64,000 nt of DNA, taken from contig CABZCR010000005.1 in the NCBI GenBank assembly GCA_902524285.1, positions 19,988-83,987 of the forward strand, given 5' to 3'. Made by a program: the position numbers and the translations under genes. Source of the stretch: an uncultured Pelagibacteraceae bacterium. Lineage in GTDB: Bacteria; Pseudomonadota; Alphaproteobacteria; Pelagibacterales; AG-422-B15. Shown here piece by piece: positions 1-64,000 of the stretch. Each line of letters starts with the position of its first letter. The first letter of the stretch is position 1. The notes under the pieces are model-generated. The model made no database searches. It had not been told where the DNA came from and was given only the letters and a program-made list of their open reading frames with translations.

Positions 1-1
1 T

Positions 2-775
2 CGTACATACGGAGAAGCAATATTTGAGCGATCAAAGATGATAATGCGCATGATGAATATTGCTGACTTTGATGAAACAAGTATTGAAATTATTGGGGAT
101 AACAGTCAATACAGCAAGCAATCATCAAATGAAAACAATCGCGAAGTGGTTCTAAAATTTGCAGCTAAACATCAAGATATCAGAGCGGTAGGTATTATGC
201 TTAAAGAGTCTGTTGGCTTAGGCCTTGCAACTCCTCCAGGATTGTCTGGTTTTGTTGGAGGACGGCCAAAACCATCACCAATTGTAAGGCTGTTCTCATT
301 TTTAATTGATAAGGATCAAGTGAACGTAAGAATTGATAATGGTTCTTCAAAGAATGAAATAAAGATACCACCATCTGATGAATTTGACTTGAACAGTATT
401 GAACAAACAACAGCTCCTGATTTTGAAGATGCAAATGAAAAGTTTGTTGATGTGCCACTTATTAAAGTTGCGTACGGGCGAAGTGGCGATAAAGGCAATA
501 AAGCGAACATTGGTATAATTTCACGTGATCCTAAGTTTTATCCAGCAATATGCAATTTTCTTGACGAAAAAGTTGTCAAAGATTGCTTTGCCGACTTTCT
601 TGAAGGTTCTGTTGAGAGATACTTTTTACCAGGATCAAATTCTATAAACTTTATTTTAAATGATGTTCTAGGCGGTGGCGGGCCAGCAAGTCTTAGAAAC
701 GACCCTCAAGGCAAAGCTTATGCGCAAATACTTCTTGATCAGATGATACCAATACCTGAAAAGTTATTGAGTTAA
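2..775 (+). CDS. AtuA-family protein (acyclic terpene utilization), C-terminal part, truncated by window start
   Basis: Frame is open upstream of the listed M (RTYGEAIFERSK-M...). AtuA-like C-terminal domain: YGRSGDKGNKANIGI, FLPGSNSINFILNDVLGGGG. Confidence 0.75.
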   Translation, partial: RTYGEAIFERSKMIMRMMNIADFDETSIEIIGDNSQYSKQSSNENNREVVLKFAAKHQDIRAVGIMLKESVGLGLATPPGLSGFVGGRPKPSPIVRLFSFLIDKDQVNVRIDNGSSKNEIKIPPSDEFDLNSIEQTTAPDFEDANEKFVDVPLIKVAYGRSGDKGNKANIGIISRDPKFYPAICNFLDEKVVKDCFADFLEGSVERYFLPGSNSINFILNDVLGGGGPASLRNDPQGKAYAQILLDQMIPIPEKLLS

Positions 776-827
776 AAAATTGAATAATTTAATTAACATA
801 ATTGTCGGTAAGATATAAAAGTAAATT

Positions 828-1601
828 ATGTCAAATCCTTTATTAAGTGTTGAAAATATTGAAACTTATTATGGGCCAATCATGGCTATTAGAGGTATCA
901 GCTTTAAAGTTAACCAAGGTTCAATTGTAACAATCCTTGGATCTAATGGAGCAGGGAAAACAACAATTCTCAAAACTATATCAGGAGCAATTGATCCTAG
1001 AAAAGGAAAAGTTTATTTAAATGGAAGTGAAATTCAAAAAAAAGATCCCGATAAAATATTAAGACTAGGAATGAGTCATGCTCCTGAAGGTAGAGAAGTA
1101 TTTCCTTATTGTTCCGTGATTGAGAATCTTCAAATGGGTGCTTACACACGATCAGATAAGAAAGAAATAAATAGAGATATTGAACAAGTTTTTGAATATT
1201 TTCCAATACTAAAAGAAAGGATGAACCAACCAGCTGGTTTATTGTCTGGTGGAGAGCAGCAAATGTTATGCATCAGTCGAGCTCTTATGAGCAAGCCAGA
1301 AATTATGCTTTTAGATGAGCCGTCATTAGGGTTATCGCCTAAGCTAGTTAAGGAAATATTTGAAATTATAATTCGAATAAATAAAGAATTAAAAACTACA
1401 ATACTTTTAGTTGAGCAAAACGCTAATATTGCACTTAGTAACTCCGACTTTGGTTATGTGTTGGAACTTGGTCGAATTGTAATGGAAGGAAACAGTAAAG
1501 AGCTTTTAGAAAAAGAAGATATAAAAGAATTTTATCTTGGACAGCAAGATGAAGGTATAAGAGGAGAGAGGCGTTGGAAAAAGAAAAAAATGTGGAGATA
1601 A
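828..1601 (+). CDS. livF: Branched-chain amino acid ABC transporter ATP-binding protein (LivF type)
   Basis: Walker A GSNGAGKTT, LSGGEQQML signature, LLDEPSLGLSP, LivF-like C-terminus (EFYLG). Confidence 0.85.
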   Translation: MSNPLLSVENIETYYGPIMAIRGISFKVNQGSIVTILGSNGAGKTTILKTISGAIDPRKGKVYLNGSEIQKKDPDKILRLGMSHAPEGREVFPYCSVIENLQMGAYTRSDKKEINRDIEQVFEYFPILKERMNQPAGLLSGGEQQMLCISRALMSKPEIMLLDEPSLGLSPKLVKEIFEIIIRINKELKTTILLVEQNANIALSNSDFGYVLELGRIVMEGNSKELLEKEDIKEFYLGQQDEGIRGERRWKKKKMWR

Positions 1602-3397
1602 ATACAATTCCAAGACTTTTTTGGGACTCGGTTAAATCTCGTGGAGAAAAAGTTGCCATGAGAGAAAAAGATCTTGGTATTTGGCAAGAAATCTCATGGT
1701 CTCACTATGGAGAAAAGGCAAAACTAACTGGTCTTGCTCTTCACGCTCTAGGACTAGAAAAAGGTAATGTGGTTTCAATTGCAAGTGAAGGAAATCCTGA
1801 GTGGCTTTATACTGATATGGGGACAATCGGTGCGGGAGGAATTTCTAGTGGAGTGTATACAACAGACTCGGCTGCACAGGTTAAGTATCTAGTAAATGAT
1901 AGTGCTACAAAATTTTATTTTGCTGAAAATGAAGAACAGCTTGATAAAATTTTAGAAGTAAGAGGTGAGTGTCCTTCATTAAAACAAATTATTGTCTTCG
2001 ATATGGAAGGGTTAAATGACTTTCATGATGATCAAGTTCTTAGCTATGAAGAGTTTTTAAAAATTGGTGAAAAAACTGATCAAGAAAACCCCAATCTTTG
2101 GGAAAGTTTAGTAAATAATGTAAGTCCAGATGACATTGCAATTTTAGTTTACACATCAGGTACAACAGGGCCTTCAAAGGGTGCGATGATTAATCACACA
2201 AACTTACTTTATTCTATAAATACTGGATATGACATCTTTGATGTTATGGAACACGAGGAGCAATTATCGTTTCTTCCGTTATGTCATATATTGGAGCGGT
2301 CAGTTTCAGTTATGATCCCTTTAAAAACAGGCGCAGTAGTTAATTTTGCAGAAAGTATTGATACAGTTCCTGAAAATATTCGAGAAGTTTCTCCCACAGT
2401 GTTTATTGCAGTCCCAAGGATTTGGGAAAAGTTTTATTCATCGATTACAATATTAATGAAAGATGCAACTTTCGTTGGCAAGTTCTTCTATCAATTTTCA
2501 ATAAATGTTGGCTCTAAATATAAAGAGTACTTTATTGATGGAAAAGAACCTCCTTTATCATTGAAATTATCTTATTGGATATGTAATCAACTGGTTTTAA
2601 AAAATATAAAAAAACTTCTCGGTTTGAATAACTGTCGTTACGCACTAAGTGGCGCTGCGCCTATATCACCTGATCTCATAAATTGGTATCTCTCACTTGG
2701 TATAGATATGAGAGAAGGATGGGGAATGACAGAAACTGCTGGAGTTGGAACTGCATTTTATTCCAGAGAAATAAAACTAGGACATGTTGGACGAGCCGTT
2801 AATGATTCTGAAGTAAGGATTGCGCAGGATGGAGAGATTTTATTTAGAGGTCCAGGCGTGTTTTGTGGTTATTTAAATAAACCTGAACAAACAAAAGAAA
2901 CTCTGATTGATGGATGGCTGCATACAGGAGATGTCGGTGAGATTGATAATTACGGAAATTTAAAAATTACAGATAGAAAAAAAGACATAATCATTACAGC
3001 TGGCGGAAAAAATATATCTCCATCTGAAATAGAAAATGAATTAAAATTTAGTCCATTTATATCAGATGCTGTTGTAATTGGTGATAAAAGAAAGTTTTTG
3101 TCATGTCTAATAATGATAGATGAGGAGAATGTGATGAAACACGCTCAGGATAATGACATACCGTTTTCTAATTTTGAAAGTCTTTGTAAATCAGAGGAAA
3201 TAGTTTCCTTGATCGATGATGAAGTCAATAAAGTAAATAAAAAATTTGCCTCTGTAGAACAAGTAAAAAAATTCTCATTAATTGATATACAATTAACAGC
3301 TGAAGACGATGAGCTCACTCCGACCATGAAGCTGAAACGCAAATTCATAAATCAAAAATACGGTGATATCATTGAAAGCATGTATCAATCTGCTTGA
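1574..3397 (+). CDS. Long-chain acyl-CoA synthetase / AMP-binding protein (TTG start, overlaps livF end)
   Basis: AMP-binding motif YTSGTTGPSKGAM; WLHTGDVGEID; DRKKDIIITAGGKNISPSEIE. Confidence 0.88.
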   Translation: MEKEKNVEINTIPRLFWDSVKSRGEKVAMREKDLGIWQEISWSHYGEKAKLTGLALHALGLEKGNVVSIASEGNPEWLYTDMGTIGAGGISSGVYTTDSAAQVKYLVNDSATKFYFAENEEQLDKILEVRGECPSLKQIIVFDMEGLNDFHDDQVLSYEEFLKIGEKTDQENPNLWESLVNNVSPDDIAILVYTSGTTGPSKGAMINHTNLLYSINTGYDIFDVMEHEEQLSFLPLCHILERSVSVMIPLKTGAVVNFAESIDTVPENIREVSPTVFIAVPRIWEKFYSSITILMKDATFVGKFFYQFSINVGSKYKEYFIDGKEPPLSLKLSYWICNQLVLKNIKKLLGLNNCRYALSGAAPISPDLINWYLSLGIDMREGWGMTETAGVGTAFYSREIKLGHVGRAVNDSEVRIAQDGEILFRGPGVFCGYLNKPEQTKETLIDGWLHTGDVGEIDNYGNLKITDRKKDIIITAGGKNISPSEIENELKFSPFISDAVVIGDKRKFLSCLIMIDEENVMKHAQDNDIPFSNFESLCKSEEIVSLIDDEVNKVNKKFASVEQVKKFSLIDIQLTAEDDELTPTMKLKRKFINQKYGDIIESMYQSA

Positions 3398-3448
3398 TTT
3401 TCCTCTGTGAAATAATAAGATTTCCTTTTAAATTCATGAGGACAAACG

Positions 3449-4621
3449 ATGATAAGTAAGCGATTTTCAATTTTTTCGATTTTTTTGACACTATTTTTAA
3501 CTATTGGCTACAATTCTTATTCTCAAGGTGTATCAGACGATGAAATCATTCTTGGCATGCATACAGATATAAGTGGGCCTGTTTCCTCATTTGGAAAATA
3601 TTCCGTTGAAGGTGTTCAAATGAGAATTGATGAAATTAATAAAGCAGGAGGTATTCATGGAAGAATGCTTAAAATAATTGCAGAAGATCATCAATACCAA
3701 GTTCCTCGCGCAGTCCAGGCAGCAAATAAGCTTCTAAATAAAGATAAGATATTTCTTATGGTTGCAAGTTTAGGAACGCCAATGAACAATGCTGTGTTTG
3801 AAGCTCAAGAGAAAAAAGATATACCAAATTTATTTCCTCTTTCATCAGCAAGATCAATGACTGATCCTTTGCATCGTTTAAAATTTGGAGCTCTTTCAAG
3901 TTATTATGATCAAATTAGAGCTGGTGTTAAGTGGGCAATCAATGAGAGAGGAAAAAATAAAATATGCGTTCTTTATCAAGACAATGATTTTGGACAAGAA
4001 ACATACGAAGCCACTGTAGACCAACTAAATGAAATGGGTTTAGAGTTGCATGAAAAAGCAACTAATAAGCCAACTGATACAGATTTAACCTCTCAAATTA
4101 CAAAATTAAAAAATGCAGGCTGTGAAGCTGTTGCAATGGGTACAATTGTTAAAGATACAATTCTTGGATATACAAAAGCTAGGCAGATGAAATGGGATGC
4201 ATTATTTTTTGGCCAAGTTGCAAGTTTTCATCCTGTTATAGCATCACAACCTGATGGAGTTACAGATGGATTTTATACATTTGCTCAATTTGATACTCCA
4301 AGTAAAGCAAATTGTTCACCGAAGATTTGTGATTGGATTGATACTTATGAGTCAACTTTTGGAAACTTACCAAATATAGGTTCAGCTTATGGTTATATGT
4401 ATATGGATATAACTGCTAGAGCACTAGAAATTGCTGGTCGTGACTTAACAACAGATAGTTTCCTAAATGCTTTAGAAAGCATAAATGATTATAAAATACC
4501 TTTTGGTGATACAGTACTTTCTTGGTCCCCAGAAAAACATTTAGGTGCAAATGTTGCTTATTTATTTGAAGTTCAAAATGGAACTTTTATTCAAACGGAT
4601 AATAAAGAATATACATACTAA
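3449..4621 (+). CDS. ABC transporter substrate-binding protein, LivK family (copy 1)
   Basis: Signal peptide; IILGMHTDISGP; periplasmic-binding type 1 fold; next to livF. Confidence 0.85.
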   Translation: MISKRFSIFSIFLTLFLTIGYNSYSQGVSDDEIILGMHTDISGPVSSFGKYSVEGVQMRIDEINKAGGIHGRMLKIIAEDHQYQVPRAVQAANKLLNKDKIFLMVASLGTPMNNAVFEAQEKKDIPNLFPLSSARSMTDPLHRLKFGALSSYYDQIRAGVKWAINERGKNKICVLYQDNDFGQETYEATVDQLNEMGLELHEKATNKPTDTDLTSQITKLKNAGCEAVAMGTIVKDTILGYTKARQMKWDALFFGQVASFHPVIASQPDGVTDGFYTFAQFDTPSKANCSPKICDWIDTYESTFGNLPNIGSAYGYMYMDITARALEIAGRDLTTDSFLNALESINDYKIPFGDTVLSWSPEKHLGANVAYLFEVQNGTFIQTDNKEYTY

Positions 4622-5779
4622 ATGAAAATTTTTGTTTATTTATTTCTTTCGTTATTTATTTCTAGCTTATCGTTTGCTGACCAAGGCATTACAGAAGATA
4701 AGATCTTAATTGGAATGCATACTGATCTAAGTGGACCTGCCTCTATGATTGGAAAACAAAGTGTTGACGGTGTAAATATGCGAATTGATGAATTTAATCA
4801 AGCGGGGGGAGTTCATGGCAGAACAATAAAATTTATCGTTGAAGACCATCAATACACCGTCCCAAGAGCGGTGCAAGCGGCCAATAAACTGTTAAGAAAA
4901 GATAAAATTGGATTTATGTTGGGCTCTCTTGGTACGCCAATGAATAATGCAGTGATGTCTGATCAACTATCAATGAATATTCCTAGTTTATTTCCTCTTA
5001 CAGCTGCACGATCAATGTTTGACCCCTATGATCGTTTGAAGTTTACATCAGGCTCAACATATTATGATCAGATCAGAACAGGATTGAAATATCTTATTGA
5101 AAATAACAATCGAAAGTCAGTATGTGTTTTGTATGAAGATACTGATTTTGGACAGGAAATTGTTGATGCTGTGGATGATCAACTTACAGCAATGAACATG
5201 ACATTAGTTGAGAGTGCGTCAGCAAAGCCTACAGATACTGACTTTACTGCTCAAATAAAAAAACTTAATAATGCAGGATGTGATTTAGTAGCCATGGGGA
5301 CAATTGTTCGAACAACTATATTACCATTTATGAAAGCAAAGGAAATAAATTGGACAGATGTTGATTTTGTAACAACTTCAGCAAGTTATTATACAGTTGT
5401 GGCAGAGCAGCCGAATGGAGTAATGAATGGACTGTACTGTTTAAATTCTGTTGTATTCCCGTATTACGATACAGCTAATGAAATTGAAAAAAAATGGTGG
5501 GATAAGTTTAAATCTATTTATGCAACAGACCCTAATACTGGAGCCATATATGGATATATTTTTGCAGATATAGTTGTTGAAGCTATCAAAAGAGCTGGAA
5601 AAGATTTAACAGTTGATAGCTTTGTTGAGGCAATGGAAACTCTTAAAGATTATGAGGATCCACTAAAACTTGGCTCGGTTACATTTAATCCAGATCAAAG
5701 ACAAGGAAGTAATATTTCTTATTTCTTTCAAGTTCAAAATGAAAGATTTGAAGTAATTTCTGGACCAATTAATTACTAA
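4622..5779 (+). CDS. ABC transporter substrate-binding protein, LivK family (copy 2, tandem paralog)
   Basis: Closely similar to the preceding ORF along its length (IGMHTDLSGPA, EDHQYTVPRAVQAANKLL). Confidence 0.85.
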   Translation: MKIFVYLFLSLFISSLSFADQGITEDKILIGMHTDLSGPASMIGKQSVDGVNMRIDEFNQAGGVHGRTIKFIVEDHQYTVPRAVQAANKLLRKDKIGFMLGSLGTPMNNAVMSDQLSMNIPSLFPLTAARSMFDPYDRLKFTSGSTYYDQIRTGLKYLIENNNRKSVCVLYEDTDFGQEIVDAVDDQLTAMNMTLVESASAKPTDTDFTAQIKKLNNAGCDLVAMGTIVRTTILPFMKAKEINWTDVDFVTTSASYYTVVAEQPNGVMNGLYCLNSVVFPYYDTANEIEKKWWDKFKSIYATDPNTGAIYGYIFADIVVEAIKRAGKDLTVDSFVEAMETLKDYEDPLKLGSVTFNPDQRQGSNISYFFQVQNERFEVISGPINY

Positions 5780-5792
5780 TTACGGTATAAAC

Positions 5793-6404
5793 TTGATAAA
5801 GAGCGCTGTCTTAATTGCAAACGGAAATGTTTCAAAAACAAATTACGTTAAAAAGGTAATAGATAGTAACGATTACTTTATTAGTATTGATGCTAAATCA
5901 GAAAATTTAAAAGAATTAGGAGTTCAACCTAATCTAATTTTAGGTGATCTTGACTCCGCGTCAATTGATGATCTTGATAGTAAAATAGAAGTTGTTGAAT
6001 TATCCGATCAGAACAAAACTGATTTAGAAAAATCGTTAGATTATTGTAAGGAGAATAGTATTAAAAAAGTCGTGATATTAGGAAGTAGCGGTTTAAGGGA
6101 AGATCATTCAATGGCAAATGTTCTAATAGCCAGCACTTACTCAGATATTTTGCAAATTGAACTAATAACAAATTATTATCGAATAATCTTTGTGAGAGAA
6201 AATACAAAAATAAATGCTCATAATGTGCCGGTATCTATTATTTCATTGTCGTCAGATAACAAAATTACAACAAGAGGATTAAAATATGATTTGAATAACG
6301 AAAAATTGAAATCTTTTTCTCATGGCATAAGTAACGAAGTAAATGGAGATAGCTTTACAGTGAAAGCTGAAAGTGTAATTGTTGTTTTTATAGGAATTAA
6401 GTAG
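5793..6404 (+). CDS. Thiamine pyrophosphokinase
   Basis: NLILGDLDSAS, DQNKTDLEKSLDY, GSSGLREDHSMAN: TPK catalytic motifs. Confidence 0.8.
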   Translation: MIKSAVLIANGNVSKTNYVKKVIDSNDYFISIDAKSENLKELGVQPNLILGDLDSASIDDLDSKIEVVELSDQNKTDLEKSLDYCKENSIKKVVILGSSGLREDHSMANVLIASTYSDILQIELITNYYRIIFVRENTKINAHNVPVSIISLSSDNKITTRGLKYDLNNEKLKSFSHGISNEVNGDSFTVKAESVIVVFIGIK

Positions 6405-7534
6405 TGAAAAAAATTGGTATAATTGGCGGAGGCATATCTGGTCTTACTTTAGGCTGTGTTCTAAAGGGATCTGGAAAAGAATGTGTAATTTTTGAAAGAT
6501 CAAGCGCACTAAGTGAACATGGCGCAGGCATATCATTAACTCCCAATGCTTGTAAAATACTCAATGAAATAGATATTTTGGATGCTGTCAGAGCAGAGTC
6601 TTGTTCTCCATTAGATATTGCTTGGAGAGATGATCAGGGAAATGTAATTAAAAAAATTAATATTAATGAATTTGGAGAAGTAATTACATCAAACAGAAAA
6701 GTCCTAATTAATAAACTGTATGAAAAATTTAAAAATCTTGGTGGAGAAATAAAATTTAATCATGAGTTGTTAGATATAATAAAAGAAAAAGAATTAGTTT
6801 TCAAAAATCAAGAAAATATAAGTGTCGACTACATAGCAGGCTGCGATGGGATAAAATCACTAATTAGAACAAATAAAATCAAAAAGGATAAAATTACTTT
6901 TTCAGGTTATACCGCGTGGAGAGGTATTGGTTCGTCCGATAGCAAAAGGATAAATATATACCTAGGTAAAAATAGCCATATCGTCTGTTACCCTGTTAAT
7001 GAAAAACTCGAAACAAGTTTTATTGCAATAAAAAAAAGCAAAATAAAAAATAATGAAAGTTGGAGAGAGGAGGGAAGGCATGAGGATTTATTAGAGGATT
7101 TCTCATCCTATGGAAGTTTCATTAAATCATTATTTCAATCTTCAAAAAAAGTTTATAAATGGGGTTTATTTGATCGAAAGTCACTTAATTCTTTTTCCAA
7201 TGGTAACATAACTTTATTAGGAGATTCGGCGCACCCGATGATGCCGTTTTTGGGTCAAGGCGGCGCTATGGCACTGGAAGATGCATACATATTTGGAAAT
7301 TTAGCAAACAAATATGACGATTTTAATTTCATAAGAAATAATTATGAGAAATTGAGGGTGGGTAGGACTAATGCAATTAAAAGATCTTCAAGATATCAGG
7401 GATATATAAATCATTTAGGAAACCCAATTTTAAAATCACTAAGAAATTTTATGTTAAAAAATACAGATATTGCTATGCGAAGAACTAAGAATATTTATAA
7501 TTACGAACCATTGAAAATTATTAACAATTTATAA
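6404..7534 (+). CDS. FAD-dependent aromatic-ring-type monooxygenase
   Basis: N-terminal GGGISGLTLG dinucleotide-binding motif; LLGDSAHPMMPFLGQGGAMALEDA. Confidence 0.82.
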   Translation: MKKIGIIGGGISGLTLGCVLKGSGKECVIFERSSALSEHGAGISLTPNACKILNEIDILDAVRAESCSPLDIAWRDDQGNVIKKININEFGEVITSNRKVLINKLYEKFKNLGGEIKFNHELLDIIKEKELVFKNQENISVDYIAGCDGIKSLIRTNKIKKDKITFSGYTAWRGIGSSDSKRINIYLGKNSHIVCYPVNEKLETSFIAIKKSKIKNNESWREEGRHEDLLEDFSSYGSFIKSLFQSSKKVYKWGLFDRKSLNSFSNGNITLLGDSAHPMMPFLGQGGAMALEDAYIFGNLANKYDDFNFIRNNYEKLRVGRTNAIKRSSRYQGYINHLGNPILKSLRNFMLKNTDIAMRRTKNIYNYEPLKIINNL

Positions 7535-7536
7535 GT

Positions 7537-8343
7537 ATGACAACATTGCCAGAAACAAAAGCCTGTAAGGTAAATATAGAAAATGAATGGTTAACTATTT
7601 CATTCAATCAACCAGAAAAAAGAAATGCATTAACTAGTGAATTAACTGATGATATTAAAAATATTTTTGATGCAGCGCGTGATGACTTAGGCGTGAGAGG
7701 CGTTACCATGAGAGGAGAAGGGGGAATATTTTGTGCGGGTGGAGATTTAAAAATGTTTAAAACTGGTTTTCAAGGTGGAGAACAGGGCATGAAAGACGTA
7801 GAAGAGGCCAGTGCTTTAACAGGTGCGTTTTTTGATATGATAAACTCTTATCCAAAGCCAGTTGTTATGTTAGCTGAAGGTGCGGCGATGGCTGGCGGTC
7901 TTGGAATGCTTTGTGCTGGAGATATTGTGGTAGTGACTGAAGATTGTAAATTTGCCTTAACTGAAACTACACTGGGAATACCCCCTGCTCAAATTGCTCC
8001 CTTTGTCGCACAAAGAATAGGTTTAGCTAAAGCAAGACGCATCATGCTTACAGCAGCAAGGTTCACAGGTAAAGAAGCATTTGAAATGGGATTAGCAGAT
8101 TTTATAGCAAAGGATGCTAATGATTTAAAAAATATTGAGTCTGAAATAATAAAAGGAGTTATGAATTGTGCTCCTGGAGCAAATGCAATTACAAAAGAAA
8201 TTGTCCTAGCGACAAGACACTTAGAGAGAAGCGAAATGATCAATTTTGCTGCAAAAGGTTTTGCTGAACGCATGTTAAGTGATGAAGGCAGAGAAGGCAT
8301 TGCATCTTTTATTGAGAAACGTAAACCGAAATGGTCAAAATGA
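7537..8343 (+). CDS. Enoyl-CoA hydratase/isomerase (crotonase) family
   Basis: EKRNALTSELTDDI, FCAGGDLKMF, EGAAMAGGLGML oxyanion-hole motifs. Confidence 0.85.
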   Translation: MTTLPETKACKVNIENEWLTISFNQPEKRNALTSELTDDIKNIFDAARDDLGVRGVTMRGEGGIFCAGGDLKMFKTGFQGGEQGMKDVEEASALTGAFFDMINSYPKPVVMLAEGAAMAGGLGMLCAGDIVVVTEDCKFALTETTLGIPPAQIAPFVAQRIGLAKARRIMLTAARFTGKEAFEMGLADFIAKDANDLKNIESEIIKGVMNCAPGANAITKEIVLATRHLERSEMINFAAKGFAERMLSDEGREGIASFIEKRKPKWSK

Positions 8344-9167
8344 CAGATCAAAATTTAGAATTGCAACAAGCTTATGATTTTTGTAATGAAAGCAACGCAG
8401 TATACAAATTATTATCATCCTTAAGTGATAGTGATTATGAGGAAAAAACTCAATTCAAAGGTTGGAACTTCAATAATGTTATTGGCCACCTTCATGTATG
8501 GAATTATGCCGCAGATTTATCTCTTCAAGACGGTGATGATTGGAAAAACTTTGCCAACAGCGCTCTTGAAATGCTTGGGAAAGGTTCAACGATGAATCAG
8601 TTTGAGGAAACTATAACTAAAGGAATTAAAGGGATAGAATTACTAGATACTTGGAAATCATATTATGAGAAAATGACCGAACGATTTGCTGCTGCTGATC
8701 CAAAAAAGAGAGTTAAATGGATGGGTCCAGACATGAGCGCAAGATCTTCAATAAGCGCAAGACACATGGAGACATGGGCGCATGCTCAGGAGTTATATGA
8801 TACACTTGGTATTGATAGAATTAACGAGGATCGTATTAAAAACATAGTTATTATTGGAAATAACACATTTAAATATTGTTTTACAATAAACAAGAGAGAG
8901 CTTCCTGAAGAAACTCCAAGATTAGAATTAACTGCACCATCTGGTGAGGTTTGGGAGTTTAATAATCCGACAAATGAAAACAAAATAACAGGAAAGGCAG
9001 AAGAGTTCTGTCAAGTTGTTACGCAGGTAAGAAATATTGAAGACGTTAATCTCAATGTATCTGGCGATATAGCAAATGATTGGATGTCAATTGCTCAATG
9101 TTTTGCTGGTGGTGCAGAAACTCCACCCAGGCCCGGTACAAGAAAAAAAGTTAATCGAAAAAATTAA
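8331..9167 (+). CDS. TIGR03084-like DinB/maleylpyruvate-isomerase-fold protein
   Basis: GWNFNNVIGHLHVWNYAADLSL; RHMETWAHAQELYD; C-terminal domain LTAPSGEVWEF. Confidence 0.65.
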   Translation: MVKMTDQNLELQQAYDFCNESNAVYKLLSSLSDSDYEEKTQFKGWNFNNVIGHLHVWNYAADLSLQDGDDWKNFANSALEMLGKGSTMNQFEETITKGIKGIELLDTWKSYYEKMTERFAAADPKKRVKWMGPDMSARSSISARHMETWAHAQELYDTLGIDRINEDRIKNIVIIGNNTFKYCFTINKRELPEETPRLELTAPSGEVWEFNNPTNENKITGKAEEFCQVVTQVRNIEDVNLNVSGDIANDWMSIAQCFAGGAETPPRPGTRKKVNRKN

Positions 9168-9480
9168 TTAATCTCAGCAAAAAAATAATTGACCCAAAAA
9201 GCATTTCAATATTTATTCCATTAATTAAAGAACTCGTCCCGAAGGCAATATTTGCATAAATTATAATTCCAATAATAATTAAGCAAAAAATTATTCCTAA
9301 AGTTTTCTGATAAATACTTGGATTTAATATTGACTCTCTTAATCCGTATCCAGAAAAATATGCAAGTATGCAAGATGCGGTAAATACCAGCGCATTAAGA
9401 AAATTACTTAAATAAGAAATATAAATTGATAAAAATATGATTAAGCCGAATAAAAAAATTTTACTATAGTTAATAATCAT
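9151..9480 (-). CDS. Small membrane protein, unknown
   Basis: ORF with multiple hydrophobic helices; end overlaps the convergent ORF. Confidence 0.5.
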   Translation of the reverse strand: MIINYSKIFLFGLIIFLSIYISYLSNFLNALVFTASCILAYFSGYGLRESILNPSIYQKTLGIIFCLIIIGIIIYANIAFGTSSLINGINIEMLFGSIIFLLRLINFFD

Positions 9481-9891
9481 TTATTTTGGTGTTTTCATGG
9501 CAACTCCGTTTAAAGGTCCAAACGTCTCAGCATCTGCCTTGATCCAATTTTCATAATCCTTAAAAGCAGTCGATGTTAATTTTAAACTTTTTATACGCTT
9601 ATCTTTTGGAAGGGCAGTTTTTTTAATAAACCCTTTTTGTATTCCAGCCTCAATAATGGATTGTATTGAAGATTTAGAGCCTGTTTTAGGTGAAATAGAC
9701 TGGCATAAATGCTGAAAAGAAGTTGTATAATTGGGATCAAAAGTTGCCAATGCAATTATTGTCATCACATTCCAATGTAAAGGAGATTGGAAAATAAAGT
9801 TTGTAAGAGGTAAATTAAGTTCATATTCTTCGTAAAATCTTAGAGCAGACTCTATTGTTTTAACAATTTCTTGATGATACTTGCTATTCAT
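9481..9891 (-). CDS. MarR-like transcriptional regulator
   Basis: winged-helix pattern: QSIIEAGIQKGFIKKTALPKDKRIKSLKLTSTAFKDYE. Confidence 0.55.
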   Translation of the reverse strand: MNSKYHQEIVKTIESALRFYEEYELNLPLTNFIFQSPLHWNVMTIIALATFDPNYTTSFQHLCQSISPKTGSKSSIQSIIEAGIQKGFIKKTALPKDKRIKSLKLTSTAFKDYENWIKADAETFGPLNGVAMKTPK

Positions 9892-9967
9892 TGATAAGGA
9901 ATACTATTAGACTCCCATAATAAATAATTACCTATGTTTGGTAATAGTTTTTAAATATTATTTTTAT

Positions 9968-10945
9968 TTAAACAGCAATTTTAGAGAGTCTTGATGCGAT
10001 AATTTCTTCAGCTTCAGCAACAACTCTATCAATTAATTCTTTACAAGTTGGTATATCATGAATAAGTCCAGCTACCATACCACAACTCCATGCGCCTGCA
10101 TCCATTGCACCTTCTTGCATAATTTTTGGGTAAACACCTGCTACCTCTCCAAAGATATCTTGTATTTGGATCTCATCTCCTAAAGATTTTTCTTTTTCGA
10201 GTATTTTTGTAACTGCATCATTTTTTAATACTCTTTCTGTATTTCTTAATGGTCGCATAATTAGTTCGGTATCGAGTTCGCTTGCATTGACTAGGGCCTC
10301 TTTTACATTTTGATGCACAGGAGCCTCTTTTGTTGCAATAAAGCGTGTCCCCATGTTTACACCCTCAGCACCCATGGCTAGAGCAGCTACAAGTTGTTGG
10401 CCGTTACCCATGCCACCAGAAGCAATAAAAGGAATTTTTAATTCTTCAAAAGCACGAGGTAAAAGTATCATATTTGGAATATCGTCTTCACCAGGATGAC
10501 CACCACATTCAAAACCGTCAACACTCGCCGCGTCGCATCCAATTTTTTCTGCTTTTAGAGCGTGTCTAACAGACGTACACTTATGTATTACTTTTATTCC
10601 AGCATCCTTAAGAAGTGGCATAAATTTTTCAGGGCTTCTTCCGGCAGTCTCTACAATTTTAACACCACCTTTTACAATTGACTCTATATAGCCAGGATAA
10701 TCTGGGTTTGCAAAACCTGGAAGGAAAGTCAAATTAACACCAATTGGCTTGTCAGTCATATCTTTGCAACGAGCTATTTCGTTTGAAAGATCTTTTGGAC
10801 TGGCTTGAGTAAGTCCGGTTATGATTCCTAAGCCTCCTGCATTAGAAACTGCAGCAGCCATTTCAGCAAAGCCAACGTAATGCATACCGCCTTGTACAAT
10901 TGGATGGTCAATTTCGAACATTTCTGTAATTTTTGTTTTAATCAT
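9968..10945 (-). CDS. Nitronate monooxygenase (2-nitropropane dioxygenase-like)
   Basis: HPIVQGGMHYVG, GGLGIITGL, GFECGGHPGEDD, GGMGNGQQLVAALAMGAEGVNMGTRF. Confidence 0.87.
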   Translation of the reverse strand: MIKTKITEMFEIDHPIVQGGMHYVGFAEMAAAVSNAGGLGIITGLTQASPKDLSNEIARCKDMTDKPIGVNLTFLPGFANPDYPGYIESIVKGGVKIVETAGRSPEKFMPLLKDAGIKVIHKCTSVRHALKAEKIGCDAASVDGFECGGHPGEDDIPNMILLPRAFEELKIPFIASGGMGNGQQLVAALAMGAEGVNMGTRFIATKEAPVHQNVKEALVNASELDTELIMRPLRNTERVLKNDAVTKILEKEKSLGDEIQIQDIFGEVAGVYPKIMQEGAMDAGAWSCGMVAGLIHDIPTCKELIDRVVAEAEEIIASRLSKIAV

Positions 10946-11040
10946 TGTTTTTCCCAGATTTATAAATAATTTGGATATTAGACTTTATCGAGCTTTTTAA
11001 ATCAAGCAGATTTTTCAGCTATTTATTTGAAAGGATTATT

Positions 11041-11256
11041 ATGATTAATCGACTTAAGTGGGCTAGTACTTTTTTTATCTTGGTTGGTATTTTGCTGACT
11101 AATTTAAATATTTATCCCTTAAATATATTTGTTCATGGAACGGGTGCAATTGGATGGACAATGGTAGGATATATGATGGCAGATCGCGCCATATTAACAA
11201 ATTTTGGACTTCAAATTCCCTTGTTTATAATTGGTAATATATATCTTTTGGTATAA
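11041..11256 (+). CDS. Small DUF6552-like membrane protein
   Basis: 71-aa two-to-three-helix ORF INRLKWASTFFILVGILL; tight spacing with next ORF. Confidence 0.5.
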   Translation: MINRLKWASTFFILVGILLTNLNIYPLNIFVHGTGAIGWTMVGYMMADRAILTNFGLQIPLFIIGNIYLLV

Positions 11257-11265
11257 GTAATTTGA

Positions 11266-11649
11266 ATGTCTGAAAAAGAGATAGTAATTAATATATTCGG
11301 TGATGAGATTGAAGCTTGCTGCTATGACCCAATGACTGGTTATTTTAGAGATGGTTTCTGTAACACTGACGAACACGATTATGGAAGTCACGTGGTTTGC
11401 GCAGTAATGACAGATGATTTTCTTGAATTTAGTAAATCTAAAGGAAATGATCTCTCAACGCCAAGACCAGAATTTAATTTTCCTGGATTAAAAGAAGGTG
11501 ATCGCTGGTGCCTTTGCGCTTTGAGATGGAAAGAGGCATATGACGCAGGTGTAGCACCAAAAGTACACCTTGAAAGTTGTCATTTAAATTCTTTAAACTT
11601 TGTTACAAAAGAGCAATTAGAAGAGCACGCGGTAAATAGATTAAACTAA
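11266..11649 (+). CDS. DUF2237 family protein
   Basis: CCYDPMTGYFRDGFCNT, TPRPEFNFPGLKEGDRWCLCALRWKEA. Confidence 0.8.
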   Translation: MSEKEIVINIFGDEIEACCYDPMTGYFRDGFCNTDEHDYGSHVVCAVMTDDFLEFSKSKGNDLSTPRPEFNFPGLKEGDRWCLCALRWKEAYDAGVAPKVHLESCHLNSLNFVTKEQLEEHAVNRLN

Positions 11650-11654
11650 TAACA

Positions 11655-12725
11655 ATGAAATTTTTTACCTCAATAATCTTTTTTTTACTCACCTTTAATT
11701 TAAATGCATCAGAATACAAATTAGAAAAAGTAATCTCTGGCCTTAATAAGCCATGGGGCATGAGTTTTATCAACGATAATGAATTATTTCTTACACAAAA
11801 ATCAGGTGAAATTTTAAAAATTAATTTAATAACAAAAGAAGTAAAAAATTATCCTCATAATTTAAAAGTTGTTCAACCGCACTGGCAAGCTGGAATGCTC
11901 GATGTAATTTATGAAGATGGTGAGATTTTTGTAAGTTATACAGAAGACAGAGGAGATGATAAAACCAGCACGTCAATAGCTCGAGGTTTTATTGAAAACG
12001 ATAGTTTCAGCAAATTAGAAAATATTTTCCAATCAGGTTCTTCATGGAACAACATTCACTGGGGATCAAGGCTAATGTTTAAAGATGGTTTATTGTATGC
12101 AAGTATTGGTGAGCGCGGTTATGGAAGTGTTGCACAAAATCCAACAAGTTACTTTGGAAAAATGATACGAATTAATAAAGATGGGTCAGCACCTAAGGAT
12201 AATCCATATTCAATGAACGAAGACTGGTTACCTGAGATCTATCAAATAGGACTTAGAAATCCTCAAGGCATAATGCTCTATCCAAATGATAGTGAAATAT
12301 ATATTACAAATCACGGGCCTAGAGGTGGTGATTTTTTTGGTAAAGTAGAGGCAGGAACTAACTACGGTTGGGCGGATGTTGCATGGGGTGGAATTGATTA
12401 TGATGGCTCAATTATTGGTGACGGAAGTGCATGGAAAGAAGGACTTTTAAAACCAATTTATACATGGGTCCCATCAATTGCGGTCAGTGACATGACGTTT
12501 TATGGAGGAGACTTGTTTCCTGAATTAAAAAATAAAATTTTGGTGACCAGTTTAAAAGCACAAAGATTAATTTCACTCGAATTTGACGGTAAAAAAGCAA
12601 GAAATGAAACTACGTTATTTGAGAAAGTTGGTCGAGTACGCGATGTAGAAACAAATAGTGCTGGTGAAATTTATGTTATTATTGATAACGAAGATAGTGG
12701 AATTTGGAAGTTAGTAAATAAATAA
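11655..12725 (+). CDS. PQQ-dependent sugar dehydrogenase-like beta-propeller
   Basis: Signal peptide; LNKPWGMSFI, IYQIGLRNPQGIMLYP, NYGWADVAWG. Confidence 0.82.
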   Translation: MKFFTSIIFFLLTFNLNASEYKLEKVISGLNKPWGMSFINDNELFLTQKSGEILKINLITKEVKNYPHNLKVVQPHWQAGMLDVIYEDGEIFVSYTEDRGDDKTSTSIARGFIENDSFSKLENIFQSGSSWNNIHWGSRLMFKDGLLYASIGERGYGSVAQNPTSYFGKMIRINKDGSAPKDNPYSMNEDWLPEIYQIGLRNPQGIMLYPNDSEIYITNHGPRGGDFFGKVEAGTNYGWADVAWGGIDYDGSIIGDGSAWKEGLLKPIYTWVPSIAVSDMTFYGGDLFPELKNKILVTSLKAQRLISLEFDGKKARNETTLFEKVGRVRDVETNSAGEIYVIIDNEDSGIWKLVNK

Positions 12726-13261
12726 TGTTTTATATTTACTTAACAATAAAAATAATAGCCTATTACTCACTTCCTTATTATTTATTTCATCAAAGAAAAT
12801 CGCACAACAAACTATTAAGCTTTCAATCTTTTTTTCTTATATTTTGGCTTCTTTATTTAGCATATTTATCTTATTTGCCTTTTATAGACTACTACTACAC
12901 AAACGAACTAAATGTTCAGTTTATTATACCTAATTATGCGTCATACATTTTGGTAGTCATGTTTGCTCCAGTGCCTACGTTATTTTATTTATTTTTTATA
13001 CCATTAGTATCTAAATTTAGAATTTTAAGCATAGGTGTTGGGATTTTATATCTATTAGTCAGCTCGATTATAATTTTTGGAATTGAGACATTTAACTATC
13101 AAAAAAGAGTCCCATTAGAGAAAATATGTTACAATTTTCATAGTGATACAGATGAAAAACTTTCATGCTGTCTTAAAGCAGGTTATATTTGGCAGGAAGG
13201 GTTTAGTTATTTTGAAGATGTACCTACGGGCTGTAAAAAGTATATGAATTGGAACGATTAA
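12725..13261 (+). CDS. Hypothetical membrane protein
   Basis: Intact ORF, several hydrophobic segments, overlaps preceding stop. Confidence 0.5.
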   Translation: MFYIYLTIKIIAYYSLPYYLFHQRKSHNKLLSFQSFFLIFWLLYLAYLSYLPFIDYYYTNELNVQFIIPNYASYILVVMFAPVPTLFYLFFIPLVSKFRILSIGVGILYLLVSSIIIFGIETFNYQKRVPLEKICYNFHSDTDEKLSCCLKAGYIWQEGFSYFEDVPTGCKKYMNWND

Positions 13262-13262
13262 T

Positions 13263-13655
13263 ATGAGTAATGTTAATTTACTTTTAGGAAGAATAATAAT
13301 TGGAATTTATTTTTTAGTTTTTGGAGCAATATTCAAATTATTTAATTATGAATTTACTCTTAATTATATGTTTGATCATCAAGTGCCGTATACAGAAATA
13401 TCTTTAATAATAACAATAATTTTACAAAGTGTATGTTCAATTTCAATTTTAGTAGGCTATTATTCAAAATTATCTGCCTTTGTATTAGCGCTTCTGACAA
13501 TACTAATAAATTATTATATGCATGATTTTTGGAATATGAGTGAAGGTTTGGAGCAGAGGCATGAACTTCAAAATTTTGTTAAAAATACAGGAATAATCGC
13601 GGGTTTATTAATTTTATCAGCTGTTCACCCAGGCAAATACAAATTAGCACATTAG
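13263..13655 (+). CDS. DoxX-like membrane protein
   Basis: LLLGRIIIGIYFLVFGAIFKLFNY and four-helix layout. Confidence 0.6.
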   Translation: MSNVNLLLGRIIIGIYFLVFGAIFKLFNYEFTLNYMFDHQVPYTEISLIITIILQSVCSISILVGYYSKLSAFVLALLTILINYYMHDFWNMSEGLEQRHELQNFVKNTGIIAGLLILSAVHPGKYKLAH

Positions 13656-14432
13656 ATGTACAAATATTTCCTACAAGGACTCAGAATAGGTGTCATTTCT
13701 AATTTATTTCTACTTTGGGCCTCTTTAACAATAGCAAACATTAGCAATGACTTATTCCTTGTTGTTCCTGCTATAATTTTAATATCAGTTTCTGCATTTA
13801 GATGTTTGTTTCCTGTAAATTATGCTTCTAAATCAGTGATTATTGACACAGTTCTTTCTTCAGTATTTGTGACACGATTTTTAGTAACCATCGTTGAGGT
13901 GACATATATCTATATGTTTAGTTATGTGCTCAGGGTTATTAATTCTGATCAATATATGCTTGTTGATTTAATTTCTTGGTTAATGGTTATCCAAGTAATT
14001 ATTTCACAGTTTTTTTGTTGGGGTGCAATACTTTTAAAATACGAACGTTTTTACTTTTATGAAGAGTTTGGATGGTTTGTAATTTTTTTAATTAATACGA
14101 TTTTAAGCATAGCCATGCTTAGCTTAGATCTATCAAATGCTCATCATTCACTTATTATTATTAACATAGTTTTTGGAGCTTTATATCTACCATGGCAAGT
14201 GCTGCATTTAAAATCTATAACAAAAAGAATAAATGATAATCCTGAAATTAAGGCTCAAGAATTCAAAGTGGATTTATCAAAAGTTAAAGTGGAATTAAAA
14301 AGCTCAATTAATGATCGAAAATTATCTTTTGAGAGTAACGATTGGGGCGGAGTAGTCGGGATGATGTGGATGTATGGGTATTGGATATTATTTATTCCAA
14401 TATGGATTTTCTATATTATTTTAATTATTTAA
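13656..14432 (+). CDS. Hypothetical membrane protein
   Basis: Long ORF with about seven hydrophobic segments. Confidence 0.5.
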   Translation: MYKYFLQGLRIGVISNLFLLWASLTIANISNDLFLVVPAIILISVSAFRCLFPVNYASKSVIIDTVLSSVFVTRFLVTIVEVTYIYMFSYVLRVINSDQYMLVDLISWLMVIQVIISQFFCWGAILLKYERFYFYEEFGWFVIFLINTILSIAMLSLDLSNAHHSLIIINIVFGALYLPWQVLHLKSITKRINDNPEIKAQEFKVDLSKVKVELKSSINDRKLSFESNDWGGVVGMMWMYGYWILFIPIWIFYIILII

Positions 14433-14577
14433 CTATTCCCCCATATACGCCTAACTCATACATTAGGATACGACATCAAACAGAGGTATAGCAATAAAAT
14501 TATCTATACTTGCATACATACACGTACTGCCTTGTACAGGGTCGTGCAGTAGAGTACGTACACGAAGTAGGCCCGAC
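14433..14577. repeat. livG-3'-end-related repeat, copy A
   Basis: Ungapped alignment by eye to 16014-16156 (about 20 mismatches over about 145 bp); begins with ctattcccccatatacgcct and ends with cacgaagtaggcccga. Confidence 0.85.
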
Positions 14578-14624
14578 CAATGTTCTTTCGCAACACAAAA
14601 TAATTTAATTAATCTCACAAAGTA

Positions 14625-15887
14625 TTAATCATGTGAAAAAGTGCCATCAGGATAAATTTTCTGAGCTTTGTAAAGTATTCTATGATCTTGGCTTAAAGAC
14701 TCTTTTGCACCAATATCTAAAACAACTTCTCCATTTGAGTTTATTTCAAGTAAATGACTTCCAGTAACAACCATAAAATTACCATTTTTCAATTTATCAA
14801 CGTCCCTTATTGTTCCGTATGCCTTACTCTTAGGGGCTCGCCATTGCCAAACGATTTTATCTGTCTCAGGATTAAACTCAATAGCTCTATCGGGATTCCT
14901 TAAACCAACTACTATATTGCCATTTTGAAGTTGTTGAGGCTCGTGAGGATTGCATCCTCTTATCTCTCCAGAGGTCAAAAGAGCTCTTTTTTTCTTGTTA
15001 CAATTAAAAATATATTTTTTTATTATCTCAGCCTCTCTATTAATCCAAATAATTTCTTGAAAATCACGCATGGAGATTAAAAAAGTATCATCTGCAAGCG
15101 CAGTCACACCATTATTGTGTATCCAAGTTTTACCTGAACCAGTAGTTTTTGAATCCGACGCATATGCATCTGCAAATGGAGCAATGTTATGAGTCTTCAT
15201 GCCATCCCAACTCCACACAACGTTTTTATTGTTATCAACTTCGATGATTTTTTTACTTCCTTTAGGACCCCATGCGTAATTTATAAGGACATTTTCGTTC
15301 GATAACTTATCAACATCATGACTTACTTTAGTTTTGTAAGACCAAATTACTTTGCCTTCTCTATCTATCTCATAAACCCCTTTTTCAGCGGCGATTAAAA
15401 TTGTGTTTTTATTTGTGAATTTAGCATCATCTAATCTTCCAAATGAGCTATCCCCATTGTATTGCCAAACGATTTCAGCATTATTAGTAATTTCCACTAC
15501 TCGACCGTGTGAATTTTTTTGAGGGACAACTAGTAAAAATGTTCCTTCCTGAATTTTATTAGCTTCATATACTAATAATTGCAGATCTTTACCAAAAGGG
15601 GAGGTTTTAAAAATCTGAGGATCTTGTTCACTGCTAGCAACATTATTTCCATTTTTCTTCCATATTTTTTTACATGATTGAATAACCTCTTTTGCTTTTT
15701 TTCTTAATGGTTTTTCGTCTGGTCGACCGTTTTCTAAGAATTTGATTTCACTTTCTTCTAAACCATTACTTTTAAAGCATTTCAGAACTTCTTCATTTGG
15801 ATTAGAAAAAATATCCCATTTGCTAGCCTGACTAGGACCAGAATAGAGAATAAAAATAATTGTGATTATTAATTTACAAAATTTCAT
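14625..15887 (-). CDS. Arylsulfotransferase (ASST)-like secreted beta-propeller protein
   Basis: Signal peptide; repeated IVWQYNG / KVIWSYKT / NVVWSWDG / IVWQWRAP blades; THNIAPF, NGNIVVGLRNPDRAIEF. Confidence 0.65.
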   Translation of the reverse strand: MKFCKLIITIIFILYSGPSQASKWDIFSNPNEEVLKCFKSNGLEESEIKFLENGRPDEKPLRKKAKEVIQSCKKIWKKNGNNVASSEQDPQIFKTSPFGKDLQLLVYEANKIQEGTFLLVVPQKNSHGRVVEITNNAEIVWQYNGDSSFGRLDDAKFTNKNTILIAAEKGVYEIDREGKVIWSYKTKVSHDVDKLSNENVLINYAWGPKGSKKIIEVDNNKNVVWSWDGMKTHNIAPFADAYASDSKTTGSGKTWIHNNGVTALADDTFLISMRDFQEIIWINREAEIIKKYIFNCNKKKRALLTSGEIRGCNPHEPQQLQNGNIVVGLRNPDRAIEFNPETDKIVWQWRAPKSKAYGTIRDVDKLKNGNFMVVTGSHLLEINSNGEVVLDIGAKESLSQDHRILYKAQKIYPDGTFSHD

Positions 15888-15966
15888 ATAAATAACTTTA
15901 TTTATAAATTGTTAAGAATTTATTGCATTTTAGTATCATAAAACTATTTGTAAAAAAAAATTTAAC

Positions 15967-16157
15967 AAAGTGGGAGTTAAAAGTTGCAGCTAATTCGTTG
16001 AATAGAAGAATTTACTCCCCCATATACGCCTGAGTCATACGTTGCTGTACAACGTCGAACTTAGGTTTAGCAACAAAATTATCTATACTTGCATTCATAC
16101 ACGTACAGCCTTGTTAAGGGTCGTGCAGTAGAGTACGTACACGAACTAGGCCCGAAT
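15967..16157. repeat. livG-3'-end-related repeat, copy B (fullest copy)
   Basis: aaagtgggagttaaaagttg ... ttactcccccatatacgcctg ... cgaactaggcccgaat; left part matches 18648-18712, right part matches copy A. Confidence 0.85.
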
Positions 16158-16176
16158 ATTACCTTTCTACGTATGA

Positions 16177-16563
16177 TTATTTACAGATACCTCTATCAAC
16201 TATTTGGCTTTCTGCACCAAGTTCCTTTAACATAATTGATACTTCGTACTCTTTTGATTTATTATCAATTTTCATAAAGAAATAAGATAATTTCTCCTCA
16301 ATTGACAAAGCCCAAAAGTCTCCGACCTTGGGACCGTGATATTCTAAATAGTTAACTTTCTCACCATCAATACTTGAATTGTGGTCACTGACTCCAAGTA
16401 ACGCCCTGTAAGAACCTTCCTCTATGGGAATATAAGCTGGATCTAAAATCACAAGGTATTTTGAATCACTATCATCAGAAATACAAAATAATTCCTTTTC
16501 AAAACTTGCATTAGCTACAGTCGTAAAACCTAATATGATTAATATGGAGAGTAGGTGTTTCAT
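16177..16563 (-). CDS. Small secreted protein, unknown
   Basis: ORF track 16177-16587; start re-assigned to MKHLLSIL at 16563, matching the paralogous leader of the next gene. Confidence 0.6.
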   Translation of the reverse strand: MKHLLSILIILGFTTVANASFEKELFCISDDSDSKYLVILDPAYIPIEEGSYRALLGVSDHNSSIDGEKVNYLEYHGPKVGDFWALSIEEKLSYFFMKIDNKSKEYEVSIMLKELGAESQIVDRGICK

Positions 16564-16567
16564 TCTT

Positions 16568-17152
16568 CTATAAGCCAGTTTCGTCAACTAGACATCCATT
16601 GTCATACTTTTTTGATCTATAAGATATTCGAATAGACTGGATATCTTCTTTATTATCGTAATCTAAACTACCACTTAAAAAAATATTATATTTTTCATAA
16701 TCAATACTAAGAGATCTAATTAAATGTTCATCTACATATTCGTCACTTTTAATATTTCCTAGGTCACCATATTTTTCAATTAGCTTAGAAGCCAGATTAT
16801 TATAAACTTCATTTAAATTTATTAATATTTCTGCAGACTCTTCCCCATTGGTGCTACTCGCTGAAACACTTTCAATTCTTCCATCATTACAGGCAGTTGT
16901 AATCGAATACTGGATAAAATGTTTGTTTGGTTCAGGCGGGCTTACTTCAAACACCATTCGATTCATTTTATCGGGATATTCGTCTTCTAACTTACTAAAT
17001 CCAAATTTATTTCCATCTTCATCTTGATAGTGGTAAATTAGATCATTTAATGTAATGCCAAATGGCGTTAAAATAATATTTGCTTTAGGCGCATCCGAGA
17101 TTGCAGCTGTCATCAGACCTAACAAGATTAATATGGAGAGTAGGTGTTTCAT
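16568..17152 (-). CDS. Secreted protein, unknown
   Basis: Signal peptide MKHLLSILILLGLMTAA; intact 194-aa ORF. Confidence 0.6.
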   Translation of the reverse strand: MKHLLSILILLGLMTAAISDAPKANIILTPFGITLNDLIYHYQDEDGNKFGFSKLEDEYPDKMNRMVFEVSPPEPNKHFIQYSITTACNDGRIESVSASSTNGEESAEILINLNEVYNNLASKLIEKYGDLGNIKSDEYVDEHLIRSLSIDYEKYNIFLSGSLDYDNKEDIQSIRISYRSKKYDNGCLVDETGL

Positions 17153-17415
17153 TCTTTTTCATACTTACGTTTAATGACTTCAATATCTGATTTAATGGCG
17201 TCTAAATCGTTTTTTATATCAACAACATCTTCGCCGCTAATACTTTTAGATATCTCTTCCAATCGATCTGATTGATACATCATCATTGCCGTATGTCGAT
17301 CATCAGCGGTAATGATTGCGGCTCTCGTAGTAAGCAAGAACCATATAACCACAACCATAAAAATAATTATGATCAATTCAAAATAGTTGGAAATAAAGTC
17401 CATAATAAATTCCAT
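17149..17415 (-). CDS. Small single-TM + coiled-coil protein
   Basis: Hydrophobic segment ELIIIIFMVVVIWFLL, then charged tail DVVDIKNDLDAIKSDIEVIKRKYEKE. Confidence 0.55.
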   Translation of the reverse strand: MEFIMDFISNYFELIIIIFMVVVIWFLLTTRAAIITADDRHTAMMMYQSDRLEEISKSISGEDVVDIKNDLDAIKSDIEVIKRKYEKE

Positions 17416-17544
17416 TTCAAAATCTTACAGCACATAGTTTAAAAGGCAATTTCGTTTACAACCCCCCTATATATACAGTTAACCCCCGTATTTTAGATTG
17501 ATGGGTTAGGTTGTTCAAAACCCCCTATGTGCTAATATTTCAAT

Positions 17545-17823
17545 ATGAAGAATGTAAAGTGGGAAAATACCAAGACAGTTATAGCATTAGTAATCTTTGT
17601 ATTGATAATCATTGCAATTGGTCTTTCTCTTTACCCTGATACAAACGAAGGTAGAAATGACCTTCAACAAATAGGTACTGCCATTGCTGAATACTCGATA
17701 GGTGATGTTATAAAGTTGGTATGGAATTTTCCAATGAGTATCATCCTCCTAACTTTTTTGGCTTGGTATTTACTTTGGCCTAGGGGTTTATTTAGATTTA
17801 AGAAGGAGAGTAAAAATGACTGA
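17545..17823 (+). CDS. Small two-TM protein, unknown
   Basis: VIALVIFVLIIIAIGLSL and PMSIILLTFLAWYLLWPRG; overlaps next ORF by 8 bp. Confidence 0.55.
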   Translation: MKNVKWENTKTVIALVIFVLIIIAIGLSLYPDTNEGRNDLQQIGTAIAEYSIGDVIKLVWNFPMSIILLTFLAWYLLWPRGLFRFKKESKND

Positions 17824-18055
17824 CTTAGTTTTGGTAGGTTTTATCGTTATCTCAATTATTTTGATTGCTGGTATATATCTTATACGTGATGCAATCGGAC
17901 AAGTTGTTGAAAATCAAGTTCCAATAACACAAAACCAACTAATTTTAATAGGTAAACTTAAAAGGATTGAAGACTCTATTTACAGCGTACAAAGCAATAT
18001 CAAGGAAATAAAAAGTCTTACAGATGATATTGAGCGTAATCAAAGAAGTTTGTAA
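17816..18055 (+). CDS. Small single-TM + coiled-coil protein
   Basis: LVGFIVISIILIAGIYLI, then IEDSIYSVQSNIKEIKSLTDDIE; preceded by aaggagag. Confidence 0.55.
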   Translation: MTDLVLVGFIVISIILIAGIYLIRDAIGQVVENQVPITQNQLILIGKLKRIEDSIYSVQSNIKEIKSLTDDIERNQRSL

Positions 18056-18064
18056 AGTAACGTT

Positions 18065-18262
18065 ATGAAAACATTTTTGTTCAGACTATCTAGACTAATA
18101 AGCGTGATTATGTTTCTACTAATATTATTAATATTTATTGGATTTATTAACAAAGGGATTACTCTTTTTGGTGTTTTTACTATTAGTTTAATACTCTTGC
18201 TGCCAATATTAATCTTTAATTGGGTTTGTTTTGGCAAAATATCAATTTGGATTAACAAATGA
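18065..18262 (+). CDS. Small membrane protein, unknown
   Basis: 65-aa hydrophobic ORF; ATGA overlap with next ORF. Confidence 0.45.
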   Translation: MKTFLFRLSRLISVIMFLLILLIFIGFINKGITLFGVFTISLILLLPILIFNWVCFGKISIWINK

Positions 18263-18507
18263 GCTTTAAAGAAATATTCGATGCTATTGGTAACGCGTTC
18301 AGAGAAGTGGGAGAGTTAATAAGTCTTTTGGGAAGTTTTTTATGGAACTCACCGTGGTACTTTACAGCTTTATTTATTTTGACAGTGATATTTGGGACAG
18401 CATTATTTACCTCTAGTGATGAACATTGGTCGACTAGACTATTAATAGCTGTTTTCTTTTTAGCTTCAGGTTATGGAACTATTAGTTATTGGCCTTCAGT
18501 ATCATAG
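18259..18507 (+). CDS. Small membrane protein, unknown
   Basis: 82-aa ORF with two hydrophobic segments, translationally coupled to the preceding ORF. Confidence 0.45.
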   Translation: MSFKEIFDAIGNAFREVGELISLLGSFLWNSPWYFTALFILTVIFGTALFTSSDEHWSTRLLIAVFFLASGYGTISYWPSVS

Positions 18508-18582
18508 TCAAGTGTCACAACTGCCATATAATCTTACTTAACTTATATAACTGAAAAATTGAATTTATTTGACGTTTAGGAC

Positions 18583-18712
18583 CCGAACTAGGCCCGAATT
18601 AAATAATAAGTAATTGATATTATTTACAAAATTAAAAAAGACACAAAAAGTAGGGGTTAAAAGTTGAGTCTTATCAATGGGTTAGAGGATTTTACTCCCC
18701 CATGTAAGCTTG
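18583..18712. repeat. livG-3'-end-related repeat, copy C (overlaps genuine livG 3' end)
   Basis: cgaactaggcccgaatt (18583-) then aagtaggggttaaaagttg ... ttactcccccat (18692-, encodes AYMGE* of livG on minus strand). Confidence 0.75.
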
Positions 18713-19450
18713 CTTAACATCAGCGTTATTTTTAATTTCCTCAGGTAGACCAGATGCAAGTATCTTACCGTAATTAAGCGCAAGTATACGATCTGAAACT
18801 TTATTTACAAAACTCATGTCGTGTTCAATCATAATTATGGTAATTCCTAATAAAGATTGAATATCCTTTATCCAAAAGCCAAGATCAATTGTTTCCTCAT
18901 TTGTTAATCCTGATGACGGTTCATCTAATAGAAGTAATTTTGGATCAGTGCAAAGAGCTCTTGCAAGCTCAACATTTTTGCGAACACCGTAGGGAAGGCC
19001 GTTTATAAGAGTATCTCGGTAATGCTGAAGGTCTAGGAAGTCAATTACTTCTTCAACTTTGAGCCTGTATTCATGTTCTTGCTTGCGGGCACTGGGTGTA
19101 AAAAATACCTCAGATAAAATATTCGTTTTTTTATAAATGTGTCGTCCAAGAAGTAAATTCTGTAGAACAGTTGCATTTTCAAATAATTCTAAATTTTGAA
19201 ACGTTCTTGCTATTCCAAGCTTTGATATATTGTGAGGCTTAGTTTTTGAGATGTTTTGATTTTCAAAATATATCTCACCTTTGCTTGGCTCATAGATTCT
19301 GCTTATGACATTGAAGAGTGTTGATTTACCTGCTCCGTTAGGACCAATTATTGTAAATATTTCACCTTTATCGACACCAAACGATACATCATTAAGGGCT
19401 TTTACTCCTCCAAATGCTACAGTGATATTTTTTACTTCAAACAAACTCAT
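18692..19450 (-). CDS. livG: Branched-chain amino acid ABC transporter ATP-binding protein
   Basis: GPNGAGKSTLFNVI, ARTFQNLELF, LLDEPSSGL; C-term KQAYMGE. Confidence 0.88.
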   Translation of the reverse strand: MSLFEVKNITVAFGGVKALNDVSFGVDKGEIFTIIGPNGAGKSTLFNVISRIYEPSKGEIYFENQNISKTKPHNISKLGIARTFQNLELFENATVLQNLLLGRHIYKKTNILSEVFFTPSARKQEHEYRLKVEEVIDFLDLQHYRDTLINGLPYGVRKNVELARALCTDPKLLLLDEPSSGLTNEETIDLGFWIKDIQSLLGITIIMIEHDMSFVNKVSDRILALNYGKILASGLPEEIKNNADVKQAYMGE

Positions 19451-20523
19451 TATACTCGGTCCGATTTAGTAAATACTTTTTGTTTTTTAAATGTTTGTCT
19501 TTTGTAAGTAGGAAACAGTTCAAAGAATAATTTTATTTTCATCCATCTTCCATAAATCCCAAGTGGTTCATATAAAATGAAGAATACAAGTATTAATCCA
19601 AACAACATTGGCTCAAGACCTGGCTGTGAGCCAATAGAACTTGGTAAATAGTCACGACAGATGGCAATTAATTGCGGTAAGAAGCCAACGAATATCGCTC
19701 CAAACACTGTTCCATGTAAACTTCCCATACCACCAACAACGATAAGTAAAAGTAACGTTAAAGATAAAAAGATATTAAATATATCTGGAGCTAAGTAACC
19801 AATGTAATGAGCAAGTAATGCACCTGCTAATCCAGTAAAAGCACCAGAAATAGCAAATGATAAAGCTTTATAGAGACCTAAGTTAACGCCTAAACTTTGT
19901 GCTGCAATTTCACTGTCTCGAATAGCAACAAACGCTCTCCCAGTTGGAGATCTGAGTATATTGATTGCCGCAAACATCGCTGCAATAAGAAAGACAAGGC
20001 AGACATAATAAAAGAAAACACTGTCATAGAAGCTCATACCCAAGAATTCTGGTTGAGGCACAGGCAACCCTCTGTTGCCACCTGTAAAGTGTTCCCATTT
20101 TATAAAAACATGTTCCGCAATAAAGCCTAAGGCTAATGTTGCGATAGCTAAATACATCCCTGTTAAGCGTAGGATTGGTATTCCAATTGCTGCACCTACT
20201 AGAAATGAAACAACTATTACGATAGGAATTGAAGCATAAAAAGGTATTCCATTCGTAAGTAAGAAGGCATGAGTATAAGCGCCAACTCCTAAAAACGCGG
20301 CATGACCTAAGGATGCAAGACCTGTGTATCCAGATAATATCATTAAACCAATACCAGCAATGGATAGAATGCAAATATATGAGATTTCACCTAAGTAAAA
20401 ATCATTTAATACAAGCGGTAACGCGACCATGATTAATATAAGCAGTGAATACCAAAAACGATCACCGTTATGTTTTGCAATATTTATATCTTGCGAATAT
20501 TTAGTTTTAAAAATAAATCTCAT
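19450..20523 (-). CDS. livM: Branched-chain amino acid ABC transporter permease LivM
   Basis: GYTGLASLGHAAFLGVGAY, TGRAFVAIRDSEIAAQSLGVN, VGGMGSLHGTVFGA. Confidence 0.88.
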   Translation of the reverse strand: MRFIFKTKYSQDINIAKHNGDRFWYSLLILIMVALPLVLNDFYLGEISYICILSIAGIGLMILSGYTGLASLGHAAFLGVGAYTHAFLLTNGIPFYASIPIVIVVSFLVGAAIGIPILRLTGMYLAIATLALGFIAEHVFIKWEHFTGGNRGLPVPQPEFLGMSFYDSVFFYYVCLVFLIAAMFAAINILRSPTGRAFVAIRDSEIAAQSLGVNLGLYKALSFAISGAFTGLAGALLAHYIGYLAPDIFNIFLSLTLLLLIVVGGMGSLHGTVFGAIFVGFLPQLIAICRDYLPSSIGSQPGLEPMLFGLILVFFILYEPLGIYGRWMKIKLFFELFPTYKRQTFKKQKVFTKSDRV

Positions 20524-21404
20524 TAAACTTTTTTGACCTCAGCTTTATCTGAGAACAAACCTCTTGGATAAATAATTAATGTTAGGATAAGAACGAGGTA
20601 AGCAGATATTTCTCTCACTCCCTCAAACAAATAATTTTCGTAAGTTCCACATAATTGTTCGACAATACCTATTATAATGCCTCCAACAATTGCTCCAGGT
20701 ATTGATCCAAATCCTCCTAGAACAGCTGCAGCAAAAGCTTTTAAACCAATCAATGATATTGATGTGTCAACCAAAGTAATTGGTGCGAGAAGCACACCCG
20801 CGACTGCGGCAACTCCTGCAGAAATTGACCATATTAATGAAAATATAAATTTAACCGGTATTCCCATATAGTAAGCCGCTAATTGGTTTTCAGAAGATGC
20901 CCTCATTGCCACACCAATTTTTGAAAATGTAAAAAAGAAATAAAGTGCAGACATTAAAACTGCAGTTCCGACAATTATAGAGAGGTTTACATATGAAATT
21001 ATAAGACCGTTAAACTCAGTTATCTTTCCAGAGAAGGGAGTACTGAATGAAAATATATCAGTTCCCCAATAAATTGATGCAAAGCCTCTAAAAATAAAAC
21101 CTAAGCCGATAGTTAGCATCACAGTTGCGAACGCAGGCTGTCCAATAATCTGCCTTACTACAACGGCATCAAGGAAAAATCCAAAAACAGCAATTATTAA
21201 AACTGTAAGAGCAAAACCTGTGAGGTAATCCATGCCTAAAATACCAATGAGTGAGTATGCAACAAAGGCACCAAGCATAAGAATATCGCCTTGAGCAAAA
21301 TTAATGGTTTCTGTTGCTTTGTAAATTAATACAAATCCTAAAGCTACTAAGCCATAGATGCAGCCGGACGCGATTCCATCAATTAATAATTGAATCAATT
21401 GCAT
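20523..21404 (-). CDS. livH: Branched-chain amino acid ABC transporter permease LivH
   Basis: GIASGCIYGLVALGFVLIYKATETINFAQGDILMLGAF. Confidence 0.88.
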   Translation of the reverse strand: MQLIQLLIDGIASGCIYGLVALGFVLIYKATETINFAQGDILMLGAFVAYSLIGILGMDYLTGFALTVLIIAVFGFFLDAVVVRQIIGQPAFATVMLTIGLGFIFRGFASIYWGTDIFSFSTPFSGKITEFNGLIISYVNLSIIVGTAVLMSALYFFFTFSKIGVAMRASSENQLAAYYMGIPVKFIFSLIWSISAGVAAVAGVLLAPITLVDTSISLIGLKAFAAAVLGGFGSIPGAIVGGIIIGIVEQLCGTYENYLFEGVREISAYLVLILTLIIYPRGLFSDKAEVKKV

Positions 21405-21574
21405 ATATTATTTTCCTCAACCAATACTTTAATTATAAAGTTTGCGATTATGAAATATACATTAAATTAGAAGAAGAAGTTATAAAAATTATCCTGTTTT
21501 TTCTTAAAATTTAACTTTCTTTTCATGCATCACGTTTTAGAGTTTCTGAAGTTTAAAATTTAAAGGGGATTTTT

Positions 21575-22390
21575 ATGTTTAAAACTGATGACAGGTTAGT
21601 CCAAATTTGTCTTGGGATTTGTTATTTTATTGCGGCCATGTATGCCATGATAAATTTCTTTAATCCTGATTACTTAATAGACAGATATGGAACTCTTGAT
21701 GCCACTGATACTAATAGGTTTTTCTTAGGTTGGTATGGCATGATGAACTTCGGATTTGTGGCCGGATTAATTTATATGGGTTATAAAGGATTGGATCGAG
21801 CATTCTTCACTTACGCAGTACCTTTAGCAATACTTTTCCTTATTTGGGGTGTCAGTGGCCAAATGGCTGCCGATGAAAGTGATCAAAATTACACTGCAGT
21901 AGGATTTTTTGTAATTCAATTGATCGCGATTATTGTTGCGAGAGCTAGAGCATTTGGAATGAATTTTGATTTCACCAAAGCTGATAACATGTGGGGAACT
22001 AGCGATAAATTGTGTCAAACGATCTTATGGCTTGGTCTGGCAACACAAGCATTTTTTGTAGTGGGATATTTTATCAATCCATCACAATTAATTACTGATA
22101 CACCAGGATTAGAACTAAATGAAGTTTCTCAGAGGTTTGCTACTGGTGTTATGTATTTCTCTATAGCATGGACAATTGCCTTATTGTACCAGTTAAGGAC
22201 GGGTTACAGCATGAGTTTAATTGTAACTGGATTAATTACTTCAATAATGTTCTTTGCCGTCTTTTTAAATTTTGCTGCTGCTGGATTAACATCAGCGGGT
22301 GGAGAAATGAATACACTACTTGTGTCAGCAATAATCGGTAACTTTGTCGGATCGTTAATTTTATTTTTCCGACTACAAGGAAATCATTAG
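21575..22390 (+). CDS. Multi-pass membrane protein, unknown
   Basis: Seven or so hydrophobic segments; no family recognised. Confidence 0.5.
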   Translation: MFKTDDRLVQICLGICYFIAAMYAMINFFNPDYLIDRYGTLDATDTNRFFLGWYGMMNFGFVAGLIYMGYKGLDRAFFTYAVPLAILFLIWGVSGQMAADESDQNYTAVGFFVIQLIAIIVARARAFGMNFDFTKADNMWGTSDKLCQTILWLGLATQAFFVVGYFINPSQLITDTPGLELNEVSQRFATGVMYFSIAWTIALLYQLRTGYSMSLIVTGLITSIMFFAVFLNFAAAGLTSAGGEMNTLLVSAIIGNFVGSLILFFRLQGNH

Positions 22391-22398
22391 GAGGTTTT

Positions 22399-22821
22399 AT
22401 GATAAAATTAGAAGATAGACCATCAGTAATTATACTTAGCATAATAACTTTTATTGCAATCTTTTATGCTTTTATGTTTTTAGGTGATAACACCGCAAGT
22501 GCATTTATGGAAAGAACAGGTGGATCAACGCCTAACGAGGGAACCATGTTCTTTATGGGAACTGTTGGCTTTATTTATATTGGTATTGCTATTGGCAATG
22601 TAATGGCCATGATGGCTCCCGCTAGTCAATCGATGGTATTTTTCAGAGCAATGGCACTTGTTTCATTTATTGCTGCCCTTAGAGCAATAGGAAATACAAT
22701 TATTGCCGACGAGATACTTACCTATGCCCCTCTAATAGCGACAATACTTGTCTATGTTGGATATGCAGTTGTAATGTCGAGGTGCAAAGCCCGCATTGGA
22801 ACTCATTTTGGTTGGCTATAA
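22399..22821 (+). CDS. Multi-pass membrane protein, unknown
   Basis: Four hydrophobic segments; strong SD aggaggttttatg. Confidence 0.55.
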   Translation: MIKLEDRPSVIILSIITFIAIFYAFMFLGDNTASAFMERTGGSTPNEGTMFFMGTVGFIYIGIAIGNVMAMMAPASQSMVFFRAMALVSFIAALRAIGNTIIADEILTYAPLIATILVYVGYAVVMSRCKARIGTHFGWL

Positions 22822-22832
22822 TTCTCTTTGAA

Positions 22833-22861
22833 GAGAGGGCTTCTTAACGGAAGCTCTCTCC
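22833..22861 (+). terminator. Strong RNA hairpin downstream of 22399 ORF (possible terminator, no clean U-run)
   Basis: gagagGgcttc / gaagcTctctc, 11-bp stem including one G.U, short loop. Confidence 0.4.
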
Positions 22862-23187
22862 GAAAAACATCTTTATTTTCCATAAGCTTCTTAGTTTAAA
22901 CAATTCATATCTATGAATTTTTTTTATTTCATTTAACTTAATATACAAATTACCCTAATTGAAATAAGAGAAGAACTTCCCCATTTATATTTGGAAGGGT
23001 GGAGGATTAAATGAGGAAGCTCAGTCTTCTGTCTAGTTACTCAATGGTTAAATTATAATTTTTAATTTTGTCATAAAAATTACAAGAATATTAAAATTTT
23101 ATGACAGATTTCTAGAAAGTATGGCTTAACAAATCTTTCATAAATTATTGGTAATGTAATGAAGATTGATTCTTTTTTACCAAATTT

Positions 23188-24006
23188 ATGGTCAACGAAA
23201 AAAATAATGTTATTCCTCTCTTAAAATATCGTTCCATATTTATTTCAGATATTCATTTAGGGTCAAAAGGCTGTCAAGCTGAACAGTTACTTGAGTTTTT
23301 AAAAAATACCAGATCAGATTACTTGTATTTAGTTGGAGATATTATAGATGGATGGCGACTTAAAAATAGATGGCACTGGCCACAAAGCCACAGTGATGTA
23401 ATACAAAAAATTCTAAGAAAAGCACGACATGGAACTAAAGTGTTTTATGTATCGGGAAATCACGATGAGCTTGTTAGAAAATTTGTGCCCATAACACTAG
23501 GCGATATTAGGGTAGTTAATGAAATCAAACATAGGACAGTAGATGGATCTGAATATCTTGTACTGCATGGAGATAAATTTGACTCGATTATTAATATTGC
23601 ACCATGGTTAGCCCATCTTGGCGCTAGCGCATACGATTTAGCGTTATGGCTAAATAGAAGATTTAATCAGTTAAGATTATTGTTTGGTTTGAAATATTGG
23701 TCGCTTTCAAAGTATCTGAAATTAAAAGTAAAAAATGCTGTTTCTTATATTAATAAGTACGAAGAAATAGTTGCAGGTTATGCAAAAAAGAAAGATCTAA
23801 AAGGAGTTATTTGTGGACATATTCATCACGCTTCACATCGAATAATAAATGGAGTTCATTACTATAATGATGGTGACTGGGTAGAAAACTGTTCTTTTAT
23901 GGTAGAAAATTTTGATGGAACGATGGATATTCTTTTTTGGAAAGATATCGTTGAAAAGTATGAAATTTTGAACAAACATAAGGACTCCGTAAAGGTATTA
24001 AGTTAA
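23188..24006 (+). CDS. plcP: Metallophosphoesterase of PlcP type (phospholipid remodelling)
   Basis: SDIHLGSKGCQAEQLLEFL, GDIIDGWR, SGNHDELVRKF, GHIHHAS metal-binding motifs; directly followed by a GT4 glycosyltransferase, the known plcP-agt arrangement. Confidence 0.8.
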   Translation: MVNEKNNVIPLLKYRSIFISDIHLGSKGCQAEQLLEFLKNTRSDYLYLVGDIIDGWRLKNRWHWPQSHSDVIQKILRKARHGTKVFYVSGNHDELVRKFVPITLGDIRVVNEIKHRTVDGSEYLVLHGDKFDSIINIAPWLAHLGASAYDLALWLNRRFNQLRLLFGLKYWSLSKYLKLKVKNAVSYINKYEEIVAGYAKKKDLKGVICGHIHHASHRIINGVHYYNDGDWVENCSFMVENFDGTMDILFWKDIVEKYEILNKHKDSVKVLS

Positions 24007-25014
24007 TTGAAAATACTCATCGCATCAGACGCATGGCTCCCTCAAATAAATGGTGTTGTTAGAACTTATCAAACACTTGGTGATAAACTTACAAGTCAAG
24101 GACATGAGGTTAGGTACATAACTCCAGATAAATTTATTACAATTCCACTGATTATTTATCCTGAAATAAAACTTGCGATTAATCATTGGTTCAAAATTGG
24201 CGTGATCATTGAGAAGTTTAAGCCTGACTTTATACACGTTGCTACAGAGGGGCCTATTGGTTTAGCTGTTAGGAATTATTGTTCAAAGAATAATTATGCG
24301 TTTACAACCTCGTATTGTACAAAATTTCCTGAATATATAAATACGATGGCTAAGATACCTGTATCTTTTACATATAAAATTTTGAAATGGTTTCACAAAA
24401 ATTCTAGCGCAGTAATGGTATCTTCTAATTCAATTATAGATGAACTTAATTCACATGGAATTAAAAGGACAGTTAAATGGTCCAGGGGCGTTGATATAAA
24501 AGCTTTTAATCCGAAGAACAAGATTGATCTCAATTTAGAAAAACCAATTTATTTATATGTAGGAAGAATATCTAAGGAAAAATCATTAGAAGATTTTCTT
24601 AAATTAAATTTAAAAGGCACAAAATTACTTGTAGGTGATGGACCCTCTAAGAAAAAACTAGAAAAAAAATATACTGATGCAGTTTTTGTAGGGGCGAAGA
24701 AAGGAAATGAACTGGCCCAGTACTATGCATCTTCAGATATTTTTGTATTTCCAAGTAAAACAGATACGTTTGGAATGGTCATGATCGAGGCTCTCGCCAG
24801 TGGACTTCCTGTGGCCGCATATCCTGTTCCAGGTCCAATTGATGTTTTTGATAATTTTAAACATAATTGTCTTGATCATAATTTAATTAATTCAATTGAT
24901 AAGGCGAGAAAAGTGAGTCGTACAGATTGTATAAATTATAGTAAAAAGTTTGATTGGCAGGAGGTTTCTAAGCTGTTTTTGTCACATCAAACTGTATCAC
25001 GCGTTGCAAAATAA
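24007..25014 (+). CDS. GT4 glycosyltransferase (glycolipid synthase candidate, Agt/SqdX-like)
   Basis: DAWLPQINGVVRTYQTLGDKL; GRISKEKSLEDFL; FVFPSKTDTFGMVMIEALASGLPVAAYPVPGP. Confidence 0.8.
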   Translation: MKILIASDAWLPQINGVVRTYQTLGDKLTSQGHEVRYITPDKFITIPLIIYPEIKLAINHWFKIGVIIEKFKPDFIHVATEGPIGLAVRNYCSKNNYAFTTSYCTKFPEYINTMAKIPVSFTYKILKWFHKNSSAVMVSSNSIIDELNSHGIKRTVKWSRGVDIKAFNPKNKIDLNLEKPIYLYVGRISKEKSLEDFLKLNLKGTKLLVGDGPSKKKLEKKYTDAVFVGAKKGNELAQYYASSDIFVFPSKTDTFGMVMIEALASGLPVAAYPVPGPIDVFDNFKHNCLDHNLINSIDKARKVSRTDCINYSKKFDWQEVSKLFLSHQTVSRVAK

Positions 25015-25295
25015 CAACACTTCGAAAAAAATTTTTTTATACAGTATTCATCTTAATGAATTTTAAATAAAAAATTAATAATAAGAAATTATATTTAAAT
25101 AATTTTGAAATAAAAAAAACACGTTTAAACATATAAAAAAATAAACTGTTATATAATCTTAACAAAATTGAAATAATATTAATTTAGCTGTAACAAAATT
25201 TTAATAGACCTTAATAATTGTTAATATTTACTTAACTAAAATTTTATGAAATCTCATGTATGACTTCATTTATTAATTAATTAATGGAGTAATTT

Positions 25296-26246
25296 ATGAA
25301 TAATAAAATTTTAAGTGCAACGACTGCGCTTGCTGGCATAATGGCTCTTTCAAGTGCGCAAGCAGATGTATCTGTTGGCGGTACTTTTAATGGCTTGTGG
25401 GGAGATGGAGATTCTTACGCGTCTCAGCAAAGAATATCAGTTACAGAATCAGCATACGTGACTTACACAGATACATTAGACAATGGTATCGGCATAGAAG
25501 GTACGATGGCTTACGAGTCTGGTGCAGGTGCTGGAACAGATAATGCTGGTGATTTCGATATTTCATTCATTTCTGACATGGGCACAGTTTCTTTTGGTAA
25601 TGGTCTCTCAGGCGGCCCCGTTGATAGTATGGATAGCCACCCTGTAAAATCATCATTTGCAAGCTCGAGAAAATTACCTCAAGGCTTAAGCGCTGATTAT
25701 GAAGATGGTGACGGCGTTACTGGTGCAGCAGGTTTTGATGATAACAACCAAATTGTCTACACATCACCTAAGATAAATGGATTTACTGTTAAAGCGGGTA
25801 TCGGATTTGGAACAACGGCTGGTTATGACGACATAATGGCTTATTCAATATCTGGAAAGATTGCCGGTTTTTCAGTCAAAGGAGGCATTGTCGATGAAGG
25901 CAACACGGACTCTAGAACTGGGGATGAAAACTATATGATTGGTATTAAAGCACCCAAACTTGCAGGTTACACAATCGGTTATGGTCTATACGACTCGGAT
26001 AGTGGTGACAGCTATACAGTAGTAGGTGTTAAAACACCAAAGATTCCTGGATTGGGTGCAACATTTCAATATGAATATTTTGATGTTGATAATCCTGGCT
26101 CAACGGCTGATGACGATGGCTCTATTGCTTCCTTGCAAAAGTCATTCGGTGGAGGCGTAAAAGCTTCATTTGAATATCATTTTGCTTCCGTGGGTTCAAA
26201 TGAGGATGTTGAAAACTTCTTCATTGGCTACAAAATTGGCTTTTAA
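25296..26246 (+). CDS. Outer-membrane porin
   Basis: Signal peptide, alternating beta-strand pattern, terminal aromatic F (FFIGYKIGF). Confidence 0.78.
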   Translation: MNNKILSATTALAGIMALSSAQADVSVGGTFNGLWGDGDSYASQQRISVTESAYVTYTDTLDNGIGIEGTMAYESGAGAGTDNAGDFDISFISDMGTVSFGNGLSGGPVDSMDSHPVKSSFASSRKLPQGLSADYEDGDGVTGAAGFDDNNQIVYTSPKINGFTVKAGIGFGTTAGYDDIMAYSISGKIAGFSVKGGIVDEGNTDSRTGDENYMIGIKAPKLAGYTIGYGLYDSDSGDSYTVVGVKTPKIPGLGATFQYEYFDVDNPGSTADDDGSIASLQKSFGGGVKASFEYHFASVGSNEDVENFFIGYKIGF

Positions 26247-26283
26247 TTAACTTTTTTTAATCCTTTCAAGTTAATTGATCATG

Positions 26284-26319
26284 ATAACCAGAGTGCAAAT
26301 AATGCACTCTGGTTATTTT
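26284..26319 (+). terminator. Intrinsic terminator after porin
   Basis: Perfect 14-bp stem ataaccagagtgca / tgcactctggttat, 5-nt loop, then tttt. Confidence 0.85.
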
Positions 26320-26355
26320 AATAAACATGTAACAATCTTGTAATATTAATAAGTA

Positions 26356-26853
26356 ATGAAAGCATATTTTTTCTTCATTTTTATTTTAGTCGCTCTCACC
26401 AACTGCGCTCAACTTCCATTAAGTATAGAAAGGGCAGACTCTGGCCATATTAGAGGAGAAGACGCAGCAGATCCTAACTCAAGGGGTATAAGCCTTAATA
26501 AATGGATAAACGATGAAATAAGTAAATCACTCTCAATCAATAATGATAATTTAATCAATAATAAAGAAAAGCTATGGAAGGCTTCACTTGCAAAGTTGTC
26601 ATTCATGCCGGTGTTGGAAGCCAGCAAAGAAGACTACTTTATATTGACTGATTGGTTTTCAATTGAAAAAGATATAAACAGCCGTATTAAAATTGATGTT
26701 TATATTGTTGGTGATGATTTAACGAAAGATTCCTTAGACATTAGAATATTCATTCAAGAATTAAAAAATAATAATTGGATAAAATCATCCTCCGATAACG
26801 ATGTATTAATAAAAATTCAAAATAGCATAATTGATTACGCCGCTTCAATATAA
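26356..26853 (+). CDS. Putative lipoprotein, unknown
   Basis: Lipobox-like LTNC after hydrophobic N-terminus. Confidence 0.55.
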   Translation: MKAYFFFIFILVALTNCAQLPLSIERADSGHIRGEDAADPNSRGISLNKWINDEISKSLSINNDNLINNKEKLWKASLAKLSFMPVLEASKEDYFILTDWFSIEKDINSRIKIDVYIVGDDLTKDSLDIRIFIQELKNNNWIKSSSDNDVLIKIQNSIIDYAASI

Positions 26854-26854
26854 T

Positions 26855-27370
26855 CTATAAGAATCTAGGTCGAACAAAATCTGTAACTTTAAATGAATTA
26901 TATTTTAATTCACTCCAATCTTTTAAATCAGATTTTAGTATTGCAAGACTTCCTGTAGGAAATTTATTTTTAATATTTAAATATTTTTCATCTTGAGAGG
27001 GCGCACTTAAATCAATTGTTAAATTTCGAATTGTCGGTTCATGATTAACAATTAAAATATTTGAATAATTATTTTCAGTGTTTTTGATTAAGTCAAAAAG
27101 GTAGATTTCGTCACATAAATATAATTTCTTGCTAAAAACAACCTTCGAGCTTGTCCTTAGTGTTTTTCCAAGAACTAAATTAAATGTGTCGACAGTTCTT
27201 CTTGCAGATGAAACATAGGAAATATCAGGTATTATTTTTTTTTGTGAAAGAAATGTTTCAATTTTGTTACAATTGTTTTTTCCTCTTTTTGAAAGAGGTC
27301 TCTCAAAATCAGTTAAACTAGGATCATCCCAACTTGATTTAGCGTGTCTCAATAGATATAAATGCTTCAT
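26855..27370 (-). CDS. sixA: Histidine phosphatase, SixA type
   Basis: MKHLYLLRHAKSSWDD RHG motif; start re-assigned from 27409 to 27370. Confidence 0.8.
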   Translation of the reverse strand: MKHLYLLRHAKSSWDDPSLTDFERPLSKRGKNNCNKIETFLSQKKIIPDISYVSSARRTVDTFNLVLGKTLRTSSKVVFSKKLYLCDEIYLFDLIKNTENNYSNILIVNHEPTIRNLTIDLSAPSQDEKYLNIKNKFPTGSLAILKSDLKDWSELKYNSFKVTDFVRPRFL

Positions 27371-27380
27371 CACTTTAATA

Positions 27381-29510
27381 ATGATAAGAAAAAATACAAA
27401 TTCAGACAATAAGTTCTTAAACAGAGAATTATCATGGCTTCTTTTTAACCAAAGAGTTTTAGATGAGGCTAATAATATTAAAGTGCCGATAATCGAAAGA
27501 GTTAATTTTCTCTCAATTTCTGCAAGTAATCTGGACGAATTTTATATGGTTAGAATACCAAGCCTTTTTGATGAAATAGAAAATAATCCAAACAAAATAA
27601 GCCATGACGGCATGACTGGACATCAACAATTAAAAGCAGCACAAAATGCATCTGCAAAAATATTTAAGGATCAGGACGCTACTTTTAGAAAACTTGTTAG
27701 AGAATTAAATACAGAAAAAATAATTCATATTACGCCTAATAAATTAAATATAAGATTGAAAAAAAATCTAAAAAAACTTTTTAATGAAGAAATACTGCCT
27801 ATATTAACGCCAATTTCAATTGACCCAGTGCATCCATTTCCATTTATTCCAAATGAAGGATTGTGTATTTCATTGAGTTTAGTTGCAGGAGGTTCAAATA
27901 AACCGTTTAATTCGGTAATCATTGTTCCGCGAGCATTAAACAGACTTGTGTTTATTCAAGAGGGTAAAAAAGAATACTATTTATTTGTTGAAGATATTAT
28001 TAGATATTTTTTTAAAGATCTATTCCCAAATTCTAAATTGTTGGATAGTGCTATATTCAGGGTTATAAGAGACAGTGATATCGATTACGAATATGAAGAC
28101 GATGAAGATGTTATTAAATACTTTGAAAAAGCATTAACAAAAAGAAAAAGAGGGGAAATAGTAAGGCTAGAAATTTTAAAAAATATATCATCTAAAAAGA
28201 AAAACTTTTTAAAAAAAAATTTGAATCTTAAAGATGCGCAAGTCATTGCTCTATCAAAGCATGTTGGTTTACAAGATTTATCGCAGATTCATAATTTAAA
28301 TAGACCAAAATTAAAATTTAAAAAATTTATTTCAAGACCTGTTGAAAGGTTAAAGCAATTTGATAATAATTGTTTTGCTGCCATCAGATCAAAAGATTTT
28401 GTTGTCCATCATCCATATGAAACTTTTGATGTTGTAGTTGATTATTTAAATCAGGCTGCTATAGATCCAAAAGTAGTAGCTATTAAACAAACGATTTACA
28501 GAACCACTGCTGATAGTCCTATTATAAAAGCCCTTACAAAAGCAGCAGATAACGGCAAGAGTGTTACAGCTGTTGTTGAAATCAAAGCAAGATTTGATGA
28601 GGAATCTAATTTAGCTCTTGCCAATCAAATGGAGAAATCAGGAGTTCAAATTGTATATGGTTTCGCTCAATTGAAGACGCATGCAAAGGCAAGTCTAATT
28701 ATCAGAAGAGAAGCAGGCAAATTAAAAAGCTATGTACATGTAGGCACAGGAAACTATCATCCAAAAAATGCTAAAACTTATGAAGACCTGTCATTATTTA
28801 CGGCAGATGAAAAAATCTGCAAAGACATTGAGAGAATCTTTAATTACATGACTGGGTATGCTTCTCCAATGAAATTAAATGATATAGTGCTCTCTCCACC
28901 CGCAATGCGAAATCAAATTAATGCAATGATTGATAATGAAATTAAAAATGCAAAGAAAAGTAAACCATCTGGTATCTGGCTTAAAATGAACTCTTTGGTT
29001 GACCCTCAAATGATCTCCAAGCTTTATGAGGCTTCTGCAGCGGGAGTAAAAATTGAATTATTCATTAGAGGAATTTGCTGCTTAAGACCAGGAGTTAAAA
29101 AACTTTCTGAAAATATTGTTGTTAAAAGTATCATTGGCCGGTATTTAGAGCATGCTAGAATCTTCTGTTTTGCAAACGAATCTAATATACCATCAAAAAA
29201 TAACACCGTTTTAATTGGATCAGCTGATCTTATGCCTAGAAATCTGGATAGAAGAGTTGAAATATTAACCCCCATAAAGAACTCTACTGTCCATGAACAA
29301 ATACTGAATCAAATAATGGTTGCCAATTTTCTAGACAATGAGCAAACGTGGATGATGAACGATGATGGCACATACAAAAGAGTTAAACAAAAAGGTAAGA
29401 CGTTTAATGCACATAAATACTTCATGTCAAATCCAAGTTTATCAGGTAGAGGAAAATTAAAAGGAAATAGAAAGCCGAAGAAACTACTCTCTCTGATGCG
29501 TTATGAATAA
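27381..29510 (+). CDS. ppk1: Polyphosphate kinase 1
   Basis: FLNRELSWLLFNQRVLDEA, FDVVVDYLNQAAIDPKVVAIKQTIYRT, HAKASLIIRRE, HVGTGNYHPKNAKTYEDLSLFT; start re-assigned to MIRKNTNS. Confidence 0.92.
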   Translation: MIRKNTNSDNKFLNRELSWLLFNQRVLDEANNIKVPIIERVNFLSISASNLDEFYMVRIPSLFDEIENNPNKISHDGMTGHQQLKAAQNASAKIFKDQDATFRKLVRELNTEKIIHITPNKLNIRLKKNLKKLFNEEILPILTPISIDPVHPFPFIPNEGLCISLSLVAGGSNKPFNSVIIVPRALNRLVFIQEGKKEYYLFVEDIIRYFFKDLFPNSKLLDSAIFRVIRDSDIDYEYEDDEDVIKYFEKALTKRKRGEIVRLEILKNISSKKKNFLKKNLNLKDAQVIALSKHVGLQDLSQIHNLNRPKLKFKKFISRPVERLKQFDNNCFAAIRSKDFVVHHPYETFDVVVDYLNQAAIDPKVVAIKQTIYRTTADSPIIKALTKAADNGKSVTAVVEIKARFDEESNLALANQMEKSGVQIVYGFAQLKTHAKASLIIRREAGKLKSYVHVGTGNYHPKNAKTYEDLSLFTADEKICKDIERIFNYMTGYASPMKLNDIVLSPPAMRNQINAMIDNEIKNAKKSKPSGIWLKMNSLVDPQMISKLYEASAAGVKIELFIRGICCLRPGVKKLSENIVVKSIIGRYLEHARIFCFANESNIPSKNNTVLIGSADLMPRNLDRRVEILTPIKNSTVHEQILNQIMVANFLDNEQTWMMNDDGTYKRVKQKGKTFNAHKYFMSNPSLSGRGKLKGNRKPKKLLSLMRYE

Positions 29511-30996
29511 TTTAATTCCCAAAAAAAAATTATTTTTTAAAGACGAACGTATTGCAATAATCGATATTGGCTCTGATACAGTTCGTTTTCAAATTTTTGA
29601 AAACTTTAGGTATAATCAGATAGCTATTTTTAATAAAAAAATTTCATGTGGGTTAGGTAAAGATCTAATTAAAAACAATAAGCTTAATAAAGACTCTATA
29701 AAAAGAGCAATGAATGCGTTCTATTATATAAAGGAATTGATAGACTCATCAAATATTAAAAATTTTGAAATTTTTGCAACAGAAGCTGTCCGTGTTGCTA
29801 AAAATAGAGAATCATTTGTTGCTGATGTAGAAAATATTTTTAAAAAGAAAATACATGTATTAACTGGCGATGAAGAAGCAAAATTTTCTGCCATGGGATG
29901 TATTGTTGGTCTAAAAAAATCAAGTGGTCTCGTTGCCGATCTCGGCGGTGGCAGCTTAGAACTCGCAGAAGTTAAAAAGAAAGAAATAATGAATACATTG
30001 TCTTTGCCTCTAGGTGTTCACAGAGCAAAAACTAAAAATAAAAAAATAATAGAAAAATTCAAAAACTCTCTACGGCATACTGAATGGCTTAATGAAAATA
30101 AGTTTAAAAGGGTAATCCTTACAGGCGGCACGTGGAGAGCTTTAGTTAAATTATATTTTGATAAGTACAGCTATCCTCTCAAAGTCATTCATCATTTCAA
30201 ACCTGATTTTGATAACTTTGTATCGATGCTTGAAGAAGTTTCAAATTTTAAAAAAAAGGATTTGCAACAATATTCATTAATTACAAAAGATAAAACACCA
30301 TTTATACGATACGCAGCCAAGGTCGCGATGGAAATAATAAATAAGGCCTCTGCTAAGCAAGTAGTTATTTCATACACAGCTATCAGAGAAGGTTATATTT
30401 CTCATAAAATAAACTTAAGCTCAAATAGCGATCCGCTTGAATATCAATCATTAAAGGTAGCTGCAATTTCTAACGAATTAAATCCTAGTGCCGTAAACTA
30501 TGAGAATGTAAAATTATTCACTAATAATTTTTTTAAAAGAAAATCCTATTTAAATAAAAGAATAAGAGTGTCCTCTATAAGCTATTTGTCAACGGGAGAC
30601 AGTATAGCTCGTGACGAGAGGGGATTGTTTGTATTTAAACAAATATTAAAATCAGAAATATTAAAGTTTAGCCATTCTGACAGAGTTACACTCGCTACTG
30701 TTATTTATGTTTTTCACAATGGAATAGATCTAAATGAGATAAAAGATTATAGAAAAATTATAAATAAAAATAAATTATTAAGCAGTATTGAGCTTGGATT
30801 ATTCTTAAGAATTGTATATGAAATTGGAAAATTATCTAATTTTAATTACAGCAATATCAGTATTTATGTAAAAGATTCAAATTTGATATTTTCTATCCCA
30901 AAAAACTATTCAGAACTTTTAAACAGTAGATTTAATAAATTTATTTTAATGCTTTCAAAGCACAAAAAATTATCACAAAAGATTATATTTGTTTAA
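29503..30996 (+). CDS. ppx: Exopolyphosphatase / Ppx-GppA family
   Basis: IIDIGSDTVRFQIFE, ATEAVRVAKNRESF, GLVADLGGGSLELAE. Confidence 0.85.
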   Translation: MNNLIPKKKLFFKDERIAIIDIGSDTVRFQIFENFRYNQIAIFNKKISCGLGKDLIKNNKLNKDSIKRAMNAFYYIKELIDSSNIKNFEIFATEAVRVAKNRESFVADVENIFKKKIHVLTGDEEAKFSAMGCIVGLKKSSGLVADLGGGSLELAEVKKKEIMNTLSLPLGVHRAKTKNKKIIEKFKNSLRHTEWLNENKFKRVILTGGTWRALVKLYFDKYSYPLKVIHHFKPDFDNFVSMLEEVSNFKKKDLQQYSLITKDKTPFIRYAAKVAMEIINKASAKQVVISYTAIREGYISHKINLSSNSDPLEYQSLKVAAISNELNPSAVNYENVKLFTNNFFKRKSYLNKRIRVSSISYLSTGDSIARDERGLFVFKQILKSEILKFSHSDRVTLATVIYVFHNGIDLNEIKDYRKIINKNKLLSSIELGLFLRIVYEIGKLSNFNYSNISIYVKDSNLIFSIPKNYSELLNSRFNKFILMLSKHKKLSQKIIFV

Positions 30997-30999
30997 TCA

Positions 31000-32094
31000 A
31001 TGGAAAATATCAGTTTTATTCTTAATAAGCTAGAAGATGCAATAATCGTTCTTGATTCCGATCAAAAAATTGTTTTTCAAAATTCCCATTCAATAGATTT
31101 ATTTGAAAATAATTATACTGGTCAAAATATAACAAACTTAATTAGAAGCCCAATAGTTTTAGAGGCATTAGAAAATGTATATAAAAATAAAGAAACAGAA
31201 ATAATTGAATTTAATAGCGAGTACGGAAGTTTATCACCTAGATCAACAAATTTTTACAATGTGGAGATTAGTTATGAGAAAAATCATCTCCAATTAACTA
31301 ACACAAGAGACAATTATGTTATTCTCATGAAAAATATAACTCCTTTAAAAAATATTGAAAGAGTACGCTCTTCTTTCATTGCAAACGTAAGTCATGAGCT
31401 AAAAACACCTCTTGCTACAATCATGGGTTTTTTGGAGACTATAAGAGGTCCAGCAAAAGATGATCAAAAATCTATGTCTAAGTTTCTTGGTATTATGGAT
31501 AAAGAAACAATTCGCATGAAAAGACTGATAGATGATTTAATTGTCGTATCTAAAATAGAGTCTGATGAGCATATTCATCCAACCAAAAAAGTTAATTTAT
31601 TGAAAACAATAGATAATGTGGCTGAAAGTCTTAAAGAATACGCATTGACAAAGAATATTAAAATAAGAGTCAACCATCAACTTAGTGAGGGTTTATTTGT
31701 ATTGGGAAATGAAGATGAGTTGGTGCAGGTCTTTACAAATATTATAGATAATTCGATTAAATATGGAAAACTAAACAGCTCAATAGATATATTGGCAGAA
31801 AAAATCAAAAAGCAAACTGATTATAGTGATAATAAAAAACTGTTTCCACAACTTGTATCAAAAATCAGCGTTAAAGATGAAAGCGAAGGCATTCATCCTA
31901 AACATCTAGCAAGATTAACTGAACGTTTTTACCGTGTAGATGCAGCAAGATCAAAAGAAATCGGTGGAACGGGTTTAGGGTTAACCATAGTTAAACATAT
32001 TTTAAATAAGCACAGAGGACATTTAGATATAAAAAGTGAAATAAATCAAGGCAGTACATTTTCAGTAGAATTGCCTATTGCACCCATTTCATAA
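31000..32094 (+). CDS. phoR: PhoR-like sensor histidine kinase (no obvious N-terminal TM)
   Basis: PAS-like N-term, HisKA FIANVSHELKTPLATIMGFLETI, HATPase GTGLGLTIVKHI; inside pst locus. Confidence 0.82.
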   Translation: MENISFILNKLEDAIIVLDSDQKIVFQNSHSIDLFENNYTGQNITNLIRSPIVLEALENVYKNKETEIIEFNSEYGSLSPRSTNFYNVEISYEKNHLQLTNTRDNYVILMKNITPLKNIERVRSSFIANVSHELKTPLATIMGFLETIRGPAKDDQKSMSKFLGIMDKETIRMKRLIDDLIVVSKIESDEHIHPTKKVNLLKTIDNVAESLKEYALTKNIKIRVNHQLSEGLFVLGNEDELVQVFTNIIDNSIKYGKLNSSIDILAEKIKKQTDYSDNKKLFPQLVSKISVKDESEGIHPKHLARLTERFYRVDAARSKEIGGTGLGLTIVKHILNKHRGHLDIKSEINQGSTFSVELPIAPIS

Positions 32095-32102
32095 GGTGCA
32101 AT
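32077..32102 (+). other. Hairpin around phoR stop codon
   Basis: attgcacc / ggtgcaat with the TAA in the loop. Confidence 0.4.
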
Positions 32103-32134
32103 AATAGTTTAACAAATCTTGGTTAAAATAAGAT

Positions 32135-32857
32135 ATGGCGACTCAATTTGTTTTGTTTGGTTATCATCATTTGGCAACAATTTTCACAATTGTGACTATT
32201 TCAATTTTATTTCCTTTCTTTGTTCGATTTATAAATAATAAAAATGTAACTAGATCAATTTTTTTGTTAATTGGTTTTATATTAATTTCTCATGAGATAA
32301 TAAAGCCATTTTATCGAGTGATATTTTATGATCATTCTATTTACGAAGTATTGCCATTGCACATTTGCCATATAGCTGCAATATCAATAGGATTATATGT
32401 GTATACAAAGATTAAATTTTTTTTCGAAGTGGGTTATTTTTTTGGATTAAGTGGAAATTTCCTTGCAATCATTACACCAGATTTGGATTTCTCATTTCCT
32501 GATGCAGAGTATATTACTTATTATTTCGGTCATGGTTTATTACTGCTTGGTGTAATATATGCCTGTGTATGTACGAAGGTTCAATTAACCTGGTGGTCAG
32601 TTTTACGAGTTCTTTTGTTTGCCGTTTGTTTATTACCTATAATTTATGGACTAAATATTTATATTTCTCAATTCTTTAAAGGTGTAAATTATTGGTATTT
32701 AATGATAACGCCTGCCGCGAACACACTTTTAGATATATTTCCATCTCCTCCAATGCACATTCCTTATTTGGCTGTGTTAACAGTTATTATATTCACATTA
32801 ATTTATCTTCCCTTTAAATATCTTAATAAAAACAGTTATTTAAACTATCAACAATAA
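32135..32857 (+). CDS. TIGR02206/YwaF-family membrane protein
   Basis: Multi-TM; LPLHICHIAAISIG; FGHGLLLLGVIYA. Confidence 0.65.
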   Translation: MATQFVLFGYHHLATIFTIVTISILFPFFVRFINNKNVTRSIFLLIGFILISHEIIKPFYRVIFYDHSIYEVLPLHICHIAAISIGLYVYTKIKFFFEVGYFFGLSGNFLAIITPDLDFSFPDAEYITYYFGHGLLLLGVIYACVCTKVQLTWWSVLRVLLFAVCLLPIIYGLNIYISQFFKGVNYWYLMITPAANTLLDIFPSPPMHIPYLAVLTVIIFTLIYLPFKYLNKNSYLNYQQ

Positions 32858-32862
32858 ACTGA

Positions 32863-32902
32863 CATTCATAAAACTGTAATAAAACTGTTATAAACATGTA
32901 AC
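32863..32902 (+). promoter_or_regulatory. Pho box array upstream of pstS
   Basis: CTGTAAT (32874), CTGTTAT (32885), ATGTAAC (32896) spaced exactly 11 bp; weaker CATTCAT at 32863. Confidence 0.8.
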
Positions 32903-32938
32903 CAAGTCAAAATAATTTATTGACGATTCTAAACCTTA

Positions 32939-34012
32939 ATGGAGAAAATAATGAGATTAATCAAAATAATGATTATTGCAGTTTTCGCTTCATCAATTTT
33001 TACATTCAGTTCTCAAGCTAGAGATACTATAAAAATCGTTGGTTCGTCGACTGTATACCCTTATGCAACCGTAGTTGCTGAGAGATTTGGTAAGACTGGA
33101 TTTAATACACCAGTGATTGAGAGTACTGGTACGGGCGGTGGAATGAAATTATTCTGTGCTGGAGTTGGTACCGATCACCCCGATATTACCAATGCGTCTC
33201 GTAAAATTAAAAGTAAAGAAAAGGCATTATGCGCTAAAAATGGCGTTACTGATATAATTGAAATTACAATTGGTAATGACGGCTTGACGCTTGCTCATAG
33301 CTTAGATGCTGCCGATGCAGACTTTACGCAAGAGCATTTATTTTTAGCAATTGCAGAAAAAGTACCCGCTAATGTTGCAAAAGATGGCGAGGGTAATGTC
33401 ATTGCTGGAAATTTAATTGATAACCCATATGAAAAATGGTCTGACATTGATGCTTCATTACCTGATCATAAAATTGAAATCCTAGTTGCACCACCTACAT
33501 CTGGTACAAGAGATGCTTGGAATTCACTTATTATGAAAAAAGGCTGTAAAGCAGCAGGTGCATATAAATTATGGGAAAATGCTGGTGAAAAAGCAAAGAA
33601 AAAATGTGCAGTAGTGCGAGAAGATGGAAGAGTTATTGAAGCTGGTGAAAATGATACTTTAATAGTTCAAAAATTATCTGAGGATCCAGAAAGATTTGGT
33701 TACTTTGGTTACAGCTATCTTTTAGCTAACGAAGATAAAATTAAATCTGCTTCGATCACTGGAATTCAGCCAACGCTTGCTGGTATCCAGGATTATTCTT
33801 ACCCAATTGCACGACCATTACAGTTCTATGTGAAAAAAGCTCACGTAGGTGTTGTGCCAGGAATTGAAGAGTTTCTTGAAGCTTTCACAAGTCCTGATGC
33901 AATGGGTGAAGATGGATATCTAACTGATATCGGTTTAGTTGCATTATCTGATGGTGATGCATCTGATATAAGATCAAGAGTTGCTAACTTAGAAACACTC
34001 GATCTGGACTAA
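32939..34012 (+). CDS. pstS: Phosphate ABC transporter substrate-binding protein
   Basis: IVGSSTVYPYATVVAERF, ESTGTGGGMKLFCAG. Confidence 0.92.
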   Translation: MEKIMRLIKIMIIAVFASSIFTFSSQARDTIKIVGSSTVYPYATVVAERFGKTGFNTPVIESTGTGGGMKLFCAGVGTDHPDITNASRKIKSKEKALCAKNGVTDIIEITIGNDGLTLAHSLDAADADFTQEHLFLAIAEKVPANVAKDGEGNVIAGNLIDNPYEKWSDIDASLPDHKIEILVAPPTSGTRDAWNSLIMKKGCKAAGAYKLWENAGEKAKKKCAVVREDGRVIEAGENDTLIVQKLSEDPERFGYFGYSYLLANEDKIKSASITGIQPTLAGIQDYSYPIARPLQFYVKKAHVGVVPGIEEFLEAFTSPDAMGEDGYLTDIGLVALSDGDASDIRSRVANLETLDLD

Positions 34013-34029
34013 AAGACTTGATTAATCCA

Positions 34030-34060
34030 CAACTGAGGCAAGTTATGCTTGTCTCAGTTG
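34030..34060 (+). other. Intercistronic hairpin pstS-pstC
   Basis: caactgaggcaag / cttgtctcagttg (one G.U), no U-run. Confidence 0.65.
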
Positions 34061-34083
34061 TTGAATAAGCATTATGGTGAAGC

Positions 34084-35475
34084 ATGGGATTTATATTAAT
34101 TTCTCTAATTATTCTAATTGGTATCGCCAGCTATTTTCTAGGAAATTTAAGAGCAAAAAATCTTAGGACTTCAAATCAAAAAAATCTTAAATCACTTAGT
34201 CATTATTATGGGTACTACGTAGCTCTATGGGCTGTTGTGCCGGCGTTATTGATACTGTTGATGATTACTTCGTTTAAACCATTTTTTATTGAGCAATATG
34301 TATTAAGTGATTTCATAGCACTTGGCAGTTATACAGAAACAGAACTAAGTTTATTATTTACCCAAATCGAAAACACTGCATTGGGCATAAAACTTTTTGA
34401 TGAAAATACTATTCTTATAAATGGTGCCGTAAATAAATTAAATTATATTAATAAGACGAGTGAAAACTTAACTTATGTTACAGTTCTTGGGTTGTCAGGT
34501 TTACTGGTTCTTTACTCATTATTTAATATTAATAACAAACTTAATTCTAGAAAGATTGTCGAGAAATTTTTACTAGTCTTGTATTTTACATGCTCACTTG
34601 TCGCTATAATGACTACTGTTGGAATAATTTTTTCTTTATTATATGAAACGTTGCGTTTTTTTTCTCAAGTTCCAATAACCGATTTTTTATTTGGATTAAA
34701 TTGGAGTCCTCAAAGAGTTTTTGTAAGAGAAGCTGGAGATCTTGATACAAGAGACTTGGCCAATGCATTTGGCGCTGTTCCATTATTTGCTGGAACATTT
34801 CTTATTGCATTAATTGCAATGTGTGTCTCAGTCCCAGTTGGTTTACTCACAGCCATTTATATGTCTGAATACGCTTCTCCAAAAGTCAGAGATTGGGCTA
34901 AGCCAATTATTGAAATTCTTGCTGGTATCCCAACGGTTGTATACGGATTTTTTGCAGCGTTAACAGTTGCACCTTTAGTGAGAGATATCGGTCAGGGTGC
35001 TGGACTAACTGTTTCTTCTGAAAGCGCTCTAGCTGCGGGATTTGTTATGGGAATAATGATAATACCATTTATTTCATCACTTTCTGATGATGTAATAAAA
35101 TCTGTACCTCAAAGTTTAAGAGAAGGCTCTTATGCCATGGGAGCAACCAAAAGGGAAACAATTGTTAAAGTATTATTGCCAGCTGCGTTGCCAGGTATTG
35201 TAGGTTCTTTTTTATTAGCTGTCTCAAGAGCGATTGGGGAGACAATGATTGTTGTTATGGCTGCAGGATTAAATGCAAAATTAACAGCTAATCCGCTTGA
35301 TGCCGCAACTACAATTACTACTCAGATTGTTGTTATTTTAATTGGTGATCAAGAATTTGATAGCCCAAAAACACAGTCAGCTTTTGCTTTGGGTTTAACC
35401 TTGTTCGTTGTTACTTTGGCTCTAAATTTTATAGCTTTACAGGTCGTAAAAAAATATACGGAGAGATATGACTGA
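34084..35475 (+). CDS. pstC: Phosphate ABC transporter permease PstC
   Basis: Permease EAA region LREGSYAMGATKRETIVKVLLPAALPGIVGSFLLAVSRAIGETMIV. Confidence 0.9.
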   Translation: MGFILISLIILIGIASYFLGNLRAKNLRTSNQKNLKSLSHYYGYYVALWAVVPALLILLMITSFKPFFIEQYVLSDFIALGSYTETELSLLFTQIENTALGIKLFDENTILINGAVNKLNYINKTSENLTYVTVLGLSGLLVLYSLFNINNKLNSRKIVEKFLLVLYFTCSLVAIMTTVGIIFSLLYETLRFFSQVPITDFLFGLNWSPQRVFVREAGDLDTRDLANAFGAVPLFAGTFLIALIAMCVSVPVGLLTAIYMSEYASPKVRDWAKPIIEILAGIPTVVYGFFAALTVAPLVRDIGQGAGLTVSSESALAAGFVMGIMIIPFISSLSDDVIKSVPQSLREGSYAMGATKRETIVKVLLPAALPGIVGSFLLAVSRAIGETMIVVMAAGLNAKLTANPLDAATTITTQIVVILIGDQEFDSPKTQSAFALGLTLFVVTLALNFIALQVVKKYTERYD

Positions 35476-36751
35476 TAGAATAGAACAAAGAATAAATAGT
35501 TTAAATAAAAGGCTCAATTCAGAGAAAAGATTTAGGATTTATTGTATTGGTGCAATGAGCTTTGCGCTTGCATGGGTGCTTATTTTATTTCTAAATATAT
35601 TTTCATCTGGTTATTCAGCATTTTATAGAACTGTTATCCAGGTAGATGTACCTTTTTTAAATCTTATTGAAGACACGACACAATTTTCTGAAATGAGTTC
35701 AGAGGATATTAACAACCTGTCAATGTATTCTTTTTCCAAAAAGGCTATTTATGGACTTTTCCCAGATATTGAAGAGAAAAAAGATAAGAAAATGTTGATA
35801 CGATTATTCAGTATTGAATTTGAGCAAGAAATAAGAGAATTTTTAAAATCGAATAAGTCAAATATAAATGAAACAGAAACAATATATTTAACTGCCTCCG
35901 ACGATGTAGATCAGGTTAATAAAGGAAACTACCCAAGGGACTTAGATGAAGACAAAAGAAGAATTAAAGATATTCAACTTTTATTTTTTGATGACCTTGT
36001 AGATAGGGGACTTGTCAGCTATGAATTCAATCTACCATTTTTAATGAGAGGTGATAGCCGAGAACCTGAACTGGCAGGAGTAGGAGGTTCAATAGTAGGT
36101 TCTTTATTCACAATTTTGGTAGTTTTGATTTTGTCTTTTCCTATTGGAATTTTTGCAGCTATTTATCTTGAGGAATTTGCACCAAAAAATAGAGTTACCG
36201 ATTTTATTGAAATTAATATTAATAATTTAGCAGCGGTACCTTCTATTGTATTTGGCTTATTGGGGCTTGGTATTATTTTAAATACATTTGGATTGCCAAG
36301 GTCAACACCTCTGGTTGGAGGCATAGTCTTATCTTTAATGACCTTACCAACAATAATTATTGCAACTAGAGCCTCATTAAGGGCGGTGCCGCCATCAATA
36401 AGAGAAGGAGCATTAGCAGTCGGAGCAACCAAAATGCAAGCAGTAATGCATCATGTAGTTCCTGTAGCAATGCCTGGTGCATTAACAGGTACAATTATAG
36501 GCCTTGCTCAAGCACTTGGAGAAACTGCGCCATTATTATTAATTGGTATGGTGGCATTTGTTGTAGATGTTCCACAAACACCGCTGGACGCTTCTGCCTC
36601 TTTGCCAGTCCAGGTTTATTTATGGTCAGAAAGCGCAGAAAGAGGTTATGTTGAAAAAACTTCAGCTACAATTATGATGTTGCTTGGATTTTTAATTTTA
36701 ATGAATTTAGCTGCAGTATTAATTAGAAGAAAATTTGAAACAAAATGGTAA
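35468..36751 (+). CDS. pstA: Phosphate ABC transporter permease PstA (long N-terminal region, DUF3333-like)
   Basis: IREGALAVGATKMQAVMHHVVPVAMPGALTGTIIGLAQALGETAPLLLIG. Confidence 0.9.
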   Translation: MTDRIEQRINSLNKRLNSEKRFRIYCIGAMSFALAWVLILFLNIFSSGYSAFYRTVIQVDVPFLNLIEDTTQFSEMSSEDINNLSMYSFSKKAIYGLFPDIEEKKDKKMLIRLFSIEFEQEIREFLKSNKSNINETETIYLTASDDVDQVNKGNYPRDLDEDKRRIKDIQLLFFDDLVDRGLVSYEFNLPFLMRGDSREPELAGVGGSIVGSLFTILVVLILSFPIGIFAAIYLEEFAPKNRVTDFIEININNLAAVPSIVFGLLGLGIILNTFGLPRSTPLVGGIVLSLMTLPTIIIATRASLRAVPPSIREGALAVGATKMQAVMHHVVPVAMPGALTGTIIGLAQALGETAPLLLIGMVAFVVDVPQTPLDASASLPVQVYLWSESAERGYVEKTSATIMMLLGFLILMNLAAVLIRRKFETKW

Positions 36752-36759
36752 AATAGAAT

Positions 36760-37521
36760 ATGAAAAGTATAAAAATAAAAGCAGACAACTTGAATGTTTA
36801 TTATGGAGAGAAACAGGCACTCTTCGATGTTTCCATGTACATGGAAGAAAAACAAGTCACTGCTTTAATAGGTCCATCAGGTTGTGGTAAATCAACCTTT
36901 ATTAGATGCTTAAATAGAATGAATGATGTTATCGATATATGTAAAGTACAAGGAAAAATAGAAATCGATGGCAACAATATTTATGCACCAAGCATGCAAG
37001 TTGAACAACTAAGAGAACGCGTGGGCATGGTTTTTCAAAAGCCGAACCCCTTTCCAAAATCTATTTTTGAAAATGTAGCTTATGGTCCAAGAATACATGG
37101 AATAGCTGAAAATAAATCTGATTTAGAAGAAATTGTTGTTAACAGTCTAAAAAAAGCAGCTCTCTTTGATGAGGTTAAAGATAGATTAAACGATGCGGGA
37201 ACAGGCCTCTCGGGGGGACAGCAACAAAGATTGTGTATTGCAAGAGCTATATCCGTAAATCCAGATATTATTCTAATGGATGAACCTTGCTCAGCCTTAG
37301 ACCCAATAGCTACGGCTAGAATTGAAGAATTAATGGGAGAACTTAAAACAGAATATACAATAATTATTGTCACGCACTCGATGCAGCAAGCCGCTAGAGT
37401 TTCATCAAGGACAGGTTTTTTTCATTTAGGTAAATTAGTTGAAGTTGATAAGACTGAAACAATCTTTTCAAATCCATCAGATCAGAGAACGCAAGATTAT
37501 ATAACAGGGAGGTTTGGTTAA
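36760..37521 (+). CDS. pstB: Phosphate ABC transporter ATP-binding protein
   Basis: [53 protein letters not shown]. Confidence 0.94.
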
Positions 37522-38213
37522 TGAGTGAACACATAGTTTCATCTTATGATGAGCAATTAGATTTAATAAATAGTACATTAATTAAAATGGGAGGATTGGT
37601 TGAAACACAGCTTCACAATTCTCTTGTTGCTTTGGGTGATAAAGATACTGCTTTTGCAGAAGAAATTTTAAGAGATGATAATAAAATAGATGCCTTAGAA
37701 AAGGAAATTGATGCTTTAACATACAAAGTAATTGCAATGAGGCAACCGCTTGCTAATGATTTAAGAACCGTACTTTCGGCACTAAGCATTGCAAACGATC
37801 TCGAGAGAATGGGTGATCACGCTACCAATATTGCTAAAAGAGTTGCAAATGTAAAAATAAATATGCCCGACACGCCGGTTTCAGAAATTGTCAATATGGG
37901 TGAGAACGTTCAAAGAATGATAAAAAATGTTTTAGATGCCTTCGTTCAAAAATCAGATACGCTAGCAATTAATGCTTGGGATTTAGACGGCGATATTGAT
38001 GAATTGTATTTATCAATTTACAGGGATCTTCTTAAGACGATGGCAGAAGACCCAGATACAATTACAGGCTGTTCACACTTATTGTCGATTGCTAAAAACA
38101 TAGAGAGAATAGGAGATTATGTTCAAAATATTGCTGAAGACATTCACTTCATTACAACTGGTCAAGCCTTAGAACGTAAGTCGGAAAAAAGAATTAAGTG
38201 GGAAAAGGTGTAA
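37521..38213 (+). CDS. phoU: Phosphate signalling regulator PhoU
   Basis: ANDLERMGDHATNIAKR, AKNIERIGDYVQNIAEDIHF. Confidence 0.93.
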   Translation: MSEHIVSSYDEQLDLINSTLIKMGGLVETQLHNSLVALGDKDTAFAEEILRDDNKIDALEKEIDALTYKVIAMRQPLANDLRTVLSALSIANDLERMGDHATNIAKRVANVKINMPDTPVSEIVNMGENVQRMIKNVLDAFVQKSDTLAINAWDLDGDIDELYLSIYRDLLKTMAEDPDTITGCSHLLSIAKNIERIGDYVQNIAEDIHFITTGQALERKSEKRIKWEKV

Positions 38214-38899
38214 TGAAACCTAAAATCCTAGTAATTGAGGATGAAGTCTCAATAGTTGAATTATTAAAATACAATCTCACAGCTAGTGGATTTGATGTAG
38301 ACGTATGCTTTGATGGCGATAGCGCATTGGATAGTATATTTGGTGATATTAAATACGATCTCATAATCGTTGACTGGATGCTCCCAAATATTTCTGGGTT
38401 AGAATTGTGTAGACGAGTACGTAAAGATAAAACTACAAAGAACATTCCTTTAATTATGCTCACAGCTAAAGGAGAAGAAGAAGATAAATTAAGAGCATTT
38501 GAAACTGAAATTGATGACTACATAACAAAACCATTTTCAGTCAATGAGTTAGTAGCAAGAATTAAAGCAGTACTTAAACGCTTAAGACCTATTTTTTATA
38601 ATGAAGTTCTTACTTATAAGGGAATTCAATTAGATGTTTCAACGCATCGTGTCACCAGGGATAAAACAGAAATAAGTCTTGGACCTACGGAATTTAATTT
38701 ATTGCGTTTTTTAATGGAAAATCAAGGTAAAGTATTTTCAAGACAACAATTATTAGATTATGTATGGACTACAAGTCCATATGTCGAGCCTAGAACAGTT
38801 GATGTTCATATCAGAAGATTAAGAAAAGCATTAAACGAAGGATTTGAATACGACCCAATTAGAACAATTAGATCTGCTGGATATTCTCTTGGTATATGA
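38213..38899 (+). CDS. phoB: Response regulator PhoB
   Basis: KILVIEDEVSIVELLKYNL, VDWMLPNISGLELCR, winged helix VDVHIRRLRKAL; TAATG overlap with phoU. Confidence 0.92.
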   Translation: MKPKILVIEDEVSIVELLKYNLTASGFDVDVCFDGDSALDSIFGDIKYDLIIVDWMLPNISGLELCRRVRKDKTTKNIPLIMLTAKGEEEDKLRAFETEIDDYITKPFSVNELVARIKAVLKRLRPIFYNEVLTYKGIQLDVSTHRVTRDKTEISLGPTEFNLLRFLMENQGKVFSRQQLLDYVWTTSPYVEPRTVDVHIRRLRKALNEGFEYDPIRTIRSAGYSLGI

Positions 38900-39324
38900 G
38901 CATTAAAAATGTTTTATATTTATGTACGCAAAATTCAGCCAGAAGCATTATAGCTGAGGCAATTACCAATTATAAATATAGTGAAAGTCTGAAAGGCTAT
39001 AGCGCTGGTAGCACACCTTCAGGAATAATAAATCCTAAAACACTCGATTTATTAGATGATATGAAAATACCGACTGAGAAACTCTATAGTAAAAGTTGGG
39101 ACGTATTTGGTGAGCCCAACTCTCCCTCTATGGATTATGTCGTTACTGTGTGTGGAAATGCCGCTAAAGAAACATGTCCGATCTGGCCGGGTGCTCCAAA
39201 AACATTTCATTTCAATATTGAAGACCCCGTTAAACAGAACTTAAACGAAGTCGATCACAAAAAGTTTTTTAGATCTACATTTGATTATATTGATCAATTA
39301 ATAAAAGAAAATTTGCTTAAATAA
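38896..39324 (+). CDS. arsC: Arsenate reductase, LMW-phosphatase family
   Basis: VLYLCTQNSARSIIAEAI; VVTVCGNAAKETCPIWPG. Confidence 0.82.
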   Translation: MSIKNVLYLCTQNSARSIIAEAITNYKYSESLKGYSAGSTPSGIINPKTLDLLDDMKIPTEKLYSKSWDVFGEPNSPSMDYVVTVCGNAAKETCPIWPGAPKTFHFNIEDPVKQNLNEVDHKKFFRSTFDYIDQLIKENLLK

Positions 39325-39963
39325 ATGCCTAAAAAAATACTTTCTGAATATCTGGGTACACTCTTACTTGTTTTCTCGGTAGTAGGATCAGGGATAATGG
39401 CCGAAAATCTATCTCCTACAAATGAAGGTGTTGTATTGCTTGCTAATGCAATAGCAACAGGAGCAATGCTTTACGTGATAATATCAATATTTGGTCCTAT
39501 ATCTGGAGCTCATTTTAATCCAGTTGTTACACTTTATTTTAGATTTAAATCAGATATTAATAACGTAACGATGATATTATTTATCATTTTTCAACTAGTG
39601 GGTGGCACTTCTGGAGTCATTTTAGCAAATTATATTTTTGATGATTTATTTATTGAATTTTCAACTAAAGAAAGAACAGGAATTAATATTCATGTCTCTG
39701 AAGTGGTTGCAACAATAGGCTTATTAATTACAATTGTGCTCACACTAAAGGCAAAAAGAGATCCAGCAATAGCGGTGGCTTTATATATAACTGGGGCTTA
39801 TTGGTTCACATCTTCAACGTCATTTGCCAATCCAGCTGTCACGATCAGTAGATCATTCACCAACACATTTACCGGTATAGATCCACAGCACGTGTTGATG
39901 TTTATTTTTATGCAATTAATTGGACTCTTAATTGCATATTTTATTCTTCGATTTTACGATTAA
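39325..39963 (+). CDS. Aquaporin-family (MIP) channel, AqpS-like
   Basis: Two NPA-type motifs: GAHFNPVVT and FANPAVT; adjacent to arsC. Confidence 0.8.
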   Translation: MPKKILSEYLGTLLLVFSVVGSGIMAENLSPTNEGVVLLANAIATGAMLYVIISIFGPISGAHFNPVVTLYFRFKSDINNVTMILFIIFQLVGGTSGVILANYIFDDLFIEFSTKERTGINIHVSEVVATIGLLITIVLTLKAKRDPAIAVALYITGAYWFTSSTSFANPAVTISRSFTNTFTGIDPQHVLMFIFMQLIGLLIAYFILRFYD

Positions 39964-41107
39964 TTATATCGCTTGTCCAGATACCCATACTTTTTTTACT
40001 ATTGGTAAATTGTTATAAATACTGAAACTAACTAGGTCCGCCTTCATGCCGCACTGTATGCTACCTCGGTCTAGAAGCTGTGTAGCTATTGCTGGGTTTC
40101 TTGAAATAGAGGCAATTGCTTTTGGCATATTACCGGACTCTAAACCCCATTTGACAGCTGAAGAAAGTAGGGATGACGGGATATAGTCAGAGCTAAAAAT
40201 ATCAAGGCAATTTTCGTCTATGAGTTCTTGAGCTGAAATATTTCCAGAATGTGACCCACCTCTCATTAAATTTGGCGAACCCATGATAATTTTCATGTCT
40301 TCTTTTTGCGACTCTTTTGCTGCTTCGATTGTGGTTGGAAATTCTGCTATTGAAACTCCTAGATTTTTTGAACTTAATACATCTTCTATAGTAGTGTCAT
40401 CATGACTCGCAAGAACACATTGAAATCTCATTTGTGCTTCAGATATTTTCTTTATATGTATTTCACTATTTTTTTGACTGCAGTGCTTTTAATTTAGAGA
40501 AGTGATTTTCCATTTCTTCATCAGATAGTTGATATTTACCCGCTAAATATTCCTTATATTTATCTGTATTTCTAAATTGTCTTTGTCCCGGTGTATGGTC
40601 CATAATGCTTATCATTTTAACGTTGCTTGATTCATCAAACTCATCAAGTTCACTTGCTAACGTTTCAGATGCGGTTTCTGCACGCAAGTGAATATAATGG
40701 TCAATTTTAAAAAGTTTATTTTTTTTTAAAGTTGAAATTTGGTCAGCTGTTGCTTTAGCATATTTTTTATATTCACCTTGAAGGTTCCCTTTTGGTATCG
40801 ATCCAACTCTAAGTGCATCAAATACCGTGGTTATACCGACGGAAGACAATTCTCTATCATGAGCTAGCAATGCGTTTATAATTGGCCATTCTACTTTTGG
40901 CCTGGGTGTTAAATGTCTTTCGATATTATCTGTATGAAGTTCGATTAAACCAGGAATTAAGAAATCCTTGTTTAAATCGAAAGCAGAATTTCCTGTATAA
41001 TTTCCTTTACTTAAATCCTTTATTATACCGTTTGCAATGTAAACATGGCCCATAAAAGATTCGTCCGGACAAACAATATGGGCATTTTTTATTACAAATT
41101 CATTCAT
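39964..41107 (-). pseudogene. phnM: phnM (alpha-D-ribose 1-methylphosphonate 5-triphosphate diphosphatase) split into two ORFs by a +1 shift
   Basis: ORFs 41107-40466 (LIPGLIELHTDNIERH) and 40431-39964 (LASHDDTT, SEFPTT-like AEFPTTIEA) are N- and C-terminal halves; removing one A from A7 (plus-strand T7 40469-40475) joins them as ALQSKNSEIHIKKISEAQMRFQCVLASHDDTT. Confidence 0.85.
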
Positions 41108-41156
41108 ATTTATTTAACAAGATATTACTAATTTATTAGATTATTGTTAAAGTATT

Positions 41157-41873
41157 ATGACTAATTACAAAAGAGTGGCAATTTACTTTTTGCCTAAAAA
41201 AAACTCGAGTTTAGAAAACTTCGGAAAAAACCTTTTAGGTAGAGATATCAATAAAAAGAAAAAAATATCACTAACAAGACGTCAAAAATATTTTATTAGT
41301 AGAGGTTTTACATTCTTTGATGAACTTAAAGACTATTGTGAACAGCCTGCAAAGTATGGGTTTCACGCAACATTAAAGGCACCATTTAGACTTAAAAGAA
41401 ATGTTAAAACAAAAAATTTTTATGATGTTATTAGCCATATAGCAGCACAACATAGTAGATTTAAGATACAAGGTTTAAAAATTGTTTATAGTAAAAAATT
41501 TACTTTCATAACTAGCAGAAAACCAAACAAATTATTAATAAACCTTGAGAATGATCTTGTTAAACATCTAGATACTTTTAGGGCAGAGCTAAATAAAACA
41601 GAAATAAAAAAAAGGATCCCTGATTCTTTAACTATTAAGCAAAACAAATATTTAAAAGAGTGGGGATATCCATTCGTCTTTGATCAGTTTAAATTTCATA
41701 TGACGCTAATGAACCAAAATAACAATAAATTATCTAACAAACAAAAATTAGAACTAGAAAAATTAATTTACAAAATATCAAATAATGTAATTGAATTTAA
41801 TGAAATTAGTTTACTTGGTGAAAATAAAAATGGCCATTTTGAGGAAATAAAAAGGTTTAAATTAAACTTTTAA
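41157..41873 (+). CDS. DUF1045 / phosphonate-operon-associated protein
   Basis: KRVAIYFLPKK, ARKYGFHATLKAPF-type motif (PAKYGFHATLKAPFRL), FDQFKFHMTLM (2H phosphoesterase-like). Confidence 0.78.
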   Translation: MTNYKRVAIYFLPKKNSSLENFGKNLLGRDINKKKKISLTRRQKYFISRGFTFFDELKDYCEQPAKYGFHATLKAPFRLKRNVKTKNFYDVISHIAAQHSRFKIQGLKIVYSKKFTFITSRKPNKLLINLENDLVKHLDTFRAELNKTEIKKRIPDSLTIKQNKYLKEWGYPFVFDQFKFHMTLMNQNNNKLSNKQKLELEKLIYKISNNVIEFNEISLLGENKNGHFEEIKRFKLNF

Positions 41874-42408
41874 TTAATGCAGTTAAATTCATAATACCTT
41901 GATTAATACTGCTATTATTTTCTACAAATTTTGTACTTGTTGGTAAATTATAATTTTCTCTTTTTATTCGAGAGTTGATTTCGAATTCGTTCTCTCTTTT
42001 TCTATCAAAAATTCGTTGACTCAATAAATTGCTAGTAGCATTTATGTGTATAACGATAGAAGAGGATATATCATATAATATATTATTTATATATTCTCTA
42101 GATCCAGCAAATATTATGTTTTTCCCATCTTTAAGATCGTCAATTGCATCTTTGTGAATACCATAATTGCAATTATTTGCATTCCATGTTGTACAAAATA
42201 AATTTTCACTCTTCATTTGTGTAAATATTTTTTCATCAATAGGGTTATAGTCTTCATTAATATCTATTTTAGTTCTTGTAATGTATCTTTTGATCGCCTT
42301 TAGATTATCGATATTTTTACAGGCTCCATTTATAAGGGTATTTTTACCAGATCCTGATGGACCTAAGACGATAAAAGCCTTGCCGTTTCTTTTAATGCTT
42401 TGTTTCAA
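41857..42408 (-). CDS. phnN: Ribose 1,5-bisphosphate phosphokinase
   Basis: FIVLGPSGSGKNTLI, RYITRTKID; in phn operon order. Confidence 0.82.
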   Translation of the reverse strand: MKQSIKRNGKAFIVLGPSGSGKNTLINGACKNIDNLKAIKRYITRTKIDINEDYNPIDEKIFTQMKSENLFCTTWNANNCNYGIHKDAIDDLKDGKNIIFAGSREYINNILYDISSSIVIHINATSNLLSQRIFDRKRENEFEINSRIKRENYNLPTSTKFVENNSSINQGIMNLTALIKSLI

Positions 42409-43066
42409 TGTTTAGATCAATCTCTCTTACATTCAACTTTTTTCGAGAATATTCGTCATGAAAGATCCCAATAATTGATACGCCTCTATTAGATTTCGCT
42501 TTAATTAAATTGATAATTATATCACGATTTCTACTGTCAAGACTTGCAGTTGGCTCATCGAGTAACAAGTAAGGAAGGTCTTTTATAAAACCTCGTGCGA
42601 TATTAATTCTCTGTTGCTCGCCCCCAGAAAAAGTTAGCGGAGATAAGTGCCACAAATTCTTCTCAATATTTAAGTCCTTTAAAAGTTTTATCGATTTTTT
42701 ATAAGCATTATTTTTATTATCACCTGAATTTAATAATGGTTCCATTATTACATCTAAAGCAGAAATACGGGGTATCACTTTTAAAAATTGGCTCACATAC
42801 CCAATTGAAGTTTTTCTAAGTTTAAGTATTTCCTGAGCCGATAGAGTGGCAATATTTTTATTATTTATAATTATAGCACCCTTATCAATTATATAACTTC
42901 CATAAATCATCTTTAAAATACTTGATTTACCTATGCCTGATGGTCCTTTAAGGGCTACAATTTCACCTGGATTAACCTCAAAATTTAAATTTTTAAAAAC
43001 TGTTATCTTCGCGTTATTTTGGTTAAATAAAGTAAACGATTTATTAACTTTTTTTACCTCAATCAT
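42392..43066 (-). CDS. phnL: C-P lyase complex ABC protein PhnL
   Basis: GPSGIGKSSILKMIYGSY, FSGGEQQRINIARGFI, LLDEPTASLDSRNRDI. Confidence 0.88.
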   Translation of the reverse strand: MIEVKKVNKSFTLFNQNNAKITVFKNLNFEVNPGEIVALKGPSGIGKSSILKMIYGSYIIDKGAIIINNKNIATLSAQEILKLRKTSIGYVSQFLKVIPRISALDVIMEPLLNSGDNKNNAYKKSIKLLKDLNIEKNLWHLSPLTFSGGEQQRINIARGFIKDLPYLLLDEPTASLDSRNRDIIINLIKAKSNRGVSIIGIFHDEYSRKKLNVREIDLNIETKH

Positions 43067-43067
43067 A

Positions 43068-43838
43068 TTAAACGTGTAACACCGAACTTACTAATAGCTG
43101 TGTATATTCTTGCTGAGGATCTTCAAGTACCTGATCGCTTAAACCAGACTCAATTACAGTACCGTTTTTCATGACAATCATTTTATCTGCAAGTAATCTG
43201 ATAACGGCTAAATCATGTGATACAATAATTACTGTAAGGTTCAACTCATTAACAAGTGATCTTATCAAATCAAGAACACGAGCTTGAACTGAAACATCTA
43301 GCCCACCAGTTGGTTCATCCATAAAAATAACATTTGGGCTTGTTATTAGATTTTTTGCTATTTGAAGTCTTTGAAGCATTCCACCTGAGAAAGTAATGGG
43401 TAGATCATCAATTCTACTTTTGTCTATTTCAACTTTATTAATCCATTTTGTTGCTAAGCTTCTTATATTTCCATAATGTCTATAGCCAACAGACATTAAT
43501 TTTTCGCCTATATTACCACCTGCTGATACATTTAATCTTAATCCGTCACGTGGGTTTTGATGAACAAAAGCTAAATCTGTTCTAATAAATTTTCTTTTCT
43601 CTGACTCTGATATATTTAAAAAGTCGGTTTCTTTGTTGTTAATATTGAAAATTATTTTTCCTCTATCAGGCTCAAGATTGCCGGATAAGCAGTTAATTAA
43701 GGTTGTTTTACCGGAACCAGACTCACCGACAATGCCCAATACTTCACCTGGATATAGTGACATTGAAATATTTTTACATCCAACAATATTATCATAAGAT
43801 TTGCTTAAATTTGTAACGTTTAAAAGAGGGATTATCAT
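43068..43838 (-). CDS. phnK: C-P lyase complex ABC protein PhnK
   Basis: GESGSGKTTLINCLSG, FVHQNPRDGLRLNVSAGGNIGEKLM, FSGGMLQRLQIAKNL. Confidence 0.9.
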   Translation of the reverse strand: MIIPLLNVTNLSKSYDNIVGCKNISMSLYPGEVLGIVGESGSGKTTLINCLSGNLEPDRGKIIFNINNKETDFLNISESEKRKFIRTDLAFVHQNPRDGLRLNVSAGGNIGEKLMSVGYRHYGNIRSLATKWINKVEIDKSRIDDLPITFSGGMLQRLQIAKNLITSPNVIFMDEPTGGLDVSVQARVLDLIRSLVNELNLTVIIVSHDLAVIRLLADKMIVMKNGTVIESGLSDQVLEDPQQEYTQLLVSSVLHV

Positions 43839-44725
43839 TTATTTTTTCTTTTATTACAAAAATCTGTATCTGAGCAAATAAAAGATTTATTTCCCGCATC
43901 ATCAACAATAATTTCATCTAAATATGTATTCTTTGATCCACAAATATCACACGCGTGTTCAGCTTTAAATGGGTCAAATGGGTAGTCTTCAAAATCGAGA
44001 CTTTTAACTTTTGTATATGGTGGAATAGCATAAATTCTTTGTTCTCTTCCAGCACCAAATAGCTGTATCGCTGGTGAGTTATTCATTTTAGGATTATCAA
44101 ATTTTGGTATTGGGGATGGATCCATTATATAACGATCATTAGTTTTTACTGGATAAGCGTAAGCGGTTTCTATATGCCCATTTTTTGATATATCTTCATA
44201 GAGCTTTACGTGCATTGCGCCATATTCGGAAAGAGAGTGCATTTTTATTGTTTCAGATACTTTAGGTTCTAGAAAGGCCAAGGGTTCAGGGATGGGTACC
44301 TGATAAACAAATATTTGTTTCTTTTTTAATGGTGTTTCAGGAATTCTATGTCTAGTTTGTATCAGTGTTGCTTTTTCAGTAATTTCAGTAGTTTTAATAT
44401 TTGAAGTTTTTTTGAAAAAATTTCTTATTGATACAGCGTTGGTAGTATCGTCAGCTCCCTGATCTATTATTTTTAAAGTGTCTCTTTTTGTTAAGCAGCT
44501 CGCAGTAACTTGGACTCCACCTGTTCCCCATCCATATGGCATAGGCATTTCTCTAGAGGCAAAAGGAACCTGATAACCTGGAATACATAAAGCTTTTATT
44601 ATTGCACGTCTTATCATTTTTTTTGTATTCTCATCTAAATACGCAAAATTATATTCTTGATCAAAAGGTAGACCTTTGTCTACTTTGAAATCTTTAATCT
44701 TAATTACGTTATTTGTTTTTCTCAT
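43835..44725 (-). CDS. phnJ: C-P lyase radical SAM subunit PhnJ
   Basis: PYGWGTGGVQ; CDIC-X21-C-X5-C cysteine pattern CX2CX21CX5C; start re-assigned to MRKTNN (overlaps phnI). Confidence 0.93.
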   Translation of the reverse strand: MRKTNNVIKIKDFKVDKGLPFDQEYNFAYLDENTKKMIRRAIIKALCIPGYQVPFASREMPMPYGWGTGGVQVTASCLTKRDTLKIIDQGADDTTNAVSIRNFFKKTSNIKTTEITEKATLIQTRHRIPETPLKKKQIFVYQVPIPEPLAFLEPKVSETIKMHSLSEYGAMHVKLYEDISKNGHIETAYAYPVKTNDRYIMDPSPIPKFDNPKMNNSPAIQLFGAGREQRIYAIPPYTKVKSLDFEDYPFDPFKAEHACDICGSKNTYLDEIIVDDAGNKSFICSDTDFCNKRKNK

Positions 44726-45779
44726 ACTCTTTACGAATTCTTCTAACCAATTCCAGCTCTGATTGAAAATCAACATAATGGGGTAACTTTAAATGTTCCA
44801 AAAACCCAGTTGCCTGTATATTATCACAATGTGACAATACAAACTCTTCATCCTGAGCAGGTGCTCCGACAAACTCTTCACCAATTTCTTTCCACCTTAA
44901 TGCCCTATCGACTAGGGCCATTGATACTGCCTTTCTTTCTAATTGACCAAATGTCAAACCATATCCTCGTGTAAATTGTGCGGGTGTTTTTTTGCTTCCT
45001 TGAAATTGATTTACACTCTCGCACTCAGTAACAATTATTTCTGCAATATCGATCTCAATGTCTAATTCTGGAATGTTGTACTTAACTTTTACATAACCAA
45101 TTCTTAATTCACCTACAAAAGCATGATTTCTAGCGTAGCCTCTTTGAGTTGAATAAGCTAAAGCAAGAAGAAATCCTTCATCGGCTCTAGAAAGTGATTG
45201 TAACCTCTCACTTCTATTAGCTGGAAACTCAAGTGGATTTCTTGTGATGTCTTTTGGCTGATAATTATTATTTTTTTCTTTTTGAATAAGGCCTTCTTTA
45301 TTTAAAAATCTCAGTACGTGAGGTATTTTTTCCTTTAATACTTTTCGTTTTTCTGCCTTAGGTATATTGCCTTCAGCCAGTAAACTAAAGTCTAAAAGTC
45401 TGTGTGTATAATCAAATGTAGGCCCCAATTTTTGTTTTCCAGGAATATCTTTATAAGTTGCTGAGATTCTTCTCATGCATACCATATCTTCTGTTTTAAT
45501 AGGGGGGGATGTTCCAAATCTTGGTAGAGTTGTACGATAGGCCCTGATTAAGAAGATGGCTTCAATAAGGTCACCTCTTGATTGTTTTATGGCGAGAGCT
45601 GCTAGATCAGTATCATATAATGATCCTTCTGACATGACCCTTTCAACAGACAATGTCAACTGTTCTTTAATTTGATCAATTTCGAGGTTGGGAACATTAA
45701 CATCACCTCTCCTTATTTCTGAAAGCCAATTATGAGCATTTTCAATTGCTTTTTCACCACCTTTAACAGCTACATACAT
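44709..45779 (-). CDS. phnI: C-P lyase core subunit PhnI
   Basis: MYVAVKGGEKAIENAH, LAYSTQRGYARNHAFVGELRIG, RGYGLTFGQLERKAVSMALVDRAL. Confidence 0.92.
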   Translation of the reverse strand: MYVAVKGGEKAIENAHNWLSEIRRGDVNVPNLEIDQIKEQLTLSVERVMSEGSLYDTDLAALAIKQSRGDLIEAIFLIRAYRTTLPRFGTSPPIKTEDMVCMRRISATYKDIPGKQKLGPTFDYTHRLLDFSLLAEGNIPKAEKRKVLKEKIPHVLRFLNKEGLIQKEKNNNYQPKDITRNPLEFPANRSERLQSLSRADEGFLLALAYSTQRGYARNHAFVGELRIGYVKVKYNIPELDIEIDIAEIIVTECESVNQFQGSKKTPAQFTRGYGLTFGQLERKAVSMALVDRALRWKEIGEEFVGAPAQDEEFVLSHCDNIQATGFLEHLKLPHYVDFQSELELVRRIRKEYEKNK

Positions 45780-45784
45780 AGAAA

Positions 45785-46351
45785 CTATCCTTTCTTTTTA
45801 ATTTTTATTGATCTTGGAATGCAAAAAAAATTGCTTTTATTGGTAAAATAGAAATCTATACCAAGGGGGAAGGAGTTATTTACATCACTTATTTTATTCG
45901 CATGTGGTAAGTAGATATCTTTGCTACCTTTGATACCGGGCCCCGAAATACTTACATTGTCTGATTTAAAGGGTGTCTCAATTATTAATGTACATGATCT
46001 ATCCGGAAACTCGTCTGATCCTCTAGAGAACTCTGTAAGGGGCAACATGTCATGGAAAGTACCAATTGCAAAATTTGCAAATTTTTTATCTACTATTTTA
46101 GAGTTTGTATGAAAGGCTACCCAATCTCTTAAGGATTTAGTGTCTAATGATTTTCCAATATAAATGGTGCTGGTGTGATCGCACATAGTGGACAAAATAG
46201 AAGCTGAAGATGTAGAAATTTGTTTAGGTTTATTTATCTCTAAAAACTTTTCAATTGATCCAGGATAAGAAGTTGCAAACAATATAGCTCTGAATGCATC
46301 GGCTTTTATAATAGACTCGTTTTCATTTGTATTAATCATTTCAAGTTTCAC
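45785..46351 (-). CDS. phnH: C-P lyase core subunit PhnH
   Basis: AFRAILFATSYPGSIE, SRGSDEFPDRSCTLIIE, GPGIKGSKDIYLP. Confidence 0.85.
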   Translation of the reverse strand: MKLEMINTNENESIIKADAFRAILFATSYPGSIEKFLEINKPKQISTSSASILSTMCDHTSTIYIGKSLDTKSLRDWVAFHTNSKIVDKKFANFAIGTFHDMLPLTEFSRGSDEFPDRSCTLIIETPFKSDNVSISGPGIKGSKDIYLPHANKISDVNNSFPLGIDFYFTNKSNFFCIPRSIKIKKKG

Positions 46352-46772
46352 CTCGCACCAATGTAAAGAAATCGACAGCTGTTGACTCTGATTTTGACAT
46401 TACATCTTTTTTTAAATTTTTATCGCTTACAACTAGAGGGCGTATTATATTTTTGATTAAAAAATCTCTTTTATTTGTTTGCAGTAAAGCATCGCATATA
46501 GCAACAATTTCAGCCTTATGTTTATTTCTTCCTTGCACATATCCGTGACCAATTTTTCCTTGTGAGGTTTTCAATTGACAACGGGTAATAGTAACTTCAC
46601 CAAAATTGAAATTATTTCCTGTTACTCCAATTTTTCCTTGACACATTATACTGCCTATTTCCGGTTTTCTAAGCCATGTGAAATTTACCTCAATACCAAA
46701 TTTTTCCCAAAGAGAAGTTAGGTGGGCATCATTACATGTAGCCAATGTACTAAGCCAAAATTTTCTTTCCAT
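46341..46772 (-). CDS. phnG: C-P lyase core subunit PhnG
   Basis: LRKPEIGSIMCQGKIGVTGNNFNFGEVTITRCQLK, GYVQGRNKHKAEIVAICDALLQ. Confidence 0.88.
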   Translation of the reverse strand: MERKFWLSTLATCNDAHLTSLWEKFGIEVNFTWLRKPEIGSIMCQGKIGVTGNNFNFGEVTITRCQLKTSQGKIGHGYVQGRNKHKAEIVAICDALLQTNKRDFLIKNIIRPLVVSDKNLKKDVMSKSESTAVDFFTLVRGET

Positions 46773-46778
46773 ATTAAT

Positions 46779-46804
46779 CTATACAACTATACAAGTATAC
46801 TATA
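46779..46804. promoter_or_regulatory. Candidate PhnF (GntR/HutC) operator
   Basis: ctatacaactatacaagtatactata; near-palindrome TATACaaGTATA 46788-46799 plus direct repeat ctatacaa x2. Confidence 0.55.
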
Positions 46805-46859
46805 TTAATTATGCCGATTCTTTTCAATTTATTTATTAAAATTATGTTACAATAACTAA

Positions 46860-47561
46860 ATGTTTGCCTGGGAAGAAATAAGGGACTCAATAAAAAAAGA
46901 TATTATTGATCGTAAGCTTCGATTAGGGGAAAAAATCTATTCTGAAAACTATTATGCTAAGCTTTTTAAGGTGAATAGGCATACAGTTAGACGTGGAATC
47001 GAGGCCCTTAAAAAAGAAAATATCATTTATTCGAGAAGAGGTTTAGGATATTTTCTTAACTCTAAGAAAATAAATTATAAAATCGGAAAAACAGTAAGGG
47101 CATCACAGAATTTAAATCAAGAGACTACTGATATTGCTGTAGATATTATTTCTATAGATAAGAGAAAAGGGTACAGCAATGAAATAAGAGAATTTAATTT
47201 AAAAAAAAATGATTCAGTTTTCTATATTTATACAATCTCTAAAGCTAATGGTATTCCACTTATTTTAACAGAAAGATTAGTCCCAGAAAAAAGATTTAAA
47301 AATTTTGATTTATTTTTTCGTAAAACTGGCTCTATGACATTGTCCTTTAATAAATATGGATTAAAAAAAATATATAGAAAAAAAACAACAGTATCAGCAG
47401 AGAGTGCGAATAATGTACAATCCAAATATTTAAAAATAAATATCGGAGACCCGTTAATACATACAAAAGCAATAAATACAGATATTAATAACAAACCAAT
47501 TGAGATAAGTGATAGTTATTTCGTTGGAAGTAAAATTCAATTAGAAGTAAGCAAATTATAA
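46860..47561 (+). CDS. phnF: GntR/HutC-family phosphonate regulator PhnF
   Basis: KLRLGEKIYSENYYAKLFKVNRHTVRRGIEALKKENIIYSRRGLGYF wHTH; UTRA domain; divergent from phnG. Confidence 0.87.
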   Translation: MFAWEEIRDSIKKDIIDRKLRLGEKIYSENYYAKLFKVNRHTVRRGIEALKKENIIYSRRGLGYFLNSKKINYKIGKTVRASQNLNQETTDIAVDIISIDKRKGYSNEIREFNLKKNDSVFYIYTISKANGIPLILTERLVPEKRFKNFDLFFRKTGSMTLSFNKYGLKKIYRKKTTVSAESANNVQSKYLKINIGDPLIHTKAINTDINNKPIEISDSYFVGSKIQLEVSKL

Positions 47562-48773
47562 TTATTTGTGCATTTGATTTGTAGGTTTCTCGAAAATTAT
47601 TAGTGAGAAAGAAAACGCTGATAGGATTGCAGTTATTACAATCGTAATCGTAAATAAGTTTAAATTATACGCAAAAAGAAGTGCACCTAATGCTGGACCT
47701 ACGGCAAAGCTAATGCTCCTTGAAAGGGCCATCCACCCTTTAGCTTGGCCATAAATTTGTGACTCAAAATACATATTGGTGACATAACCATATGTTATTG
47801 TTAAAACACCGTGACCCATTCCGAAAAAAGCCATACTAATTGCGGCAACAAAAATATTATTTGTAAATTGAGCTGTAAAAATTGAAAAAATAACAAACAA
47901 AAAGGCTATTAAGCCTGTATATCTTGCGTCGTAATGCTTTCCAATTTTCATTTCCAAGTATCTTCCTACAAGTTGAAACGGGCCATATATACTCGCAAGT
48001 ACAACCGCGATACTAATGTCATTAAATGTTTCTGTAAAAAAATTTACTAATGCAAGGGTAAATGCTACAAAAAAAAAATTTTGTAAAGAAGAGGATATTG
48101 TAATATAAAAAAATGATCTCTTTTGTGTCTTCTTTAGCTCATTCCAATTAAATAATAACTTACTTTCATTTAAGTATTCTATATTTGATTTGTATTTCAT
48201 TTCCTTTGAGGACACAAGTACATAGCCAATTAATAAAATAATTGAAGTAAATAAACACGTATAGAATAAACCTACATTGTATATAAGTGGATAAATTGAA
48301 AGCCAGGTAATAGTGCTTGCTACCGCTCCATAAAAAGTAATTATTGAAATATTTTTTCTAGAATTAATTTCATCCATTTGGACTGCCGCATTAAACGCTA
48401 CCTCATAGGTTGACATACCAAGCCCCAAGGTAATTAGAAACATAGAAATAAACACCCACAATACATTTTTGAAAATAAATAAATCAATCTCTGTTATTCC
48501 AATAAAAATTGAGCCTATCATACCTAATAACAGGCCGTATTTAATTACGATTAGGCTTCCATGATGGTCTGACCATTTTCCAATCCGAGGCGCTAATAGG
48601 GCTTGAAATAACAGTGCTAAACTAAACATTGTGAGAATTAATTCCTCACTTAAATTGGTGTGCAGTGAGATATACTCTTTTAATGGGGCAATAGTATAGA
48701 ATAAAAATCCGTAACCAATGATTGTTACAATTCCAATAGTATGAACAGGAAATAAACTATTATTTTCTTTCAA
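47562..48773 (-). CDS. MFS transporter
   Basis: 12-TM-like hydrophobic pattern; APRIGKWSDHHGSL. Confidence 0.8.
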   Translation of the reverse strand: MKENNSLFPVHTIGIVTIIGYGFLFYTIAPLKEYISLHTNLSEELILTMFSLALLFQALLAPRIGKWSDHHGSLIVIKYGLLLGMIGSIFIGITEIDLFIFKNVLWVFISMFLITLGLGMSTYEVAFNAAVQMDEINSRKNISIITFYGAVASTITWLSIYPLIYNVGLFYTCLFTSIILLIGYVLVSSKEMKYKSNIEYLNESKLLFNWNELKKTQKRSFFYITISSSLQNFFFVAFTLALVNFFTETFNDISIAVVLASIYGPFQLVGRYLEMKIGKHYDARYTGLIAFLFVIFSIFTAQFTNNIFVAAISMAFFGMGHGVLTITYGYVTNMYFESQIYGQAKGWMALSRSISFAVGPALGALLFAYNLNLFTITIVITAILSAFSFSLIIFEKPTNQMHK

Positions 48774-48868
48774 CTTGATGCCTGTTTAGTATTTATTTTT
48801 ATAAGTCATTGAATAAATTTGTTATTTTTACAATAGTTAAAAAATAGATTGTTTACCAATTTTTAAAT

Positions 48869-48908
48869 ATTACAAAAATGTTAAGAAATATTACAATAAT
48901 ATTACATG
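48869..48908 (-). promoter_or_regulatory. Pho-box-like array upstream of MFS gene
   Basis: Minus strand ATGTAAT / TTGTAAT / CTTAACA spaced 11 bp, then TTGTAAT at 10 bp. Confidence 0.5.
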
Positions 48909-49250
48909 AAACGATTCGTGCTTTTAATGTTCATTTTTAAAATTCTGCTGAGCACAAACATCTATGCTGACGACTTTAAGAGTTGTATAGCTTATTTTCA
49001 AAACACTTCATCTCTAGAAATAGGGTACGATGAGACAATAATTAATTGTGAAATATATTTTAATACTCATCCTAGCAGTAACTTCAATGAGTATAGTCTT
49101 TGTATGTTGCAGAATATTAAATCAGCTAAAAATATTGATGATTATTTTTATGAGTCAGACCAATGTGTGATTAATCACTGTTCTTCTAATTTAGAAACTT
49201 TTTTTAATGGTAGTGATCCTGGCTTTTGTACGTTATTAGAAGAGGTGTAG
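48906..49250 (+). CDS. Small secreted Cys-containing protein, unknown
   Basis: Signal peptide then eight Cys; ATG overlaps the Pho-box-like array. Confidence 0.5.
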   Translation: MKRFVLLMFIFKILLSTNIYADDFKSCIAYFQNTSSLEIGYDETIINCEIYFNTHPSSNFNEYSLCMLQNIKSAKNIDDYFYESDQCVINHCSSNLETFFNGSDPGFCTLLEEV

Positions 49251-49688
49251 TTAAAAAATCTGCCACCATGACTTTTCTTTTTCATTTTCTGTCTCTTCTT
49301 GCAGTTCGTCTGACTCATTAACAATTCCAATTCTCATATCTTGTCCGGCAACATTGCCTTCTCTCGCTATAGTTTGAGCCTCTTTCAATTTCATTTTTGC
49401 AAGGACGTTTTGATTTTTATTACACAATTCCATTCCTTCAAGCATTAAATTATGTGCTTTCGTTGCTGAATCTGGGTCAGCTCGCTGTATATCGTTTTTA
49501 ACTGATCCACGGAGCGTTAATACACTTAAATCTTCACAGTTTCCTATATTGCTCTCGTATGTACTTTCAGTATTGGTAGAATAGTCACTTCCAGCTTGCC
49601 CAATTGTATTGTCTTCATGACTGTCTGCAAGAGCAAGAGATGATAACATGTACGACGTTATTAAAAAGAATTGAATAAATTTGGTCAT
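49251..49688 (-). CDS. Secreted protein, unknown
   Basis: Signal peptide FFLITSYMLSSLALADS; intact ORF. Confidence 0.5.
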   Translation of the reverse strand: MTKFIQFFLITSYMLSSLALADSHEDNTIGQAGSDYSTNTESTYESNIGNCEDLSVLTLRGSVKNDIQRADPDSATKAHNLMLEGMELCNKNQNVLAKMKLKEAQTIAREGNVAGQDMRIGIVNESDELQEETENEKEKSWWQIF

Positions 49689-49741
49689 AATTAATGATAC
49701 AAATAGATTGTTAAAAAAATATTAAGATCTCAAAAAAAAAA

Positions 49742-51151
49742 TTATTTTTTTGCCATTTTTGCCAATTGTAATTCTGCTCCTAGCGTTTCATCACCAATCA
49801 AAGCTCTTCTTACTTTTGCGGACATTGTATCCATGAAAATAACAACTCCTAAAATCAATAATGACATATACATAACATTTTCCCAACTGGTACCCGTATT
49901 TATTGCTCCAAGTAATTGTAAACCTATGCCGCCTGCGCCCATGGCACCTATAATAACAGCTCCTCTCGTGTTTGATTCTAAGTAGTAAAGAGTTTGGGAA
50001 ATAAAAATAGGAAGTATTTGAGGTATAATTCCAAATCTGTGTTGAAGAGTTTTATTCGCTCCCGTAGACTCTACACCTTCTTGTTGCTTTTCTTCAGTGT
50101 TTTCTATTGCTTCAGACATTAATTTTCCAAGAGTTCCTGTATCTGTAATTGCAATAGCAAATATTCCAGTAAATGGTCCTGGTCCGAAGGCTCTTAAAAA
50201 AATTAAGCTCCAAATCAAAAAATCGATGCCTCTTAATGTATCAAATAACCGTCTTAATATCGTTCGAACAAATTTAAAAGGCGTTACATTGTAAGCTGCA
50301 AAAAATGCCAGAGGAAAACCCAGAAGAGCTGCTAGTAGGGTGCCCAATAGAGCCATAAAAATTGTCTCTAATAAAGCCCACAATATTTGTCCATGATGCC
50401 ACATATCATTATTTAGAAATTCTTGAATTAGAAGCGAAAAATTTGAAATATTGGGGTCAACTCTATCGCCTGAGAATGAAAGTGAAATAGCATTCCAAAT
50501 TCCATATGGTTCTAAAGGACTGTCAAAGTCAAACCAGAAATAGTTCCAACCAAGATTGTACCTATGTACTTCAACTTTTTTTGAATAAACTTGAACTCTT
50601 TCGTAAAGAGATGGTCTAACCTCTATTTTATTTTCCGTTACCCTTATCCATTTTGGGAGATTATCTACATTTTCAACGTAAGGCTTACCTTGTGCATCAA
50701 GACGAAAAACAAGTGTTTCTTTGGTGTCTGGCCAGTTTTCTATTGTAACTTTATCATCGTATAGATTTGCAAACCCTCCATTTTTAAAACTTATTTTTGT
50801 TTCACCTTCTGGACCTATGGAAGTCCATTCAGGATACCTTTCTGGAAGACCGTCACTTTTTTGATAGGGGCCAACATACTGAGACCACCTGCTTCCTTCA
50901 AAGGATATAATTATATCATCTGGTTCACTCCATTTCATTGTGACATGGTCTTTATGTGCATATGTGTCGAGGGCAAACAATGAAGCTCTTTCAGGACTCC
51001 ATTTTTTATGAATCTGCAATATGTCGAGGCTTAAAATTGCTATGATTAAATACACTATAATCCCGAGCACTAAAAAAGTTGACCACATTTTAGATGAAAA
51101 TTTAGTAACTACTATATCTGAATAATTTTTAATAATTTCAGACCTGTTCAT
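49742..51151 (-). CDS. phnE: Phosphonate ABC transporter permease PhnE (long form)
   Basis: GALLAALLGFPLAFFAAYNVTP, RRLFDTLRGIDFLIWSLIFLRAFGPGPFTGIFAIAI; start re-assigned to MNRSEI. Confidence 0.87.
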   Translation of the reverse strand: MNRSEIIKNYSDIVVTKFSSKMWSTFLVLGIIVYLIIAILSLDILQIHKKWSPERASLFALDTYAHKDHVTMKWSEPDDIIISFEGSRWSQYVGPYQKSDGLPERYPEWTSIGPEGETKISFKNGGFANLYDDKVTIENWPDTKETLVFRLDAQGKPYVENVDNLPKWIRVTENKIEVRPSLYERVQVYSKKVEVHRYNLGWNYFWFDFDSPLEPYGIWNAISLSFSGDRVDPNISNFSLLIQEFLNNDMWHHGQILWALLETIFMALLGTLLAALLGFPLAFFAAYNVTPFKFVRTILRRLFDTLRGIDFLIWSLIFLRAFGPGPFTGIFAIAITDTGTLGKLMSEAIENTEEKQQEGVESTGANKTLQHRFGIIPQILPIFISQTLYYLESNTRGAVIIGAMGAGGIGLQLLGAINTGTSWENVMYMSLLILGVVIFMDTMSAKVRRALIGDETLGAELQLAKMAKK

Positions 51152-52014
51152 GATTTCAATCCTATTAATGATTTTCGCCAATAACTTGATAAGTAATCCA
51201 ATGCAATGATCGTAGACACAAGTAAAAACATTATTGCAATAGTGTCAGCTTCATATTTCCACTGTATATTAGTGTAAAGTTGCTCACCGATACCTCCAGC
51301 GCCAACAAATCCCAAAATAGTTGAAGCCCTTATATTAATCTCAAATCTTAAAATTGTGTAAGTTAGAAATAGAGGGAGTGCCTGAGTTACCACACCAAAT
51401 CTTATTCTGGTAAACCATGAAGCTCCACAGGACTCAAGACCTTCAATTGGATTTTTGTCGACATTCTCAATAGCTTCTGAAAACAGTTTGCCAAGAGCTC
51501 CTGCGGTATGAATTATGATGGCAATTACAGCAGGCAGTGCTGACTTTCCCAGTAGATACAACAAAACAAGCGCAATAACTAATTCTGGAAACGATCTGCA
51601 TATATCCATGATGCGTCGAAATATTAATACAGTAGTTTTACTTTTGATTAGATTACGACTTGAAAAAATACTTAAAAAAAAGGCTAGCAACGTACCCATT
51701 GCTGTTGAAAATAGAGCCATATTAATAGTGCTTATTAAATCTGGAAGGTATTCAAGTAACAATAAATTCCATCTATAGCCGTATTCCCATGACCCAACAA
51801 ATAGATCAACTGGGTAATCGAAAAATTTAGGTAATCCAACCCAGATGCTAGTCGCATTTCCTGTTTCTGCTACAATTAAACCCGAATAAATAACTGCTAT
51901 CAATGCCGCAATTGAGAGAAAAGAATAAATTGATCTTGTTCTTGTAAGAGATTTTAAATTATTTTCAATTTTAATTAAATTTTCTGGCAATGATGATTGC
52001 ACTGTTTCCTCCAA
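51148..52014 (-). CDS. phnE: Phosphonate ABC transporter permease PhnE
   Basis: MGTLLAFFLSIFSSRNL, RRIMDICRSFPELVIALVLLYLLG, GFVGAGGIGEQL. Confidence 0.88.
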   Translation of the reverse strand: MEETVQSSLPENLIKIENNLKSLTRTRSIYSFLSIAALIAVIYSGLIVAETGNATSIWVGLPKFFDYPVDLFVGSWEYGYRWNLLLLEYLPDLISTINMALFSTAMGTLLAFFLSIFSSRNLIKSKTTVLIFRRIMDICRSFPELVIALVLLYLLGKSALPAVIAIIIHTAGALGKLFSEAIENVDKNPIEGLESCGASWFTRIRFGVVTQALPLFLTYTILRFEINIRASTILGFVGAGGIGEQLYTNIQWKYEADTIAIMFLLVSTIIALDYLSSYWRKSLIGLKS

Positions 52015-52022
52015 ATAAACAA

Positions 52023-52061
52023 CTAACTAAGAGGATGGGGCATGCCATCCTCTTAAGTTAG
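52023..52061 (-). other. Intercistronic hairpin phnD-phnE
   Basis: ctaactaagaggatgg / ccatcctcttaagttag (one bulged A). Confidence 0.7.
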
Positions 52062-52078
52062 CAAACAACTACCGAAAT

Positions 52079-53038
52079 TTATTCGGCTTTTTTAGCTTCA
52101 ATTTTAGCTTTACGAGCAGCTACAATAGTTTCATAGAAACTATGGTCGACTGGCACCCAAGCTTTAACAACTCCATTTGCAACATTCTCGCTGCATTGTG
52201 GGTCATTTTCATGGATCCACTGCTTCATGCCTACCATGACCTGATGCGCTCTCACAGGCATATTAGTTGGCATTACAATCGGTCCATTTGGTATCAAAGC
52301 AGATGACCAAATCTGTTTGATGTCATCCATATTTAATAGTCCTTTATCAACCATTTTTCTCAGATTTCCAGAAGAGTAACCTTCGCTCCATTCACCAACT
52401 CCAGATACCCATGTCACACCTGCATCGATATCACCATTAAGAACTGCCAAAACGTTATTTTCATGACCACCTGAAAATTGTGTAGAGCCAAAGTATGAGT
52501 CTGGATCCATTCCTGCAGCTTTTAATTCGATTGATGGTATTAGATAACCAGATGTTGAATTAGGATCAGCCCATCCAAAAGATTTACCTTTTAAATCATC
52601 AAGTGAATTGATACCCGAGTCTGATCTTGTAACCATGACTGAATAATAGCCCATATCTCCTGTTGGCTGCATTCTGGTTAAAATTGGTACAGTAGCGGTA
52701 GGATCTTCTAGATATATACCCGCATATCCTGATGAGCCAAACCAAGCATAATCTAAGCTGCCACCAAGCATTGACTCCATTGTTCCTGCATAATCTTTAA
52801 AAGTATAAATTTTAGCTGGTACTCCATATGCAACTTCCGCATATTCCTTTAGACATGCATTATTCTTAATAATGTCTTGAGCTGATTCATCGCCTAAAAA
52901 TCCAAGTCTCATTTCAGGTTGATATTTACTCAAGTCCATTGTTGGCCCTTTATAGCCAGATACATCCCATGCGTATGCATTTGCAGACACAAATAGGAAT
53001 GAACAAGCAATAATAGACCTTACTAAATTTTTAATCAT
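52079..53038 (-). CDS. phnD: Phosphonate ABC transporter substrate-binding protein
   Basis: Signal peptide; LRLGFLGDESAQD-like, WADPNSTSGYLIPS, DAGVTWVSG. Confidence 0.88.
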   Translation of the reverse strand: MIKNLVRSIIACSFLFVSANAYAWDVSGYKGPTMDLSKYQPEMRLGFLGDESAQDIIKNNACLKEYAEVAYGVPAKIYTFKDYAGTMESMLGGSLDYAWFGSSGYAGIYLEDPTATVPILTRMQPTGDMGYYSVMVTRSDSGINSLDDLKGKSFGWADPNSTSGYLIPSIELKAAGMDPDSYFGSTQFSGGHENNVLAVLNGDIDAGVTWVSGVGEWSEGYSSGNLRKMVDKGLLNMDDIKQIWSSALIPNGPIVMPTNMPVRAHQVMVGMKQWIHENDPQCSENVANGVVKAWVPVDHSFYETIVAARKAKIEAKKAE

Positions 53039-53090
53039 TTTTAGTATATCTCCTTGTTAGTTGTTAAGTTTTTTTTTGAAAAGGCTAACA

Positions 53091-53894
53091 TTATCCTGCC
53101 TCTGCAAACTGTTCGTCACCAAGTGAAGTTGAAGTAACTGTTGGTTCAAATGCTTCTTCAGCTTCAGCGCCATAAATTTCTCTTGCAACATCATCTTTTA
53201 AACTTGAAGGTACATCATCAAAAACAATTTCCCCAAGTCTCATGCCAATGACTCTGTCACAATAATTTTTAGCGGTATCAAGAGTATGAAGATTTGCAAG
53301 AACAGTAATCTGCTTTTCTCTATGAATATTTCTAAGTGATTCCATTACAAGTCGGGCATTAAGAGGGTCTAGCGATGCAATAGGCTCGTCGGCTAAAATC
53401 ATTTTTGGTTGCTGCATCATAGCTCTACAAATTGCAACCCTTTGTTGCTGTCCACCAGATAAAGTCTCTGCTCTTTGCAGCGCGGTTTCAGCCATTCCCA
53501 ATTTATCCAGAGCCATCAATGCATCAACGCGTTCATCTTTAGTGAAAAGTTTTAAGCTTGATCGTAAAGTGCCTTGAATATTTGATCTTCCAAGAATTAC
53601 ATTTGTTAAAACATCTAAACGGGGCACAAGATTGAATTGCTGAAATATCATGGCACAATCTTTTTGCCATGCTCGTTTGTCTTTCTTTGTTAATGAAAGT
53701 ATATTTCTGCCTTCAATAAAAATAGATCCACTAGTTGCGTCGGTTAGACGATTCATTATTCTCAGTAATGTTGACTTTCCAGCACCAGATCTGCCAATGA
53801 TACCAATCATTTCAGGTTTATTAATTTCAAATGTGACATCGTTTACTGCACGGTTGTCACCAAAATACTTATTTAATTTCTCTACTTTGATCAT
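53091..53894 (-). CDS. phnC: Phosphonate ABC transporter ATP-binding protein
   Basis: [56 protein letters not shown]; start re-assigned to MIKVEKL. Confidence 0.9.
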
Positions 53895-53944
53895 TAGTAT
53901 GAATAAAAAGTAATACAAAAAAATTAAATCAAAGTTGCATTTTT

Positions 53945-53983
53945 ATTACAGATATTTTGCAATTTATTACACTAATGTTACAG
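53945..53983 (-). promoter_or_regulatory. Pho box upstream of phnC
   Basis: Minus strand CTGTAACATTAGTGTAAT (two 11-bp-phased repeats) plus CTGTAAT 21 bp further. Confidence 0.7.
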
Positions 53984-54028
53984 CTCAAATTATTGACATT
54001 AAAAAAAATATAATTAATCATTTAAGTC

Positions 54029-54628
54029 ATGCAATTAGATAAAATCCAATCTCTAGAAAATAAATTAAATTCAGCTTCAATTATTGAGCGTACCAATGTT
54101 TTATGTGAAATTATTGATCAAAGAGGTTCGTGCAGTTTTTATGACGAAGAGATTACTCAATTACAACATGCTCTTCAGTGCGCAACCTTAGCTAAAGAAA
54201 ATAATGAAAGTGATAAATTTATTACTGCTTCATTATTTCACGATTTAGGGCATATGTTGACTGGCGAAGATGTAAATAGCCATGATTTTTTAAACAATGA
54301 CAAGTATCATGAAAACGTTGCTGCATCTTTTTTATCCAAGTATTTCCCTGAAGAAGTTACTTATCCAATTAAAATGCACGTTATTGCAAAGAGATATCTA
54401 TGTTCCGTTCAATCAGATTATTATGACGGTCTTTCAGATGGCTCCAAAAGAAGTTTTAAACTTCAAGGCGGATATTTAAACAAAGATGCTATTCGAAAAC
54501 TGGAAAGTCATAAATATTTTGAAGATGCAGTAAGACTTCGAAAGTATGATGACAATGCAAAAATTAGGGGAAAGAAAACTGAAGCTATTTCATTCTTTCA
54601 TCCTTTTATTAAAAAGTCCTATATTTGA
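54029..54628 (+). CDS. PhnZ-like HD-domain phosphonate protein (TIGR03276-type)
   Basis: QHALQCATLAKE, ASLFHDLGHML, YHENVAASFLSKYF, KMHVIAKRYLC. Confidence 0.78.
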   Translation: MQLDKIQSLENKLNSASIIERTNVLCEIIDQRGSCSFYDEEITQLQHALQCATLAKENNESDKFITASLFHDLGHMLTGEDVNSHDFLNNDKYHENVAASFLSKYFPEEVTYPIKMHVIAKRYLCSVQSDYYDGLSDGSKRSFKLQGGYLNKDAIRKLESHKYFEDAVRLRKYDDNAKIRGKKTEAISFFHPFIKKSYI

Positions 54629-55140
54629 ACTTTACTAAAATAAAGCTTTCGAAAATTGTTAAAGCAAAAAAAAATCTTGGTAATTTGGTTATATCCAGTT
54701 GTCCAGGTATCAGTAATTCTAGATTTGATAAATTTACTTATAAAAAAGATTTAACCATTATCATCGACTTAAATATATCACTCGTTGTTTCATTGATAGA
54801 ACTTAATGAAATTAGAAATTTTGAAATTAATCAGTTCCATAAAGATCTAGAGGAGAAGAATGTTAGGGCCTACAGCATGCCCATAAAAAACTATGGTATT
54901 CCAGCTCAGATTAAAAAAAATGAATATAGTCAAATTATCAGAGATTGTGTTACTCAGTTAGAACTCAATAAAAATGTTTACCTGCATTGTTATGCTGGAT
55001 TAGGTAGATCTGGAATGTTTGCTTCACTTATTTTGAAGGCACTAGGACTAGATTCAAAGCAATGCATAAATCATGTAAGGAATTGCCGGCCAGGTACAAT
55101 TGAAACAGAGGAACAAGAAAAATTTGTAATCAACTTTTAA
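54625..55140 (+). CDS. Dual-specificity/PTP-type phosphatase
   Basis: P-loop HCYAGLGRSG (HCX5RS). Confidence 0.78.
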   Translation: MNFTKIKLSKIVKAKKNLGNLVISSCPGISNSRFDKFTYKKDLTIIIDLNISLVVSLIELNEIRNFEINQFHKDLEEKNVRAYSMPIKNYGIPAQIKKNEYSQIIRDCVTQLELNKNVYLHCYAGLGRSGMFASLILKALGLDSKQCINHVRNCRPGTIETEEQEKFVINF

Positions 55141-55973
55141 GGCCCTTCACCACGTGAAAGCCTTTTGTTAATATCATCAATAACGGCCTCGATATCTGCA
55201 ATAGTTTCTATTACGTAATGCGCACCTGCTTTATAAAGCAGATCTTTTGCATATCCTTGTTTCATATCAATTTCTTCTTTACTCAGTTCATCAGCTTCTT
55301 CTAAGGAATTTATATTCATATAATTCGAATATCGCGTTACACCAACACCCCAACAACCAGCATTAATTGCTTCTCCAATTCCTGAAACAGTATCATCAAC
55401 TTTTATAACTGATTGAATGGATTCTATATTCATTATATCTAAATTTTTATATAACATGTGGGGAAGGGGCCGAACGCCATTTTTAACATCATCACCTGCA
55501 ACTGACGCATCAGGGACATATCCCTGTTTTGCTGATTCTTCCTCTAAAATATTAACCATTGACCGCACAAAACCAGTTGTGCAACCAACTTTTATACCGC
55601 TATTTTGAACCCGTTTAATTACTTCTGCTGTTCCGGGTAATAATTTTGAGTATTGTTTTAAGCATTTAAGCTGCAGTGGAACAAAATCTGCGTACATATT
55701 TTCAACATCAGACATTTGTGGGTCTTTACCATGTACTATGTTCCAGCGCTTTCTTATTTCAGCGTTCTCTGTGAGTGCTTTTATATGTAAATCTTTTCGT
55801 AAACCCATGGGTTCTCTTGCCTCCTCCATGGAGATTACAACCTTTTGTTTCTTAAAAACCTCAACAAACACTATAGTTGGAGCAATCACGTATGCGTCAG
55901 CAGTAGTTCCACTCCAGTCTAATACCAAACCTTTTATCTCTCCTTTATATCTATTTTCTGACAAATATTTCAA
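55137..55973 (-). CDS. phnX: Phosphonoacetaldehyde hydrolase
   Basis: GLVLDWSGTTADAYV, EEAREPMGLRKDLHIKAL, GCTTGFVRSMVNILEEESAKQGYVPDASVAGDDV. Confidence 0.92.
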   Translation of the reverse strand: MKYLSENRYKGEIKGLVLDWSGTTADAYVIAPTIVFVEVFKKQKVVISMEEAREPMGLRKDLHIKALTENAEIRKRWNIVHGKDPQMSDVENMYADFVPLQLKCLKQYSKLLPGTAEVIKRVQNSGIKVGCTTGFVRSMVNILEEESAKQGYVPDASVAGDDVKNGVRPLPHMLYKNLDIMNIESIQSVIKVDDTVSGIGEAINAGCWGVGVTRYSNYMNINSLEEADELSKEEIDMKQGYAKDLLYKAGAHYVIETIADIEAVIDDINKRLSRGEGP

Positions 55974-56009
55974 AACTATTTAACCTTTTCTTGCTTTATT
56001 TAGACACTA

Positions 56010-56636
56010 TTATGGCGTAAGCCATTCCTTGTTTAAACTGCCATTTGTGGATGTAAACAATGCTCGGCGATGACCTTGACGATGCAAATAAAGCCACTCA
56101 ATCGAGTGAATTTGAATTTCCACTAAAGTAAAGTTGTTGTAACCGTTTTGTAAAAGATCATCGTCCGGTAGTTCGTTTTCATGCTCTGGTAAGTACCCTG
56201 AAGTTGGTTCATCCGATGGAGTTCCAGGTGCCTTTTCAACAACATAACATTTCTTGCTAAATGACCTTGAGTTATCCCAGGCTAATTTTGCTTTATCATT
56301 TTTATGATTGATTTCAGCTTTTCCTGAAACTTTGATTTGTATCTTTTTGCCATGATCATAAAACAGCATGGTTACAGCATTATTTTTTTTGATTTCATCA
56401 ATTTTACTGGATCGGTTATCCGTATGAAAACTTATGGTATTATTTTTCTTATCAACATGCCTTAAGACAACTGTTCTAACCGATGGAAATGACTCATTGA
56501 ATGTTGAAATATACCCTTGATGTAATTCAGATTTTGATTTTGATTTACCAATTATGAGTTGATCCCAAATATTTTCATAAGTCTTATCAAGATCATTATA
56601 GAAATCAGGCTTATCGTGTGTATGATCTTTTACCAT
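56010..56636 (-). CDS. Pyridoxamine 5'-phosphate oxidase family protein
   Basis: FPSVRTVVLRHVDKKNNTISFHTDNRSSKIDEI; C-terminal IEWLYLHRQGHRRALF. Confidence 0.75.
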   Translation of the reverse strand: MVKDHTHDKPDFYNDLDKTYENIWDQLIIGKSKSKSELHQGYISTFNESFPSVRTVVLRHVDKKNNTISFHTDNRSSKIDEIKKNNAVTMLFYDHGKKIQIKVSGKAEINHKNDKAKLAWDNSRSFSKKCYVVEKAPGTPSDEPTSGYLPEHENELPDDDLLQNGYNNFTLVEIQIHSIEWLYLHRQGHRRALFTSTNGSLNKEWLTP

Positions 56637-57307
56637 TCAAGCTTTTTTCCTTCATAATTTAAAAATGAGCCAGAGTTATCAAGATTTAGTTCATTTATAA
56701 CATTGATCATTCTGGTAATGCTCTCAGATACCTCTAATTTCGCACTTGTGCCACCCATATCGGTTTTTACCCATCCTGGGTGCAAAATAAGGACAGATAT
56801 ACCATCTTCTTTCCAATCTATTGATAAGCTTCTTGCTGCAGAATTAAGAGCTGATTTTGATGAGCGATAAAAATAAAATCTACCAGAGTAATTGTCATCA
56901 ATGCTTCCCATTTGACTGGATATAAAAACGACTTTCTTATCAGATCCCATTTTTAAGTTGTTCTTTAATTTTCGTGCAAGAATTATGGGTATCACAGCAT
57001 TAATTCTCATTTCATTCATCCAGGCATCTGTATCAAGATCTTCTTTTAATTGCTCATCACTAAAAATACCTGCGTTGTGAATGAGTATGTCAATTTTTCG
57101 AGACTCGATACTTGTTACAAAATTATTTACGCTTGCGTCAGAAGTTAAGTCAAGTTCAGCGATATCGATATTATTAATTTCATTCAACTCTTTTGAGCTA
57201 TCTTTATTTCGAGTGGTTGCAATGATGTTATGGTTTGTATTGCTGTATTGCTTTACAAACTCAAGCCCAAGACCTCGATTGGCTCCTATGATTAATATAT
57301 TGCTCAT
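56630..57307 (-). CDS. Short-chain dehydrogenase/reductase
   Basis: IGANRGLGLEFV, NAGIFSDEQ, YRSSKSALNSAARSL. Confidence 0.85.
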   Translation of the reverse strand: MSNILIIGANRGLGLEFVKQYSNTNHNIIATTRNKDSSKELNEINNIDIAELDLTSDASVNNFVTSIESRKIDILIHNAGIFSDEQLKEDLDTDAWMNEMRINAVIPIILARKLKNNLKMGSDKKVVFISSQMGSIDDNYSGRFYFYRSSKSALNSAARSLSIDWKEDGISVLILHPGWVKTDMGGTSAKLEVSESITRMINVINELNLDNSGSFLNYEGKKLEW

Positions 57308-57333
57308 TTTATATATAAACTTATAGTACGTTC

Positions 57334-57696
57334 ATGAGCATTTTAGCAAATCCTCTTCGACTAATCTTCTTTTTTTATTTATTTTATCTTTATTACTCAT
57401 ATGTGCGACCTGTGCCTTCTGACTCTACAGTAAGAGAGGTAGCAAATTTAATTACTGATTATGGAATACACTTTATCTCATTTTTCATACTTGGCGCCTT
57501 GGCACAATTGGCTAATAATAAAAACAATGATTTTGTATTTGGTATCAGCTTAGCCCTGATCACAAGTGTTTTTATTGAGTTTATACATTTTTTTATACCG
57601 TTTCGTGATTTTGAAATAATGGAAGGTTTTGCAAATATAGTTGGTTGTGTATCAGCTATTTATCTAATAAGTTATTTAAGAAAAAAAAATGAGTAA
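57334..57696 (+). CDS. VanZ-like membrane protein
   Basis: SFFILGALAQLA, FIEFIHFFIPFRDFEIMEGFANIVGC. Confidence 0.65.
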   Translation: MSILANPLRLIFFFYLFYLYYSYVRPVPSDSTVREVANLITDYGIHFISFFILGALAQLANNKNNDFVFGISLALITSVFIEFIHFFIPFRDFEIMEGFANIVGCVSAIYLISYLRKKNE

Positions 57697-58057
57697 ACTT
57701 TTAATTAGAAATATATGTCAACCACCGGATAGCAATCCTTACGGTACAGCTCATGGAGCTTGGATCGTGAAGCAAATGGCCCATGGAGGCATTTATATGA
57801 CTCAGCTTGTTTCAAAAGGAAATGCCGTATTAGTGGAATCTAAAGTTAAATATAAAAATCCAATGCATGTTGGTAAATTCATCAATGTTTACGGATCAAT
57901 TGTATCTGTAAAGCAGTCGAAAATGATATTCAAAATTACCGCAATGCGTTCTGAAATGAATCAAAAGGAAGTTGAAGTGGCGGTAGGGGAGTTTTCCTAC
58001 GTTGCTATCAATGACAAAAATAAAACAAGAAAATTTAAACCAAATTTAAAGATCTAA
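57689..58057 (+). CDS. Hotdog-fold acyl-CoA thioesterase-like
   Basis: NPYGTAHGAWIVKQMAHGG, SKVKYKNPMHVGKFINVYGSIV. Confidence 0.65.
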   Translation: MSKLLIRNICQPPDSNPYGTAHGAWIVKQMAHGGIYMTQLVSKGNAVLVESKVKYKNPMHVGKFINVYGSIVSVKQSKMIFKITAMRSEMNQKEVEVAVGEFSYVAINDKNKTRKFKPNLKI

Positions 58058-58085
58058 AAAAAAGCCCCCAAACTAATGGGGGCTT
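58056..58085 (-). terminator. Intrinsic terminator on minus strand
   Basis: Minus strand AAGCCCCC-ATTAGTTT-GGGGGCTT followed by a T-run. Confidence 0.85.
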
Positions 58086-58092
58086 AATGTAG

Positions 58093-58191
58093 TTAAAACG
58101 GAGCTCCACTCAAAAAGTGGAGGTTTCCACATCTACAATCACATGGAATTTCACTACTCGAGCAAAGCTCCTCTATACTACCTATAGACAT
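58093..58191 (-). CDS. Unannotated 32-aa Cys-rich small ORF MSIGSIEELCSSSEIPCDCRCGNLHFLSGAPF
   Basis: GGAGG SD 6 nt upstream of ATG (58198-58202), stop immediately followed by intrinsic terminator; fills an otherwise empty intergenic gap. Confidence 0.55.
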   Translation of the reverse strand: MSIGSIEELCSSSEIPCDCRCGNLHFLSGAPF

Positions 58192-58276
58192 AGACCACCT
58201 CCTTTCATTAAATATGGTTAAAACTGTATTAGTATATATAATTTACTGGATTCTTATTTCAATCAAGGAGTTTATT

Positions 58277-58714
58277 ATGCAACCCGAATTAATTTTTGAG
58301 CCAGTCATCAATATGCTGTGGCTTTCTTTGGCTGTTTTTGCCTTTGGGACAGTACTTAGACTAAAGGCCATTGTCATCGATAAGAAGAATACAGAAGATG
58401 ATTTTAAAATACCCACATTTGAAAACGGCAGCGAATTAATTCAAAATAGTCAGCGAAATTTGACAAATTTGTTCGAATTTCCAATCTTCTTTTACGCTGT
58501 TTGCATTATGATTTATGTAACGGGAACAGTTGATGAGTATTTTATGTTGTTAGCAACATGGTTCTTTTGGTTAAGAGTTCTACACTCAATCGTTCATATA
58601 TTTTACAATAAAATCATACCTGGTGTTGCCTTACCAGTTAGAACGCTATTTTGGTTACCGTCTACGATTATCCTAGCATGGATGGCTTATCGAGCCTGCT
58701 CTTTAATGATCTGA
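58277..58714 (+). CDS. MAPEG-family membrane protein (copy 1)
   Basis: SQRNLTNLFEFPIFFYAVCIMIYV, RVLHSIVHI; start re-assigned to MQPELIF with AAGGAG SD. Confidence 0.75.
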   Translation: MQPELIFEPVINMLWLSLAVFAFGTVLRLKAIVIDKKNTEDDFKIPTFENGSELIQNSQRNLTNLFEFPIFFYAVCIMIYVTGTVDEYFMLLATWFFWLRVLHSIVHIFYNKIIPGVALPVRTLFWLPSTIILAWMAYRACSLMI

Positions 58715-59136
58715 TGTTAACTAATATTTTAGTTCCAGCACTTGGGCTTATTTTATTAACTTTTGTTATTGGATTAATTCATACAATCGCATCAGTTAAT
58801 CTAATGGGTAAAGGCAAGGACTGGGAGGAAAGTGGAATTCCTATTGAGCCTTATAAAGATGCACCGCTATATTTAAAAATTATAAAAAATAATATTTCAA
58901 ATATATTTGAGTTTTCAGTAATTTTTTATTTTCTGATTGGGGTTATCGTTTTTATTGAAATCGAAAGTACTTTTTTGCTAATTTGCGCATGGTTATATTT
59001 ATTATTTAGAGTGATCCATTCTATTGTGCATATCTGTTTCAATAACACTGCAGCAAGAGGCGCCATCTGGATTTTTTCACAAACTGCTTTGTTGTTATTG
59101 TTTCTTGGAACTGCGTATTATGTTTTAAGTAGCTGA
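58714..59136 (+). CDS. MAPEG-family membrane protein (copy 2)
   Basis: IKNNISNIFEFSVIFYFLIGVIVF, RVIHSIVHICFN; TGATG overlap with copy 1. Confidence 0.7.
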   Translation: MLTNILVPALGLILLTFVIGLIHTIASVNLMGKGKDWEESGIPIEPYKDAPLYLKIIKNNISNIFEFSVIFYFLIGVIVFIEIESTFLLICAWLYLLFRVIHSIVHICFNNTAARGAIWIFSQTALLLLFLGTAYYVLSS

Positions 59137-59466
59137 TACCCCGGCATCAGATAATTTTTTCTTAAGTTTACCTGTAAGCATTAAATAAGCCATATGATGA
59201 TCACCAATGAGTGACCATAAAGGATATTTAAACGTAGCGGGTTTATTTTTTTCTATAAAGAAATGTCCAATCCATGCAGGACCATAACCTGCAAGTAAGA
59301 TTAAAGGCAGGAATAAGTAATTTTGAGTTAGCAGCAGGGACCAAAATAGAACTTGGTAACCAATCGTACCAAAATAATGCAGCATCCTTGTGCTTTTTTT
59401 GCTGTGTTCCCTTAAATAGAAAGGAAAAAAATCTTTGTAATTTGTATATCTAGCTGGATTTTCCAT
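59125..59466 (-). CDS. DUF962/Mpo1-like protein
   Basis: FPFYLREHSKKSTRMLHYFGTIGY, GYGPAWIGHFFIEKNKPATFKYPLWSLIGD. Confidence 0.82.
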   Translation of the reverse strand: MENPARYTNYKDFFPFYLREHSKKSTRMLHYFGTIGYQVLFWSLLLTQNYLFLPLILLAGYGPAWIGHFFIEKNKPATFKYPLWSLIGDHHMAYLMLTGKLKKKLSDAGVSAT

Positions 59467-59574
59467 AGAATAAACATTATATTTCGATCATGAATCTAGA
59501 CAACAAAATAATGTACATAATGGTTGCTGCTTTTGTGGTCTTTATACTGATATCCAGCTTCAGCGCATAATTTC

Positions 59575-60285
59575 ATGACAAATTTTGGCTATATTCCTGT
59601 ATATGCGCTTAGATTCATGATTGCATATTTTATTGTAACGAATGCCGCGGCTATGATTTTATTTCCTGGAGGAACTTTATTTAATCCAGATTTAAATTCT
59701 TACTCTTTTAGTGGAAATTTTTTTAGTGACTTGGGAATCACATTTACTCGCGATGGCACTCAGAACTTTCTCTCAAGCTTTTTATTTAACAGCTCTTTGT
59801 TGATAATGGGACTATGCGCTGTCTCTCACGTATTTGTACCAAATTTATTTAGAGAGAATAAGAAAACTTATGTGATTTCAGTCATTGCATCAATTTTATT
59901 AGTTATTTCTGGAATATCTTTCATTGGCGTTGGTTTAACACCAGCTGATATTTATTTTGAAGAGCATGTTTGGTTTGTTATTTTAGCTTTTAACGCTCAA
60001 ACTGTTGGTATTTTTTTTATGACAATCGCATTTTTACTGAGCAAAATAAGTAATAGATATACTATTGTTGCTTTTATCTATTTTATAAATGTCGCTCTTT
60101 ATACAATCTTTGAAACAAGTGAGCCTCCACCTGACTTCAATCCATTTGAATTGGAAAATGTTGAAGAGTTCATAGATTACAACCGATTCACGATATCAGT
60201 TGTTTGGCAAAAAATAATTACAGTTATTTCTATGATCAGTATTCTGATCTTTACATTTGGTTACAAGAAACTTTTAAATGACTAG
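59575..60285 (+). CDS. DUF998-like membrane protein, paralog 1
   Basis: YSFSGNFFSDLGITFTRDGTQNFLSSFLFN; GVGLTPADIYFEEHVWF. Confidence 0.6.
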   Translation: MTNFGYIPVYALRFMIAYFIVTNAAAMILFPGGTLFNPDLNSYSFSGNFFSDLGITFTRDGTQNFLSSFLFNSSLLIMGLCAVSHVFVPNLFRENKKTYVISVIASILLVISGISFIGVGLTPADIYFEEHVWFVILAFNAQTVGIFFMTIAFLLSKISNRYTIVAFIYFINVALYTIFETSEPPPDFNPFELENVEEFIDYNRFTISVVWQKIITVISMISILIFTFGYKKLLND

Positions 60286-60994
60286 ATTCTGGTGTGTACA
60301 TATCCCAAGAATTGCATCTGCTTATTATATTTTTGCGGTAATCATTGCTATGCTTCTATACCCTGGCGGTAATCATATAGAACTAGATCAAGTAGGTTAT
60401 TCATTTCATAAAAATTTTCTTAGTGAGCTTGGTTTTCATAAAACAATGTCTGGAGATTTAAATTTTTTTTCATCGTTTTTCTGGAATACTGCAATGTACA
60501 TGCTCTTATTACAAGGCATAGCTTTTTTGTTTATTCCGAGTTTATTTAGGGTAAATCGTTACTCGTTTATATTTGCTTGTTTAGGAACATTATTTATGTT
60601 TCCGGCTTGTGTTTTTTTTGTAGGAGTTGCCTTAACACCAGGTGATATTTACTTTGATGCGCATCTATTTACTACAACTATGGCATTTAATTTATACTCT
60701 GTAGCAATTCTCTTTTATGTTCTTGCTTTTTTATTTAGTCCTTTATCAAACTATTATGCGTCAGGAGGCGTGCTACTTTTTATTGCAGTAGGAGTTTATG
60801 CCTATTATCTTGGTGACTTTCAACCGATTGATGCAATAAATGACCGTGTTCGTTTTTTAGAAACGTACACAATGGATTTCTTGATATTTAATGTAGTGTT
60901 ACAGAAGGTGATGATTATTCTAATGATTACAACAATTATCATGTTTACGTTTGGCCTCGATAAGTTAATAGGAAAAAAAAATGCAAATGACTAA
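60278..60994 (+). CDS. DUF998-like membrane protein, paralog 2
   Basis: YSFHKNFLSELGFHKTMSGDLNFFSSFFWN; GVALTPGDIYFDAHLF. Confidence 0.6.
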   Translation: MTRFWCVHIPRIASAYYIFAVIIAMLLYPGGNHIELDQVGYSFHKNFLSELGFHKTMSGDLNFFSSFFWNTAMYMLLLQGIAFLFIPSLFRVNRYSFIFACLGTLFMFPACVFFVGVALTPGDIYFDAHLFTTTMAFNLYSVAILFYVLAFLFSPLSNYYASGGVLLFIAVGVYAYYLGDFQPIDAINDRVRFLETYTMDFLIFNVVLQKVMIILMITTIIMFTFGLDKLIGKKNAND

Positions 60995-61664
60995 ATTTTG
61001 GACAGTCTATATCATTCGATTTGTATCAATTTTTTTTGTTGTCTCAGTAATTATTGCTTCATATTTTTTTCCAGGAGGAAACATACATAATCCTGATCAA
61101 ATTGGTTATTCATTTAGTCATAATTTTTTAAGTGAACTGGGTGGGTATATTACATTTGCGGGAGATATTAACAGTATTTCATCATTTTTTTTTAACTCTG
61201 CACTTTTTTGTTTTTTATTGGTCGGAATATCAAGTTTTTTCATTCCATCATTATTTACAGAAAATAAAGTTTCGTATTTTTGTGCGTGCATAGCAGCAGT
61301 ACTTTTTTTCATTGGAATGGTATTTTTTGCTGGAGTAGCCCTAACGCCGCACGATTTATATAGAGATGCACATGTATTTTTTGCAATAAATGCATTTCGT
61401 TGGTTAGTACCAGCATCATTATTCTTTGTAATAGCCTTTTTTCTAAGTAATGCGGACAATAAGTATACTGTTGTGAATATTATTTTTCTTATATCAACCG
61501 TAATCTATGTAATTTATCAAATATACTCTGGTGATCCAAGATTGAATGAAGAACTATTAGTGCAAAATGTATTAATGCAAAAATCTATAGCAATAATCCA
61601 TATTATCAGTATTTTTTCTCTTACCTTCTGCTTCAACAGCCAAATAAAGAATAAAAATTTATAA
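60981..61664 (+). CDS. DUF998-like membrane protein, paralog 3
   Basis: YSFSHNFLSELGGYITFAGDINSISSFFFN; GVALTPHDLYRDAHVFF. Confidence 0.6.
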   Translation: MQMTKFWTVYIIRFVSIFFVVSVIIASYFFPGGNIHNPDQIGYSFSHNFLSELGGYITFAGDINSISSFFFNSALFCFLLVGISSFFIPSLFTENKVSYFCACIAAVLFFIGMVFFAGVALTPHDLYRDAHVFFAINAFRWLVPASLFFVIAFFLSNADNKYTVVNIIFLISTVIYVIYQIYSGDPRLNEELLVQNVLMQKSIAIIHIISIFSLTFCFNSQIKNKNL

Positions 61665-63161
61665 ATTTGGAGTTTTGTTAATCCAAGGAGATATTTCCTC
61701 TAATTGTGCAGCCAGAGAGATTAATGTTTCTTCATCTGCATATCTTGATGCAAATTGTACGCCCAAAGGTAAATTATCACTAGTCCAATATGTTGGTAAT
61801 GAAATTGATGGCTGCCCAGTAATGTTTTGAAGCATTGCATCAGGCGAGTACCATAAACTCTCAGGCGCTAAGTTGTTAAGAATAGAGTCTCTAATTGATT
61901 GAATACGAAATACCCAACCCAATTTTAAAGTCATGATAATTTCACTTAAAATACTTGCTTGTTTGTTTGGTCTAATTTCACCAATGAAAGGAGGTTTCTG
62001 AGATATGATAGGAGTCAAGACTACATCATACTTATCAGTTTCTTCCATTGCTGATCGAGCAATCTTTTGCATAGTATAACGTGCCCAAGTGTAGTCACTT
62101 GCTCTGAAACTTTTTCCCAAGTAATTAAATAGTCTAGTTGCCGTTTCAACTTCATTTTTCTTAAATCCTCTTCCAACAATATCTTTCAATTCATTAAACA
62201 TCTGGGTTACATGAGACGATATAGTTATTGTAAATGCTCTTGCTGCGAGAAGTCCGTCATAACTGAAATTTATTTCTTCAACATCGTGACCTAAGTCTTC
62301 ACATAATTTGGCGTTGAATTTAATCGCTTCAATTGCATCAGAGGAAGGTTCAATTCCAACAGGACTTCTAAGATTAAATCCAATCTTAAGTTTATTTTTT
62401 TTACTCAGAGCTTCAACAAGAGAACCTTTTTTGTATGGAATTCCATAAGGATCACCCACAACATTTCCAAACAAACAATCATACATATAAGCTGTGTCTC
62501 TGACTGTTCGAGAAACAATACCGGAGTGGGTAAGACCTCCCCATTTATCACCGTGAGAAGGCGCGAATGATGTTCTTGCTCTATTAGGCTTTAATCCAAC
62601 TAGACCGCATGATGCTGCGGGAATTCGAATTGATCCACCTCCATCACTTGCATGTGCAATGGGAACTATTCGACTTGAAACTGCTGAAGCTGCACCACCA
62701 CTAGATCCACCTGTTGTTCTATTGGTATCCCAAGGATTTCTTGTTGGGCCAAATTCAGTTGGCTCAGTTGTAACCATAAGACCGTATTCAGGTGTTGCAG
62801 ATTTTCCACATATAACAGCGCCAGTTTCTCTAAATTGTCTTGTGAGGTGATTGTCGTAAGGCATTTTAGTGTTTTTTAAATACTTACTGCCTTGCATCAT
62901 GTGATAGTTAGCTAAAGAACTATCCATATCTTTCATAAGAAATGGAACTCCAATAAAAGTTCCATTTAATTCTTTGTTTCTGTTTATTGACTCGAATGCA
63001 TAGTGATACATTGTGCGATGCACTGCATTTAATTTAGGGTTCAGCTTTTCAATTAGATCAATGGCACTATCAAGAGGATCAATAGGGGATATTTCTTTAT
63101 TTCTAATTAATTCGGCTATGCCCAAACCATCATAATTTGTATATTCTTTGAAAATAGCCAT
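61659..63161 (-). CDS. Amidase (amidase-signature family)
   Basis: FLMKDMDSSLA, TTGGSSGGAASAVSSRIVPIAHASDGGGSIRIPAASCGLVGLKPNRAR. Confidence 0.9.
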   Translation of the reverse strand: MAIFKEYTNYDGLGIAELIRNKEISPIDPLDSAIDLIEKLNPKLNAVHRTMYHYAFESINRNKELNGTFIGVPFLMKDMDSSLANYHMMQGSKYLKNTKMPYDNHLTRQFRETGAVICGKSATPEYGLMVTTEPTEFGPTRNPWDTNRTTGGSSGGAASAVSSRIVPIAHASDGGGSIRIPAASCGLVGLKPNRARTSFAPSHGDKWGGLTHSGIVSRTVRDTAYMYDCLFGNVVGDPYGIPYKKGSLVEALSKKNKLKIGFNLRSPVGIEPSSDAIEAIKFNAKLCEDLGHDVEEINFSYDGLLAARAFTITISSHVTQMFNELKDIVGRGFKKNEVETATRLFNYLGKSFRASDYTWARYTMQKIARSAMEETDKYDVVLTPIISQKPPFIGEIRPNKQASILSEIIMTLKLGWVFRIQSIRDSILNNLAPESLWYSPDAMLQNITGQPSISLPTYWTSDNLPLGVQFASRYADEETLISLAAQLEEISPWINKTPNL

Positions 63162-63235
63162 TATTAATTATATTAACCCTAAAAATATGATAATCTCTTT
63201 AAAATTTTTTTAATGATTCAGTCTATTTAAAACCT

Positions 63236-63874
63236 ATGGCAGATGCAAATAAGAAAAAAGGAAACCCAGTCATTAATTTTATTAAAAGGTACTTTTTTAC
63301 AGGTCTTTTAATATCGGCGCCAATTGGAGCGACGATTTACATTACAATATTTATTGTCGAATTTATTGCTGGACTGGTTCCAGACAGATTTAACCCAAAT
63401 GGGCTGCTACCCGAGATTATTGGCTATAAAATTCCTGGCCTTGAATTAATTATAGCATTTCTATCTTTTATCTTAATTGGTCTAATATTTTCAACTTTAT
63501 TTGGAAAAGCCATACTCGGTTATTTTGACAATCTTATTACACGTATTCCATTAGCGGGCAATGTCTATAAAGCTATCAAACAAATCACTGAGACATTCTC
63601 AAATACTGATTCAGCATATCAAAAAGTTGTTCTCATCGAGTATCCAAGAAAAGATATATATGCAATTGGCTTTATGACAGGTGAGACAAAAGGTGAAATT
63701 AAGGAAAGACAGAAAATAGAAATGGTCAATGTATTTGTTCCAACCACACCAAATCCTACCTCAGGGTTTTTACTCTTCATACCTAAAGATGATATCGTTG
63801 AACTTGATATGTCTGTTGAAGATGCGATTAAATTGGTTGTATCAGCAGGCATGGTGGTACCACCAAGGAAATAA
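63236..63874 (+). CDS. DUF502 family membrane protein
   Basis: FFTGLLISAPIGATIYITIFIVEF, IPLAGNVYKAIKQITETF, VNVFVPTTPNPTSGFLLFIPKDD. Confidence 0.82.
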   Translation: MADANKKKGNPVINFIKRYFFTGLLISAPIGATIYITIFIVEFIAGLVPDRFNPNGLLPEIIGYKIPGLELIIAFLSFILIGLIFSTLFGKAILGYFDNLITRIPLAGNVYKAIKQITETFSNTDSAYQKVVLIEYPRKDIYAIGFMTGETKGEIKERQKIEMVNVFVPTTPNPTSGFLLFIPKDDIVELDMSVEDAIKLVVSAGMVVPPRK

Positions 63875-64000
63875 TTAGCCAGTTTTTAAATAATCGATTG
63901 CAACTTGATTCCTAAATAGATGCAAAAGTGTCCTTTGTGCTTTGCCCGCAGATTTTTTCAAATCCGGATCTTCTTTAACGATATCCATGGCAACGCCTCT

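Follow-up and report, generated by a model that had tools for sequence, protein, structure and literature searches.

A seven-gene array at livG in a SAR11 relative is very probably a recurrent, hypervariable module of predicted envelope proteins on a mobile cassette

Described islands and cassette arrays compared with the livG locus

Additive flexible genomic islands have been described in aquatic bacteria (PMC4033161), and in Methylophilaceae the island fGI-2 has repeated 20-bp tRNA-Lys ends (PMC10872708). The locus analyzed here lies at the 3′ end of livG in the window, by which we mean the whole 64-kb stretch of DNA that was analyzed, from a Pelagibacteraceae genome (G000) of 0.96 Mb that is 69% complete. 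It resembles the additive islands in having variable cassettes at one chromosomal site, repeated attachment sequences, and presence or absence by strain. However, the livG cassettes target a protein gene at its 3′ end, their left and right ends (LE and RE) are long and conserved, and they carry no integrase or transposase in cis. With integron arrays and CALINs, they share the tandem, same-orientation arrangement of small cassettes, the absence of a nearby integrase, and contents whose function is often unknown. In contrast to those arrays, the crossover maps to TAYATGGG rather than to the attC motif G-TTRRRY, and the cassettes bring their own promoter-like module and multigene operons instead of promoterless single genes. 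An attC-like folding of the RE was considered and set aside, as folding was moderate and inconsistent among REs.

Tycheposons and PICMI are likewise small marine integrative elements with variable cargo, and the relative in genome G062 uses tRNA-Met and carries a tyrosine-type integrase. This relative (L157) was the only element in which a tRNA site was combined with a tyrosine recombinase inside the element; the livG cassettes differ in their site and in the lack of an integrase in cis, and no packaging or satellite genes were seen in them. Superinfection-exclusion proteins of prophages and satellites are small transmembrane (TM), periplasmic or lipoprotein products encoded on mobile elements. 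Small envelope proteins encoded on a mobile element are predicted here as well, although none of the seven proteins matched a described exclusion protein in sequence. By the features tested, the livG cassettes fall outside integron arrays, tycheposons and described defense systems. An open literature search for livG together with integrase and attB found no paper.

Cassette structure and turnover at livG

The seven genes are the cargo of one mobile cassette (approximately 16019 to 18698), the first of two in tandem at the livG 3′ end; the second unit in the window is an arylsulfotransferase (ASST) cassette (approximately 14440 to 16018). The insertion site (attB), which is empty in five congeners, is formed by the 3′ end of livG (18692 to 19450, minus strand), a gene for a host ABC-transporter ATPase (Pfam ABC_tran and BCA_ABC_TP_C). 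Reading away from livG on the minus strand, and with junctions compared at empty and occupied sites, we found the livG-proximal attachment core attL, TACATGGG (18699 to 18706), and the LE of the seven-gene cassette (18566 to 18698), which by blastn against congener islands is 79 to 92% identical in cassettes with other cargo. On the far side of the array lie the RE (16027 to 16153), with 81 to 98.5% identity to the REs of cassettes with other cargo, and the internal attachment core TATATGGG between the two cassettes (16019 to 16026). These are followed by the ASST gene (14625 to 15887; PF05935, E=6e-17) as cargo of the second cassette and by the distal core attR, again TATATGGG (14440 to 14447), which leads into the host flank GTTAAATAATTAAAATAATATAG. 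Congeners retain the next host gene (13656 to 14432, plus strand) whether the site is occupied or empty. The cassette ends, approximately 139 bp for the LE and 137 bp for the RE, are conserved around unrelated cargo, and the cassette bodies share almost nothing else. Copies of the RE were found solely at the livG locus, in 21 of the 60 relatives searched, apart from one weak 29-bp match in G024. Genomes found by pattern search were nearly all labeled Pelagibacteraceae and bear AG- names of the single-cell type, which places the window in a genome of the SAR11 order. A contig labeled Saprospiraceae (L108) contains an exact match to the 19-base RE pattern and none of the tested window genes; the contig may be misbinned, or the match may be due to chance.

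The junctions define the point of exchange. At the empty site of the five congeners, nothing separates livG from the host flank, and AAGCYTAYATGGG is followed directly by TGAATAGTTAAATAATT. In occupied genomes, the left junction reads AAGCYTATATGGG and then GGAGTAAATTCC, and the right junction reads ATGACTCAGGCG, TATATGGG and TGAATAGTTAAATAATT in succession. The core TAYATGGG is present at the empty, left, internal and distal junctions and is duplicated on insertion. Therefore, the crossover falls inside TAYATGGG. The two direct-repeat copies located 3′ of livG terminate in TATATGGGGGARTA, the sequence with which livG itself ends. The preliminary description had placed the array in a repeat-bounded island; this was correct, and the repeats are the attachment sites. 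Insertion strictly next to livG in a polar manner was rejected, as the position of the ASST cassette, proximal or distal, varies among arrays.

An alternative to site-specific movement is that the cassettes travel through homologous recombination between the conserved flanks. Nearly identical ASST cassettes from different genomes have differing REs, which implies exchange at the ends, and existing cassettes could also move by recombination in their flanks; recombination of divergent genes has been documented in marine prokaryoplankton (PMC12416821). Nevertheless, tandem arrays and empty sites alike have exact junctions at the 8-bp core, and each junction carries a new att copy, so a site-specific step is needed, at least at first entry. 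Homologous recombination is thus an unlikely explanation on its own. Most probably, the cassette entered the livG 3′ end by site-specific recombination at the 8-bp core, an event that rewrites the last bases of livG and leaves the LivG C terminus, AYMGE, unchanged.

The same site differs in content from strain to strain. The genus provided 28 sites that are contiguous from livG to the flank; 5 of them are empty and 23 carry inserts of 0.4 to 4.8 kb with differing cargo, which is the pattern of differing cassettes present or absent at one site that characterizes additive islands. A further occupied site, in G021, holds approximately 11 kb and spans two sequence pieces. The cargo includes ASST, HsdR-like and HsdS proteins, an AIPR/AbiU-like protein together with a Dcm-type methylase, a PLD protein and MkoA-like proteins. 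Autotransporters, a glyoxalase-like protein and an M48 peptidase are encoded there as well, along with numerous small proteins that are secreted or contain TM segments. The restriction-modification, AIPR/AbiU-like and MkoA-like genes were seen in L055, L098, L100 and L192, the last of these (G023) judged from sequence only. Additionally, a recurring ORF of 61 to 63 aa (MLIKFMMATVCLPLISMETGEIVTATQLE...) occurs in L039, L040 and L192 and lies just upstream of the RE in the first two. Over 14 congener loci, the ASST gene is 97.8 to 99.9% identical in nucleotide sequence, whereas the adjacent livGMH genes are 75 to 95% identical; in one example pair, ASST is 99.8% identical beside livGMH at 77.4% (77 to 79% in such genomes). 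Near-identity of ASST next to diverged livGMH therefore indicates transfer between species into the same site, and the spread of ASST at this one site is very recent. The cassette structure, the empty site and the mobility of cargo at the site are thereby established.

The seven-gene array and its recurrent promoter and leader

Seven tightly packed ORFs, three on the minus strand and four on the plus strand, point away from a 129-bp gap (17416 to 17544), as the preliminary description had noted for a gap of about 130 bp. On the minus side, ORF C (17149 to 17415, 88 aa) is predicted to have one TM segment and a coiled-coil-like region, ORF B (16568 to 17152, 194 aa) is a predicted secreted protein with a conserved leader, and ORF A (16177 to 16563, 128 aa) is a predicted secreted protein with the same leader and two cysteines. 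The start of ORF A is probably the ATG at 16563 and not the TTG at 16587. On the plus side, ORF D (17545 to 17823, 92 aa) is a predicted two-TM protein, ORF E (17816 to 18055, 79 aa) combines one TM segment with a coiled-coil-like region, ORF F (18065 to 18262, 65 aa) is a predicted two-TM protein, and ORF G (18259 to 18507, 82 aa) is a small protein with one clear TM segment. The protein classes first assigned, including the signal peptides of A and B, held; for F, first listed as a small TM protein, two TM segments are predicted. All seven products are thus predicted to be membrane bound or exported, which points to an envelope location. Overlaps of 4 nt (C/B and F/G) and 8 nt (D/E) and spacers of 4 nt (B-A) and 9 nt (E-F) indicate two tight operons, in agreement with the two short divergent operons originally proposed.

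That the small ORFs are spurious or decaying is hardly credible. The coding score of F is indeed the weakest of the seven (codon-usage z-score of 1.5, compared with 2.9 to 5.0 for the other six; the annotated frame was favored for all but F), and most of the ORFs have no homologs. However, seven nonoverlapping ATG ORFs of at least 60 aa cover 94% of the region, whereas 1,000 shuffles under a dinucleotide model gave a mean of 0.7 such ORFs and a maximum of 4, and the observed packing was reached in none of them. The overlapping frames are intact, and the promoter and leader are conserved. Moreover, a copy of ORF C in genome G082, of another genus, differs by seven synonymous and no nonsynonymous changes over 64 codons (P ~1e-5). 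ORF C is therefore under selection, contrary to what would be expected of decaying ORFs. In G082, the first 65 codons of ORF C form an in-frame fusion with the C-terminal portion of a homologue of the window gene at 38 to 775 (L057:7057-7449); this fusion to part of another gene marks the copy as a remnant carried between genera.

Searches by family gave little. No significant family was found for the proteins scanned in Pfam, PHROGs and NCBIfam, with no Pfam or NCBIfam match above the cutoff for any of the seven, and these searches also revealed no enzymatic domain in them; the earlier statement that no families are recognizable therefore stands. PADLOC returned no match for B, C and D, the three proteins scanned there, so that no similarity to known defense proteins was found by PADLOC for these three or by Pfam and NCBIfam for all seven. 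In addition, phmmer against the PDB gave no match, tblastn or pattern searches of phages, plasmids and viral contigs found no homologs, and Rfam detected no riboswitch or RNA element. Single-sequence AlphaFold models of B (pLDDT 35) and A (pLDDT 49) were too poor for a fold search. Matches to ORF A in G023, G031 and G065 (E ~0.008) were disregarded because they were short stretches of a 426-aa frame. Among approximately 400 genomes of the order, no other carries the complete set and only C has a copy, in a concatenated seven-protein search that scored few candidates per genome and may miss rare homologs. Hence, the seven sequences do not co-occur as a conserved system.

What recurs is the frame around them. 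The divergent gap contains a predicted bidirectional promoter module (17413 to 17549) with the core TTTTAGATTGATGGGTTAGGTTGTTCAAAACCCCC, flanked on both strands by −35 and extended −10-like boxes. As read by eye, the promoter on each side is TTGNNN-16-TAAGAT/TAATAT, and TATGTG precedes the −10 box. The core common to the copies, TTTTAGATTGATGKGKYAGGTTGTTCAAAA, occurs once in the window even when three mismatches are allowed, and the promoter core string within the module is TTTTAGATTGATGGGGYAGGTTGTTCAAAA. The gap aligns with the one between the divergent genes of the G062 element (L157) at 83% identity over 141 bp (E=2e-33). Two livG cassettes have additional copies between their divergent genes (L043, 85% over 80 bp; L051, 82% over 150 bp), and G082 of genus g8 also contains a copy (L057:5717-5795). 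The second fixed component is the leader MKHLLSILILLG, whose 35-nt DNA is conserved on the minus strand at the start of ORF B (17118 to 17152) and ORF A (16529 to 16563). Both copies are nearly identical to leaders in L043, L038 and G062; shortened copies occur in L040, L044 and L053, and a 27-nt leader probe matched in only 5 of 398 genomes of the order. The mature parts of the leader-bearing proteins showed no convincing mutual similarity, with one marginal pair (L038 and L157, E ~0.003).

The order of promoter, small TM gene and leader gene or genes is also shared. In the window it is C-B-A; in L157, a gene for 57 aa precedes four leader genes; in L043, a gene for 61 aa precedes one for 123 aa; the TM-then-leader order is found in L038 as well and, with shortened leaders, in L040 and L044. 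The G062 relative is a 5.6-kb integrative element at tRNA-Met (L157:6516-12192) with a 46-bp duplicated tRNA end (att) and a divergent integrase, and its four leader-bearing secreted genes stand in a row with the same promoter module. Thus, the predicted promoter, the leader and the gene order recur with unrelated proteins on mobile elements. The apposition of the two TM and coiled-coil proteins across the gap, emphasized previously, did not recur. A glyoxalase-like cargo gene is common to livG cassettes L052 to L054 and to decayed tRNA-Met elements in which the integrase is cut short (L205 in G028, L206 in G034 and L207 in G004); tRNA-Met elements and livG cassettes therefore exchange cargo.

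A putative mechanism and candidate functions

Overall, we consider it highly probable that the seven genes form a recurrent, hypervariable envelope-protein module on a nonautonomous integrative cassette, a judgment that covers the cassette and the recurrent module and does not extend to function. The conserved bidirectional promoter would drive small TM proteins in one direction. In the opposite direction, it would drive a small TM protein and then one or more secreted proteins whose leader is nearly invariant and whose mature parts are unrelated. Diversity may arise by recombination at the shared leader, promoter and ends. The duplicated core is that of a site-specific element, yet no cognate recombinase was found in cis, and no integrase was seen among the ORFs of any livG cassette. 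A genus-wide PF00589 search returned mainly two core XerC/XerD-like recombinases per genome, on contigs other than those of the livG cassettes, although divergent integrases could escape this profile (the G062 integrase scores only E=0.046). PF00239 serine recombinases were found in two congeners only, on small unrelated elements at other sites. These resolvase-type elements, near tmRNA in G019 (L208) and near tRNA-Leu in G062 (L209), also carry other small secreted or lipoprotein-like genes. We infer that an integrase supplied in trans moves the livG cassettes.

Among the functions weighed, we tentatively place first an envelope-located block of phage entry, similar to superinfection exclusion. 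We favored this possibility because conflict genes occupy the same site and because sequences that turn over while their promoter and leader stay fixed are consistent with an arms race. Nonetheless, the non-defense cargo at livG (ASST, glyoxalase-like, autotransporter and M48 peptidase genes) counts against it. The arylsulfotransferase, glyoxalase-like and M48 peptidase genes of neighboring cassettes could instead suggest envelope modification for nutrient or stress adaptation, as in the metabolic cargo of marine islands. This is somewhat less likely, however, as none of the seven proteins has an enzymatic domain and sequences that change to this extreme degree are more typically found in conflict genes than in metabolic ones. 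The repeated position of a small TM gene directly upstream of a leader-bearing secreted gene, the hypervariable mature parts and the lipobox in one L157 leader gene would also suit a bacteriocin/immunity or toxin/antidote set, in which the secreted proteins hit competitors and the small TM proteins protect the producer. But no bacteriocin or toxin family was matched, the numbers of TM and secreted genes are unequal (5:2 in the window and 2:4 in L157), and no export machinery was seen on the cassette, which makes such a set improbable.

The suspicion of an undescribed envelope or defense-type module, raised in the preliminary description, gained weight from another mobile element that has this layout and promoter but encodes unrelated proteins, and from known anti-phage genes at the site in congeners. 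It is conceivable, though far from assured, that the array belongs to a hypervariable system of envelope conflict in SAR11 relatives that has not been described before. In such a system, a fixed bidirectional promoter and a fixed secretion leader would serve as the frame for swapped secreted and small TM proteins, and the frame would spread on tRNA-Met elements and on livG cassettes moved by an integrase in trans.

The livG cassettes show, at one site in one genus, fast between-species turnover of inserts of 0.4 to 11 kb, including a gene 99.8% identical beside approximately 22% divergence. The defined promoter and leader offer handles for finding further modules, and the livG site is a defined place in which to seek new phage-resistance or competition genes.
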